Part shown: piece after piece, positions 1-43,307 of the stretch | How positions within the stretch are numbered: the first letter of the stretch is position 1 | How the letters are laid out: every line of letters begins with the position of its first letter | Virus record (IMG/VR): IMGVR_UViG_3300036770_004678 | Location: 1 to 43,307 of that record | DNA length: 43,307 nt | Origin: a virus | Direction: 5' to 3' (one strand) | The notes under the pieces: model-generated | Told to the model about the DNA's origin: nothing | The model's input: the letters and a program-made list of their open reading frames with translations, nothing else | The model's database searches: none | Translations under genes and position numbers: made by a program

Positions 1-45
1 GTGCCCCGCGAACAGCGCATCTTCAAAGTCGCGAGGGCCGCCTGA
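1..45 (+). CDS. C-terminal end of a beta-repeat fibre-module protein (partial)
   Basis: Only the last 14 codons are inside the window. They are identical, in DNA and protein, to the end of the 202-residue protein at 38521-39129 (ending FKVARAA). The stop codon shares a base with the next start (TGATG), as in that other copy. The gene is therefore the same fibre-module gene of a second, related phage whose body lies left of the window. Its function is not known beyond association with the tail-fibre end of the genome. Confidence 0.7.
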   Translation: MPREQRIFKVARAA

Positions 46-127
46 TGAGCTACGAATTCACCGCACCGATCAAGGATCCTGCCGCCGTGCTGGATCACGG
101 CATGGACTGGAGCGACTGGCTGGATGA
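1..127 (+). repeat. Direct repeat of the fibre-module end (partner 39085-39211)
   Basis: Bases 1-127 are identical to 39085-39211 and the identity runs off the left edge. After position 127 the two copies diverge while still encoding homologous proteins, then match again over the last ~35 bases of the adaptor gene. This pattern is expected from recombining, related phages rather than from a recent simple duplication. Confidence 0.9.
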
Positions 128-332
128 GGGCGAGATGATCGCGGGGCAGCCGACGGTCGTGCCCGAGCCTGCCGGGCTGACAATCTCAGCGATCACCCAG
201 GCGGACGGCGTGGTGAACTGGCGGGTGAGCGGCGGGACGCTGGGGCAGGATTACATCGTCACCTGCCGCATCCAGACCAGCCTCGGCCGCGCGGATGAGC
301 GCAGCGTGCGGTATCGGGTGCGGGATCGGTAG
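45..332 (+). CDS. Phage fiber-tail adaptor-like protein, copy 1
   Basis: This 95-residue protein opens with MSYEFTAPIKDPAAVLDHG and contains DWSDWLDEGE, a signature I associate with phage fiber-tail adaptor proteins. The C-terminal half looks like a small beta domain (WRVSGGTLGQDY, then ERSVRYRVRDR). It is a close paralogue of 39129-39416: the N-terminus is identical, the middle (residues ~30-85) has drifted, and the C-terminus is identical. Its start overlaps the stop of the preceding gene. The family name is from memory; the structural role in joining fibre to tail is family knowledge. Confidence 0.65.
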   Translation: MSYEFTAPIKDPAAVLDHGMDWSDWLDEGEMIAGQPTVVPEPAGLTISAITQADGVVNWRVSGGTLGQDYIVTCRIQTSLGRADERSVRYRVRDR

Positions 333-361
333 CGGCTTAGCGGCGACGAAAGGAACAAGCG

Positions 362-517
362 ATGAGGAAAGCCCGAGACAAATGGATCACTATTGAGTTT
401 GAGGGTGATCGGCTGAAAGATAGTCAGCGATTGCCTGAGCTTCATGCTCGGGAAACACGAAGGTTATCCATCCAAGTCCGGGGTGGCGCAGGCTCAGCAC
501 CGTCAGCTGGCGGGTGA
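362..517 (+). CDS. Small orphan ORF, 51 residues
   Basis: The ATG at 362 follows a plausible ribosome site (AAAGGA). The first ~40 codons are less GC-rich than the surroundings and encode a basic peptide starting MRKARDKWITIEFEG. The last codons run out of frame into the truncated adaptor copy that follows, so the segment looks inserted upstream of, or substituted for, the 5' part of that gene. I recognise no family. It may be a genuine small phage gene or part of an imported segment. Confidence 0.35.
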   Translation: MRKARDKWITIEFEGDRLKDSQRLPELHARETRRLSIQVRGGAGSAPSAGG

Positions 518-621
518 GCGGCGGGACGCTCGGGCAGGATTACATAGTGACCTGCGGGATCACCACCAGCCTCGGCCGCGTCGATGAGCGAAGCGTGCGC
601 CTGCGCGTCAGACAGCGATAG
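502..621 (+). pseudogene. 3' fragment of a third fiber-tail adaptor copy
   Basis: These 39 codons plus stop read VSWRVSGGTLGQDYIVTCG, then ERSVRLRVRQR, matching the C-terminal 40% of the adaptor proteins at 45-332 and 39129-39416. There is no start codon or N-terminal half; the upstream sequence is unrelated. It is a decayed or recombined third copy. Its divergence from both other copies, for example ending RVRQR instead of RVRDR, means it is not a fresh duplicate of either. Confidence 0.8.
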
Positions 622-625
622 TTCG

Positions 626-751
626 ATGACCACGCTTCACGAATGGCTGATGTCGCAGCGGCGCAAGTCCTGCGAATGGTGCACCGTGGCCATGATGATC
701 TCGCTCATCGCCCTGACGCTGGGCTTCGTTCATCTGTTCGATCATCCCTAA
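626..751 (+). CDS. Small membrane peptide, 41 residues
   Basis: It encodes MTTLHEWLMSQRRKSCEWC followed by one hydrophobic segment (VAMMISLIALTLGFVHLF). The length is the same as the 41-residue peptide at 38399-38524, which sits in the fibre module of element A and also has a Cys-x2-Cys just before a hydrophobic stretch. The two are probably positional analogues. Function is unknown. Confidence 0.55.
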   Translation: MTTLHEWLMSQRRKSCEWCTVAMMISLIALTLGFVHLFDHP

Positions 752-771
752 TCGTGCCGGAAATGATTCCA

Positions 772-797
772 CGATACCCCCAATTCTGGGGGTATCG
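772..797. repeat. Perfect 11-bp inverted repeat with 4-base loop
   Basis: CGATACCCCCA, then ATTC, then TGGGGGTATCG. It lies in the ~300-bp gap (752-1064) between the fibre-module end and the first P4-type integrase, where the only other candidate is the small minus-strand gene at 860-1054. It is not followed by a T run, so a simple terminator is unlikely. TGGGGGTA-type repeats near DUF4102 integrases are something I recall, unverified, so a recombinase arm site or att structure is possible. Confidence 0.6.
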
Positions 798-859
798 CCA
801 AATTCAGCCGCCCGCAGGGCACTGACAAAATGGAGAAAAAACCCGACGGCGCGGAGGGA

Positions 860-1054
860 TTATCCGCGCCGGTCTGCCATGGCGCGGCGGGTCGGCCGCG
901 ATAACACGATGTTCTGAGCCCGGTGGATAGCCTGCCGGAATTCGAGCTGATCGTCAGGGTGCTCGACCGGCAGACAAACGAACTCGTTCCAGGCCACGGC
1001 GAGCGCGTCGAGCGCCCGCCGCTCGACCGCAGTCAGGCCTGAATCCTTAGCCAT
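860..1054 (-). CDS. Small helical protein, 64 residues, unknown
   Basis: The protein starts MAKDSGLTAVERRALDALA and is predicted mostly helical, with EFRQAIHRAQNIVLSRPTRR near the end. The ATG has a good ribosome site (GAGG) and lies only 10 bases from the divergent integrase start at 1065. The stop lies in the loop of an 8-bp hairpin (848-855/863-870). I cannot assign a family. The position suggests a small phage accessory or excision-control protein, but that is a guess from context. Confidence 0.55.
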   Translation of the reverse strand: MAKDSGLTAVERRALDALAVAWNEFVCLPVEHPDDQLEFRQAIHRAQNIVLSRPTRRAMADRRG

Positions 1055-1064
1055 AGGACCTCAT

Positions 1065-2318
1065 ATGCTAACCAACGCCGCGGCGAAAGCCGCCGGTGCG
1101 CAGTCGCGCGCCTACAAGCTGACCGATCAGGGCGGGCTGCACCTGCTCGTGCGGCCGACCGGCACGAAGAGCTGGCAGATGAAGTACCGCTGGCGCGGCC
1201 GTGAGAAGCTGCTCACGCTCGGCCAGTTCCCCGAGGTCAACGTCAACCGGGCGCGGATCCTGCAGGCTGAAGCCAAGGAGCAGCTCGCCAGCGGCGTCGA
1301 TCCCGGCCAGAAGGCCGCTGCCAGCGACACGCTCGAGCAGCTCGCGCGGCTCTGGTACCAGGCGAACCTTCCGGGCTGGTCGACCGCGCACGCCGACGAC
1401 GTCCTCGCCAGCCTCGAGCGCGATATCTTCCCCGAGCTCGGCCGCGCAGCGGCCGACAGCATCACCGCTCCGCAGCTGCTCGCCGCGATCGAGGCGATCG
1501 CCGGGCGCGGCTGCAGGACATCGGCGCACCGGGTGCGTCAGCGGCTTGCCGAGATCTTCGCCTTCGGTCGAGCGCGCGGCCTGGTCACCGGCAATCCGGC
1601 AGATGATCTCGGTGCGGCGATGCTCAGCGCGCCGCCGCCGCGACCGCACGCGGCGCTGATCTCGATCGAGGATTGCCGGGCGCTGCTGGCTGCCTGCGAT
1701 CGCGATACGGGTCGGCCGGAGACGATCGCCGCGAGCGCATTTCTCGCGCTCACCGCGGTGCGCCTGGCGGCGGTGCGCGGGATGCTCTGGGCAGAGGTCG
1801 ACCTAGAGGCGCGCACCTGGACGGTGCCCGCGGCGCGGATGAAGCTGTCCCGGGCCAAGAAGGACGACGCTCGGTACGACCATGTCGTGCCGCTTAGCGC
1901 GGCTGCGGTGGCGGTGCTTGAGGCGGCGCGGGCTAGCTCGGGCGGCCGCCAAGTCGGGCTGGTGTTTCCGGGAAGGATGCTGCGGATTGAGCGGGTGGCG
2001 CGGCAGTCGGACGGGCGATGGTTCTGCAAAGTCTACAAGAAGCCGATCGCGGCCGGCGCGATCCGCGAGCTCTACGATCGCGCGGGCTTCGCCGGCCGGC
2101 ACGTGCCGCACGGGTGGCGCGCCAGCTTTTCGACGATCCTGAATGAGGAGCTCGGCCCGGGCTGGCGCTTCGATATTGATGCGGCGCTCGGCCACGCGGG
2201 CAAGGGCAAGGTCGAGGCGGCCTACAACCGATCGGCCCAGCTGCACCGCCGGCGCGAGCTCTTCGACCGCTGGGGAGCGCTGCTTTTTCCTGACGCTTCG
2301 CCCAGCGTCAGCGCCTGA
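1065..2318 (+). CDS. Tyrosine recombinase, P4-type integrase (DUF4102), number 1
   Basis: The 417-residue protein has an N-terminal arm-binding DUF4102 domain (residues ~5-85, with KLTDQGGLHLLVRPTG and LTLGQFPEV), a core-binding region (~90-180) and a catalytic domain (~195-405). Visible catalytic residues are R233 (TAVR), K260, H349 and R352 (HGWR), H377 and nucleophile Y387 (AYNRS), so it looks intact. The family integrates phages and islands, usually at tRNA 3' ends. The start is supported by AGGA five bases upstream. It is followed by a strong hairpin and faces the minus-strand genes at 2476-4492. Which element it belongs to is unclear. Confidence 0.9.
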   Translation: MLTNAAAKAAGAQSRAYKLTDQGGLHLLVRPTGTKSWQMKYRWRGREKLLTLGQFPEVNVNRARILQAEAKEQLASGVDPGQKAAASDTLEQLARLWYQANLPGWSTAHADDVLASLERDIFPELGRAAADSITAPQLLAAIEAIAGRGCRTSAHRVRQRLAEIFAFGRARGLVTGNPADDLGAAMLSAPPPRPHAALISIEDCRALLAACDRDTGRPETIAASAFLALTAVRLAAVRGMLWAEVDLEARTWTVPAARMKLSRAKKDDARYDHVVPLSAAAVAVLEAARASSGGRQVGLVFPGRMLRIERVARQSDGRWFCKVYKKPIAAGAIRELYDRAGFAGRHVPHGWRASFSTILNEELGPGWRFDIDAALGHAGKGKVEAAYNRSAQLHRRRELFDRWGALLFPDASPSVSA

Positions 2319-2350
2319 TATTGGCACAAGCCTTGCTCCTCGCCCCCCGC

Positions 2351-2412
2351 AAAGCCCGACGGCGGCGTAGCCGCCGGCGCTCGGCGGTGAGGCCGGGGGC
2401 TTTGTTCTATTG
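2351..2412 (+). terminator. Putative terminator after integrase 1
   Basis: A long GC-rich hairpin is closed by AAAGCCC (2351-2357) and GGGCTTT (2397-2403), with an internal CGGCGGC-GTA-GCCGCCG stem. It is followed by the T-rich stretch TTTGTTCTATTGTTGTTCT. It lies 32 bases after the integrase stop and fits a Rho-independent terminator. Confidence 0.7.
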
Positions 2413-2454
2413 TTGTTCTGACAGTGAGGGCGGGGGCGAAACCGAATTCAACGC

Positions 2455-2479
2455 ATGAGGCCGCCCTAAGCGGCCTCAT
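2455..2479 (-). terminator. Hairpin at the end of the convergent minus-strand genes
   Basis: A perfect 10-bp stem, ATGAGGCCGC (2455-2464) and GCGGCCTCAT (2470-2479), has loop CCTAA and overlaps the stop codon of the 2476-3240 gene. No T run follows on the minus strand; on the plus strand it is followed by TCCTT. It sits between convergent transcripts and may serve both. Confidence 0.5.
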
Positions 2480-3240
2480 TCCTTCTGAATACTTCGGTTG
2501 GGGGTGGGATTCAGACTAGTCACTGAACTCGCCCCCTTGAGCATCGCGAGGTACTCAGCCTGCGACTTGAGATCGCCGGGATACATGGCGCGAGCCTTTT
2601 CCTCCGGGGTCTTCGCGTTGTGGACGCAGGCGCGCTTGTAGGCACCCTCGTCCCTGATCGCTTGCTTCCGCCGCGCTGCGATGCCTTGGAAGCGCGCGTA
2701 GAGCGTGCCGTTCTCTTCGACCTTGTGGCCGCGCTTCTTCAGCAGTCGCTGGAGACGGGCATAAGCGTCGGCCCAGAGGCGTGAGGGATCGAACCAGTAG
2801 GCGTTCGACACCTGCTTGACCTGCGGCCCGTCGCCGGGCGGGATACCGGTTTTCTCGGTGCGCCTGATGTAGCTCAGGAAACCGTAGTGATCGAGCAGCT
2901 TCACCGCTCGAACTACGGTCGCGCGGGCGAGCTTCGTCATGCGCTGGAGCGTGTCATAGCACGGCTCGCAAATGCCGGTCTTGAAGTCCCAGCACCGAAG
3001 CAGGGCGCGGTAGACAAGACGCACGCTGCCATTAAGCTCGTGCCGCTCGCCCTTCTTTTTGATCTCTCCGGCAAACCTGTCGAAGACCTCCATCATCGCG
3101 TCGACGAAGATCATGCCGAGCCTATTCGGTCGTGCGACCTGCGCGCGCTTGTCCTCGACGTCGAAGCTGTCGCGCCGGACGGGCTGGTAGGTTCGGCGGC
3201 CGCTTGCGAGAAGCGCGGCCTTCATGCGCGGCGCCGTCAT
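2476..3240 (-). CDS. Winged-helix replication-type protein
   Basis: This basic 254-residue protein has a central helix-turn-helix region (residues ~100-140: CYDTLQRMTKLARATVVRAV, then LLDHYGFLSYIRRTEK). It resembles plasmid or phage replication-initiation and wHTH proteins often found beside P4-type integrases in sphingomonads (recollection). It begins 16 bases after the end of integrase 2 on the same strand, so the two are probably co-transcribed. It could be a satellite or island replication protein; a purely regulatory role is the alternative. The C-terminal ~60 residues are Lys/Arg/Glu-rich. Confidence 0.55.
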   Translation of the reverse strand: MTAPRMKAALLASGRRTYQPVRRDSFDVEDKRAQVARPNRLGMIFVDAMMEVFDRFAGEIKKKGERHELNGSVRLVYRALLRCWDFKTGICEPCYDTLQRMTKLARATVVRAVKLLDHYGFLSYIRRTEKTGIPPGDGPQVKQVSNAYWFDPSRLWADAYARLQRLLKKRGHKVEENGTLYARFQGIAARRKQAIRDEGAYKRACVHNAKTPEEKARAMYPGDLKSQAEYLAMLKGASSVTSLNPTPNRSIQKE

Positions 3241-3256
3241 GCGGCACCTCGCGCGG

Positions 3257-4492
3257 TCAGGCGGCTGGCGGCGGTCCCGTCAGCAGCTCGGCCCATTCGC
3301 AGGCCAGCTCGCGCCGCCTGCCCATGTATGCCGCGCGGTTGTACGCCGCCTCGACATCGTCGCGCATGTGGGCGAGCATCAGGTCGATGATCGCGCGATC
3401 CTCCGGCCGACCGGCTTTCGCTGCGCGCTCGTTCATGATGGTCGAGAAGCTCGCCCGCCATCCGTGCGGCACGTGACGGCCGCGATACCCTGCATCGATG
3501 TAGACCTTGCTCAGCGTGACGTCGCTGATCGGCTCCACCCGCTTCATGCCCGGGAAGAGCCAGCGCTGCTTCGAGCGCAGTCCGCCGGTGCGCGCCAGTG
3601 CTTCTTTCACCACGGTCACCGCGGCCGGGGCGAGCGGGATGACGAAGTCGAAGGTGCCGTCGCGCTTGTTGCTCGCCGACAGCTTCATCTTCGCGGCCGG
3701 GATCCGCCAGATCGGCTCCTCGCCGTCGAGGTCCTCGAACTCGGTTTTCTCCGCCAGACGCACCGGCCCGGGTCTGGCTGCGGTCAGAGCCAGCAGCCGC
3801 GATGCCAGCTTGGTCGACGGCCACACCCTCGGCATGGCATCGATCTTCCCCAGCAGCTCGCGGACCTCGGGCATTGTGACCAGCGCGGGGCGTCGCTTCG
3901 CCTTCATCGGCGCAAGCGCGCGCCGGACGATCGCCGCCGGGTCGGTCTCCGCCAAGCCCGCCGCGATCGCCCAGACAAACACCTCGCTGAGGTGACCGCG
4001 CACCTCGTGCGCCATTGTCACAGCGCCGCGCGCCTCGATTCGCCGCAGCGTCTCCAGCACGATCGGCGGCGTGATCTCGCGAATCGCCATGCGCCCGATG
4101 AAGGGGAAGGCGTTCGCCTCCAGGCGCGCCAGAACCTCGCCCGCGTAGCGTGGCACAAGCGTCGGTGCTTTCTGCGCATGCCAGGCGCGGGCGATCGCCT
4201 CGAAGGTCTCGCCATAGCGAACCTGCGCCTTCGCTGCCCGGCGCCGTGCCCCCGGATCGGTGCCCCCAAGAAGACAGGCTTTCGCCTCGTCCCGCAATTC
4301 GCGCGCCCGCTTCGCCGAGATCAGCGGCCAGGGGCCGAAGGTCAGGCGCTTCTCCACCCCGTTGAAGCGGTACTTCAAGCGCCACGAACGCGTGCCGGTG
4401 GGCAGCACCTCTAGGTAGAGCCCGCCGCCATCCGCAAGCTTGTATCGCTTGGCCTGGGGGCACGCGTTCCTGATCTGCAGTTCGGTCAGCAA
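3257..4492 (-). CDS. Tyrosine recombinase, P4-type integrase (DUF4102), number 2
   Basis: I chose the TTG at 4492 because GGAAGGGG lies just upstream and the protein then begins LLTELQIRNA, the usual start of this family; a GTG at 4534 is in frame but has a poorer site. It has an N-terminal DUF4102 arm domain (YKLADGGGLYLEVLPTGTRS), a core-binding domain and a catalytic domain with TAAR, KLSASNK, HGWR, AHM and AYNRA, so the R-K-H-R-H-Y set is present. It points away from a tRNA-Gln 3'-end match about 140 bp upstream, the arrangement normal for P4-type elements. It shares HVPHGWRASFSTI with integrase 1 but differs elsewhere. Confidence 0.88.
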   Translation of the reverse strand: MLTELQIRNACPQAKRYKLADGGGLYLEVLPTGTRSWRLKYRFNGVEKRLTFGPWPLISAKRARELRDEAKACLLGGTDPGARRRAAKAQVRYGETFEAIARAWHAQKAPTLVPRYAGEVLARLEANAFPFIGRMAIREITPPIVLETLRRIEARGAVTMAHEVRGHLSEVFVWAIAAGLAETDPAAIVRRALAPMKAKRRPALVTMPEVRELLGKIDAMPRVWPSTKLASRLLALTAARPGPVRLAEKTEFEDLDGEEPIWRIPAAKMKLSASNKRDGTFDFVIPLAPAAVTVVKEALARTGGLRSKQRWLFPGMKRVEPISDVTLSKVYIDAGYRGRHVPHGWRASFSTIMNERAAKAGRPEDRAIIDLMLAHMRDDVEAAYNRAAYMGRRRELACEWAELLTGPPPAA

Positions 4493-4628
4493 GCGGTGCC
4501 CCTTCCGGTGCCCCTGCAGGGGCTGCGCTGTCACGCGATCCGCCGCGACAAATTGCGCGCGATTCGCTTTGACTTTCGGGGGTTTGGCCTAGTCCAAGCG
4601 ACTTTGCGCGACAATATGCGGCAAATGG

Positions 4629-4646
4629 TGGCTGGGGCGGAAGGAT
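4629..4646 (-). other. tRNA-Gln 3'-end fragment, probable attachment core
   Basis: Read on the minus strand this is ATCCTTCCGCCCCAGCCA, which matches the T-arm/acceptor end of alphaproteobacterial tRNA-Gln (recalled sequence) including CCA. The rest of the tRNA is absent: the bases upstream on this strand are unrelated. A tRNA 3' end of about 18 bases immediately ahead of a P4-type integrase is the classic att core. Phage-like DNA lies on both sides, so it looks like attP or a junction between elements rather than a host tRNA boundary. The rest of the 4493-4730 gap shows no convincing gene. Confidence 0.6.
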
Positions 4647-4730
4647 GCAGGGCGGGGTCATAAAGCGTCCTGTTTGCTTGTACTTAGGTCGGGTGGTGGG
4701 GAGCGCGGTGCCCCCAAAGGTGTCCGGGGA

Positions 4731-4913
4731 TTACGCCTGCTGGCGGTTGATCCAGTCGCTCACATCGGCGGCGCGCCAGCCCACGCGGCGGCGGCCGAGG
4801 CGGATCTGTTTCGGGAATTCCTCGCGCTCGATGAGGCGGTAGATCGTCGCACGGTGTAGCGAGGTCAGGCGGGTGACGTCGCGCATCTTGAGGATCTGAA
4901 GCTGCTCGATCAT
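4731..4913 (-). CDS. AlpA-type regulator/excisionase
   Basis: This 60-residue protein is a single MerR-like/HTH_17 winged helix: MRDVTRLTSLHRATIYRLIE, then EFPKQIRLGRRRVGWRAADVSDWI. That is the standard AlpA pattern. Such proteins activate integrase transcription or act as directionality factors. It is the last gene of the early operon (its ATGA overlaps the stop of 4910-5833) and reads toward integrase 2, so it could control either that recombinase or excision of element A. Confidence 0.88.
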   Translation of the reverse strand: MIEQLQILKMRDVTRLTSLHRATIYRLIEREEFPKQIRLGRRRVGWRAADVSDWINRQQA

Positions 4914-5833
4914 TCGGCGGCCTCCGTGACGGGATAGTGTTCACAGCCAACGGCGAAACGTGCGCCGCAGATGGGGCAGGCGCCGGTCGGCGACATGACG
5001 GCCGGGATCGTGCGCAATCGTACGGGAAAGCGCGGGATCACTGCGTCGGCCATATGGCCTCGCGCCCGCTCGCGCTTCAGGGCGGCGAGAAAGGCGGCAT
5101 CGCCCTTCTCGGTGCTGAAGATCTCGCCGAGGGGCGCTTGTTGCCCGATCGGCCGGGCCACGGCAGGTGCCGGTGTCGGTGCTCGCGGCGGGGGCGCAAC
5201 AGGGGTTGGTGCGGGCGCAACGATCGGCGCTTCGGCTGCAACGACGACGGCCGGCTTAGCCGCCGGCGATGTTGACTTCTGTGTCAACGGCTTCGGCTCG
5301 CGCTTCTTCGGCGCGGGCTTCGCAGCAAAGGCGATCGGTTCTCTCACCAGCCTGAAGCCGAAGCGCAGCACCCGCGGATTGTGCTGCACCTTGTACCGCA
5401 CGACGCCGACCAGCTGGGCTTCCTTGTCCCAGTGGGCGGCGAAGCTGGCGCGCGTGCTGAAGCCGAGCTCGGCCACATCTTCGTCGGTGAGGTCCTCAAT
5501 CGGGATCTCGTCCCGGCTGGTGATGACGATGTGGGCGCGGTGCCACTCGCGGCAGAGCGAGCGCGCCGGATGGCGCTGGCCATGCGTCTTCGCCAGATCG
5601 CGGTGGTTGAAGGTGTTGTCGGCCGCGAAGGCCGGTACGGCACCTAGATCCCGGGCGACCGTCGGAGCGTAGCGATCAAACCGCTTCTCTAGGTGGAAAG
5701 GCTCGGCGATCCACAGGCTGTCGCCTTCCTTCACGCGGCAGAAAAAGCTGCTGTTGGGGCGCAGGAAGAACCGCTGCTCGCCGGCGAGCACGCGGCCGAT
5801 CTCGTGGACCCCGATCGCGACCCGGCGGCTCAT
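4910..5833 (-). CDS. ASCH/PUA-like phage protein with C-terminal zinc knuckle
   Basis: The 307-residue protein has an N-terminal ~150-residue domain resembling ASCH/PUA folds (RFFLRPNSSFFCRVKEGD, LWIAEPFHLEKRFDRY, then LCREWHRAHIVITSRDEIP), a long Pro/Ala-rich linker (~175-235), and a C-terminal CPICGARFAVGCEHY motif that could bind zinc. ASCH domains bind RNA or nucleotides; the role in phage is unknown. It overlaps both neighbours by ATGA, so it is tightly coupled to the ParB-like gene. The domain call rests on motif appearance only. Confidence 0.6.
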   Translation of the reverse strand: MSRRVAIGVHEIGRVLAGEQRFFLRPNSSFFCRVKEGDSLWIAEPFHLEKRFDRYAPTVARDLGAVPAFAADNTFNHRDLAKTHGQRHPARSLCREWHRAHIVITSRDEIPIEDLTDEDVAELGFSTRASFAAHWDKEAQLVGVVRYKVQHNPRVLRFGFRLVREPIAFAAKPAPKKREPKPLTQKSTSPAAKPAVVVAAEAPIVAPAPTPVAPPPRAPTPAPAVARPIGQQAPLGEIFSTEKGDAAFLAALKRERARGHMADAVIPRFPVRLRTIPAVMSPTGACPICGARFAVGCEHYPVTEAAE

Positions 5834-7803
5834 TGTGCCGGTTCCTCGTGCAGGGCCTCTGTCTCGATCTGCTTTTGCGCGGCGATAATGTCATCGGATC
5901 CCGAAAAGCCGTCGAAGTCGAAGCCCACTACCGGGTGCACCCAGTTGGGGCTTGCGGCGAGGACGTGGGCGGAAGCGGCAGACAGCGGCTTATCGCCAAG
6001 GTTTCTCCAGCTGCTGAACGCGTGGGCAGGGACGAAAGGTTGGGCGTGTTCGAGTCGCTTCATCTTCGAGAGCAGGCCAGTGAAGTGATAGTCGGGCGTC
6101 CAGGCGCGGCGGGTCTGCTCGGCATCGAGGCCGAGCTCCGCGGCAAGCGCATCGTGAAGCGGGACCTTGAACCCCGGTGCGTTAGCCGAGCGGATGAGCA
6201 TCACGCCGGCGAGGACCGCGGCCGCGCGGTCAAGACGCTCGGGACTTACCTTCAGGAAGAGGGTGAAAGCCTTGCCCAGATCGGCTTCGGTCATCCAGTT
6301 GGCGGCGAGCACCGCCTCTACCTCGGCAGCGAAGGCCTCACGCGCGGTGCTCTGGCAGTAGGTTCTGGCCAGTTCGCGGTCCTCCTTGTCCTCCTGGCCG
6401 TAGCCGGAAGAAAGATGGCGCACCCCCAATTGTGTGCCGCTCTCGCGGCCGAGCTCGACGCGCAGAAGAGTGAAAACCACGAAGTGCAAACCGAGGCCGC
6501 CGCGCCCGGTTGCGTCGCGCAGCAGACCCCAGCGCAGGATGTCGCGGCGGATCGAGCGGCAGACTTCCAGACCGCTGGCTGTAAGCCCGTGCTCGTCGCG
6601 GGCGATCGCGCGCGCATCCTTTCCGTAGGTCGCCGGGTTGGTGAGTGCCTCGGTCTCGATCTCGCGGCCACCCAGCAGCTCCGAGGATGCCCGCGAAGCG
6701 GGTGTCTTTCCCTTCTGGAAATCAACCTGTGCCTTGCGGCTGGCCCACCAGAAGCGCCGGATCACAGCGCCGGTGCTGGCGATCTCGAAGGTGGCGAGGA
6801 TCGCCTCATCCGGAAGATCCTGCGGCAGGTCCGCGTCGGTATCGCAGTGGATCTCCAGAGCGGTGTCGTTGTAGCCGTGACGCTGGGGCGGTTGAACGGC
6901 GAAGCGCAGATCCCGGCGACCGGTGACCTCGCGGACATGGGTGCGCCACTTGTCGAGCTTCTCCTCGGCGAGGCGCTGCAGCAGGTCTTCATCGGCAACG
7001 CGGCCGCGATGATCCTGATCGCCCGCAAAAAGATCGAGCTCGAAGTGGCCGCCGGCGTGGCGGTAAACGTCCACGCCGACAAGGCGCAGGAGCTTGGCGA
7101 GCTGGTGATCGCCGACCTTGTAGAAGGTGCGGATCTGATCGGGGCGGCGATCCCAGTTCGGGCGCCGCGCAAAGTGCTCCCACGCATTGGCCTGCAGCGC
7201 CTGTTCCTCGGTAGCGGCAAAGGCGCGGGCCTGCTCGACATCGATGTCGCCGGCGGCATAGGCCTCGAAGATCGGCGGGTGCAGTTCGCCCAGGCGCGAC
7301 TGCTGAGCTACCCAGCCCGGTTCCTGCCCGAGATTGCGCGCGATCTCCTCGATCGACATCCCGAGGCCGCGCAGGCGCGCGATCGCGGCGTGGACCTCGT
7401 AGCCCTGCAGGTCGCGGCGCAGGAGGTTCTCCGAAAGCGAGAGCAGCACGATCTGCTGGTCGGACAGATCCTTGATCACCGCGCGGATGGGGAAGTCGGC
7501 GGGGAGCAGGCCGCGCCCGATCGCGAGGCGGATCGCGCGGTAGCGACGGCCGCCAGCGAGCACGCCGAAGGAGGCGGGCTCGGTCTGCCCATATTTTGAG
7601 CAGTCCTTCGAGCGCTTCGCCCACTTGGCGCCGTCGGGCGCCGGATGAATGAGCAGCTGCTCGAGCAGGCCCTGCTCGACGATCGAAGCAGAGAGCGCCT
7701 CGACCGCGTTGGCATCCTTCTCGTTGAAGCGAACATTGAGCGGCGAGATCGCCAGATCGGCGAGGGTGAAGGTCAGGGTGGTGTCAGGTGGTTGCTGGGT
7801 CAC
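5830..7803 (-). CDS. Large ParB/Spo0J-family protein (657 residues)
   Basis: The GTG start at 7803 is chosen because GGAGA lies six bases upstream and it follows the previous stop by 14 bases; an upstream in-frame ATG would overlap that gene. The N-terminal ParB/Srx-like domain shows LAGGRRYRAIRLAIG and ENLLRRDLQGYEVHAAIARL, followed by a helix-turn-helix (GMSIEEIARNLG) and a ~450-residue C-terminal region of unknown fold. ParB proteins bind centromere-like sites, and some are CTPases or nucleases. No ParA gene is visible nearby, so a role in partition is uncertain; transcriptional control or DNA processing are alternatives. Confidence 0.85.
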   Translation of the reverse strand: MTQQPPDTTLTFTLADLAISPLNVRFNEKDANAVEALSASIVEQGLLEQLLIHPAPDGAKWAKRSKDCSKYGQTEPASFGVLAGGRRYRAIRLAIGRGLLPADFPIRAVIKDLSDQQIVLLSLSENLLRRDLQGYEVHAAIARLRGLGMSIEEIARNLGQEPGWVAQQSRLGELHPPIFEAYAAGDIDVEQARAFAATEEQALQANAWEHFARRPNWDRRPDQIRTFYKVGDHQLAKLLRLVGVDVYRHAGGHFELDLFAGDQDHRGRVADEDLLQRLAEEKLDKWRTHVREVTGRRDLRFAVQPPQRHGYNDTALEIHCDTDADLPQDLPDEAILATFEIASTGAVIRRFWWASRKAQVDFQKGKTPASRASSELLGGREIETEALTNPATYGKDARAIARDEHGLTASGLEVCRSIRRDILRWGLLRDATGRGGLGLHFVVFTLLRVELGRESGTQLGVRHLSSGYGQEDKEDRELARTYCQSTAREAFAAEVEAVLAANWMTEADLGKAFTLFLKVSPERLDRAAAVLAGVMLIRSANAPGFKVPLHDALAAELGLDAEQTRRAWTPDYHFTGLLSKMKRLEHAQPFVPAHAFSSWRNLGDKPLSAASAHVLAASPNWVHPVVGFDFDGFSGSDDIIAAQKQIETEALHEEPAQ

Positions 7804-7817
7804 TGCGGTTTCTCCGT

Positions 7818-8093
7818 TCAATGGCCTGCCGAGTCGCTGTGCGAGGCGGAGGCGGGGTCGCGGCGGGGATCGAGCAGGCCGCAGCTGCAATCAGCGTGAA
7901 GGATGGTGACGACGGTCGCGTCACGAATGACGGCACGGTGGCCGGTCGGAAGCTTGACGAAGGGCGCGCCGATCTCGGCCGCGAGCTCGAAGGTCGGGCC
8001 GGAAAGGCGTCTGAAGATCTCGTGATCGGACAGGTCCGCCACACACTCGCGGTAGCGATCCATGGCGTGACGGCTGACGATCAGATTATCCAT
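7818..8093 (-). CDS. Small conserved phage protein, 91 residues
   Basis: The protein starts MDNLIVSRHAMDRYRECVAD and ends with a Cys-x-Cys (HADCSCGLLD) and a Ser/Asp-rich tail. The ATG at 8093 overlaps the stop of the repeat protein upstream by eight bases, suggesting coupled translation. The same frame stays open back through the hexanucleotide repeat as poly(Ala-Thr), but that extension is an accident of the repeat and not a sensible protein. I have seen similar small proteins in sphingomonad prophages, but no function is known to me. Confidence 0.65.
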   Translation of the reverse strand: MDNLIVSRHAMDRYRECVADLSDHEIFRRLSGPTFELAAEIGAPFVKLPTGHRAVIRDATVVTILHADCSCGLLDPRRDPASASHSDSAGH

Positions 8094-8673
8094 AGGCCAC
8101 CCCCGGCCCACAGCCGTCGCCGTAGCCGTCGCCGTAGCCGTAGCCGTAGCCGTCGCCGTCGCCGTCGCCGTAGCCGTCGCCGTAGCCGTAGCCGTAGCCG
8201 TAGCCGTCGCCGTCGCCGTAGCCGTCGCCGTAGCCGTCGCCGTAGCCGTAGCCGTAGCCGTCGCCGTAGCCGTAGCCGTAGCCGTAGCCGTCGCCGTCGC
8301 CGTCGCCGTAGCCGTCGCCGTCGCCGTAGCCGTAGCCGTCGCCGTAGCCGTCGCCGTAGCCGTCGCCGTCGCCGTAGCCGTCGCCGTAGCCGTCGCCGTA
8401 GCCGTAGCCGTCGCCGTCGCCGTAGCTCTGGGTGGCACCGTCGTCCGGGAGGGTCTTGGCCGAAACCGCGTCCAGGATGTACTGCCGCTCTTCTCGCGGA
8501 ACCATGGTCAGCATCCGGGAAGCGGGCTCGGCGGCGGCGACCTCGATCGCGTCCGCAACCTCGCGCAGCCGACGGCCGACACCACCATTGCAAGCTCCGG
8601 CCCGTATGATGTCATCGGCTGTCAGCAGTCCTGGTTCGGGCGGGAGGCTCAGACCGCCTGCCATTTGGCCCAC
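8086..8673 (-). CDS. Protein with a 52-unit (Tyr/Asp)-Gly repeat tail
   Basis: The 195-residue protein has an ordinary N-terminal half (LTADDIIRAGACNGGVGRRL, then REVADAIEVAAAEPASRML, VPREERQYILDAVSAKTLP) and then an uninterrupted run of 52 dipeptides, each Tyr-Gly or Asp-Gly, ending CGPGVAYG. The start is GTG at 8673 or ATG at 8664; both overlap the upstream gene. This frame is chosen because its non-repeat part looks like real protein, while other frames give poly(Ala-Thr) or poly(Arg/Leu). Similar Gly-Tyr/Asp/Ser repeats occur in other phage proteins (recollection), with unknown role; a flexible or phase-separating tail is possible. Confidence 0.75.
   Translation of the reverse strand: MGQMAGGLSLPPEPGLLTADDIIRAGACNGGVGRRLREVADAIEVAAAEPASRMLTMVPREERQYILDAVSAKTLPDDGATQSYGDGDGYGYGDGYGDGYGDGDGYGDGYGDGYGYGDGDGYGDGDGDGYGYGYGYGDGYGYGYGDGYGDGYGDGDGYGYGYGYGDGYGDGDGDGYGYGYGDGYGDGCGPGVAYG
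8113..8424 (-). repeat. Hexanucleotide minisatellite, 52 units of KACGGC
   Basis: On the minus strand each unit is TACGGC or GACGGC; only the first base varies and every Gly codon is GGC. The order of the two unit types is irregular, for example runs of four TACGGC beside alternating pairs. Changes by whole units keep the reading frame, so the tract can expand or contract without disrupting the protein. Confidence 0.95.
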
Positions 8674-8915
8674 GCTTCATCGGTGATCGCGAAGACGCCG
8701 GTGATGCTGTGCAGCATCGCGATATCGGCGGGTGCGCTGATCTTGCTGTTGCGGGTCGGCCCGGTCTCGGCGAGCTCGAGCACGCCGCCGGTCGTACCGA
8801 AGCGGATCGCCATTCGGGCGCCCTTCAGCGGCATGGACGTGGCCGTGAGATCCTGATCGTCATCGATCTCGCCGGCAAAGACGCCGCGGTAGCTGGTTGT
8901 CACAAGTGCCTTCAC
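8649..8915 (-). CDS. DUF6948-like phage protein
   Basis: The 88-residue protein contains VTTSYRGVFAGEIDDD, GARMAIRFGTTGGVLELAET and HSITGVFAITDEAWAKW, which match my memory of DUF6948 small phage proteins. It is predicted to be a compact beta-rich domain. Function is unknown. It lies in the early operon, 28 bases after the 61-residue membrane protein and overlapping the repeat protein. Confidence 0.6.
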   Translation of the reverse strand: MKALVTTSYRGVFAGEIDDDQDLTATSMPLKGARMAIRFGTTGGVLELAETGPTRNSKISAPADIAMLHSITGVFAITDEAWAKWQAV

Positions 8916-8943
8916 TGATTGTCTCCTTTGTTGGTTTGGGTTG

Positions 8944-9129
8944 TCAGCCGAACAGCCCGGTCATGCCCATCATGGCCACCAGGCCCATCGCGGCGATGAG
9001 CGAGACGCAGGCCACAATCAGCCGCCGGTCGCGTTCTAGGCGCGCCTGGTATTCGGCGCGGCGCTGTTCGGTCTCGATGCGCAGCTGCGCCTCGTCGAGG
9101 AACGGAGGTGTGGTGCGCATCGGCATCAC
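8944..9129 (-). CDS. Small single-span membrane protein
   Basis: These 61 residues comprise a charged helical N-terminal part (QLRIETEQRRAEYQARLERD) followed by one transmembrane segment (IVACVSLIAAMGLVAMMGMT). The ATG overlaps the stop of the preceding gene. The layout, a cytoplasmic coiled helix anchored by a C-terminal span, gives no specific function. Confidence 0.6.
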   Translation of the reverse strand: MMPMRTTPPFLDEAQLRIETEQRRAEYQARLERDRRLIVACVSLIAAMGLVAMMGMTGLFG

Positions 9130-9488
9130 TGGTGCTCCCGGATAAGTTCGCGGGGCATCGCGGGTGCCGGCTGGCGGCGGAGCCGTTCGGTGAAGGCGCG
9201 TTCGGCCGGGGCGGCTTCGTCGGCACGCGGGCGGACCTTGCGGAACGCACTGGCGCTCCAGACTTCACGGCCGCCAAAGCCGAGGAAGAGGTGGCGGCCG
9301 ACGCCGGGCACGCGAATGATGCGCACGCTCTGGACCATGCGCCGGGTGCCGACCGGGAGGCCGCAGCAGCGCTGGCCGTCGAAGTCCCGCCAGGGGCCGA
9401 TGGTGATGCATTCGGCCTGGTCGCCGACCTCCCAGCCCTCGGGATCGAGCGGCGGGCGCTTGCGGAAGAGGTTGCTGAAGAACGTCAT
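9126..9488 (-). CDS. Hypothetical phage protein, 120 residues
   Basis: The start at 9488 (MTFFSNLFRKRPPLDPEGWE) forms an ATGA overlap with the upstream gene. The middle (GDQAECITIGPWRDFDGQRC, then VQSVRIIRVPGVGRHLFLG) looks like a small SH3-like or beta-barrel domain. The C-terminus is basic and disordered. No family assigned. Confidence 0.6.
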   Translation of the reverse strand: MTFFSNLFRKRPPLDPEGWEVGDQAECITIGPWRDFDGQRCCGLPVGTRRMVQSVRIIRVPGVGRHLFLGFGGREVWSASAFRKVRPRADEAAPAERAFTERLRRQPAPAMPRELIREHQ

Positions 9489-9748
9489 GATGCGGCTCTC
9501 CTTCGGGCTTGCCGCGCGCTCCAATCGCGGAAGGCGGCGGCGTGGGTGGGGCACAGGTCCTTTTCGGGGGCAGGTGTGGTGGTGCAGCTGGTGCAGATCG
9601 GCGCGTCGCAGGTGCCGGACCGGCGCTCGGGCATCCTCCAGTCGCAGAGCAGGGTTGCAGGTGCCCCGCAGGCGCACCGCTTGCGCGGCCCGCCCGAGCA
9701 GACGATCGCGTGAGTGCCATCGCCGAAGGTGACGTGATGGCAGGGCAT
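9485..9748 (-). CDS. Cys-rich zinc-binding phage protein, 87 residues
   Basis: It has several Cys pairs and a histidine: CACG, C-x12-C (CDWRMPERRSGTC), CTSC and CPTH. These could hold one or two zinc ions. It opens [20 protein letters not shown]. It is coupled by overlaps to the genes on both sides. Similar small proteins are frequent in sphingomonad and rhizobial prophages in my recollection; function unknown. Confidence 0.65.
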   Translation of the reverse strand: MPCHHVTFGDGTHAIVCSGGPRKRCACGAPATLLCDWRMPERRSGTCDAPICTSCTTTPAPEKDLCPTHAAAFRDWSARQARRRAAS

Positions 9749-9984
9749 CAGCCCATTCCCAGCGCGGCGCGGTAGGTTTCGAGGATCATGTCCTGTTCGC
9801 TCCGATCGTCCGGCTTCATCTTCCGGAGCTTCACAATCTGGCGCATGATCTTGGGGTCGTAGCCGACCGCCTTGGCCTCCATGTAGACATCGCGGATATC
9901 GTCGGAGATGCCCTTCTTTTCCTCTTCGAGACGCTCGATGCGCTCGATCAGCAGGCGGAGGCGATCGTCGGAAGCGTCAGCCAT
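9748..9984 (-). CDS. GapR/DUF2312-family nucleoid protein
   Basis: The 78-residue protein has [40 protein letters not shown] and LRKMK, ending [14 protein letters not shown]. This aligns throughout with Caulobacter GapR, which clamps overtwisted DNA and stimulates gyrase/topoisomerase IV. The start at MADASDD (9984) is chosen over an upstream ATG because it gives the family length and an 8-base overlap with the preceding gene. The phage copy may mark or alter DNA topology during phage replication; that is inference. Confidence 0.88.
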
Positions 9985-10324
9985 GGGCCTGTCCTCCCGC
10001 GCTGATCGTGGTGGATTCATAGTGCAGCCCACTGGTGGCCGCGAATTCCTGCAGCGCCTCGATGAAGATCTTCATGTCGTGCGCCAGCAGCGAGCTGGCG
10101 ATGCCGACGGCGGTGATCGAGACTCGGGGATCGGAAGCGCGATCGATGACCTCGAGCATAGCCTTCCTCCCGCTCTCGGCAGCGTGGCATGCGATGTCGA
10201 CAATCTCGTCGATCGCCGCGTCGGGCATTGGTGAGTTGTTGGCCGTGCGCATGTTGACCAGATGCTGGCGCAGCTCGCGGCGCAGGTGCGCGGCAAAGTG
10301 CACAGAGGCGAGGCCATGGGGCAT
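9977..10324 (-). CDS. Hypothetical phage protein, 115 residues
   Basis: A mostly helical protein: [40 protein letters not shown], then [19 protein letters not shown]. It overlaps the GapR-like gene downstream by eight bases and the Cys-rich gene upstream by one (TGATG). No recognised family. Confidence 0.6.
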
Positions 10325-10836
10325 CAGTTTTCTCCTTCCTTGGGGACGAGCCGGAGCATGATGCCGGTCATCGATGGGCCGCCGGCGGCGGGGACGGGGG
10401 TGAGCATCGCCTCGGTCAGCGGCATGTCGCGGCCGGGCTTCGATGCGGGGGGAGCGGTGCGCTCGGTGATGCCCGCGCAGGCCGAGCAGAGCGTATCATT
10501 GACCCAGAAGCAGGTGTCAGGGCGGTGCGCTGCTGACCGGGGCGGGGCGGTGATGCAGGGATCGAAGAAGCTGCAGGCGCAGTTGCGGCAGATCCCGGCG
10601 ACATCGTAGGGCGCATCGCCCTGCGCGAGCTCGACCAGGCGCAGGTAGATTGCGCGGTCGAGAGGCACGAAGTTGCGGATCAGGTCGATCCGTTCGGGCG
10701 AATGGTGCTCGCTGCCCTGCTCGGCCGCGATCAGCAGCAGGCGCAGGCGGCGGAAGTCGCTTTCGAAGTAGCCGGCACCGAAGCCGGTGACCTTCAGCAG
10801 CTCGCTGGCGAGGCTGGTGAGCGAGTGGCCGGCCAT
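10324..10836 (-). CDS. Cys-rich phage protein, 170 residues
   Basis: I chose the start at 10836 (MAGHSLTSLASELLKVTGFG) because a GAGAAG site lies upstream and the longer form adds an implausible N-terminus. The middle carries two metal-binding-looking clusters: CRNCACSFFDPC and CFWVNDTLCSAC. This C-x2-C-x-C...C plus C-x8-C-x2-C pattern recurs in phage proteins of unknown function. The ~260 bases upstream (10837-11097) show no convincing gene. Confidence 0.6.
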   Translation of the reverse strand: MAGHSLTSLASELLKVTGFGAGYFESDFRRLRLLLIAAEQGSEHHSPERIDLIRNFVPLDRAIYLRLVELAQGDAPYDVAGICRNCACSFFDPCITAPPRSAAHRPDTCFWVNDTLCSACAGITERTAPPASKPGRDMPLTEAMLTPVPAAGGPSMTGIMLRLVPKEGEN

Positions 10837-11097
10837 GATCCGGCGCTTCTCGAGATATTGTCCTGGCAGCACGGCACAGCCTTTCAGGCAGCAGAAAACC
10901 GCTCCGGGAAGCGCCCCAAAAGCAGGGGATCGCAAGCCGGTGCGGCGTCAGTTCAGAGGAGTGTGGGGGCAGGGCTTGGCTTCAACGCCGTCGCGGTTCC
11001 GCCCGTTGCGCTGGTGCGGAGGCGACTTTGACCCTGCCCCCGAGAATGCAGCGCGGTTCGGGTCGCATTGACCGCGCTGCAATTCGGCCACCCGGGA

Positions 11098-11565
11098 TCA
11101 GGGCGGCTGAGGCTGTTCGTTCGAAAGCAGCGGCAGGATGTCGCGCAGCTTCTCGTAGGCCTCACTGGCCTCTTTCAGCGCATGGCGACGATCATGTTCG
11201 GTCGCCCCGGGCCGCGCGAAGGCGATCAGCGCGGCGTGCGCCTCTCCGCCTTCCTTGACGACGCCGTGGGCGTAATCGAGCAGTCGGTGGCGATCGGCGA
11301 AGCGTGCGGCCTCGGCGAGATCGAGCTTGGCGGCGTAGGCTTCGAACAGGGGTGCACCGCTGCCGCCTTCGGCCTGAAATTCGAGATCGAGTGCGATCGC
11401 GCATTCGAGCGCGATCTGTTCGGGCCGGTCGGGATCCATCCACGCGCGGACCGTGCTGGGCTGACGATGCGACACGGCAGACATCTGTTCGACGCCGCCG
11501 GGCAGTTGTCCGGCGATGCGCTGCAGGGCCTGCTCGACCGAAAGGGGGGTTCGAAGTTTAGTCAC
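11098..11565 (-). CDS. Phage regulatory-type helical protein, 155 residues
   Basis: The sequence (RTPLSVEQALQRIAGQLPGG, then MSAVSHRQPSTVRAWMDPDR and IALECAIALDLEFQAEGGSG) resembles an early phage regulator in sphingomonad prophages with a CII-like N-terminal helix-turn-helix. It is second in the early operon after the Cro-like gene, the position expected of a CII-type or early regulatory protein. The assignment is from pattern and position only. Confidence 0.6.
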   Translation of the reverse strand: MTKLRTPLSVEQALQRIAGQLPGGVEQMSAVSHRQPSTVRAWMDPDRPEQIALECAIALDLEFQAEGGSGAPLFEAYAAKLDLAEAARFADRHRLLDYAHGVVKEGGEAHAALIAFARPGATEHDRRHALKEASEAYEKLRDILPLLSNEQPQPP

Positions 11566-11629
11566 TGCCCGGTCCCCTCATGATTGCAGGTGAGAGCGAG
11601 CGCGCGCTGTGAGAGGAAGGCGTCCGTGA

Positions 11630-12001
11630 TCATGCGGCCATACCTTCCAGCGGATCCCCCGAAGGGGAATCAGGCGAAACGCCAGGACCGTCGACGCCCG
11701 CAGCGGACGGGGGCGAGTCTGCTGCGGACGCCAACGGTTGCGCGGCCGGATGCTGCGCGGCGACCCGGGGAGACGGGATCTGCTCCTCGGGCGGGTAGAT
11801 GTCGGGGCGGAGTTCGTGGCGGGAAATGCCAAAAGCGGCTTCTACCGGGATCACGAACTTGGCTGGAAGCGCAGTTCCGCGGCGAATCCAAGTTGCGACG
11901 GTGGATTGGGGAATACCGAGCGCACGCGCCAGCGTCGTCTGTCCGCCAGCTGCTCGGACAGCAGCGGCAGCGGATGTTTCGAGGCGCGATGCAATCGACA
12001 T
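11630..12001 (-). CDS. Cro/YdaS-type repressor
   Basis: The 123-residue protein starts at MSIASRLE. Residues ~10-55 form a Cro/YdaS helix-turn-helix (AAGGQTTLARALGIPQSTVA, then TWIRRGTALPAKFVIPVEAA) ending with the typical RPDIYPPE. The remaining ~65 residues are Pro/Ser/Ala-rich and probably disordered, an unusual addition. It heads the leftward early operon and is divergent from the repressor at 12086, so it should act at the shared operators at 12012-12074. Confidence 0.82.
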   Translation of the reverse strand: MSIASRLETSAAAAVRAAGGQTTLARALGIPQSTVATWIRRGTALPAKFVIPVEAAFGISRHELRPDIYPPEEQIPSPRVAAQHPAAQPLASAADSPPSAAGVDGPGVSPDSPSGDPLEGMAA

Positions 12002-12011
12002 GTGACTCGGG

Positions 12012-12074
12012 TATCGCATGAGCGATATAGAGTCAATTGCATTTGCAAAGTATGATGGGAAACGCATTTGCGAT
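12012..12074. promoter_or_regulatory. Three-site immunity operator between divergent repressor genes
   Basis: Three related dyads lie in the 84-bp gap. Their 8-base centres are GCATGAGC (12016-12023, within TATCGCATGAGCGATA), GCATTTGC (12039-12046, within TTGCATTTGCAA) and GCATTTGC (12064-12071, within CGCATTTGCG). Spacing is 23 and 25 bp, close to the spacing of lambda operator sites. Both promoters must lie in this gap. Which protein prefers which site cannot be read from the sequence. Confidence 0.7.
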
Positions 12075-12085
12075 ACCTTGAGACC

Positions 12086-12493
12086 ATGAGTCTCGGTGCC
12101 CGGATCAAAACGCGTCTCGCCGCGCTCAAAATCTCGCAGGCAGAACTTGTCCGTAGGTCAGGCGTCGGCCAGTCGACTCTTGCTTCGATAATTCAGCGGG
12201 ACACGAGGTCTAGTCCACACCTTCTGGCTCTTGCGGCGGCGCTGAAAACGACCCCCGCTTATCTTCTAGGTGAGACGGACGATCCCGAATCGGAGTTCGC
12301 GGAAGCCGCGCTGTCTTTCGAGGAGCGCGAACTGATCGAGCTCACCCGCACGCTGGAGCGTGAGGATTACAACGTGGTCAGCTACCTGATCCGCCGGCTC
12401 GCTTCACACACGTCCCCCAATCTGGAAAATGCGGCCAAGGATGACGTCGCGCGGACACTCCACGATCGGCAACTCGGATACAGGGCAGGATAA
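12086..12493 (+). CDS. XRE-family phage repressor (CI-like)
   Basis: The 135-residue protein starts MSLGARIKTRLAALKISQAE. Residues 5-65 form a classic XRE helix-turn-helix (LVRRSGVGQSTLASIIQR, then TTPAYLLGETDDP). The C-terminal part is helical and lacks a LexA/CI-type peptidase, so induction would not be by RecA-driven self-cleavage. I prefer 12086 to the ATG at 12068, which would place the third operator directly before the start codon. It probably maintains lysogeny. Confidence 0.85.
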   Translation: MSLGARIKTRLAALKISQAELVRRSGVGQSTLASIIQRDTRSSPHLLALAAALKTTPAYLLGETDDPESEFAEAALSFEERELIELTRTLEREDYNVVSYLIRRLASHTSPNLENAAKDDVARTLHDRQLGYRAG

Positions 12494-12507
12494 TAAAGAG
12501 GGGCAGC

Positions 12508-12885
12508 ATGAAGAAGATACTGGGGGCGATTTTCTTGGTGGCGGTTGCGGCGCTTGCAGGGTGTGGCGGTGGCGCAACCGAGCCGACAGGGCCGGAGCCC
12601 GAATTCATTGCATTCTCGCAGCCCGGCATTTCGGCGATGGTGATCCCGGCCGGTGCCAAGCCCGAGCAGTTCGAGACCTGGGCGCGGCAGCATTGCGGCG
12701 CTCTCGAGTTCTGTCAGGTCATGGGATGGACCGATCCGGCCAGGGCGGCGCGTGCGTTTCCGATGAGCGACCGAGAGGTCGAGGCCATCGCTTTCAGTTT
12801 CAAGATCAACCGGGCGAGCGAGTACGAGCAGGTCATCTGGGACTGCACGCGCTTCCCGCAGCCTGCGCCGGAGAACTGCCTTTAG
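12508..12885 (+). CDS. Lipoprotein in the immunity region
   Basis: The 125-residue protein begins MKKILGAIFLVAVAALAGCG, a clear lipoprotein signal peptide with lipobox LAGC. The mature part has four further Cys residues that could form disulphides (HCGALEFC and WDCTRFPQPAPENCL). It lies 14 bases after the repressor stop and is probably expressed with it from the prophage. Lipoproteins in this position often cause superinfection exclusion, but no homologue is recognised. Confidence 0.75.
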   Translation: MKKILGAIFLVAVAALAGCGGGATEPTGPEPEFIAFSQPGISAMVIPAGAKPEQFETWARQHCGALEFCQVMGWTDPARAARAFPMSDREVEAIAFSFKINRASEYEQVIWDCTRFPQPAPENCL

Positions 12886-12943
12886 CACCGTTCCGGTTGC
12901 GCTCCCTCTCGACGGGGGCCGCGCGACCAGTCACGATGCGGGA

Positions 12944-13282
12944 ATGAGCATCATCTTCGCCTGTCTCGCCGCAGTCGCCGTCGATGGCGACACCATCAAA
13001 TGCCGTAACCTACAGGAGGCCGGTGGGCGTGTCCGGATTGCCCGGATTGATGCGCCCGAGCGCGGCGCGCAGGGCGCCTCTGAGGCGGCGGCTGCGCTGG
13101 CGCGGCTTATCGACGGGCGCAAGGTTACCTGCGAGGTGGTCGATGCCGATCCGCGCCGCTCAGGCTTCCAGAAGCGGGACCGCTACGGAAGGCCCGTTGC
13201 ACGATGCACAGCTGGCGGTGTCGATCTGGGCGAAGCGCAGATCAAGGCGGGGCACGCCGTCGTTTGGCCGCGCACTCGATAA
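12944..13282 (+). CDS. Thermonuclease-family (SNase-like) nuclease
   Basis: The 112-residue protein shows DGDTIKC, VRIARIDAPERG and RDRYGRPVARC, the core Asp/Arg/Glu and second-Arg motifs of staphylococcal-nuclease-like domains. The N-terminus is short and hydrophobic (MSIIFACLAAVAV); it might be a weak signal sequence, although it directly joins the first strand. Members cut DNA or RNA with calcium. In phage it could aid host DNA degradation or entry exclusion. It is shorter than most family members but has the main motifs. Confidence 0.85.
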   Translation: MSIIFACLAAVAVDGDTIKCRNLQEAGGRVRIARIDAPERGAQGASEAAAALARLIDGRKVTCEVVDADPRRSGFQKRDRYGRPVARCTAGGVDLGEAQIKAGHAVVWPRTR

Positions 13283-13353
13283 ACCTCTCTCTTTTCAGAG
13301 ACTCCCGCTTCCTCTAGAACAGATCGGGGACGAGGGCGGTTGGAGTTTCGCGG

Positions 13354-13776
13354 ATGCGGCCGCCCGAGGATCCTGTCGCTGCCGATCGGCCGCTTCGGCT
13401 GAGCCCCGAGATGGCAAGCTTTCGCGGGCTCGTGCTGCAGTTTGTTGCCTCCTACATCAAGAGCTGGGGCCAGTCGCCGAGCTATGGCGAGATCGCGGCC
13501 GCCACGAACAGCAACCGCACGCGGGTGAAGCGTGCGATCACCAGTCTCGAGCGGGCGGGTCTGCTGTTGCGGCGCAAGGGCACGCGGGGCCTTTCGCTGC
13601 CCGATCAGGTGGAGCAGGCGCGGAGGACGCTGGAGCGCGCCGGGATGCCCCTTCCGCAGGATAACCGCGTCACAAAAGCGACCCTCTTGCCGCCGCCCGC
13701 ACTCGACTATCCCTCGGCCGCTCGGCGCAGCGCAAGGGGACAGGACCGCGATGGGAACACGGACGATCGACGCTGA
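13354..13776 (+). CDS. LexA-type winged-helix protein without peptidase
   Basis: The 140-residue protein has, at residues ~15-75, a LexA DNA-binding-like wHTH: LSPEMASFRGLVLQFVASYI, then GQSPSYGEIAAATNSNRTRV and ITSLERAGLLLRRKGTRGL. The C-terminus is short and disordered and lacks the S24 serine-lysine protease. It probably regulates transcription of the rightward genes. It overlaps the next gene by 26 bases. Confidence 0.75.
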   Translation: MRPPEDPVAADRPLRLSPEMASFRGLVLQFVASYIKSWGQSPSYGEIAAATNSNRTRVKRAITSLERAGLLLRRKGTRGLSLPDQVEQARRTLERAGMPLPQDNRVTKATLLPPPALDYPSAARRSARGQDRDGNTDDRR

Positions 13777-14350
13777 AGAGGCCTGGCGGCGCTGGGCGGA
13801 CAGGCACCCGGGGCTGGCAGCGCAGGAGCGCGCCATGCGCAGCGAGATCGGCGAGATCGAGGAATGGCGCAAGCACGAGGCACACGGCACGCCCGAGACG
13901 CTGATCAAGGCGCACTACACATCTCAGGGATCGCTGGCGCGGATGTTCATGCGCGGTCACCTGTCGATCGACCAGCTGGCTTGGGCAGACGAGATCCGCC
14001 GGGTGGCGGAAATCATCGCGCGAGATGTCGCGATCGGCAGCATCAGCTTCGAGACGCGGGTCGACAACGGGTTCAACGGTCACCGGATGGCCGAGGAGAG
14101 CCTTGGCCGGGTGCGTGCCGAGGTCGCCTATTCGCGCTGGCGCCGCCAGCTGCGCAGGCCTGCCCCGGTGCTGGCAATGATCATCGAGGATCGCGCTGTT
14201 CGGGCGGTCGGCCGCGCCTTCCGCATGCGCGATGCCACCGCGCGGGCGCTGCTGGTCGACGCGCTCGACGCCTGGCCGGACTGCTATGGCTGGGCGCGCG
14301 ACAGGGTGGACGAGAACGATCTTCTGGCTGTGCAGAAGAGGCTGTCATGA
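13751..14350 (+). CDS. Hypothetical phage protein, 199 residues
   Basis: A helical, Arg-rich protein: TIDAEEAWRRWADRHPGLAA, later SLARMFMRGHLSIDQLAWAD and RVDNGFNGHRMAEESLGRVR. The C-terminal third (RAVGRAFRMRDATARALLVD, then ALDAWPDCYGWA) could contain a helix-turn-helix. It precedes the morphogenesis block, where a late-gene activator or antiterminator would be expected; no family is recognised. Confidence 0.6.
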   Translation: MGTRTIDAEEAWRRWADRHPGLAAQERAMRSEIGEIEEWRKHEAHGTPETLIKAHYTSQGSLARMFMRGHLSIDQLAWADEIRRVAEIIARDVAIGSISFETRVDNGFNGHRMAEESLGRVRAEVAYSRWRRQLRRPAPVLAMIIEDRAVRAVGRAFRMRDATARALLVDALDAWPDCYGWARDRVDENDLLAVQKRLS

Positions 14351-14494
14351 GAAGCTGGAGCAAGTCGTTCCGCGAGCCGGGGCTTGGTTAATCCGCGGAT
14401 TTTCGGGGGCGTAACAAAATAGACCCTCCCATCTGGTCACCAAACCGGGCCAAAACGACCCCGCCACAGGACCGTCCAAAGCGGACCTGATGCC

Positions 14495-14552
14495 CACGAA
14501 ACCCGCCGCGCGCGCCCATCGTCCCCTGGGGGCTGCGCCGGCGGGTTTCGTG
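14495..14552 (+). other. Large hairpin in the non-coding gap 14351-14598
   Basis: A perfect 14-bp stem, CACGAAACCCGCCG (14495-14508) and CGGCGGGTTTCGTG (14539-14552), encloses a 30-base loop that contains a smaller CCCC-TG-GGGG hairpin. Just upstream lies an imperfect dyad (AGGACCGTCC/GCGGACCT, 14468-14488). No T run follows, so intrinsic termination is not assured. The gap otherwise shows no gene; it could hold a promoter, a small RNA or an antitermination site. Confidence 0.6.
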
Positions 14553-14598
14553 ATTCCGGGCGTCCTTGTCGCCCTACCGCTCCGCTACTTGAGAACGA

Positions 14599-14796
14599 TT
14601 GGAGTATCCTGCCTTGCCGCCAAAGCCTGCACCCTCGATCGAGCAGCTGCTCGACGGGGCTGTCGATGCGCTCGATGCGCTGATGGCCGAGGTGCGCGGC
14701 GGCATTCGCGGACCGGAGCACTTCGACAGGCTCGAATCAGAGGCGACGCGGATCGGGGGAACCCTGCGCGACGCGTTTCGGCGGGGCTGCCGCTGA
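14599..14796 (+). CDS. Hypothetical small protein, 65 residues
   Basis: Helical and acidic/basic mixed: IEQLLDGAVDALDALMAEVR, then HFDRLESEATRIGGTLRDAF. The start is uncertain: TTG at 14599 or TTG at 14614. The stop overlaps the next start (TGATG). Unknown function; first of a chain of coupled small genes leading to Gam. Confidence 0.5.
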   Translation: MEYPALPPKPAPSIEQLLDGAVDALDALMAEVRGGIRGPEHFDRLESEATRIGGTLRDAFRRGCR

Positions 14797-14978
14797 TGGC
14801 TGTGCCGCCAGAGCCGATCGATCTGGAGGCACTGCTTTGCGAAGCGGAGAGCGAGGACGGTGATCGCACGGTCGTCAGCCGCGCCTGGCTGAAGCGGGTT
14901 CACGAGGAACTGACCGCTGCACGCAAGGCCCAGGTCGCACTGAACGAGGTCCTCGGGCCCGGATGTATCATCCGATGA
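14796..14978 (+). CDS. Hypothetical small protein, 60 residues
   Basis: It begins MAVPPEPIDLEALLCEAESE and continues as a single helical stretch (RAWLKRVHEELTAARKAQVA). Start and stop overlap both neighbours by one to four bases, supporting a real coupled gene. No family recognised. Confidence 0.55.
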   Translation: MAVPPEPIDLEALLCEAESEDGDRTVVSRAWLKRVHEELTAARKAQVALNEVLGPGCIIR

Positions 14979-15337
14979 CAGCAAGCTTCTACGCCCGCAC
15001 GCCGGCACCGGCACCGCGGCGGATCCCGACGACAGCAGACCGCGCGCGCGAGGCCGTGCTCGCGCTTGGCGGCGGGCGCGGCGTCGTCAAAAGTCACGTC
15101 GAGAGCGCCTGGGCGGCGATCACCTTTTCCGGCACGCGGCACGAACTGGTGCTGCGGTTCGAAGGCATCGAAGCCGTCGAAGCGGGCGAGCTGCTGATCG
15201 AGCGACTACCTGATCACGAATTCAGCATCTCCGGCCAGCTGGTTGCGGATGCCACCGTCACCAAGGTTGAGCATGTCTTCGGGCCCGTCGAGTGGCTCGA
15301 GGTGACCGCGGTGCTGCTTCTTCTGGAGGAAAGTTGA
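14975..15337 (+). CDS. Hypothetical phage protein, 120 residues
   Basis: It starts MTASFYARTPAPAPRRIPTT; the central part (VVKSHVESAWAAITFSGTRH, then ELVLRFEGIEAVEAGELLIE and EFSISGQLVADATVTKVEHV) looks like a compact alpha/beta domain. ATGA and TGATG overlaps link it to the genes on both sides. It directly precedes Gam. Function unknown. Confidence 0.55.
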   Translation: MTASFYARTPAPAPRRIPTTADRAREAVLALGGGRGVVKSHVESAWAAITFSGTRHELVLRFEGIEAVEAGELLIERLPDHEFSISGQLVADATVTKVEHVFGPVEWLEVTAVLLLLEES

Positions 15338-15867
15338 TGGCCGATACTGCGATCCGCGCGCCGCGCAGCCTCGCCGAGGCGCAGCGGCTGTGCGAGCAGT
15401 TTGCCGAGGTCGACGGCGAGATCGCCTCGATCGAGGAATCGCGCGATGTGGCGATCGCGGCAGCCAATGCCGAGGTCGACAAGGATCTGACCCCGCTGGT
15501 CAAGCGCCGCGAGGCGATCGCCGCCAAGCTTGAGCCGTGGTGGAAGGCCAATGCCGAGGAGCTCACCAAGGGCAAGCGCAAGTCGGCCGAGCTGGGCGGC
15601 GTGGTGCTCGGTACGCGCAAGGGCAAGGGCAAGGTGACTGTGGCCGGCGCGATCGATGCGCTGGTCGATACCCTGCGCAAGACCGCCTGGGGCAGGAAGT
15701 TCACCCGCACGAAGTACGAGCTCGACCGGACCGAGGCGGCCAAGGGCCTGCTGGGCAAGCACGGTCCGGCGCTCAAGGAACTGGGCGTGGGCTACGAGCC
15801 CGGCGCCGAGACCTTCTACATCGAGCGCACCGCGCAGGCGGGCACTCAGGGCAAGGTGAGCGCGTGA
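15337..15867 (+). CDS. gam: Gam-family host-nuclease inhibitor
   Basis: The 176-residue protein has a long N-terminal coiled coil (LCEQFAEVDGEIASIEESRD, then EVDKDLTPLVKRREAIAAKL) and a following alpha/beta part (LGGVVLGTRKGKGKVTVAG, KKFTRTKYELD-like segment) typical of the phage Mu Gam family. Gam dimers coat double-stranded DNA ends and block RecBCD/AddAB-type exonucleases, which fits a phage with free cos ends. The start overlaps the preceding stop. Confidence 0.82.
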   Translation: MADTAIRAPRSLAEAQRLCEQFAEVDGEIASIEESRDVAIAAANAEVDKDLTPLVKRREAIAAKLEPWWKANAEELTKGKRKSAELGGVVLGTRKGKGKVTVAGAIDALVDTLRKTAWGRKFTRTKYELDRTEAAKGLLGKHGPALKELGVGYEPGAETFYIERTAQAGTQGKVSA

Positions 15868-16091
15868 AGCTGACAGAGCTTCCGGAAGCTACCCGTCTCG
15901 TCAACGAGCGGCATTTGCTGCGAACTCTCGCTGACACCGCAGAAATCGGTATCTTCGACGTCTTCGTCGGCGGCAAGTACGCGAGCGAAAGCCTGAAGGC
16001 TGTGTGTCGCGCGCCTTTTATCGCCGAGTGCAACGCACAGATCGCTGCCATCGATCGCCAGCTGGCCGAGCTGGGCGTCGAGGTCGACTGA
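15864..16091 (+). CDS. Hypothetical small protein, 75 residues
   Basis: The GTG start at 15864 overlaps the Gam stop, and its own stop overlaps the HNH start (TGATG). The sequence includes VNERHLLRTLADTAEIGIFD and FIAECNAQIAAIDRQLAELG, the latter a helical pattern. Tight coupling supports it as real. No family recognised. Confidence 0.55.
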   Translation: MKLTELPEATRLVNERHLLRTLADTAEIGIFDVFVGGKYASESLKAVCRAPFIAECNAQIAAIDRQLAELGVEVD

Positions 16092-16420
16092 TGGCCGAAC
16101 GGCCGCCGGTGTTCCGTCTTCCCGGGTGGAAGCCGCGCGAGCCCTGGGAGCGCCGCACGACCTATCGCGACAAGCGCATCAGAGGTCGGGCGGGGCAGGC
16201 CCTCCGGGCTCAGGTGCTTGCCGAGGAGCCGTTCTGCCGTCTGTGCCTAGCGACAGGCAAGCGCGTGCGAGCGACCGAGGTCGACCATATCAAGGCCTTG
16301 GCTGCCGGTGGCAGCGAGGCGAGGTCGAACCGGCAGGCGCTGTGCCGCCCGTGCCACGAGGCGAAGTCCAAGGCCGAGCGTCACGAGGCGCAGCATGGGG
16401 GGGGAGGGTCGAAGTCGTAG
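16091..16420 (+). CDS. HNH endonuclease (terminase-associated)
   Basis: The 109-residue protein carries the HNH layout: FCRLC (first Cys pair), VDHIKALAAGGSEARSNRQA and LCRPCHEAKSK (second Cys pair and final His). HNH proteins next to terminase genes assist cos cleavage in HK97-like phages. Position immediately before the P27-type small subunit fits exactly. Confidence 0.9.
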   Translation: MAERPPVFRLPGWKPREPWERRTTYRDKRIRGRAGQALRAQVLAEEPFCRLCLATGKRVRATEVDHIKALAAGGSEARSNRQALCRPCHEAKSKAERHEAQHGGGGSKS

Positions 16421-16486
16421 GGCGATCCCTACGGACACCGCCGCCCAAGTCAAATTTTTGCGCGGACGATTTCAAAAGGTAAAAAC
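16397..16486 (+). promoter_or_regulatory. Candidate cos / terminase recognition region
   Basis: The region combines a G8 run (16397-16404), the palindrome GTAGGGCGATCCCTAC (16417-16432, overlapping the HNH stop) and the AT-rich AAGTCAAATTTTTGCGCG. It lies between the HNH and small terminase genes, the usual cos position in this phage type. Cleavage positions cannot be read off; a terminase-binding or transcription signal is the alternative. Confidence 0.45.
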
Positions 16487-16975
16487 ATGCCGCGAGGTGG
16501 CAGTCGGCCAGGGTCGGGAAGGAAGCGGACCGAGCCCGCGCTGAAGCGGCTGCGCGGTACCGATCGCGCCGATCGCGACGGCGAGGCTCCGCCGCCGGCA
16601 GTGCCGGGTGGGATGCCGCCGCCGTTCCATTTGTCGGAGCACGCGCAGGGGCTGTTCGGATCGATCGCCTTGATCCTCGAGCAGCAGGGCCGCGCATCGC
16701 CTCACTACGTCGACGTCGTGGCGCTCCTCGCGATGCGGCTCGAGCAGATCCGCCGGTACCAGGCGGTGCTCGAGGTCGAGGGCGACACTTACGAGGCGAC
16801 CACCGCCCACGGATTCATGATCCGCAAGCGGCCGGAAGTTCAGATGCTCAGCGATGCAATGCGCCACGCGCACGCGCTGCTGGGCGAATTGATGATCACG
16901 CCGGCGACGGCACTGAGGCTCGGCCAGGGCGACAAGCCTGAGGACAATCCCTTCAAGGCGCTCCTCGATCTCTGA
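16487..16975 (+). CDS. terS: Terminase small subunit, P27 family
   Basis: The 162-residue protein starts MPRGGSRPGSGRKRTEPALK, the usual basic leader of P27-type small terminases, then has the helical domain (LSEHAQGLFGSIALILEQQG, YVDVVALLAMRLEQIRRYQA). It selects phage DNA for packaging and works with the large subunit nine bases downstream. Confidence 0.92.
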   Translation: MPRGGSRPGSGRKRTEPALKRLRGTDRADRDGEAPPPAVPGGMPPPFHLSEHAQGLFGSIALILEQQGRASPHYVDVVALLAMRLEQIRRYQAVLEVEGDTYEATTAHGFMIRKRPEVQMLSDAMRHAHALLGELMITPATALRLGQGDKPEDNPFKALLDL

Positions 16976-16983
16976 GGACCTAT

Positions 16984-18750
16984 GTGGAGACCAGAAACTA
17001 CGCCGCGATAGCGGAGCAGTACGCGCGCGACGTGCTGGGCGGGGCGATCCCTGCCTGCAAATCGATCCGGCTGCAGTGCGAGCGGTTCCTCGACGAGCTC
17101 GGCCGACAGGACGACGAGGGCTTCCCCTTCATCTTCGATCCCAAGAAGGTGAAGAAGATCTGCGCCTTCATCGAGTGCCTGCCGCACACGAAGGGCAAGT
17201 GGGCAGGGCGCAAAGAGACCCTGATCCTGCAGCCGTGGCAGATCTGGATCTTCGCCTGCGCCTTCGGGTGGCTGCGCAAGGTCGACGGGCTGCGGCGGTA
17301 CCGCGTCCTCTACGTCGTCGTGCCGCGCAAGAACGGCAAGAGCGTCATCGCTGCCGGCGTCGGCCTGTACATGTTCTGCCTCGACGGCGAGCATGGCGCC
17401 GAGGTCTATAGCGGGGCGACCAACGAGAAACAGGCCTGGGAAGTTTTCACCCCGGCACGGCTGATGGTGAAGCGGACGCAGGCGCTCCGCGACAGCTTCG
17501 GCATCGAGCTCACCGCCAAGAACATCATCCGGCCGGCCGACGGCTCGAAGTTCGAGACGATCATCGGCGACCCGGGTGACGGGCAGAGCCCGAGCTGCTC
17601 GATCCACGACGAGTATCACGAGCACGACGATGACAGCCAGGTCGAGACGATGCAGACCGGGATGGGCGCGCGCGAGCAGCCCATGCAGGTGATCATCACC
17701 ACCGCCGGGTATAATCTGGCGGGGCCATGTTACGCCTCGATCCGGGAAGAGCGCGAGAAGCTCGCCGGCATCGGGTGCGAGGGCGGGGTGTTCCCGCTCG
17801 ATCACGAGACATTCTTCGTCGAGTATACGATCGACGAGGACGACGACTGGAAGAGCGTAGACGCGCTGCGCAAGGCGAACCCGAACATGGGCGTCTCGGT
17901 GCTGGAGGATTACCTCCTCGCCAGGCAGCGGGATGCGATCCGGACGCCGCGCAAGGCTGGCGCGTTCAAGACGAAGCACCTCGACCTGTGGGTCGCAGCG
18001 CGAGCCGCGTACTTCGACATCGAGGCCTGGCGCCGCTGCAAGCGTGACTGGATCCCGCCGACCGGCGACGAGGTCCTCGCGCTCGAGCAGCTGCGCGGAC
18101 GCCGCGCGATTGCAGCGCTGGACCTCGCATCGAAGATCGACATCGGGGCGCTGGAGCTGCTGATCCTGCCGGAAGGCGAGAAGCCGACCCCGGAGGATCC
18201 GGTGATCCGGACCGGATGGTACTTCGTGCCGGAGAAAGCGGTCGAGGATCGACCTGCCTATCAGGGCTGGGACAAGCTGGGGCTGCTTACGGTCAACCCG
18301 GGCGAGATCCTCGATTACGACGAGATGCTGATCAAGCTCGACGAGATCAGCAGCTTTCTGCAGCTGGAGCAGGTCCCATACGACCCGCACCAGGCCAACT
18401 ACTTCGTTACCACGGCGATGAAGGCCGGGCACCCGATGCTCGAGTACCGGCAGATCGTGCTCAACATGAGCGAGCCGATGAAGACGCTCGATGCGTTGAG
18501 CCGCTCGGGCGCGATCGCGCATGGTGGCTGCGCTGTCATGGAATGGCAGCTGAGCAACGTCGTCGCGCAGATCGACAAGAAGGACAACGTCTACCCGAAC
18601 AAGCCCGGGCCCGAAGCCAAGATCGACAGCGCGGTCGCGCTGATCATGGCGATCGGCACCGCAATGGGCGGATCGGGCGAGGAAGAAGCGCCGCCATCCC
18701 CCTGGGATGACCCGAACTTCCGGCTCGTGCCGGATGAAAGCGAGAACTGA
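16984..18750 (+). CDS. terL: Terminase large subunit
   Basis: The 588-residue protein has an ATPase domain with Walker A VVVPRKNGKS (residues ~111-120) and Walker B ending HDE (D209-E210), then the C-terminal nuclease domain (IAALDLASKIDIGALELLIL at ~370). It belongs to the Terminase_1/HK97-like group used by cos phages. It starts at GTG 16984; the ATG three bases upstream is out of frame. The motor pumps DNA into the prohead through the portal and trims it. Confidence 0.95.
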   Translation: METRNYAAIAEQYARDVLGGAIPACKSIRLQCERFLDELGRQDDEGFPFIFDPKKVKKICAFIECLPHTKGKWAGRKETLILQPWQIWIFACAFGWLRKVDGLRRYRVLYVVVPRKNGKSVIAAGVGLYMFCLDGEHGAEVYSGATNEKQAWEVFTPARLMVKRTQALRDSFGIELTAKNIIRPADGSKFETIIGDPGDGQSPSCSIHDEYHEHDDDSQVETMQTGMGAREQPMQVIITTAGYNLAGPCYASIREEREKLAGIGCEGGVFPLDHETFFVEYTIDEDDDWKSVDALRKANPNMGVSVLEDYLLARQRDAIRTPRKAGAFKTKHLDLWVAARAAYFDIEAWRRCKRDWIPPTGDEVLALEQLRGRRAIAALDLASKIDIGALELLILPEGEKPTPEDPVIRTGWYFVPEKAVEDRPAYQGWDKLGLLTVNPGEILDYDEMLIKLDEISSFLQLEQVPYDPHQANYFVTTAMKAGHPMLEYRQIVLNMSEPMKTLDALSRSGAIAHGGCAVMEWQLSNVVAQIDKKDNVYPNKPGPEAKIDSAVALIMAIGTAMGGSGEEEAPPSPWDDPNFRLVPDESEN

Positions 18751-20055
18751 ATGGGCTTGTGGAGCTGGGCCTTCGGGCAACCCGGCGATGCTGCGCCGCC
18801 ATCATATCAGGCGGAGCAGCGGTCGCTCGAGGATCCGAAGTACAGCCTATCGGAGAACCCGGAAGAGCTGCTGCGGCTGCTGGGCGTTGCCGAGAAGATG
18901 GGCGCCCTGCCGATCGTTTCGGTCGAGGCAGCGCTGTGCGTGCCCGCAGTGTTCTCGATCGTCGCATTCCTGTCGCGCACGCTGGCCGCGTTGCCATTGC
19001 CGACCTTCGAGGCGGGCGAGAATGGCGCGCGCGTTGAGGATCAACCGGCGCAGCTGCTGAGCTACGCGCCAAACGAGAGCGAGACCAGCTATGGCTGGCG
19101 GCGCTGGTTCTGGCAGCAGGTGTTTACCGGGGGGCGGGGCCTGTCGTGGATCGAACGCGCCGGCCGCCGACCGGTCGCAATCTGGCCGATGGACCCCGGC
19201 CTGACGACGGTTAAGCGCGTTGCCGGCCGCAAAATCTACATCTACAACGGCCGCGAGTATGCGCCCGGCGACGTGATCGACGTGCCATTCATGCTGAAGC
19301 GCGACGGGCTGGGCAGTTATTCCCCGATCGGGAAGATCAACAAGGCGATCAGCCTGGCGATCGCGATGGAGAGTTTCGCCGGCGGCTTCTTCCTCGGCGG
19401 CGGTGTGCCGCCGCTGGCGCTCGAGGGTCCGATGCCGAGTGGCCCTGACGCATTCAAGCGCGCGCAGAACGATATCATGCGGGCGATCGACATTGCGCGG
19501 CGGTCGAATTCCAACTTCTTCGGGATGCCTCCCGGGCACAGCCTGAAGCCTGTAGGCATCGATCCCTCGAAGGGGCAGATGGTCGAGGCCCGCGCCTTCC
19601 AGATCGTGGAGATCAGCCGCGGGTGGCAGATGCCGCCGGTTTTCGTCCAAGACCTGAGCAAGGGCACCTTCAGCAACACCGAGCAGCAGGATCTGTGGCT
19701 GGCCAAGCACCTCGTGATGCAGTGGGCCAAGGCGCTCGAGGACGAGCTGACACTGAAGCTCTACGGTTGGCAGAACCCGACGCGGAAGGTGCGGCACAAC
19801 CTCGACGGGCTGCAGCGCGGCGCATTCAAGGAGCGCAGCGAGGCATTGGCCCGCGCGATCCAGACCGGTCAGCTGACACCGAACGAAGCGCGCGCGCTCG
19901 AGCAGCGGCCGCCGATGGAGGGTGGCGAGCGGCTCTATGTGCAGCAGGCCACTGTGCCGCTGACGATGGCGGGCGCCGGTGTGGGTCAAAACGGCGGCCC
20001 GCCGCTTGACGATAATCTTGATGAGGAGGACGGCGGTGCCGGCACCGAAGACTGA
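18751..20055 (+). CDS. Portal protein, HK97 family
   Basis: The 434-residue protein shows AALCVPAVFSIVAFLSRTLA near the N-terminus, the central GLGSYSPIGKINKAISLAIA, and DLSKGTFSNTEQQDLWLAKH. These are standard HK97-type portal segments. The dodecamer forms the head vertex through which DNA passes. It directly abuts the terminase stop and overlaps the protease gene by 20 bases. Confidence 0.95.
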   Translation: MGLWSWAFGQPGDAAPPSYQAEQRSLEDPKYSLSENPEELLRLLGVAEKMGALPIVSVEAALCVPAVFSIVAFLSRTLAALPLPTFEAGENGARVEDQPAQLLSYAPNESETSYGWRRWFWQQVFTGGRGLSWIERAGRRPVAIWPMDPGLTTVKRVAGRKIYIYNGREYAPGDVIDVPFMLKRDGLGSYSPIGKINKAISLAIAMESFAGGFFLGGGVPPLALEGPMPSGPDAFKRAQNDIMRAIDIARRSNSNFFGMPPGHSLKPVGIDPSKGQMVEARAFQIVEISRGWQMPPVFVQDLSKGTFSNTEQQDLWLAKHLVMQWAKALEDELTLKLYGWQNPTRKVRHNLDGLQRGAFKERSEALARAIQTGQLTPNEARALEQRPPMEGGERLYVQQATVPLTMAGAGVGQNGGPPLDDNLDEEDGGAGTED

Positions 20056-20638
20056 CGGACAGGAGCGCCGTGCGCTCAGCGGCGGTGAGCTGCGCATGGT
20101 GCAGGGTGATGCAGGAATCGGCACGGCCTCGGGCTATGCGGTGCTGTGGAACAACCGCACCGATATCGGCGGATGGTGGACCGAACAGTTTGCCCCGGGC
20201 TGCTTCACCAGGTCGCTCGGCGAGCGCGATGTTGTCGCACTGCACAGCCACGACGATTCCCGCCCGGTTGGCCGGCGCAGCCGCGGAACCCTGCGCCTGA
20301 ATGAGGACGATCGCGGTCTCGCTTTCGAAAACGATCTGCCAGACACCAGCGATGGCCGTGACCTCAAGGTGCAGCTCGAGCGCGGCGACATCGAGGGGAT
20401 GAGCTTCCGCTTCGTCGCGCGCAAGCAGGAGTGGGACGAGACCGTCGACCCGCCGCTGCGGACGATCCAGGAGGCCGACCTGATCGAGGTCACCTACACA
20501 GCATTCCCCGCCTATCCCGACACCGAAGCCGGGATGCGCAGCCTTGAGCAGATCCGCAATGAGCGGCGCCAGCACAACAAGTCCGGTGCGATCGCGCGCA
20601 TCCGGATGAAGCAAGCCCACGCCGAGCGGAAGCTCTGA
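20036..20638 (+). CDS. Prohead protease, HK97 family
   Basis: The GTG start at 20036 has GAGGAGG upstream. The 200-residue protein contains GYAVLWNNRTDIGGWWTEQF, VVALHSHDDSRPVGRRSRGT, DIEGMSFRF and DLIEVTYTAFPAYP, giving the His and Ser of the U35 serine protease family. It matures the capsid by removing the N-terminal delta domain. Confidence 0.93.
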   Translation: MPAPKTDGQERRALSGGELRMVQGDAGIGTASGYAVLWNNRTDIGGWWTEQFAPGCFTRSLGERDVVALHSHDDSRPVGRRSRGTLRLNEDDRGLAFENDLPDTSDGRDLKVQLERGDIEGMSFRFVARKQEWDETVDPPLRTIQEADLIEVTYTAFPAYPDTEAGMRSLEQIRNERRQHNKSGAIARIRMKQAHAERKL

Positions 20639-20698
20639 CCAACCCCCTACCGGGCGTGAGCCCGAGGCGACGATCCGCGCGCGCGGCGTCCTCAACCA

Positions 20699-20720
20699 CC
20701 CGCCTGTGGCGGGTTTTTTT
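20699..20720 (+). terminator. Intrinsic terminator between protease and capsid genes
   Basis: CCCGCC-TGT-GGCGGG is followed by seven T residues. It is a textbook Rho-independent terminator placed inside the structural operon, 17 bases before the capsid start codon. The 60 bases upstream of it are GC-rich with further inverted repeats (CGGGCGTGAGCCCG). Confidence 0.85.
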
Positions 20721-20736
20721 GTGACCGGAGCCTGAG

Positions 20737-22017
20737 ATGATTCTCCAGCAGTACTACGAACAGCGCGGCCAGCTCGTGGCCGAAGCCCGCTCGATCCTCG
20801 ACGGGATCGAGAACGAAACCGATGCGACCCGCATCACCGAGGCCGAGCAGCGCCACGACGCGGTGATGGACAAGCTCAAGGCACTCGATGCCAAGATCGC
20901 CCGCGAAGAGCGCCAGCTTGCGGCCGAACAGGCCGAGGAAGAGCGCCGCCGCCAGAACCGCCCCAACGGTCGCGACGGCTCGGCACCGGCCACTGACGAG
21001 CCGGGCGACGAGGACCGTTCGGACGAGCAGCTGCAGGCCGAATACCGCGCTGCTTTCCTGGCGATGCTCGGCGAGGGCACTGACCTTGCCCTCTCGCCCG
21101 AGCAGCGCGCCCTGCTGCGCCGCGGCTACGTGGCGGAAAACCGCGTGCAGACCGGCGGGGCCGACGCGTCGGGTGGCTTCACCGTACCGACCACGCTGGC
21201 CGGCTTCATTCAGGAATCGATGCTCGACTGGGGCCCCATGTACGACCCCGGCATCACCACCGAGATCGTCACCAGCTCGGGCAACCCGTTCGATATCCCC
21301 ACCAACAACGACACGGCGAACACTGCCGCGCTGCTCGCTGAAGGCGCCAACTTGGCCGACGACAACTCGGGCGACATGGTGTTCGGCGAGCGCAATCTCG
21401 GCGCCTTCGTGTACGCCACGCCGTGGATCCAGATCAGCTTCGAGCTGCTCCAGGACTCGGCCTTCAACGTCGAGCAGTTTGTCGGCCGGAAGGTGGGCGA
21501 GCGGCTCGGCCGCATTGCCAACCGCCTGCTGACGATCGGCACCGGCACGGCGCAGCCGCAGGGGATTGTGGGTGCGTCGACGCAGGGCCTCATCGCTGCT
21601 TCGGCGACGGCAATCGCTGCCGACGAACTCATCAATCTGCAGCACTCGGTCAACGCGGCCTACCGTCGCAGCCCGAGCTGCGGGTGGATGTTCGCCGATA
21701 CCACGCTCGCTGCGATCCGCCGCCTGAAGGACGGCCAGGGCAATTACCTCTGGCAGATGGGCGACGTTCGCGTCGGCGCGCCGGACCTGATCCTCGGCAA
21801 GCAGTACTGGGTGAACGACGACGTGCCGGCGATCGCGGCCGGCCTGCGCTCGGTGATCTTCGGCGACATGAGCGCCTACATCACCCGCAAGGTGGGCAGC
21901 CCGCTGATCGGCACCGTGCGCGAGCGCTTCTGGCCGAAGATCGGGATTGCCGGCCTGATCCGCTTCGACGGAGAGCTCGCCGATACCGCGGCCGTGCGTC
22001 ACCTGCGCCAGCTGTAA
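20737..22017 (+). CDS. Major capsid protein, HK97 fold
   Basis: The 426-residue protein has an N-terminal coiled-coil delta/scaffold region (residues ~1-105, LKALDAKIAREERQLAAEQA) followed by the mature shell domain starting near TGGADASGGFTVPTTLAGF (~139-157). Later segments such as AELVNLQ-type TAIAADELINLQHSVNAAY and GCGWMFADTTLAAIRRL-like text match the family. The delta domain is expected to be removed by the protease encoded upstream. Confidence 0.93.
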   Translation: MILQQYYEQRGQLVAEARSILDGIENETDATRITEAEQRHDAVMDKLKALDAKIAREERQLAAEQAEEERRRQNRPNGRDGSAPATDEPGDEDRSDEQLQAEYRAAFLAMLGEGTDLALSPEQRALLRRGYVAENRVQTGGADASGGFTVPTTLAGFIQESMLDWGPMYDPGITTEIVTSSGNPFDIPTNNDTANTAALLAEGANLADDNSGDMVFGERNLGAFVYATPWIQISFELLQDSAFNVEQFVGRKVGERLGRIANRLLTIGTGTAQPQGIVGASTQGLIAASATAIAADELINLQHSVNAAYRRSPSCGWMFADTTLAAIRRLKDGQGNYLWQMGDVRVGAPDLILGKQYWVNDDVPAIAAGLRSVIFGDMSAYITRKVGSPLIGTVRERFWPKIGIAGLIRFDGELADTAAVRHLRQL

Positions 22018-22106
22018 TCGCACACGAGACCCGGGCGGGGGCAACCTCGCCCGGGCTTTCGCTGGCTTGCGCGCCTGGTGCGCAGGCCTGCGAAGGAGAC
22101 CGACCA

Positions 22107-22526
22107 ATGCCGAAACTGAAGATGCTGACCGGGCTGTGCGGCCCGACCATTTCGCTTGTCCGGGGCGACGAGCACGAGTGCGATGAGCGCGAGGCCTCGG
22201 GCCTGATCCGCGCTGGCTTTGCCGTGGCGCTCGATGACTTTGAGCCGCTGCCGCTGGAAGACGAGCCCGAGGACGAGCCCGGACAGGGCGAAGACGCCGA
22301 CGCTGCTGACGCCGAGCCTGCAGCTGACGCTGAGCCTGCCGCCGGTGCCGACGCCGGCGACGCCGGCGACGCCGAGCCGGTGGCGGATGCGGAGGCCGCA
22401 GCCGACGCGGAACCCGCCGCCGATGCCGACGCCGCCACAGCCGAGCCCGCGGCTGAAGCTGCGGCTCCGGCCGAAGCCGCGCCCGCCAAGGCAGCCGCCA
22501 AGGCACCCGCAAAGCGCAAGGCCTAA
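22107..22526 (+). CDS. Small head-module protein with long Ala/Asp/Glu/Pro tail
   Basis: Residues 1-50 (MPKLKMLTGLCGPTISLVRG, then ASGLIRAGFAVAL) match a short conserved protein seen after capsid genes. Residues ~55-125 are low-complexity Ala/Asp/Glu/Pro repeats (DAEPAADAEPAAGADAGD), and the last ~15 are Lys/Ala-rich. The acidic tail with a basic end is reminiscent of disordered linkers. It could be a head accessory or fibre-like protein; function unknown. The ribosome site is AAGGAG. Confidence 0.7.
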   Translation: MPKLKMLTGLCGPTISLVRGDEHECDEREASGLIRAGFAVALDDFEPLPLEDEPEDEPGQGEDADAADAEPAADAEPAAGADAGDAGDAEPVADAEAAADAEPAADADAATAEPAAEAAAPAEAAPAKAAAKAPAKRKA

Positions 22527-22532
22527 GCCAGC

Positions 22533-23108
22533 ATGTGGAGCGCGCCGGTCACTCTGACGCCGCCGGCCTCTGAGCCGGTGACGATCGACGAGGTGAAGGA
22601 ATTCCTCGTCATCGAGGCCGAAGAGGTGCTGTACGATCAGCAGCTGGCGCGCTTCATCACCGCTGCGCGTCAACAGGTTGAGGCCGTCACCGGCACCCGG
22701 CTTGTCCCGCAGATTGTGCGCGTCGCCGCGCGCGAGTGGCACGATCTCAAGGCACTGCCGATCGGGCCCGTCCGGACGGTCACCTCGATCGCCTATGACG
22801 ACACCGCCGGCGTGTCGCAGGTGCTCGCGACGGCGAACTGGGAACTGTTCGGCACCGGGCTCCAGACCGGTATCCGCCCCGTCTACAACGCGGCATGGCC
22901 GGCCGCGCTGCGCCGCCAGGATGCGATCCGGGTGACGCTTGAGATCGGTTATGACGACGTGCCAGGGCCGGTAAAGACCGCCATCTTGATCATGATCGCG
23001 GATCTCTTCGCCCAGCGCGAGAGCTTCGCCGTCGGCACAGTAGCCGCCAAGGTGCCCAGCACCATGCAGGTGGATAGCCTGCTCACGAACTTCCGGATCT
23101 GGCTGTGA
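22533..23108 (+). CDS. Head-tail connector, gp6-like
   Basis: The 191-residue protein shows PVTIDEVKEFLVIEAEEVLY, DQQLARFITAARQQVEAVTG and AILIMIADLFAQRESF, the pattern of HK97 gp6-like/adaptor connector proteins. These form a ring below the portal. Confidence 0.88.
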   Translation: MWSAPVTLTPPASEPVTIDEVKEFLVIEAEEVLYDQQLARFITAARQQVEAVTGTRLVPQIVRVAAREWHDLKALPIGPVRTVTSIAYDDTAGVSQVLATANWELFGTGLQTGIRPVYNAAWPAALRRQDAIRVTLEIGYDDVPGPVKTAILIMIADLFAQRESFAVGTVAAKVPSTMQVDSLLTNFRIWL

Positions 23109-23449
23109 GGGCAGGGAGCCTCGACCGCCGGGTCAAGATACTGCGCCGGGTGCTCACGCACGATGGCCTGCAGCAGGTCGAAAGCTGGCAGTTGCTTGGC
23201 ACCCGCTCGGCGTCGCGCATGCCCGTCGCCGGCGGCGAGCGCGCCGACGCCGACCGCCGCACAAGTTTCCCGCGCTATTCGCTGTGGATGCGGATCGACA
23301 GCCTGACGCGGTCGATCACGTCGGCCGACGCCGTCGGCATCGATGGCCAGATCTACGAGCTGCTGCAGCCGCCGCTCGAGGTGGAGCGATCGCGCCGGCA
23401 GGGCATCGAACTGCTGGTCGAAGGAACCGGCACCGCAGCACCCGCCTGA
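23105..23449 (+). CDS. Head closure protein (head-tail joining)
   Basis: The 114-residue beta-rich protein opens MRAGSLDRRVKILRRVLTHD and contains SRMPVAGGERADADRRTSF, the usual signature of phage head-tail adaptor/closure proteins (SPP1 gp16-like). It overlaps the connector gene by four bases. Confidence 0.85.
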   Translation: MRAGSLDRRVKILRRVLTHDGLQQVESWQLLGTRSASRMPVAGGERADADRRTSFPRYSLWMRIDSLTRSITSADAVGIDGQIYELLQPPLEVERSRRQGIELLVEGTGTAAPA

Positions 23450-23488
23450 TTTTTCCGCGGCCCCGGCCGCAACAAAGGAGCAAGTCCA

Positions 23489-23908
23489 ATGCCCGATATC
23501 GTGATCGCCGCCGCCAACGTGTCCCCGCGTGGCGGCGTGCCCCAGTTCGAAGCGATCGCCGGCGTGGCCATCGCCGCAGGCGAAATGGTCTACCTCGACC
23601 CTGCGGACAACCGGCTGAAGCTCGCCGACTGTGACGCGGTCGCCCCGAACCTTGCGGCACGCTCGCCCAGCGGCATGGCTCTGAACAGCGCCGGGATCGG
23701 CCAGCCTGTGAAGGTAGGTCAGCCGAACGGCGATGTGAACGTCGGCGCTGTGCTGACGCCGGGCATCGCCTATTACCTCTCGCCCAACCCGGGCAAGATC
23801 TGCCCCGTGGCCGACGTGCTCGCGGGCGATAGCCCGGTCGTGATCGGCATCGCGCGATCGAACAGCATCCTGCGCCTCGGCATCCTCGAGAGCGGCGTCA
23901 CGCTGTAA
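23489..23908 (+). CDS. Putative capsid decoration protein (DUF2190-like)
   Basis: A 139-residue beta-rich protein: GGVPQFEAIAGVAIAAGEMV, then YLDPADNRLKLADCDA and LTPGIAYYLSPNPGKICPVA. The order of short motifs fits DUF2190/decoration-type head proteins, but here it lies after the connector genes. The ribosome site is AAGGAG. The assignment is moderate. Confidence 0.6.
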   Translation: MPDIVIAAANVSPRGGVPQFEAIAGVAIAAGEMVYLDPADNRLKLADCDAVAPNLAARSPSGMALNSAGIGQPVKVGQPNGDVNVGAVLTPGIAYYLSPNPGKICPVADVLAGDSPVVIGIARSNSILRLGILESGVTL

Positions 23909-23925
23909 GACCGGAGGGCAGCGCG

Positions 23926-24423
23926 ATGAAGATCGAGGTCGAAGGGGCTTTGGATATCCAGCAGGCCCTGAGCGATCTTGGCGATCCGCGCGCAGTCCGC
24001 ACGGCTCTGCGCGCCGCCCTGCGCAAGGCCGGTCGCCCGATGCTCGAGAAGATCCGCGACAAGGCGCGCGAGGACACAGGCAAGCTCAAGCGGTCAGTGA
24101 AGATGGCGGCAGCCAAGGGCGAGCGGCTTGATAGTCCCGAGTTCGGGATCGTGATCGGCATCGATGCAAACGAGGATCCTGCGCGCGAAGTGGTGCGCAA
24201 GACCAAGTCGGCCGGCGGGAAGGGCGGGACCTATCGCGATCCCGGCGTCGCCGGCGTTGCGGTGATCGAGGAATTCGGCCGCCCGGGCGAGCCTGCCAAT
24301 CCCTTCTTCCGGCCGGGCTTTGACGAGGAAGGCGACGCCACCATCCGCCGCTTCGGCGAGGAGGCGGGCCCGATCATCGAGAAGACCGCAGCCAGGCTGG
24401 CGAAGAAGCGGGGCGGCGGATGA
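23926..24423 (+). CDS. HK97 gp10-family tail component
   Basis: The 165-residue protein (IQQALSDLGDPRAVRTALRA, LRKAGRPMLEKIRDKARED, FGRPGEPANPFFRPGFDEEG) matches the HK97 gp10 family, a neck or tail-completion component. It ends with an ATGA overlap into the next gene. Confidence 0.88.
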   Translation: MKIEVEGALDIQQALSDLGDPRAVRTALRAALRKAGRPMLEKIRDKAREDTGKLKRSVKMAAAKGERLDSPEFGIVIGIDANEDPAREVVRKTKSAGGKGGTYRDPGVAGVAVIEEFGRPGEPANPFFRPGFDEEGDATIRRFGEEAGPIIEKTAARLAKKRGGG

Positions 24424-24809
24424 GCTGGGAAGCCGCGCTGGTGCAGCGCCTGCTCGACGATCCTGCCGTTGCGGCGATCGCCGGCCAGCGGATCGAATGG
24501 GACGAGCTCGCGCCTGACACGCCGCTGCCCGCGATCACGCTGCAGGTCATCAGCGACCCGCAGCCCCAGAACAACGACGGCTTCGATACCTTCTGGCCGA
24601 GCCGCATCCAGCTTAGCTCGCTCGCGAAGAAGAAGGCCGACGCGATCGCGCTGGCGAAGGCGGCCGTCGATGCAGTCATTCCGGATGCCGTCGTGGGCAC
24701 CACGACCTTCCTGCGCAGCTTCGTCGACGGGGGCGGTTCCGACGCCCTCAACCTGCCGACCGGCCGCCGCTGCCGGAACCGCAAAGACCTGATCATCTGG
24801 CACAACTAG
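24420..24809 (+). CDS. DUF3168 tail completion/terminator protein
   Basis: The 129-residue protein has WEAALVQRLLDDPAVAAIAG, RIEWDELAPDTPLPAITLQV and KKKADAIALAKAAVDAVI, the DUF3168 pattern. The family caps the tail tube next to the connector (tail terminator). Position between gp10-like and tube genes agrees. Confidence 0.88.
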   Translation: MSWEAALVQRLLDDPAVAAIAGQRIEWDELAPDTPLPAITLQVISDPQPQNNDGFDTFWPSRIQLSSLAKKKADAIALAKAAVDAVIPDAVVGTTTFLRSFVDGGGSDALNLPTGRRCRNRKDLIIWHN

Positions 24810-24819
24810 GAGAAAGCCG

Positions 24820-25257
24820 ATGCCTCTTTCGAATGCGACCCATGGCTTCGGGTCGGAGCTGTGGATCAACACCGGGAGCGGCCTGACCAAGGTCGCCGAA
24901 GTGGACGACATCCCCGAGCTGCCGACTTCGAGCGAGCGCGAGCTCTACGAGACCAGCAACTTCGACAGCGAACAGTACAAGGAGTGGAAGAAGCTTCCGC
25001 TGAAGGATGGCACCCCGATCACGATCCGCGGGAACTATGTCATCGGGTCGGCATCGGACACGCTGCTCCAGGCGGCCGACAACGCGGAGGGCGCGCTGCC
25101 CTATCGCATCGTGCTGAAGCAGGGCACCGCGGTGTTCCACTGCACCGGCACCGGGCTGTTCTACAACTTCAAGCGGATGAACCCGTCGGATGCCAAGCGC
25201 ACCTTCGAGATCACCCTCAAGCCGGTCGACGCGGCCGGCATCGCGCCGGCGCCGTAA
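24820..25257 (+). CDS. Phage tail tube protein
   Basis: The 145-residue beta-rich protein includes GLTKVAEVDDIPELPTSSER and KKLPLKDGTPITIRGNYVIG, as in siphovirus tail tube proteins. It lies between the tail terminator and the tail chaperones, the fixed order in this phage type. Confidence 0.88.
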   Translation: MPLSNATHGFGSELWINTGSGLTKVAEVDDIPELPTSSERELYETSNFDSEQYKEWKKLPLKDGTPITIRGNYVIGSASDTLLQAADNAEGALPYRIVLKQGTAVFHCTGTGLFYNFKRMNPSDAKRTFEITLKPVDAAGIAPAP

Positions 25258-25258
25258 C

Positions 25259-25687
25259 ATGAGCCGCCTCGACGAAAAGCGCTTCAAGGCGCTGGGACGG
25301 GATTGGACCGCACGGTTCGATTTCAACGCGACCTGCGCGATCGAGGAGGAGACCGGCAAGGGCTTCTACGAGTTCGTCGGCCCGCTGCTGGTCCAGCTCG
25401 ATGCCGAGGATGCGGAAGATCCGGCCAAGGTGTTCGCCGCGATCAAGGGCATCCGCCAGTCGGATATCCGGCTTGTGCTGTTCCACGCCCTGCGCGGCCA
25501 GCACGACGTCACGCTCGAGGACGTGGGCGAGATCATCCAGAGCATCGGCACCCCCGAGGCAATGGCGATCGTCGCCTGGGCAATCGTGCAGGCCATGCCG
25601 ACTGCCAGTAATGACGGGGAGCCGGAGGGAAACGCGAGGCCCCCGGCGAACCGGAGAGCCCGGCGGGCCGCCGCCAGCAATGGCTAG
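25259..25687 (+). CDS. Tail assembly chaperone, upstream frame (gpG-like)
   Basis: The 142-residue protein has LDEKRFKALGRDWTARFDFN and TCAIEEETGKGFYEFVGPLL, typical of tail chaperones of the lambda gpG/GTA type. It ends in a basic, Ala-rich tail. A canonical -1 slippery site (25627-25633) lies 16 codons before its stop, so a fraction of ribosomes should enter the downstream frame to give a longer fusion. Confidence 0.85.
   Translation: MSRLDEKRFKALGRDWTARFDFNATCAIEEETGKGFYEFVGPLLVQLDAEDAEDPAKVFAAIKGIRQSDIRLVLFHALRGQHDVTLEDVGEIIQSIGTPEAMAIVAWAIVQAMPTASNDGEPEGNARPPANRRARRAAASNG
25627..25633 (+). other. Programmed -1 frameshift site GGGAAAC
   Basis: In the chaperone frame the sequence is GAG GGA AAC, giving X-XXY-YYZ heptamer G-GGA-AAC, close to lambda's GGGAAAG at the G/GT junction. 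The -1 frame is open from 25615 to 25998. The following GC-rich stretch can form GGCCC/GGGCC pairing (25638-25642/25665-25669). Confidence 0.85.
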
Positions 25688-25998
25688 AGCTGCTCGGCCA
25701 GTGGTGTGCCTCCGGGCGCACCGAGGCCGAGTTCTGGCGCCAGACGTCCGCCAGCTTCACCGCAATCATGCGCGCCGACGCCAAGCGGCGGCAAGGCGCG
25801 ATCGAGGAACAGATCGCAGTGGAGCACCTGTCCGCGCAGATGCGTGTGATGGCGGGTGCGGGCAAGCTCGACCCGCTCAGTGACTGGCTGAAGCGGGTCC
25901 GCCCGCAACCGAGGCGCACTGTCGCCGACATGATCCTCGCCCTGCAGGATGCCGCCGCGCAGGGCGCACCGATTACATTCGAGAAAGTGGAAGGATGA
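25633..25998 (+). CDS. Tail assembly chaperone frameshift extension (gpT-like)
   Basis: This -1 frame supplies 121 codons: a Pro/Glu linker, then WLELLGQWCASGRTEAEFWR, QTSASFTAIMRADAKRRQG and VADMILALQDAAAQG. The predicted fusion is 246 residues. It lacks its own convincing start; the ATG at 25768 is internal to a helix. The extension is expected to recruit the tape measure protein during tail assembly. Confidence 0.8.
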   Translation, partial: REAPGEPESPAGRRQQWLELLGQWCASGRTEAEFWRQTSASFTAIMRADAKRRQGAIEEQIAVEHLSAQMRVMAGAGKLDPLSDWLKRVRPQPRRTVADMILALQDAAAQGAPITFEKVEG

Positions 25999-26002
25999 GC
26001 TG

Positions 26003-28168
26003 ATGGCGACTAAGATCGGCTCGCTGATCATCCGCCTCGCGGTCGAGCACGGGCTGTTGCAGGAGGGGCTCAAGCGCTCCGAGCAAGAGGTCGCAAAGAC
26101 CACTCGCGCGATCCAGCGCAAGGGGCGCGAGATCGCCGACTTCGGCAAGAACCTCAGTCTTGCGCTGAGCGTTCCGATCCTCGGGCTGGCGGCGTCGAGC
26201 ATCAAGGCGGCCAAGGAAAGCGCCGACGCGCTGGGGCAGGTCAACGCCGCCCTCGCCTCGATGGGCGACAAGGCCGGGCGCACGTCCGAGCAGTTGCAGG
26301 CGCTGGCCGACAAGCAGATGCGCCAGTCGCTTTACGACGACGACGACATTCTCCGCCGCGTCACCGCAAACTTGCTTACCTTTGGCAAGATCGCCGGTCA
26401 GGAATTCGATCGTGCTCAGCAGGCCGCGCTTGACCTCTCGACCCGAATGGAGGGCGACCTCAAGGGCGCGACGATCCAGATCGGCAAAGCGCTTCAAGAC
26501 CCAGTTAAGGGCGTCGCGGCTCTGAAAAAGGTCGGGATCGACTTCAGTGTCGCGCAAAAGGCGATGATCGCCAGCCTTGTGGAGACTGGCGATGTCGCTG
26601 GTGCTCAGCGGGTCATTCTGAAGGAGCTCGAGGGACAGTTCGGTGGATCGGCCAAGGCGGCGCGTGACGCTGATCCCGGCGCAGCCCTCGCGCAATCCTT
26701 CGCCAATTTTCAGGAGGAGATCGGGGCCAAGCTGCTGCCGCTGCTGCCGGCCATCACCGCTGCGATCACGGGCGTGCTCGATGCCTTCGGCGCGCTGCCC
26801 GCCCCGGTCCAGACCGCGGTGGTCGCGCTCGGCGCGATCGCGGCGATTGTCGGCCCGATCGCGATCGGCATCGGCTCGGTCATCACTGCGGCTAGCGGCA
26901 TGATCGCGGCCATCGGCGGGCTTCCCGCGGTGCTGTCGCTGGTGGGCGTGGCGCTCAACACCCTGCTGCTGTCCCCGCTCGGGCTGGTGGTGGCGGCGGT
27001 GGCCGCTGTCGTTGCCGCCTGGTACTACTGGGACGACATCAAGGCGATCGTCGCCGATATCGGCCGCGCCGTTTCGGGCTGGTGGAGCGACAACGTCGCG
27101 CCTGTGCTCGGCGCGCTCAACGACGGGCTGGTCGGCGCGGTCAGCTGGTGGATCGGTCTCCACACCGGCGCGATCAAGGCGATCGCGCAGCTGGTGATCG
27201 GGGTGAAGGACTGGCTGGTCACCAGGCTCGGCGCGATCTTCGACTGGGTCGGGAAGAAGATCGACCAGGTCACCGGCTTCTTCTTCGACATGTACGACGC
27301 CGTTGTCGGCAATTCCTACGTGCCCGACATGGTCGAAGGCATCCGGCTCGAGATGGCCAAGCTCGATGCCTTCATGGTCGAGCCTGCACGCAAGGCGACC
27401 CAGAGCACCGAAGACGCGATGAAGGGCATGGCCGACCGGGTGCGCGGTATCCTGTCGCGGCTCTACCCCGAGATCGAGGCAGCCAATGCGAAAGCCGCCG
27501 ATATTGCCGCGCTGTTCGCGGGCGAGCGTGCAGGGCTGATCAGCGCCGACACCCGCCGCGATGCCGTGCGCCGGGCGCAGGGCTTCGACGAAGGCCCGCT
27601 GGCCGAAGCGCAGAAGGTGCGTGAGGCGACGATTGAGGTCATCGATGTGCTCCAGAAGCAAGCGGACCGTGCCGAGGTGCAGACTGTGCGGGTGGCCCAG
27701 ACGTTTGAGCAGATGGCAAACGATGTCATGGGCAGCCTGCGCGGATTGATCGACGGGATCAAGAAGGGTGACTTCTTTTCGATCTTCGAAGGCATCCTTG
27801 GGATCGTCACCAAGCTTGGCGGTGCGGGCGTGTTCGGCAGCGGCTTCAGGGCGCGCCTCCAATCGATCCCCGGCAATGCCAACGGCACCGCCTTCCACCC
27901 GGGCGGGCTGATGATGGTGGGCGAGCGCGGCCCGGAAATACTGCAGGTTCCGAGCGGCGGGCGCGTGGTGCCCAACCACGAGCTACGCGCGGCGGGTGGC
28001 AACTCGAAGTTGCAGGTTGAGGTTATCGCCAACAACAATGGCTTCGGCGCGATTGTCCGCAATCTTGCCGGTCAAGTGGTTGCTGAAGCTGCGCCCGGCA
28101 TCGCAGCAGGTGCTTCGGCTGATGCCGTGAGCCGGATGCAGCGGATGCAGAGCCGGAGGCTCGCCTGA
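26003..28168 (+). CDS. Tail tape measure protein
   Basis: The 721-residue protein has an N-terminal coiled region (LKRSEQEVAKTTRAIQRKGR), a tail-length tape-measure domain (ADALGQVNAALASMGDKAGR, ATIQIGKALQDPVKGVAAL), hydrophobic segments (~270-350: LPAITAAITGVLDAFGALPA, then AVVALGAIAAIVGPIAIGIG) and a C-terminal FHPGGLMMVGERGPEIL. Length sets the tail; ~720 residues predicts a tail near 100 nm by the usual 0.15 nm per residue. Confidence 0.94.
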   Translation: MATKIGSLIIRLAVEHGLLQEGLKRSEQEVAKTTRAIQRKGREIADFGKNLSLALSVPILGLAASSIKAAKESADALGQVNAALASMGDKAGRTSEQLQALADKQMRQSLYDDDDILRRVTANLLTFGKIAGQEFDRAQQAALDLSTRMEGDLKGATIQIGKALQDPVKGVAALKKVGIDFSVAQKAMIASLVETGDVAGAQRVILKELEGQFGGSAKAARDADPGAALAQSFANFQEEIGAKLLPLLPAITAAITGVLDAFGALPAPVQTAVVALGAIAAIVGPIAIGIGSVITAASGMIAAIGGLPAVLSLVGVALNTLLLSPLGLVVAAVAAVVAAWYYWDDIKAIVADIGRAVSGWWSDNVAPVLGALNDGLVGAVSWWIGLHTGAIKAIAQLVIGVKDWLVTRLGAIFDWVGKKIDQVTGFFFDMYDAVVGNSYVPDMVEGIRLEMAKLDAFMVEPARKATQSTEDAMKGMADRVRGILSRLYPEIEAANAKAADIAALFAGERAGLISADTRRDAVRRAQGFDEGPLAEAQKVREATIEVIDVLQKQADRAEVQTVRVAQTFEQMANDVMGSLRGLIDGIKKGDFFSIFEGILGIVTKLGGAGVFGSGFRARLQSIPGNANGTAFHPGGLMMVGERGPEILQVPSGGRVVPNHELRAAGGNSKLQVEVIANNNGFGAIVRNLAGQVVAEAAPGIAAGASADAVSRMQRMQSRRLA

Positions 28169-28764
28169 TGGCCTCGATCGTTCTGCCAGCCTCCCCCGGC
28201 CCGCTTTCGCTTGCCTGGCAGCTGCTCGATTTCGGCAACACCCAGAAGGGTGCGCTGGGCGGCGCTGCGCAGCGCATCAACCGCCTTGGCAATCGCTGGG
28301 CCGTCAACGTCACCATGCCGCCGCTGACGGCGCTGCAGGCGCGGAACTGGTCGGCGGGCCTTACTGCCGCGCTGCAGAACGGCGTGAGGATGGCCATCCG
28401 GCAACCCGATCTGGCAATCGGCACGCCGGGCACGGTGCGCGTCAATGGCGCAGGGCAAGCTGGCGCGTCGCTTGTCTGTGACGGCGCGAGCGCCGCCTAT
28501 GTCGCGCGCATCGGGCAATGGGCATCGGTCATCACCGGCGGCCGGCGTTACCTCTACCAGATCGCGGGTGATGCTACGGCGAGCGGCGGCGGGGCGATCA
28601 CCCTCACGCTGACCACCCCCCTGCGCGTTGCGCACGCCGACAATGATCTGGTCGAGCTGGCCGCGCCGGAAATCGAGGGGCTGATCGTCGGGCTGCCCGA
28701 ATGGGGCATCGATGTCGATCGCCTGACGCGCGGCTTTGCCTTCACGATCGAGGAGGCCCGATGA
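28168..28764 (+). CDS. Putative distal tail protein, 198 residues
   Basis: Its start overlaps the tape-measure stop. The sequence (LAWQLLDFGNTQKGALGGAA, NRWAVNVTMPPLTALQARNW, then GLPEWGIDVDRLTRGFAFTI) is beta-rich. Place and size fit a distal-tail/baseplate-hub component between the tape measure and the peptidase; no family confirmed. Confidence 0.6.
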   Translation: MASIVLPASPGPLSLAWQLLDFGNTQKGALGGAAQRINRLGNRWAVNVTMPPLTALQARNWSAGLTAALQNGVRMAIRQPDLAIGTPGTVRVNGAGQAGASLVCDGASAAYVARIGQWASVITGGRRYLYQIAGDATASGGGAITLTLTTPLRVAHADNDLVELAAPEIEGLIVGLPEWGIDVDRLTRGFAFTIEEAR

Positions 28765-29390
28765 GCGCGCTCGATCCGGTCATCACGCTGATCGGCCTCA
28801 TCAAGTTCGAACCGCCGAGCGGCGCTGTGCGCCTGTGCGATGGCGGCTTTGCCTATTTCTCCGGCGAGAAATACGAGAACGCGCACCCCATCTTCGGAAC
28901 GCTGGCAGAGCCTGACGAGTTTGTGGCGGCGTTCGGAGACATGGCAGAGGCCGGCACGCTGGCGCTGATCCCCGCCCCCGGTGCGACCGGATGGTTCAAT
29001 CCGAACCTGCGCAACAGCCGCGTGCGCTTCTGGCTGGGCGAACTGGATAGCGACGGCAAGACCGTCATCAGCGCAGAGCTGATGGCCGACATGCTGGTCG
29101 ACACGATCGACCGGGTCATCGGCGCGGACGGTTCTGTGACGCTGGAGCTGGGGCTGATCGGACGGGCCGAAAAGCTGTTCCTGATCAACGAGGGCAACGT
29201 CTGCTCGGAGCGGTTTCACAAGACGGTCTGGGCGGGTGAAAACGGCTTCAACAACTGCACCGATGTCGTGCAGCCGATCGCCTGGGGCGTGGCCTCTGCG
29301 CCTTCGGGCACTTCGGGTTTCGGCAGCGGCGGCGGCGCGCGCGGCGGCGGTTCCGGCGCTGGCGGCTTGTTCGAGCAGGTGCAGCGATGA
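28761..29390 (+). CDS. Tail tip/baseplate protein, 209 residues
   Basis: The protein has DPVITLIGLIKFEPPSGAVR, CDGGFAYFSGEKYENAHPIF and ADMLVDTIDRVIGADGSVT, and ends in a Gly-rich stretch (GGGARGGGSGAGGLFEQ). By order it corresponds to the DUF2163-like or gpL-like hub protein of related phages. Coupled by ATGA to both neighbours. Confidence 0.55.
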   Translation: MSALDPVITLIGLIKFEPPSGAVRLCDGGFAYFSGEKYENAHPIFGTLAEPDEFVAAFGDMAEAGTLALIPAPGATGWFNPNLRNSRVRFWLGELDSDGKTVISAELMADMLVDTIDRVIGADGSVTLELGLIGRAEKLFLINEGNVCSERFHKTVWAGENGFNNCTDVVQPIAWGVASAPSGTSGFGSGGGARGGGSGAGGLFEQVQR

Positions 29391-29830
29391 AGGTTGAACT
29401 GGCCCTGCGCGGGGCTGTTACCGACAGCGTGATCCAGATGCTGCGCGACAAGCCGTTTTCATGGAACGGCGCGAACTGCATCACCCTTGCCCGTGCGCAG
29501 GCGGCAGCGATGGGGCATGACGTTCCGAAGGTGCCGCCGTTCAAGACTGCGACCGGCGCGATGCGTGCGCTGAAAAAGCAGGGCGCAAGCAGCACTGCGG
29601 AACTGCTGGACAAGTGGTTCGAGCGTCACCCTGCCCCGGCGTTTGCGCGAGTGGGCGATCTGGTGATGCTGCCCGGCGAAAATGACGCGGGCGAGCGCGA
29701 TGACACGCTGGCGGCGGTCTGCATCGCTGACGGTCGCGGGAACCTGTTCGGGTGGCACCCAGACAAGCCGGACGGGCTGGCCGTGATCAAGTCGGCGCAG
29801 ACGGCGGCAATCGCCGCGTGGAGGCTCTAG
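29387..29830 (+). CDS. DUF6950-like tail peptidase
   Basis: The 147-residue protein contains FSWNGANCITLARAQAAAMG (possible catalytic Cys), ARVGDLVMLPGE (usual His/Asp neighbourhood) and LFGWHPD. This matches DUF6950/NlpC-P60-like proteins at the same place in tail modules. It probably cuts peptidoglycan or matures the tail tip. Confidence 0.72.
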   Translation: MKVELALRGAVTDSVIQMLRDKPFSWNGANCITLARAQAAAMGHDVPKVPPFKTATGAMRALKKQGASSTAELLDKWFERHPAPAFARVGDLVMLPGENDAGERDDTLAAVCIADGRGNLFGWHPDKPDGLAVIKSAQTAAIAAWRL

Positions 29831-29831
29831 G

Positions 29832-32800
29832 ATGGCCAAGGTCTTCCGCGTCATTGGTCAGGTGGCTGGTGTGGTCGCCACTGTTGCCGCCTTTGTCCCC
29901 GGTGGACAGGCCATCGCGGCAATCGCCACCGCCGTTTCTGCGGTCAGCAGCATCAGCGCGCAGGTTCTTGCCAAGCCCCCGGCAGCAAAGGGCCAGATCA
30001 CCGAACGCATCATCGGCGCAAACAACCCGCTGCCCTATCTGATGGGCCGAAGTTACAGCGGCGGCGTGCAGGTCCATGACATCGGTTATGGCGGCGAAGT
30101 CAACGGCGTCGACAACCCCTATCGCTTCCTCGTAACGGTGCATTCCTGCGCGGGGCCGGTCGAGCAGATCGAGAGCACTCTGGCGAACTTCTCGCCGGTG
30201 ACCTTTTCCGGCTCCGCTGCAGCCGGCTACTACAACGACTATTGGTGGCGCGACACCCAGCTGGGCGCACGGCCTGAAGCCGATGCGCTTGCGCCCAACT
30301 TTGCCGGTGCGCCGCGCTGGGGGGCATCCTACAAGCTGTCCGGCTTCTGCGCTGTCGGCCACACCTTCAAGTGGTCAAAAAAGGGCAAGCGCTTCGCGGG
30401 CGGGCAATTGCCCATCCTTGGCGAAATCGTGCGCGGTGTGAAGGTTTACGACCCGCGCCTGGACAGCACCTACCCCGGCGGCTCGGGCTCGCACCGCATC
30501 AATAACGAGGCGACCTGGACCTACTCGCGCAACCCTGCCCTGCACGCCCTGACCTATGCCTATGGTCGCTATGTGAACGGCGTGAAGGTGTTCGGTGTGG
30601 ATCTGGGATCGGCATCAATCGACCTTTCCAGCGCGGTGGCATGGGCAAACGTCTGCGATGCCAATGGCTGGAACTGCGACGGGACGATCTACGAGCCGGG
30701 CAACAAGTGGGAGAACCTGAAGCGCATCTGCCAGTCGGGCGGCGCGCAGCCGGTGCTGGTCGGCGGGGTGCTGCGGTTCGACTATCAGGCCCCGCGCACG
30801 GCGCTCGCGACGATCACCCGCGACGATCTTGCCAGCGGCCCGCTGCGCGACAGCCTCGGGCGCGGTTGGAAAGATCGCCACAACACGATCGTCCCTCGCT
30901 ATCGGTCGGAAAACCATCAGTGGGAGTATGTTCAAAGCGATGCGGTGAGCGTGCCGGCGTTCGTCACCGAAGACGGCGAGATCAAGCGCGACGAGATCCA
31001 GTACGATCTGGTCACCAACAAGGATCAGGCTGCGGAACTGGCAACCTATGACCTGTATCAGCGCCGCGAGCTGGGGCCGATCAACCTCCCGCTCAAGCCC
31101 CATTTCCGCAGCTACGATCCGGGCGATTGCTTCACGCTTTCGGCTGACCTGTCGCCAACCGGCGCGCCGATCAAGGTGGTGATGCGGTCGCGGTCGGTCG
31201 ATGTGGCGGGAGGCATCATCAACTGCACCTTCGAGACCGAGAACGACACCAAGCACGTCGATGCGCTGGGGGCGCTGGGCACCGAGCCGACGTCGTTCAC
31301 TTTCCCGACCGCCGAGGAACTGGACGACACTGCCGCGATCAACACTAGCGCGGCGAACACGATCTATTCGGACGGTCTGACCTCTGTCGAGGAACTGCGC
31401 CCCGCTGAAGCAGGCGGCACCCGCAACGTCGCGCGCGGCACCTACGATGCCGGCACGACCTACACCCGCGGCGACGAGGTGATCTTCTCGGGCTCGACCT
31501 ATCGCCTGATCGTGGATACCAGCACCGGCAATGCCCCGCCCGATGTGGCTCGCTGGGCTTTGATCGCACAGGCCGGCAGTGGCCCTGCTGGCGCCGATGG
31601 CTTGCCGGGCATCAGCGTGCTGGTGTCGAATGAGGCGCATGTCGTCGCAACGGCGCAAGACGGCAGCGGCGGCGATTACAGCGGTGCGGGTGGGCAGATG
31701 CTGCTGCTGCGCGGTGATGTGCTGCTGTCTCCCACCTTCTCGATCGCGGCGGCAAGCCCCGCAACGAGCTGGATCACGATTAACGCAACAACTGGCGTTT
31801 ACACCGTCACCGATCCGGGCGTTGACCTCGCTACCGCCACGCTGCGCGCGACCTGGGCGGGCGTGAATTACGATCGCACCTACACGCTGGCGAAGTCGAA
31901 GCAGGGCGTGACCGGGCCGAGGCTGGCGCTGGCGGCGAGCGCGCAGGCGTTCACCTTCACCGATGGCGCGGCCAATCCGAGCGGGCAGTCGATCACGATC
32001 GAGGCGCTGCTGAACAATCTGAGCGGCACGGCGACCTTTACGACCACGCCTTCGGTGACGCTGACCGGCACCGGCAACACGCGCACGCTGACCGTGGCGA
32101 ACTTCGGCGCAAACCGGCAAGTGACGATCGAGGCCACGCTGGGCGGGATCACTGACCGGATTACGCTGGTTCGGGTCGATCGGGATGTGGTCGCCCCCGC
32201 CAACGCCAACCGTTTGCCCTTCTCGCGGATGGAAGGCGGCATCGGTTGGACGACCATCAACTCCACCGCGACCTCGCAGACCGCATTTGCACCCAACAAT
32301 TTCGGCGGCACCCGCACCTATATCGTCTCCAATGTGACCTTCGGCGCAGCTGGGCAGCAGCACTTTTCAGGCAACAACACGGTGATCCCCGTTGTGCCGG
32401 GCGAGCGTCTTTCGGTGTCCTGCCGGCTTGATGTGTCGCCGGTGTCGGGTCCGGCGACTTCATTCTGGCAGCTGGGTGCGGAATTTGTCGGGCCGTCGGG
32501 TGTGGTTGGCTTCTCGGTCATCGCCAATGGCACCACCACTCCGCCCGATCCGGTGGCGGCGGCTGCGCTCGCCGCGTTTGTGACAGTGCCCGCAGGTGCC
32601 AATCGCGTGAACTTCCGCCTGCGGGTGGATGGCGCCGGTGCTGGCGTAATGAGGGTCGCATTCCTTGAACCGATGATCGCAACGGCGGCGGCGGGGCAGA
32701 CCGTGCACCCCGGATACGTTCCGGGGCCCAACGCGCAGGACGGCGCGCTGCCCAACAGCCTCATCACCGTTTCAGGCGGGGTGCTATCGGGCATCGGCAC

Positions 32801-33689
32801 TGCGGGCGTTTTCGTTGATAACACCCGCGCCGCGCTGCAAGGGCTCGCCTCGGCGCGGCCCGCGTCCGGCCAATTCATCGGGCAGGAATATCACGCAACT
32901 GACACTCGCGAGATTTCGCAGTGGGACGGCTTCAACTGGCGCATGAGCGCAGACATCACGGCCGCAGCCCAGATCACCACCTCGCAGCCTGCGCCGTTCC
33001 AAGTGCAGGCCAACAGCGAAGGAGTGACGACGACCGATCTTTCAACCCAGACCCGCTCGATCACTCTCTTCCGAGGCGGGGTGGCTCAGACGAGCGGCGT
33101 AACAGTCGGGACGCCCGTGCCAACCACCGGCATTACCGTCGCCAGTGCCACGGTCAGCAGCGGCATCGTGACTTTGACCCTCGCCACAGCGAATGCCAGC
33201 GGGTCGGTCACTGTGCCGGTGATCTTCGGCGGCGTCACCTACAACGTCACCATCGCCGTGACCCGCACCCTCGCGGCACCCGTTGCAGGTGGCACCGGAT
33301 CACAGCCGTTCGTGGCTCAGAATTGGGTCAACGTGAACAGCACCACCTACGCGCAGGTGACGCCGGCCGGAGCGACTGTGCTCAGCACCAGCGGCGGGCA
33401 GTTGGCCTTCAGCTACTCGGCCCAATACAACGGCGGTCAGGCGCAGTGTAAGTGCCAGTATTCGCTAAACGGAACGACCTGGCTTGATGTCGCTGGAACG
33501 GAAGTGACCGGCACAGGCGCGATCACCGTCCCCGGCGAGGAAGAACCGGGCGACATTTCCCGTTCGCAGGTGACGCAATCCGGCCTCGACGCCAGCACGC
33601 TCTATTACGTCCGACTTGTTGCCCGTCGCACCAGCGGCAGCGGCACACTGAGTTGGCTGTCCCCCGTCTTCACCGCGAAGCAACCGTAG
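29832..33689 (+). CDS. gpJ-like tail tip / host-specificity protein
   Basis: The 1285-residue protein has an N-terminal hydrophobic segment (VVATVAAFVPGGQAIAAIAT), a Phage-tail_3-like domain (VKVYDPRLDSTYPGGSGSHR, WANVCDANGWNCDGTIYEPG), fibronectin/Ig-like beta modules in the C-terminal half (ARGTYDAGTTYTRGDEVIFS, and GGVTYNVTIAVTRTLAAPVA) and a binding tip. It is the central tail fibre that contacts the host receptor. Confidence 0.9.
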   Translation: MAKVFRVIGQVAGVVATVAAFVPGGQAIAAIATAVSAVSSISAQVLAKPPAAKGQITERIIGANNPLPYLMGRSYSGGVQVHDIGYGGEVNGVDNPYRFLVTVHSCAGPVEQIESTLANFSPVTFSGSAAAGYYNDYWWRDTQLGARPEADALAPNFAGAPRWGASYKLSGFCAVGHTFKWSKKGKRFAGGQLPILGEIVRGVKVYDPRLDSTYPGGSGSHRINNEATWTYSRNPALHALTYAYGRYVNGVKVFGVDLGSASIDLSSAVAWANVCDANGWNCDGTIYEPGNKWENLKRICQSGGAQPVLVGGVLRFDYQAPRTALATITRDDLASGPLRDSLGRGWKDRHNTIVPRYRSENHQWEYVQSDAVSVPAFVTEDGEIKRDEIQYDLVTNKDQAAELATYDLYQRRELGPINLPLKPHFRSYDPGDCFTLSADLSPTGAPIKVVMRSRSVDVAGGIINCTFETENDTKHVDALGALGTEPTSFTFPTAEELDDTAAINTSAANTIYSDGLTSVEELRPAEAGGTRNVARGTYDAGTTYTRGDEVIFSGSTYRLIVDTSTGNAPPDVARWALIAQAGSGPAGADGLPGISVLVSNEAHVVATAQDGSGGDYSGAGGQMLLLRGDVLLSPTFSIAAASPATSWITINATTGVYTVTDPGVDLATATLRATWAGVNYDRTYTLAKSKQGVTGPRLALAASAQAFTFTDGAANPSGQSITIEALLNNLSGTATFTTTPSVTLTGTGNTRTLTVANFGANRQVTIEATLGGITDRITLVRVDRDVVAPANANRLPFSRMEGGIGWTTINSTATSQTAFAPNNFGGTRTYIVSNVTFGAAGQQHFSGNNTVIPVVPGERLSVSCRLDVSPVSGPATSFWQLGAEFVGPSGVVGFSVIANGTTTPPDPVAAAALAAFVTVPAGANRVNFRLRVDGAGAGVMRVAFLEPMIATAAAGQTVHPGYVPGPNAQDGALPNSLITVSGGVLSGIGTAGVFVDNTRAALQGLASARPASGQFIGQEYHATDTREISQWDGFNWRMSADITAAAQITTSQPAPFQVQANSEGVTTTDLSTQTRSITLFRGGVAQTSGVTVGTPVPTTGITVASATVSSGIVTLTLATANASGSVTVPVIFGGVTYNVTIAVTRTLAAPVAGGTGSQPFVAQNWVNVNSTTYAQVTPAGATVLSTSGGQLAFSYSAQYNGGQAQCKCQYSLNGTTWLDVAGTEVTGTGAITVPGEEEPGDISRSQVTQSGLDASTLYYVRLVARRTSGSGTLSWLSPVFTAKQP

Positions 33690-33702
33690 GAAGGAACTGA
33701 CC

Positions 33703-33840
33703 ATGCGTATCCTGATCGTCTCTGTCGCCGCAGCCCTGCTCGCCGCCTGCGCGCCCGACGCTCCCAATCCGCCGTCCGGCGAACCGACCCCGCGCCCCTG
33801 CCCCGAAGGCGAGCCGGAATGCGGGCCTGCTGGTATCTGA
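33703..33840 (+). CDS. Small Pro-rich lipoprotein, 45 residues
   Basis: MRILIVSVAAALLAACAPDA gives a complete signal peptide and lipobox (LAAC). The mature part is Pro/Glu-rich (PNPPSGEPTPRPCPEGEPEC) with two more Cys. It resembles Rz1-type outer-membrane spanins in size and composition, but a separate spanin pair lies at 35725-36316. It may be a fibre-linked exclusion or host-envelope protein; role unknown. The ribosome site is AAGGA. Confidence 0.6.
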   Translation: MRILIVSVAAALLAACAPDAPNPPSGEPTPRPCPEGEPECGPAGI

Positions 33841-33841
33841 C

Positions 33842-34354
33842 ATGAAGCTGATCCAGTCCCCCACCAGTGACGAGCGCTGCTTTGTCGAAAGCCTCGACGG
33901 CTATTCGGGCTGGGTCGTGCTGGCCGAAGACCTTGATCCGTTGCCGCACCCCTATTTCACATGGGACGGTGAGGCGCTGGTTGAGGACTTCGGCCCGCTG
34001 AACACTGCGTTGCTCGCCAAGATCGACCGTGAGGCAGGCGAGTTCCGCACCCGCTTCATCACCTCGATACCAGGTCAGGAAACCACGTATCGTCTCAAGG
34101 AAGACGAGGCGCTTGCGTGGGAAGATGGTGTGAGCGACCCGGCTGACTTCCCGTATCTGCGTGAAGAAGCCGCGGCGAAGGGTGTCAACGTCGCGGCGAT
34201 CGCAGAACTGGTCCTCGCCACCGCCGCGCAATGGCGGGGGCTGAATCCGAAGATCGAGGCGGCTCGCACGGCGGCAAAGGACGCCGTTCTGGCTGCCAAT
34301 ACCATCGCCGCCAAGCAAGCTGCCGCCTCTGTCGATTGGGAAGCGCTTCTTTGA
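33842..34354 (+). CDS. Tail-fibre accessory protein (DUF4376-like)
   Basis: The 170-residue protein has LIQSPTSDERCFVESLDGYS, SGWVVLAEDLDPLPHPYFTW and a helical C-terminus (VNVAAIAELVLATAAQWRGL, then KIEAARTAAKDAVLAANTI). The C-terminal part resembles DUF4376 accessory fibre proteins. It follows the tail tip and the small lipoprotein. Moderate confidence in the type. Confidence 0.55.
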   Translation: MKLIQSPTSDERCFVESLDGYSGWVVLAEDLDPLPHPYFTWDGEALVEDFGPLNTALLAKIDREAGEFRTRFITSIPGQETTYRLKEDEALAWEDGVSDPADFPYLREEAAAKGVNVAAIAELVLATAAQWRGLNPKIEAARTAAKDAVLAANTIAAKQAAASVDWEALL

Positions 34355-34433
34355 TGCGCACCAGCGGCACCGGCACGATCAGCACAATGAGCAACTCGCT
34401 CGACGTTACCATCATCGCCAGCTGAGGATCGAC

Positions 34434-34571
34434 ATGGAAGGTCTCGAAGATGCGGTCGCCAGCGTGCTGGCCGGCCGGGAGCAGCGCGTCTGCGTTCCGG
34501 CCAAGTTTGTGGTGTGGCGCGAGGGCGACCAAGCGAAGGTGGATATCAAGGTGAAGGCGACGGCCCGATGA
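34434..34571 (+). CDS. Hypothetical small protein, 45 residues
   Basis: MEGLEDAVASVLAGREQRVC, then VPAKFVVWREGDQAKVDIKV. Its stop overlaps the next start (ATGA). Start is preceded by GAGGATCG. No family recognised; the tight overlap with the membrane protein suggests a lysis-cassette companion. Confidence 0.45.
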   Translation: MEGLEDAVASVLAGREQRVCVPAKFVVWREGDQAKVDIKVKATAR

Positions 34572-34900
34572 GCACCGATCCGGTCGTCGCCGAGCTGAAG
34601 GCTACCGTGAAAGCGCAAGCGATCGAGATCCGCGATCTCAAGAACGCACTGGCCACGTCGAGCGCCACGCACGCCGATGCGGTCGGGGATGTGGCGGCCA
34701 AGCTCGAAAAGCTGACGCTCGATCTACAGCCCCTGCTGATTGCCGGACCAAAGCTCCAGCAGCTGCTCGACGAGGCAGAACGCCAGAAGGGCATGGCCCA
34801 GCTGGGCAAGGTTGTCGCGGGGACCGGCTTCCTCGGCACGCTCGGGGCGGCTGCGATGGGAGCTTACCATTTTTTCGCCAGAGGAGGCATCGCACCATGA
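34568..34900 (+). CDS. Membrane-anchored coiled-coil protein (holin-associated)
   Basis: The 110-residue protein has a long helix (VVAELKATVKAQAIEIRDLK, then AAKLEKLTLDLQPLLIA) and one C-terminal membrane span (VVAGTGFLGTLGAAAMGAYH). It overlaps the holin-like gene downstream by four bases. It might be a second holin/antiholin or pinholin partner. Not firmly assigned. Confidence 0.55.
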   Translation: MSTDPVVAELKATVKAQAIEIRDLKNALATSSATHADAVGDVAAKLEKLTLDLQPLLIAGPKLQQLLDEAERQKGMAQLGKVVAGTGFLGTLGAAAMGAYHFFARGGIAP

Positions 34901-35160
34901 TCGAATGGCTGGACAAACACCTGGTGCCGGAATGGCGCAAGGCGTGGAAGTGGTCGAGCGTGCAGCTTGCCGCTGTCATCAGCGCCGCCGTGACGGCCTT
35001 CGCCTCGCAGCCGCAGCTACTGCTGTCGATCGTCAACTTCATGCCGGCCGACCCGACGCAGCGCGCACTGGCCGCAATCGGGGTGGGCGCAGTCGCGTTC
35101 TTCGGGCCGACCGTCCTGCGGCTATGGAAGCAGGGAGCGGGCAATGACGCAGCCGAGTAA
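34897..35160 (+). CDS. Holin, DUF7940-like
   Basis: The 87-residue protein begins with the LVPEWRKAWKWSSVQLAAVI motif I associate with DUF7940 holins, then has two hydrophobic segments (AVISAAVTAFAS and ALAAIGVGAVAFFGPTVL). It precedes the lysozyme with a 17-base overlap. It would permeabilise the inner membrane at lysis. Confidence 0.78.
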   Translation: MIEWLDKHLVPEWRKAWKWSSVQLAAVISAAVTAFASQPQLLLSIVNFMPADPTQRALAAIGVGAVAFFGPTVLRLWKQGAGNDAAE

Positions 35161-35728
35161 TCACCCTGCCCCGCCGCCTTCGAACGGCACCCCCAAGAGC
35201 CCGCTGGTCGCTCTGGTCGGCGCGGTGGTCGCCTCGGCGCTGACGGTGATGATCGCCAAGGACGAAAGCGGGCGGAAGGTCGAGACCACTGTCACGCACG
35301 AAGGCGCGCTCGTAGTCGAACATTTGAGCGGGCCTCAATACTTGCGCGCCTATGCCGACATCGTCGGCGTCTGGACGATCTGCGACGGCGATACCAAGGG
35401 CGTGCGCCCCGGCATGGTCGAAACCGAGGCGGGCTGCACCGCGCGGCTCGAACGCCAGCTGGTTGCCCACGCCAAGCCGGTGCTGGCCTGCGTGCCCGCG
35501 CTCGGCCAGCCCGGACGCGAGAACCAGCTGATCGCCAGCGTCAGCCTTGCCTACAATATCGGCACCGGCGGCTTTTGCCGATCGACCGCCGCGCGGCGCT
35601 TCAACGCAGGCAACTGGCGCGGGGGCTGCGAGGCGTTCCTGATGTGGGACCGCGCGGGAGGGAAGCCCGTGCGCGGCCTGACCCTGCGCCGCCAGAGGGA
35701 GCGGGCCTTGTGCCTGGAGGGCCTGTGA
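35144..35728 (+). CDS. Signal-anchor (SAR-type) phage lysozyme, GH24-like
   Basis: The 194-residue protein has an N-terminal membrane anchor (PLVALVGAVVASALTVMIAK) and a muramidase domain: LRAYADIVGVWTICDGDTKG, LIASVSLAYNIGTGGFCRST and WRGGCEAFLMWDRAGGKPV. The Asp and Thr of the GH24 triad are clear (AYAD, then T six residues on). The usual Glu position nine residues before the Asp is Gly here; EH four residues further upstream may serve. A SAR lysozyme fits with a pinholin/holin system. Confidence 0.85.
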   Translation: MTQPSNHPAPPPSNGTPKSPLVALVGAVVASALTVMIAKDESGRKVETTVTHEGALVVEHLSGPQYLRAYADIVGVWTICDGDTKGVRPGMVETEAGCTARLERQLVAHAKPVLACVPALGQPGRENQLIASVSLAYNIGTGGFCRSTAARRFNAGNWRGGCEAFLMWDRAGGKPVRGLTLRRQRERALCLEGL

Positions 35729-36114
35729 ACCCCCTCGCCTTCCTGCGCAGCCTGACCCCGCTGGGCCGGTGGATCGGTACCGCAGTTCTGCTCGCCCTGG
35801 TGCTGGGCGGGCTGCTGTTCCTGCAGACCTGCCAGAGCGCCCGCACCGCCAAGACCGAGGCGCGGCTGAACCGCAACCAGACCGAAGCCGCGCTCGCCAG
35901 CGGGGCCGATGCGGTCGGCACCATCGGCGATCAGACCGGCCGCGAGGCCGCGATCGACGCCATCACCAAGGAGAACTCCGATGCAATCCGCTCTGCCCCC
36001 GGCGCTGACACGCCTGTGCCTGCTGCTGTCGATGCTGTTGCTCGCGAGCGGCTGTGCCGGCGCGCCGTCTATCGTCAGCGCCCCGAGTGCCTGCAGTACC
36101 CTGCTGCCGACTGA
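35725..36114 (+). CDS. Rz-like inner-membrane spanin
   Basis: The GTG start overlaps the lysozyme stop. The 129-residue protein has one N-terminal membrane span (WIGTAVLLALVLGGLLFLQT) and a helical periplasmic part (KTEARLNRNQTEAALASGAD). The Rz1-like gene starts inside it in another frame, which is the usual spanin arrangement. Spanins fuse inner and outer membranes as the last lysis step. Confidence 0.8.
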   Translation: MNPLAFLRSLTPLGRWIGTAVLLALVLGGLLFLQTCQSARTAKTEARLNRNQTEAALASGADAVGTIGDQTGREAAIDAITKENSDAIRSAPGADTPVPAAVDAVARERLCRRAVYRQRPECLQYPAAD

Positions 36115-36316
36115 ATGGCGCGCGGGGGTCCGGGGCGCGGATCTGCCCCAGGGCGACACTGTCGGCGAATGGATCGCCTTTGCCGACGCGCAAACCGGCC
36201 AGCTCGACAAGGCCAACGACCGCTATTCCGCCGCCGTCGGCATCGTTGAACGCTGCGAGGCGCGCGATCGCGAGGCCGTGAAGCGCGCCCGCCCCCGGTT
36301 CCTCGGCATCTTCTGA
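35981..36316 (+). CDS. Rz1-like outer-membrane spanin lipoprotein
   Basis: The start lies inside the Rz-like gene (134-base overlap, different frame). MQSALPPALTRLCLLLSMLL, then LASGCAG, gives a signal peptide and lipobox. At 111 residues it is longer than typical Rz1, with a helical C-terminal half (IAFADAQTGQLDKANDRYSA). It pairs with the upstream spanin. Confidence 0.75.
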   Translation: MQSALPPALTRLCLLLSMLLLASGCAGAPSIVSAPSACSTLLPTEWRAGVRGADLPQGDTVGEWIAFADAQTGQLDKANDRYSAAVGIVERCEARDREAVKRARPRFLGIF

Positions 36317-36355
36317 ACCTCTGCCTGCAAGTCTTTATTTCGAAAGGAAACGACC

Positions 36356-36763
36356 ATGACCTTCCAGTTCAGCACTGCCGCCCGCAACGCCAGCCTCGAT
36401 GCGATCGAGACGGCGATCGGCGCTTCGCCCATCCTGCGCATCCGTTCGGGTGCTGCTCCGGCCAACTGCGCCGCCGCGCGCACTGGCACCATCCTTGCCA
36501 CCATGACGCTGCCGGCGGATTTCATGGCGGCGGCATCGGGCGGATCGAAGGGGCTTTCGGGCACCTGGCAGGATGCCGCAGCCGATGCGGCAGGCACGGC
36601 CGGCCACTTCGAGATCATGGATGCCAGCGGCACCACCTGCCACATTCAGGGCAGCGTGACCGGCACCGGCGGCGGTGGTGACATGGAGATCCAGAACACC
36701 AGCATCGCGGCCGGTCAGCAGATCACTGTGACGGCCTTCAACATCACCGCTGGCGGGGCTTGA
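36356..36763 (+). CDS. Hypothetical phage structural protein, 135 residues
   Basis: The protein starts MTFQFSTAARNASLDAIETA and is rich in Ala/Gly/Thr with a predicted beta fold (HFEIMDASGTTCHIQGSVTG, then MEIQNTSIAAGQQITVTAF). It has a good AAAGGA site. Similar proteins sit between lysis and fibre genes in related prophages in my recollection; role uncertain, likely virion-associated. Confidence 0.6.
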   Translation: MTFQFSTAARNASLDAIETAIGASPILRIRSGAAPANCAAARTGTILATMTLPADFMAAASGGSKGLSGTWQDAAADAAGTAGHFEIMDASGTTCHIQGSVTGTGGGGDMEIQNTSIAAGQQITVTAFNITAGGA

Positions 36764-36768
36764 TCGCC

Positions 36769-37722
36769 ATGGCTGACACGAAGATCAGCGAGCTGCCAGC
36801 GGCGAGCCTGCCGCTGACGGGGACGGAGCAGGTGCCGGTGGTGCAGGACGGCGCCACGGAGCAGGTGCCCGCATCGGCGCTTCTTGGCAGGCCCAAGGTC
36901 GATGTTGTTACCGCGTCAAACGCATCGTTCACGCTTGAGCCCGGCGCACGTCTGCTTCGCATCGTTTGCGTAGGCGGCGGCGGCGGCGGCGGGTCAGGCT
37001 CGCGTCAAGCAACGAGCGTTGCGCGCGGCGGCGGCGGCGGGGGCTCCGGCGGAGGTCTTTCGTGGAACGTGGTGGAGGTTTCCCAGCTTTCGGGGAACAC
37101 GCTTTCGCTGACTGTCGGGGCTGGCGGCAGCGGCGGGGCTGCTAGGACTGCTGACGGCTTCACGGGTCAGGCAGGCGGAAACGGCGGCACTACAAGGGTG
37201 CAAGACGCAGGTCTTGACCTCTGCCTTGCCTACGGCGGCGCTGGTGGCGGTGGCGGGGGCACTGGCACGGCCAGCGGAGGCAACCCTAACTCGGTCGGCG
37301 TGTCTCGTGTGCAAGGGCAATCTGGCGGAAACGGCAACACGAGTGCCGGTTCTGTCGCGTTCGCGGGGCAGATAGTTTGCGGCGGAGGCGGTGGCGGCGG
37401 TGGTGCGGCGGCAAACTCGACCACAGGTGCAAATGGGGGCACCGGCGGAGGTTCTGCTGGGGGCGCTGCTGGCGTAAGTGCAGGGAACCGCGACGGTGGA
37501 CAGCCTTCGCGCTCGACATTCACAGCCGCGTCGCTTGACTACCCTGTCTCACCCGGAAGCGGTGGAGGCGCTTACCTGACCGGCGCAACGGGCGGCAACG
37601 GGGCTAACGGCATCAACTATGGTGGCGGGGGCGGCGGCGGCGCAGGTTCCGATAATGGTTTCGACAGCGGAGCAGGGGGCACAGGCGGCCCCGGCGTCAT
37701 CATCCTCATTCAGGAGTTTTGA
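36769..37722 (+). CDS. Glycine-rich tail fibre/adhesin
   Basis: Residues 1-45 carry a fibre N-terminus (ISELPAASLPLTGTEQVPVV). Residues ~70-310 are dominated by Gly runs (VGGGGGGGSGSRQ, ARGGGGGGSGGGLSW, CGGGGGGGGAAAN, NYGGGGGGGAGSD) separated by short variable stretches. This composition matches polyglycine-II sandwich adhesins such as T4-like S16 gp38 in principle. The variable loops between Gly runs would contact the receptor. No enzymatic motif seen. Confidence 0.75.
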   Translation: MADTKISELPAASLPLTGTEQVPVVQDGATEQVPASALLGRPKVDVVTASNASFTLEPGARLLRIVCVGGGGGGGSGSRQATSVARGGGGGGSGGGLSWNVVEVSQLSGNTLSLTVGAGGSGGAARTADGFTGQAGGNGGTTRVQDAGLDLCLAYGGAGGGGGGTGTASGGNPNSVGVSRVQGQSGGNGNTSAGSVAFAGQIVCGGGGGGGGAAANSTTGANGGTGGGSAGGAAGVSAGNRDGGQPSRSTFTAASLDYPVSPGSGGGAYLTGATGGNGANGINYGGGGGGGAGSDNGFDSGAGGTGGPGVIILIQEF

Positions 37723-37724
37723 TC

Positions 37725-38135
37725 ATGCGAGCTGCACTCATCCGCGACGGCATCGTCGAGAACATCATCATCGTCGGTGAAGGCTTCGACCCTGGCGCAG
37801 GCTATCAGATTGTCCCGATTGGCGGCGAGCCGGTCGAGATCGGCGCAAGCTGGGATGGCAACGCCTTCACCGCCCCGGCTCCGCCACCCGCGCCCGTGCC
37901 CGAGGCTGTCACAGCCCGGCAGGCGCGCCTTGCCCTGCTCGGTGCGGGCAAGCTCGATCACATCGAGGCAGCGCTGGCAGCAATTCCCGGCCCTGAAGGC
38001 CGCGCCGCCCAGATCGAGTGGGAGTATGCGCTGGAAATCCGGCGCGACAGCCCGCTGATCGGCGCGCTCGCCCCGATGCTGGGTCTCACCGAAGAGCAGG
38101 TCGATGACCTGTTCCGCGCTGCCGAGGGGCTGTGA
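37725..38135 (+). CDS. Tail-fibre accessory/assembly protein
   Basis: ATG 37725 is preferred to the in-frame TTG at 37719. The 136-residue protein has MRAALIRDGIVENIIIVGEG at the N-terminus and the recurring C-terminal helix set (RQARLALLGAGKLDHIEAAL, WEYALEIRRDSPLIGALAPM). Proteins of this shape follow fibre genes in many sphingomonad prophages and are thought to assist fibre assembly. TG-A-C-C-ATG spacing to the next gene is minimal. Confidence 0.6.
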   Translation: MRAALIRDGIVENIIIVGEGFDPGAGYQIVPIGGEPVEIGASWDGNAFTAPAPPPAPVPEAVTARQARLALLGAGKLDHIEAALAAIPGPEGRAAQIEWEYALEIRRDSPLIGALAPMLGLTEEQVDDLFRAAEGL

Positions 38136-38137
38136 CC

Positions 38138-38395
38138 ATGGGGGCGCGGCTCAAGCGCTGGCTCTATCTGTTCGCGGTGGCGCTGACGCAGGGCATCGTC
38201 AACACGACGATCGCGGGCCTGTGGTGGGCGATCACCGGGCGGGGGAGCGAGCCTGATCCCGACGAGCCCTTCAGCTCCCGCGTTGGCCGCAATGCCATCG
38301 CGGGCAAGCGCTGGGCGCTGATGGCCGAGCGGCTGATCGACGGCATCTTCGGCCCCGGCCACTGCCGCGCCAGCGCGCTGGATCGGGACGACTGA
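38138..38395 (+). CDS. Small membrane-associated protein, 85 residues
   Basis: ATG 38138 is preferred to the GTG at 38132. One hydrophobic segment (LYLFAVALTQGIVNTTIAGL) is followed by a charged C-terminus (RVGRNAIAGKRWALMAERLI). It lies between the fibre accessory and the 41-residue peptide. Function unknown. Confidence 0.55.
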   Translation: MGARLKRWLYLFAVALTQGIVNTTIAGLWWAITGRGSEPDPDEPFSSRVGRNAIAGKRWALMAERLIDGIFGPGHCRASALDRDD

Positions 38396-38398
38396 TCC

Positions 38399-38524
38399 AT
38401 GGGTAGCCTGTTCCACCTTCTCGCCAGCCACGCCCAGCGCCAGTGCGATCTGTGCGGGGCTGCGCTGTTGCTCGGCGCGGCCAACCTTGGCCTGTTCTCG
38501 GCATATTGGTGGACGCACCCATGA
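38399..38524 (+). CDS. Small Cys-pair membrane peptide, 41 residues
   Basis: MGSLFHLLASHAQRQCDLCG, then a hydrophobic stretch (AALLLGAANLGLFSAYW). It has a C-x2-C and the same length as the peptide at 626-751 in the neighbouring element. Its stop overlaps the next start (ATGA). Function unknown. Confidence 0.5.
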   Translation: MGSLFHLLASHAQRQCDLCGAALLLGAANLGLFSAYWWTHP

Positions 38525-39129
38525 GCCGGATACTTCTCGAGAACGGCTTTGCGCTGCTGCTGGAAAGCGGGTTCAACCTGCTTACCGAGGATGCGGTGGC
38601 GGGCAACAATGTCACCGCCAGCAGCGCCTTTGACCTGACGGGATCCTCGGCCGCCGCGCTCGCGATCGCCGCGCAGGGGGCGGGTGGGCTGGAGATCACC
38701 GGCGCTGGCTCTGCCACGGTCCGCATTGCCGCGACGGGCGCGGGCAGCCTGCCGCTGGGTGGCAGCGCCGTCACGCAGGTGCGGATCACCACCAGCGCGG
38801 CCGGATCGCTGGGCCTTGGCGGATCGGCGCAGGCGAGCTCGGCCGCGATCGTGGCGGCCACCGCCACCGGCACCCTGCCGCTGGGCGGCGCGGGCACCGT
38901 CATGGCGCGGATTGCTACGACCGGCGCGGGCACCATCGATCTGGGCGGAGCCAGCGCTGTCCAGGTGCGGATCGGCGCGGCCGGTTCTGGCGAACTGCCG
39001 CTGGCCGGCACCGCCACCGCCGCCGAGCGCGCGCGGGTGCCGGGCCTGATCTTCAAAGTCGCGCGCGAGCCGAGGCTGTTCCGGGTGCCCCGCGAACAGC
39101 GCATCTTCAAAGTCGCGAGGGCCGCCTGA
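38521..39129 (+). CDS. Beta-repeat fibre-module protein, 202 residues
   Basis: After MSRILLENGFALLLESGFNL the protein is a series of ~22-residue repeats with GAGSLPLGG-type turns (ATVRIAATGAGSLPLGGSAV, TQVRITTSAAGSLGLGGSA, VMARIATTGAGTIDLGGASA, VQVRIGAAGSGELPLAG). A beta-helix or fibre shaft is likely. The C-terminus (PGLIFKVAREPRLFRVPREQ) is shared exactly over its last residues with the partial gene at 1-45. The ATG at 38521 overlaps the preceding stop. Confidence 0.65.
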   Translation: MSRILLENGFALLLESGFNLLTEDAVAGNNVTASSAFDLTGSSAAALAIAAQGAGGLEITGAGSATVRIAATGAGSLPLGGSAVTQVRITTSAAGSLGLGGSAQASSAAIVAATATGTLPLGGAGTVMARIATTGAGTIDLGGASAVQVRIGAAGSGELPLAGTATAAERARVPGLIFKVAREPRLFRVPREQRIFKVARAA

Positions 39130-39211
39130 TGAGCTACGAATTCACCGCACCGATCAAGGATCCTGCCGCCGTGCTGGATCACGGCATGGACTGGAGCGAC
39201 TGGCTGGATGA
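39085..39211 (+). repeat. Direct repeat of the fibre-module end (partner 1-127)
   Basis: Identical over 127 bases to the left end of the window. It covers the last codons of the beta-repeat protein and the first ~28 codons of the adaptor gene. Confidence 0.9.
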
Positions 39212-39416
39212 AGGCGAGACGATCACCGGCACGCCCACGGTTGTGCCGAGCCCGGCCGGGCTGACGATCGGCGCCGTGACCCATGCGAACGGCATAGTCA
39301 GCTGGCGCGTGAGCGGCGGGACGCTGGGGCAGGATTACATCGCCACCTGCCGGGTGACGACGAGCGCAGGCCGCGTGGAAGAGCGCAGCGTGCGGTATCG
39401 GGTGCGGGATCGGTAG
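39129..39416 (+). CDS. Phage fiber-tail adaptor-like protein, copy 2
   Basis: The 95-residue protein matches the copy at 45-332: the N-terminus is identical to DWSDWLDEGE, the middle differs (ITGTPTVVPSPAGLTIGAVT) and the end is the same (ERSVRYRVRDR). It is the last structural gene of element A. No clear terminator follows; 39417-39657 holds no convincing gene. Confidence 0.65.
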   Translation: MSYEFTAPIKDPAAVLDHGMDWSDWLDEGETITGTPTVVPSPAGLTIGAVTHANGIVSWRVSGGTLGQDYIATCRVTTSAGRVEERSVRYRVRDR

Positions 39417-39542
39417 GGGGCTATTTATGCCGCTGACGCTCTTCGATGCACGAATCGTCCTGATCTACGCTGCTCAAAGTTGGATAGCGCTGGTCGACTG
39501 AACGACCGACGCGCGACACCGGAACAACAGCTGAACATCCTC

Positions 39543-39561
39543 CGGGACTATTCCGGGACTC
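39543..39561 (+). repeat. 19-bp direct repeat, left arm (CGGGACTATTCCGGGACTC)
   Basis: The sequence recurs exactly at 39765-39783. Each copy is itself built of two CGGGACT units 11-12 bp apart. The copies lie about 115 bp left and 85 bp right of the tRNA-Pro fragment, so they may be integrase arm-type sites. Confidence 0.7.
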
Positions 39562-39657
39562 GCGCCGCCAGTTCCCGCCATGTTCCGCCGTCAAATGCCA
39601 CGAGCGGCAGTTCCTGCTTGCCTCAAAAGTGCAGGAAACCTAAGGCTCGCCGCCGGT

Positions 39658-39698
39658 CGGGGAGTAGCGCAGTCTGGTAGCGCATCTGCTTTGGGAGC
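39658..39698 (+). other. 5' half of a tRNA-Pro(TGG) gene, probable attachment core
   Basis: The 41 bases give an acceptor strand (CGGGGAG), a complete D arm (GCGC/GCGC), the 5' anticodon stem TCTGC and loop TTTGGGA with anticodon TGG at 39692-39694. After two bases of the 3' stem the match ends and phage sequence follows. The integrase at 39709-40794 ends ten bases beyond. A functional tRNA cannot form here. It is best read as an att core shared between phage and a host tRNA-Pro gene. Confidence 0.85.
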
Positions 39699-39708
39699 CG
39701 AAAAGCTA

Positions 39709-40794
39709 TCAAGCGCTCTCCCCAGCGTTTCTGCGGGTTTCAGCACCCTCCCCTTCCGAATGTTCGGGACTATTCCGGGACTCTGCTGCAGCCATCAGCT
39801 TCCGGACCTCGTCTTCGCTGGTGTGGAAGTAGCGGCGCGTGGTGCGGATGTCGGAGTGGTTTGCCAGGCGCTGGGCGGCCTCGATGCTGCCGAGGCGCGT
39901 CAGCGCGGTGTGGCGCGTGTCGTGGAAGCGGAAGCCTTCAATCCCGGCTTCGGCCAGCGCACGGCGCCATTTGCGGTCCCAGCCCTGCTTGCTGAACGGA
40001 TAGCGCTGGCCCTTGATCCGCTGCACCCGGTCCTTCCGTTTCGGCGCGCTGCGTTCGGCCTTGTAGGTGAACACCTGGGCGCAGACCTTCGGCTGCGCGC
40101 GGATGATCGCGGCGAGGCGCGGCGTCAGCGGGAAGGTGTGGCGCTGGCCGCCCTTGGTGCTGACGGTGGCGCGGGCGTTGACCAGATCGACGTCGCTCCA
40201 GCGCAGGGTGACGATCTCGGCCTTCCTCTGCCCGCTGATCAGCGCGAACTCCACGATCGGCTTCAGGCTTTCGGGCAGGTGATCGAACAGGCGCGCTTCC
40301 TCCTCGGCGCTGAGGATGCGGGTTTCGGGGGCTTTCTCTTTCAGCTTGGCCTCGCGCCAGTCGATCTCGGGGACATCGTAGCCGCGGGCCTCGCACCAGT
40401 TGCAGACCCGGCGCAGCAGCGCGATCTCGCGGTTGACGCTGGCGTTGGACACGCTGGCGCGGCGCTTGGCGATGTATTTGTCGAGGTCGCGCAGGGTCAG
40501 ATCGTGCAGCCAGCGGTTCTTGCCGAGGCCGAGCGCGAGGTTTTCGAGCTGGTAGGATGTGGTGGCGTGGCTGCGCTGGTGCTGGCCCTTGGCCGCGAAC
40601 CATTCGCCGCAGGCCAGATCGAGGGTGATCGAGGGCTTGACCTTCTCGCCTAGCGCGATCTTCCGCCGGATGTCGGCTTCGTACCGTTCTGCATCGCGGC
40701 GCGACGTGCATCCCGTAGAGCCGTGATTCCGGTTACCTTTGAACTGAAAGTCATACTGCCAGAAGCGGCTTTTGGCGGGTTTGTAGACGGACAT
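39709..40794 (-). CDS. Tyrosine recombinase/integrase, number 3
   Basis: The 361-residue protein has an N-terminal arm-type domain (YKPAKSRFWQYDFQFKGNRN, then CTSRRDAERYEADIRRKIA), a SAM-like core-binding domain and a catalytic domain with R190 (SGQR), K214 (TKGG), H291-R294 (HDTRH), H313 and Y322. It differs from the two P4-type enzymes in lacking DUF4102. The C-terminal ~25 residues are a basic, disordered tail encoded by the DNA carrying the right repeat. AGGAG precedes the ATG. The 3' end is ten bases from the tRNA-Pro core, so that is its likely site. Confidence 0.92.
   Translation of the reverse strand: MSVYKPAKSRFWQYDFQFKGNRNHGSTGCTSRRDAERYEADIRRKIALGEKVKPSITLDLACGEWFAAKGQHQRSHATTSYQLENLALGLGKNRWLHDLTLRDLDKYIAKRRASVSNASVNREIALLRRVCNWCEARGYDVPEIDWREAKLKEKAPETRILSAEEEARLFDHLPESLKPIVEFALISGQRKAEIVTLRWSDVDLVNARATVSTKGGQRHTFPLTPRLAAIIRAQPKVCAQVFTYKAERSAPKRKDRVQRIKGQRYPFSKQGWDRKWRRALAEAGIEGFRFHDTRHTALTRLGSIEAAQRLANHSDIRTTRRYFHTSEDEVRKLMAAAESRNSPEHSEGEGAETRRNAGESA
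39765..39783 (+). repeat. 19-bp direct repeat, right arm
   Basis: An exact copy of 39543-39561, lying within the 3' end of the third integrase gene where it encodes part of the SRNSPEH tail on the minus strand. Confidence 0.7.
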
Positions 40795-40979
40795 GAGGGG
40801 CGCTCCTCGCGGGCCTGCCGCTCGATATAGTCGGCGATGTCGTCCTCGCGATAGAGGATTGTTCGGGGGGTCGGGCGGACGTGGCGGATCTGGCCCTTGC
40901 TGCGCAGCGCGCGCAGGGTGCGCGGGGCGATGTGCAGGCGGGCGGCGGCTTCAGCCTCGGTCAGGAGGTTGGGGATCAT
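40650..40979 (-). CDS. HTH_17 excisionase-like protein
   Basis: Residues 1-60 are an excisionase/HTH_17 domain (LTEAEAAARLHIAPRTLRAL, then TILYREDDIADYIERQA). The remaining ~50 residues are read through the start of the integrase gene in another frame, giving a 145-base overlap. They are low-complexity and may be dispensable. It is the natural directionality factor for integrase 3. Confidence 0.78.
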   Translation of the reverse strand: MIPNLLTEAEAAARLHIAPRTLRALRSKGQIRHVRPTPRTILYREDDIADYIERQAREERPSCPSTNPPKAASGSMTFSSKVTGITALRDARRAAMQNGTKPTSGGRSR

Positions 40980-41260
40980 TGGTTTGGTCCCTCATACTGG
41001 TTGGCGGGGCGCTTCCAGCGCACTTCGCGCTGCGGCCAGCTGCCGTGGGTCTGGAGCGGCATCGAGCCGGGATAGGGTGAGCCCCAAGGGCCATAGTCGC
41101 GGCACATACCAGCGACACGGCCTTGCTGGTCGATCTCCCAAGCGGTGCCGACCTGCCAGCTGTGGTACTGCCAGAACCACGCGCGCTTGCCCTTCTCGCC
41201 GAAGTCTTGCGGCGGGAGATCGCGCTCGGCGCCACCACGTAGATCGAGCTGGGCGGTCAT
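40976..41260 (-). CDS. Hypothetical phage protein, 94 residues
   Basis: MTAQLDLRGGAERDLPPQDF, with WFWQYHSWQVGTAWEIDQQG and a C-terminal REVRWKRPANQYEGP. Rich in Trp and Tyr. The stop overlaps the excisionase start (ATGA) and the start overlaps the upstream stop. Function unknown; conserved small early gene by position. Confidence 0.6.
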   Translation of the reverse strand: MTAQLDLRGGAERDLPPQDFGEKGKRAWFWQYHSWQVGTAWEIDQQGRVAGMCRDYGPWGSPYPGSMPLQTHGSWPQREVRWKRPANQYEGPNQ

Positions 41261-41517
41261 CACCCCTCACCCTCCGCCAGTGCGGTTCTCGCGTTGGCGG
41301 CCCAGCGGACCAGCAGCTGCTCGCCCTTGTCGTAGGTGCTGCTGGCCGTGACGCCGGCGAGGCGGATCGAGTAGGTGTTGGTCTGCTGATCGTCGATCTT
41401 GGCACCCATGCCGCGCAGGGCATTCTTGACGGCCTCGGCATCGAAGCTGTCGGCGTTGCTGGCGGCGCGGATCAGATCGGTCGCGGCGATCAGCTTCTTG
41501 CGGGCGGCGGGGGTCAT
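41260..41517 (-). CDS. Hypothetical phage protein, 85 residues
   Basis: MTPAARKKLIAATDLIRAAS, then AEAVKNALRGMGAKIDDQQT and YSIRLAGVTASSTYDKGEQL. Looks like a small alpha/beta protein. Coupled by overlap on both sides. No family recognised. Confidence 0.55.
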   Translation of the reverse strand: MTPAARKKLIAATDLIRAASNADSFDAEAVKNALRGMGAKIDDQQTNTYSIRLAGVTASSTYDKGEQLLVRWAANARTALAEGEG

Positions 41518-41684
41518 TGCGCGTTCCTCCGGTCGCGAGCTTCAAGGGCGGCGGCAACGCGCCTGACAGCATCTTCCGGCGGTTCGAACGCGGCGTTGAT
41601 CGCTCGAACACCTGGATCGGCATTTTTCGCAAGCTCGGCACGCAGCAAGTCGCGCGCCTGATCTTCATAAGAGCGGATGGTCAT
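41514..41684 (-). CDS. Hypothetical small protein, 56 residues
   Basis: A single helical, charged protein: MTIRSYEDQARDLLRAELAK, later RAINAAFEPPEDAVRRVAAA. ATGA overlaps both neighbours, supporting expression. Too short for a family call. Confidence 0.5.
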   Translation of the reverse strand: MTIRSYEDQARDLLRAELAKNADPGVRAINAAFEPPEDAVRRVAAALEARDRRNAQ

Positions 41685-41917
41685 CGGATGGCTGCCTGTT
41701 CGAGCGTCAGTCCCTCGTCGGTCCTGCGATCGAGGGTGACGGTGATGTAAAGGATGGTGTTCCAGTCAGGTCCGCGCTCGACGATGTCCTGAAGTTCCTC
41801 CAGTTCCTCGATGCCGTGTTCGACATCGAGCGGCTCGCCGCTGTCGGTCTGATACCAGATCACGGCTTTCCATCGGGCAGTGGTCGCCTCGGGGCGATCC
41901 ATGACGGCGGGGGTCAT
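41681..41917 (-). CDS. Hypothetical phage protein, 78 residues
   Basis: The protein contains RWKAVIWYQTDSGEPLDVEH, then GIEELEELQDIVERGPDWNT and ILYITVTLDRRTDEGLTLEQ, a compact alpha/beta pattern. Members of this type occur in early regions of alphaproteobacterial phages in my recollection. Function unknown. Confidence 0.6.
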   Translation of the reverse strand: MTPAVMDRPEATTARWKAVIWYQTDSGEPLDVEHGIEELEELQDIVERGPDWNTILYITVTLDRRTDEGLTLEQAAIR

Positions 41918-42090
41918 TGGTGGCCTCGATCTTTTGCTCGGCGCATGGCCGAGATCACAGCTTCAGCCTTGGCATCGTCGATCGCGGCCATCAGAGCGTC
42001 AAAGTCCTCCCTGTCACGTGCGACAACAATTCCGGCGATCACGGCGCGCAACCGTTCGGCTTCGGCCTCAAGTTCGTGGGCGGGGGTCAT
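41914..42090 (-). CDS. Hypothetical small helical protein, 58 residues
   Basis: MTPAHELEAEAERLRAVIAG, then VVARDREDFDALMAAIDDAK: a strongly helical, charged sequence. It overlaps the DUF5131 gene and the next gene by four bases each. Function unknown. Confidence 0.5.
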   Translation of the reverse strand: MTPAHELEAEAERLRAVIAGIVVARDREDFDALMAAIDDAKAEAVISAMRRAKDRGHQ

Positions 42091-43019
42091 GCTCGCACCT
42101 CCGGCATCCCGTTGTGTTCGACGCCGTCGAGCAATCGCCCGGCGCGCTTCTTGCCGACCTTGTGCAGATCCATCGTGCGCTCTTGGCCCGGTGGAACGAT
42201 ACCGATCGGCGCCCACTCGCCCCATTGCTTGAAGAAGAAGTGGACTTCGGCGGCGGCGCATTGGTCGCGCAGGGTGCGGGCCCAATCGGGGTGCATCGGG
42301 CGGGCGTCCTTGCTGCTCTCTCCGCCTGCCACGACCCAATCGATCGTCGCGGTCAGATCGTTGGCGTCCCGCGCCCACATGGCATCGGTAATGTTCACCG
42401 GCCCGAGCAGCGGTTCGGCGCTGATCCAGCGGACGGCGGCGGGGGTGGCGAGCAGATCGGGGATGCGCTCGTCGGCGCGCTGCTGGTCCTCGACCGACAC
42501 GCCCAGCCAGACGTTCGGGAGGGGCAAGAGTGCGCCCCGGTAGACGTGGCCCTGCATCCGCTCGCGGCGCTTGAGTTCGTGCAGGCCCAAGCTCCGGGTT
42601 TGGCTCTGGATTTCGACATGGCGACCAGTCGTCATGTAAACCCGCATTCGGTCAGCCCGCTTCGTCAGCACTTGGAAAGTGTGCTGCGGGCAGAGCGCCA
42701 TCACCGCAAAGATGCGGTCGATCCATACGTCGGGGACGCTTTCGTGGAACAGATCGCCGTGGGCGCAGACGAAGATCATGCGCGGGCGCTTCCAGCGCAG
42801 GGGCTGGTCGAGCCATTGCTCGTTGAAGCGGACCTCGCCCGTCCAGACGTGGTTGCCGTTGACCTCGCGCGTCAGGCCGACGCGGCTCGGGTGATCGGCG
42901 AGGCGCGTGCCGGCCAGCTGCATCGCGTAGCAATTGGTGCAGCCGGGGCTGGTGACGGAACAGCCGGTGATCGGGTTCCAGGTCGCCTCGGTCCATTCGA
43001 TGTGGGTGTTGTCAGCCAT
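42087..43019 (-). CDS. DUF5131 family (phage Gp37/Gp68) protein
   Basis: The 310-residue protein has IEWTEATWNPITGCSVTSPG, CTNCYAMQLAGTRLADHP, FVCAHGDLFHESVPDVWIDR, LTKRADRM and VVAGGESSKDARPMHPDWA, all diagnostic of DUF5131. The Cys cluster C-x6-C-x2-C near residue 20 suggests an iron-sulfur or zinc site, and the family is viewed as radical-SAM-like. Its biochemical role in phages is not established. Confidence 0.92.
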   Translation of the reverse strand: MADNTHIEWTEATWNPITGCSVTSPGCTNCYAMQLAGTRLADHPSRVGLTREVNGNHVWTGEVRFNEQWLDQPLRWKRPRMIFVCAHGDLFHESVPDVWIDRIFAVMALCPQHTFQVLTKRADRMRVYMTTGRHVEIQSQTRSLGLHELKRRERMQGHVYRGALLPLPNVWLGVSVEDQQRADERIPDLLATPAAVRWISAEPLLGPVNITDAMWARDANDLTATIDWVVAGGESSKDARPMHPDWARTLRDQCAAAEVHFFFKQWGEWAPIGIVPPGQERTMDLHKVGKKRAGRLLDGVEHNGMPEVRA

Positions 43020-43158
43020 GGCGGCGCACCTTTTCGATCAGGCGTTCGAGCCAGCTGGGCTGGTGCATCGGCTGAACCGGGCCGAAGCGGGCGCGGCGTT
43101 CGAGGGGGCACATGGTCGCGCCCTGCCCCGTCCAGCGGTGGCGGGTTTCGTAGGTCAT
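43012..43158 (-). CDS. Hypothetical small protein, 48 residues
   Basis: MTYETRHRWTGQGATMCPLE, then MHQPSWLERLIEKVRRHG. The end overlaps the DUF5131 start by eight bases; the start overlaps the partial gene at the window edge. Basic and short; no family recognised. Confidence 0.45.
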   Translation of the reverse strand: MTYETRHRWTGQGATMCPLERRARFGPVQPMHQPSWLERLIEKVRRHG

Positions 43159-43307
43159 TCGGTGGTTTCCTTGTTCGCCATGATCAGTTCCGCAATCTGG
43201 TCGGGCCACACCCACCAGACGGGGAATGCGCCCTCCTCTTCAGCGCGGCGCATATCCCCGCCATTGAGGCAGCGGCGGCCCTTCTGGTCGAAGCAGAGCG
43301 CGGTGAA
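43155..43307 (-). CDS. Phage protein, C-terminal part only (partial)
   Basis: The gene enters from beyond the right edge. The visible 50 residues read FTALCFDQKGRRCLNGGDMR, then AFPVWWVWPDQIAELIMANK. Similar ends are common in small hypothetical proteins of alphaproteobacterial phages in my recollection. The stop overlaps the downstream start. Confidence 0.6.
   Translation of the reverse strand, partial: FTALCFDQKGRRCLNGGDMRRAEEEGAFPVWWVWPDQIAELIMANKETTE

Follow-up and report, generated by a model that had tools for sequence, protein, structure and literature searches.

A probable two-armed phage attachment site built on the 5′ half of tRNA-Pro(TGG), with a host-type promoter-like sequence beside it

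Why would a virus carry half of a tRNA-Pro gene between two identical short repeats, with an integrase gene alongside? The question is posed by the right end of IMG/VR record IMGVR_UViG_3300036770_004678, a linear virus record whose 43,307 nt were analysed in full (the window). An earlier note, made from the sequence alone, suggested either a phage attachment site (attP) or the point where two prophages, inserted in tandem, meet. With a confidence of roughly 90%, we conclude that the region is the attP of a temperate Sphingomonadaceae phage that integrates at the anticodon loop of tRNA-Pro(TGG), and that the tRNA gene rebuilt upon integration is probably driven by the phage. The features on which this reading rests are collected in Table 1.

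Table 1. Features of the proposed attachment site and its immediate surroundings, in window coordinates.
Feature	Position	Strand	Basis
Last tail-module gene, left neighbour of attP	39129..39416	+	phrog_4137; DNA homologue near attR of prophage V2
P arm, first copy of the 19-bp repeat (proposed)	39543..39561	+	Exact repeat; kept 218-232 bp from the second copy in relatives
Tandem element of ~11 bp, between P arm and promoter-like sequence	39571..39589	+	Alignment; present in several tRNA-Pro members
Promoter-like TTGCCT-N16-CTAAGG	39618..39645	+	Sole window match to TTG-N19-CTARRG
att core, 5′ half of tRNA-Pro(TGG)	39657..39698	+	attL/attR identity block in V2
Anticodon loop TTTGGGA, proposed 7-bp overlap (crossover) region	39690..39696	+	Several relatives' att blocks end at the 3′ edge of the loop
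Tyrosine integrase, 361 aa, lambda-Int-like	39709..40794	-	Pfam PF00589 4.5e-25; phrog_1 6e-62; alignment; fold match
P′ arm, second copy of the 19-bp repeat (proposed)	39765..39783	+	Within the coding end of int; motif conserved in 18 relatives
Small HTH_17 / MerR-like protein	40650..40979	-	PF12728 5.8e-11; phrog_66 excisionase 6.8e-8

The repeat CGGGACTATTCCGGGACTC occurs as exactly two exact copies in the 43-kb window, and a third was not found in those 43 kb even when three mismatches were allowed (chance expectation 0.01). The left copy, proposed here as an arm-type Int site (the P arm), is internally composed of two CGGGACT heptamers 11 bp apart. The right copy, read on the minus strand, encodes ESRNSPE at the C-terminal coding end of the integrase. 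Gaps of 96 and 66 bp separate the copies from the tRNA half, and they lie 222 bp apart from start to start. The earlier description of the layout thus holds up well: the truncated tRNA-Pro is a 5′ half of tRNA-Pro(TGG) enclosed by exact copies, the integrase lies on the right with the right repeat inside its 3′ coding end, and the distances given (115 bp to the left, 85 bp to the right) are correct when measured to the outer ends of the repeats. Between the P arm and the promoter-like sequence, the element GTTCCCGCCatGTTCCGCC may be a binding site for Xis or a host factor.

Are the repeats a functional pair? They are 218-232 bp apart in ten distinct two-armed records with tRNA 5′ halves, the window counted among them, and this recurring distance argues strongly for paired arm sites and against a chance duplication. 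The earlier note had envisaged that its reading would fall if the left repeat proved to be part of a decayed integrase 3′ end, a simple duplication not bound by the integrase; the structure would then be a relic. The right repeat does sit in the coding end of int; however, identity between the two copies ends at 19 bp, the left copy keeps its distance from the right one in all ten records, including divergent relatives, and the integrase is full length with every catalytic residue present. The 19-bp limit and the conserved spacing lead us to discard such a duplication, and a relic is very improbable.

The core comprises tc followed by 40 nt of tRNA, with tRNA base 1 at 39658, and ends just beyond the anticodon loop. 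It matches tRNA-Pro in host genomes as well as the identity block of V2. An in-silico fusion of the window half with the 3′ half from a host folds as tRNA-Pro(tgg). ARAGORN found no complete tRNA in the window, and the idea that the phage carries a whole tRNA gene was set aside. The loop is flanked by the stem arms CTGC (39686-39689) and GCCG (39697-39700). Among relatives, attL/attR identity stops with the final base of the anticodon loop in G063, G202, G075 and G008, and runs a few bases past it in V2, G142, G282 and G039. Because identity stops at or just past the end of the loop, we place the crossover overlap within it, with putative exact cleavage points.

In the integrase, residues R190, K214, H291, R294, H313 and Y322 fall in invariant columns or catalytic positions of an alignment with 18 relatives. 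The predicted structure (mean pLDDT 84.5, pTM 0.62) finds its best PDB match in full-length lambda Int (1z1b), and its N-domain is a strand-strand-helix of the type that binds arm sites. The small HTH_17 / MerR-like protein encoded next to it is a probable excisionase.

Other features of the window lie apart from this site. Two further tyrosine integrases (1065-2318, plus strand, and 3257-4534, minus strand) have Arm-DNA-bind_3 domains, are convergent and are distantly alike. No tRNA fragment was found in the window for these P4-like integrases, and a T-arm pattern for their att site matched approximately at 7 places in the window, where chance predicts 10, and thus indicates no site. A ParB-like protein of 686 aa is encoded at 5830-7890 (minus strand), and short tandem repeats occur at 8112-8426, internal to an ORF at 8086-8673 (minus strand). 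Near the right end, 42087-43019 (minus strand) encodes a phrog_2045 protein, and its DNA matches Gp37/Gp68-family or hypothetical genes in many unrelated phages.

The attP reading proposed by the earlier note gains its main support from two complete phages with a two-armed site and from a related prophage that carries one part of this sequence at each of its ends. The complete genome of Sphingopyxis phage VSN-002 (MZ127829.1) has an arm, TTGCCC-N16-CTAAGG, a tRNA-Pro 5′ half and an arm inside int, and its arms are 222 bp apart, exactly as in the window. The integrase relative in this genome (3001-4119 of the analysed locus, L118) is annotated as a 'telomere resolvase', probably a misannotation. 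Synechococcus phage Ssp-JY40 (complete genome, L119, PP438430.1) carries a two-armed attP of this sphingomonad-type family, built on a 5′ half of tRNA-Val and with arms 223 bp apart; what it really infects may be a sphingomonad present in the culture. The viral record V3 is also two-armed. The prophage, V2 (IMGVR_UViG_3300034072_001363), is whole and has an integrase 93% identical to that of the window. Its integrase end consists of int, the P′ arm and the tRNA 5′ half, followed by host DNA that includes the end of a tRNA-Met-like gene, whereas its other end has the P arm and then an intact tRNA-Pro. The far end (attR) is 96% identical to window positions 39541-39701 across 161 bp, and the integrase end is 92% identical to 39656-41264. 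Because the window corresponds to the two split ends of V2 joined together, it is, by this sequence comparison, an attP.

How widespread is the arrangement? Close relatives of the integrase were found in three viral contigs, and two more distant ones in bacterial genome contigs. Across 399 genomes of one host family, 12 carry relatives at E <= 1e-60, and in every one of the 12 the 5′ half of tRNA-Pro or tRNA-Val(TAC) adjoins the integrase end. The far end with an intact tRNA was located in seven chromosomes (G142, G008, G282, G063, G039, G202 and G075); in these and in V2 a dead 5′ fragment is paired with a rebuilt tRNA at the far end, and relatives show the arm sites of both sides divided between attL and attR after integration. 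The rebuilt tRNA is the only Pro(TGG) gene found in those relatives that could be checked, with one intact gene per genome besides the half in the countable tRNA-Pro lysogens (G142, G008 and G282). When viral contigs were scanned with nothing but the 19-mer, without protein information, 24 stretches came back; in nearly all of them the repeat lies at the 3′ end of an integrase or precedes an intact tRNA. They include two-armed sites (with 5′ halves of tRNA-Pro, Val and Thr), integrase-side ends, far ends (with intact tRNA-Pro, Val and Leu) and several contigs that end at or near the int stop codon. In the integrase tree, the Val group forms a single clade nested among Pro members. Two cases have the opposite polarity: in L108, arms about 253 bp apart enclose the 3′ half of a tRNA that reads as tRNA-Arg(CCT), and in Sphingobium bisphenolivorans int is followed by the anticodon and start of a tRNA-Pro 3′ half, visible only to the contig end.

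For the earlier note, two arms suggested an attP or a tandem junction; the attP reading is supported here, although arms alone are no proof. In chromosome G075 (L041 19800-20000), a P arm and promoter precede a tRNA-Val half, yet host-like genes lie immediately to the left, and no other tRNA-Val half was found on that side of the site. Because of these neighbours and the missing second half, two arms can evidently also be a scar, and the G075 site is probably one, left by an older integration.

Could the window then hold two prophages in tandem at the same tRNA-Pro, with the site as their middle junction? Such a junction has a sequence identical to attP, G075 provides a chromosome with a two-armed site, and the window carries two more integrases as well as a second copy of the terminal tail gene at its very start (1-332, 89% identical to 39085-39416). 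However, the window, a contig fragment, contains only one tRNA half and one gene of this integrase type; the left element lacks both, which a tandem member needs, and complete phage genomes carry the same site. In the second tail copy, positions 1-127 repeat 39085-39211 exactly, and the sequences then diverge (89% similarity through 1-332 / 39085-39416). The usual largest k-mer of metaSPAdes is 127, and because the exact overlap has precisely this length, it looks like a k=127 assembly fork. In the assembly graph, positions 1-39084 may close into a 39-kb circle, with 39212-43307 as a branch. The linkage of the attP to positions left of 39085 is thus uncertain, and the join across 39085-39211 untrustworthy. 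An exact-pattern search found no other viral contigs matching the right end of the window or the start-side branch. Taken by itself, the branch 39212-43307 still has phage sequence on both sides of the site; unlike the neighbours of the two arms in G075, this settles the reading as attP. With no second half site in the left part and a fork-like overlap at the start, tandem prophages were rejected as the main reading; this alternative from the earlier note lacks support and is improbable.

What would transcribe the rebuilt tRNA? In host genomes, tRNA-Pro often lies within tens of bp after tRNA-Met, without a clear promoter of its own, and stand-alone tRNA-Pro genes usually have TTGCGN-N16-CTAAGG-like boxes upstream. 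In the window, 12-13 bp separate the match from the tRNA half that follows. A PWM trained on 14 host promoters (upstream regions), with a seed consensus chosen after seeing the phage and host sequences, gives it a score of 17.0 (shuffle p = 0.003). The median shuffle p was 0.007 on 25 phage P-side segments versus 0.54 on P′-side controls, and 0.52 for host genes directly behind tRNA-Met; the shuffles are mononucleotide and the segments related, so a combined p is not a true probability. We propose the match as the promoter of the rebuilt tRNA-Pro. Because a promoter-like sequence of the type seen at host tRNAs stands on the P side, that gene is probably transcribed from phage DNA. The match could instead be incidental, with the site still an attP and the rebuilt tRNA transcribed by read-through from phage genes, since several members lack a good match (the -35 is weak or absent in V3, L063 and L109, and the overall PWM score is poor in L115). 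We find this unlikely, given that the spacing of the match and its distance to the tRNA are those seen in hosts and that Pro, Val and Thr members all provide examples, whereas the P′-side controls have no such match.

From the two-armed site, the split ends in relatives, the intact tRNA at the far end and the promoter match, we infer the following course of events. The integrase would bind the two arm sites and the core derived from the tRNA-Pro(TGG) 5′ half, and strand exchange with the intact tRNA-Pro gene of the host would occur inside the anticodon loop. The phage carries the 5′ half of the tRNA, and therefore integration would replace the upstream region of the gene. The host 5′ half and its upstream region would end beside int as a dead fragment, while the phage 5′ half would join the host 3′ half to rebuild a tRNA-Pro gene with phage DNA upstream, where the P-side promoter-like sequence would drive it. 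Excision would be mediated by the HTH protein.

A broader proposition, for and against which we see equal odds, is that this sphingomonad phage lineage lives by promoter takeover, the P arm providing the sole promoter of an essential single-copy tRNA, and that its relatives dock at a nearly symmetric stem-loop in either direction. If so, loss of the prophage end would be lethal to the cell, and P arms from old integrations would persist as scars. The near-symmetric anticodon stem-loop would let relatives with the same arms dock either way, bringing 5′ halves with a promoter or 3′ halves. Because the family appears to carry a host-type promoter inside its attP, prophage control of an essential tRNA supply, and flips in the direction of attachment sites within one integrase lineage, become testable. 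Being compact (about 240 bp plus int), the att module could moreover be used to integrate DNA in sphingomonads.

So, is this a new kind of site? It belongs to a known but rare kind, the 5′-half tRNA attP: in Islander, a 5′ fragment marks 159 of the 3,919 tRNA islands (PMC4383910), and relatives of the window fit this type, with a dead 5′ fragment upstream and a rebuilt tRNA at the far end. A search of open-access papers turned up neither the sphingomonad family nor its promoter match. Mycobacteriophages that use attB-4 (PMC10865867) likewise have arm sites flanking a common core of 30-45 bp in a tRNA gene and rebuild an intact tRNA at one junction, but their core is the 3′ half and the host promoter is kept, whereas the core in the window is the 5′ half. 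Archaeal pTN3-like elements do use a tRNA 5′ half, and express the rebuilt tRNA from the integrase promoter (PMC8371274); in the window, the core separates int from the P side, which has its own match to a host-like tRNA promoter. The dusA elements and SXT in prfC also integrate at the 5′ end of a gene and bring it a new promoter (PMC8409611), a role that the promoter-like match might fill here, although their targets are protein-coding and this one is a tRNA. In tRNA-dependent lysogeny (PMC10865867), the phage must similarly safeguard an essential single-copy tRNA, but it does so by bringing a whole tRNA gene, and no tRNA is rebuilt; the window contains no whole tRNA gene, and its relatives do rebuild the tRNA. 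Integration into bacterial tRNA genes almost always keeps the host promoter, with very few exceptions among rebuilt tRNAs (review PMC8371274, citing Williams 2002); the sphingomonad family appears to do the opposite, carrying a copy of a host-type tRNA promoter within its attP.
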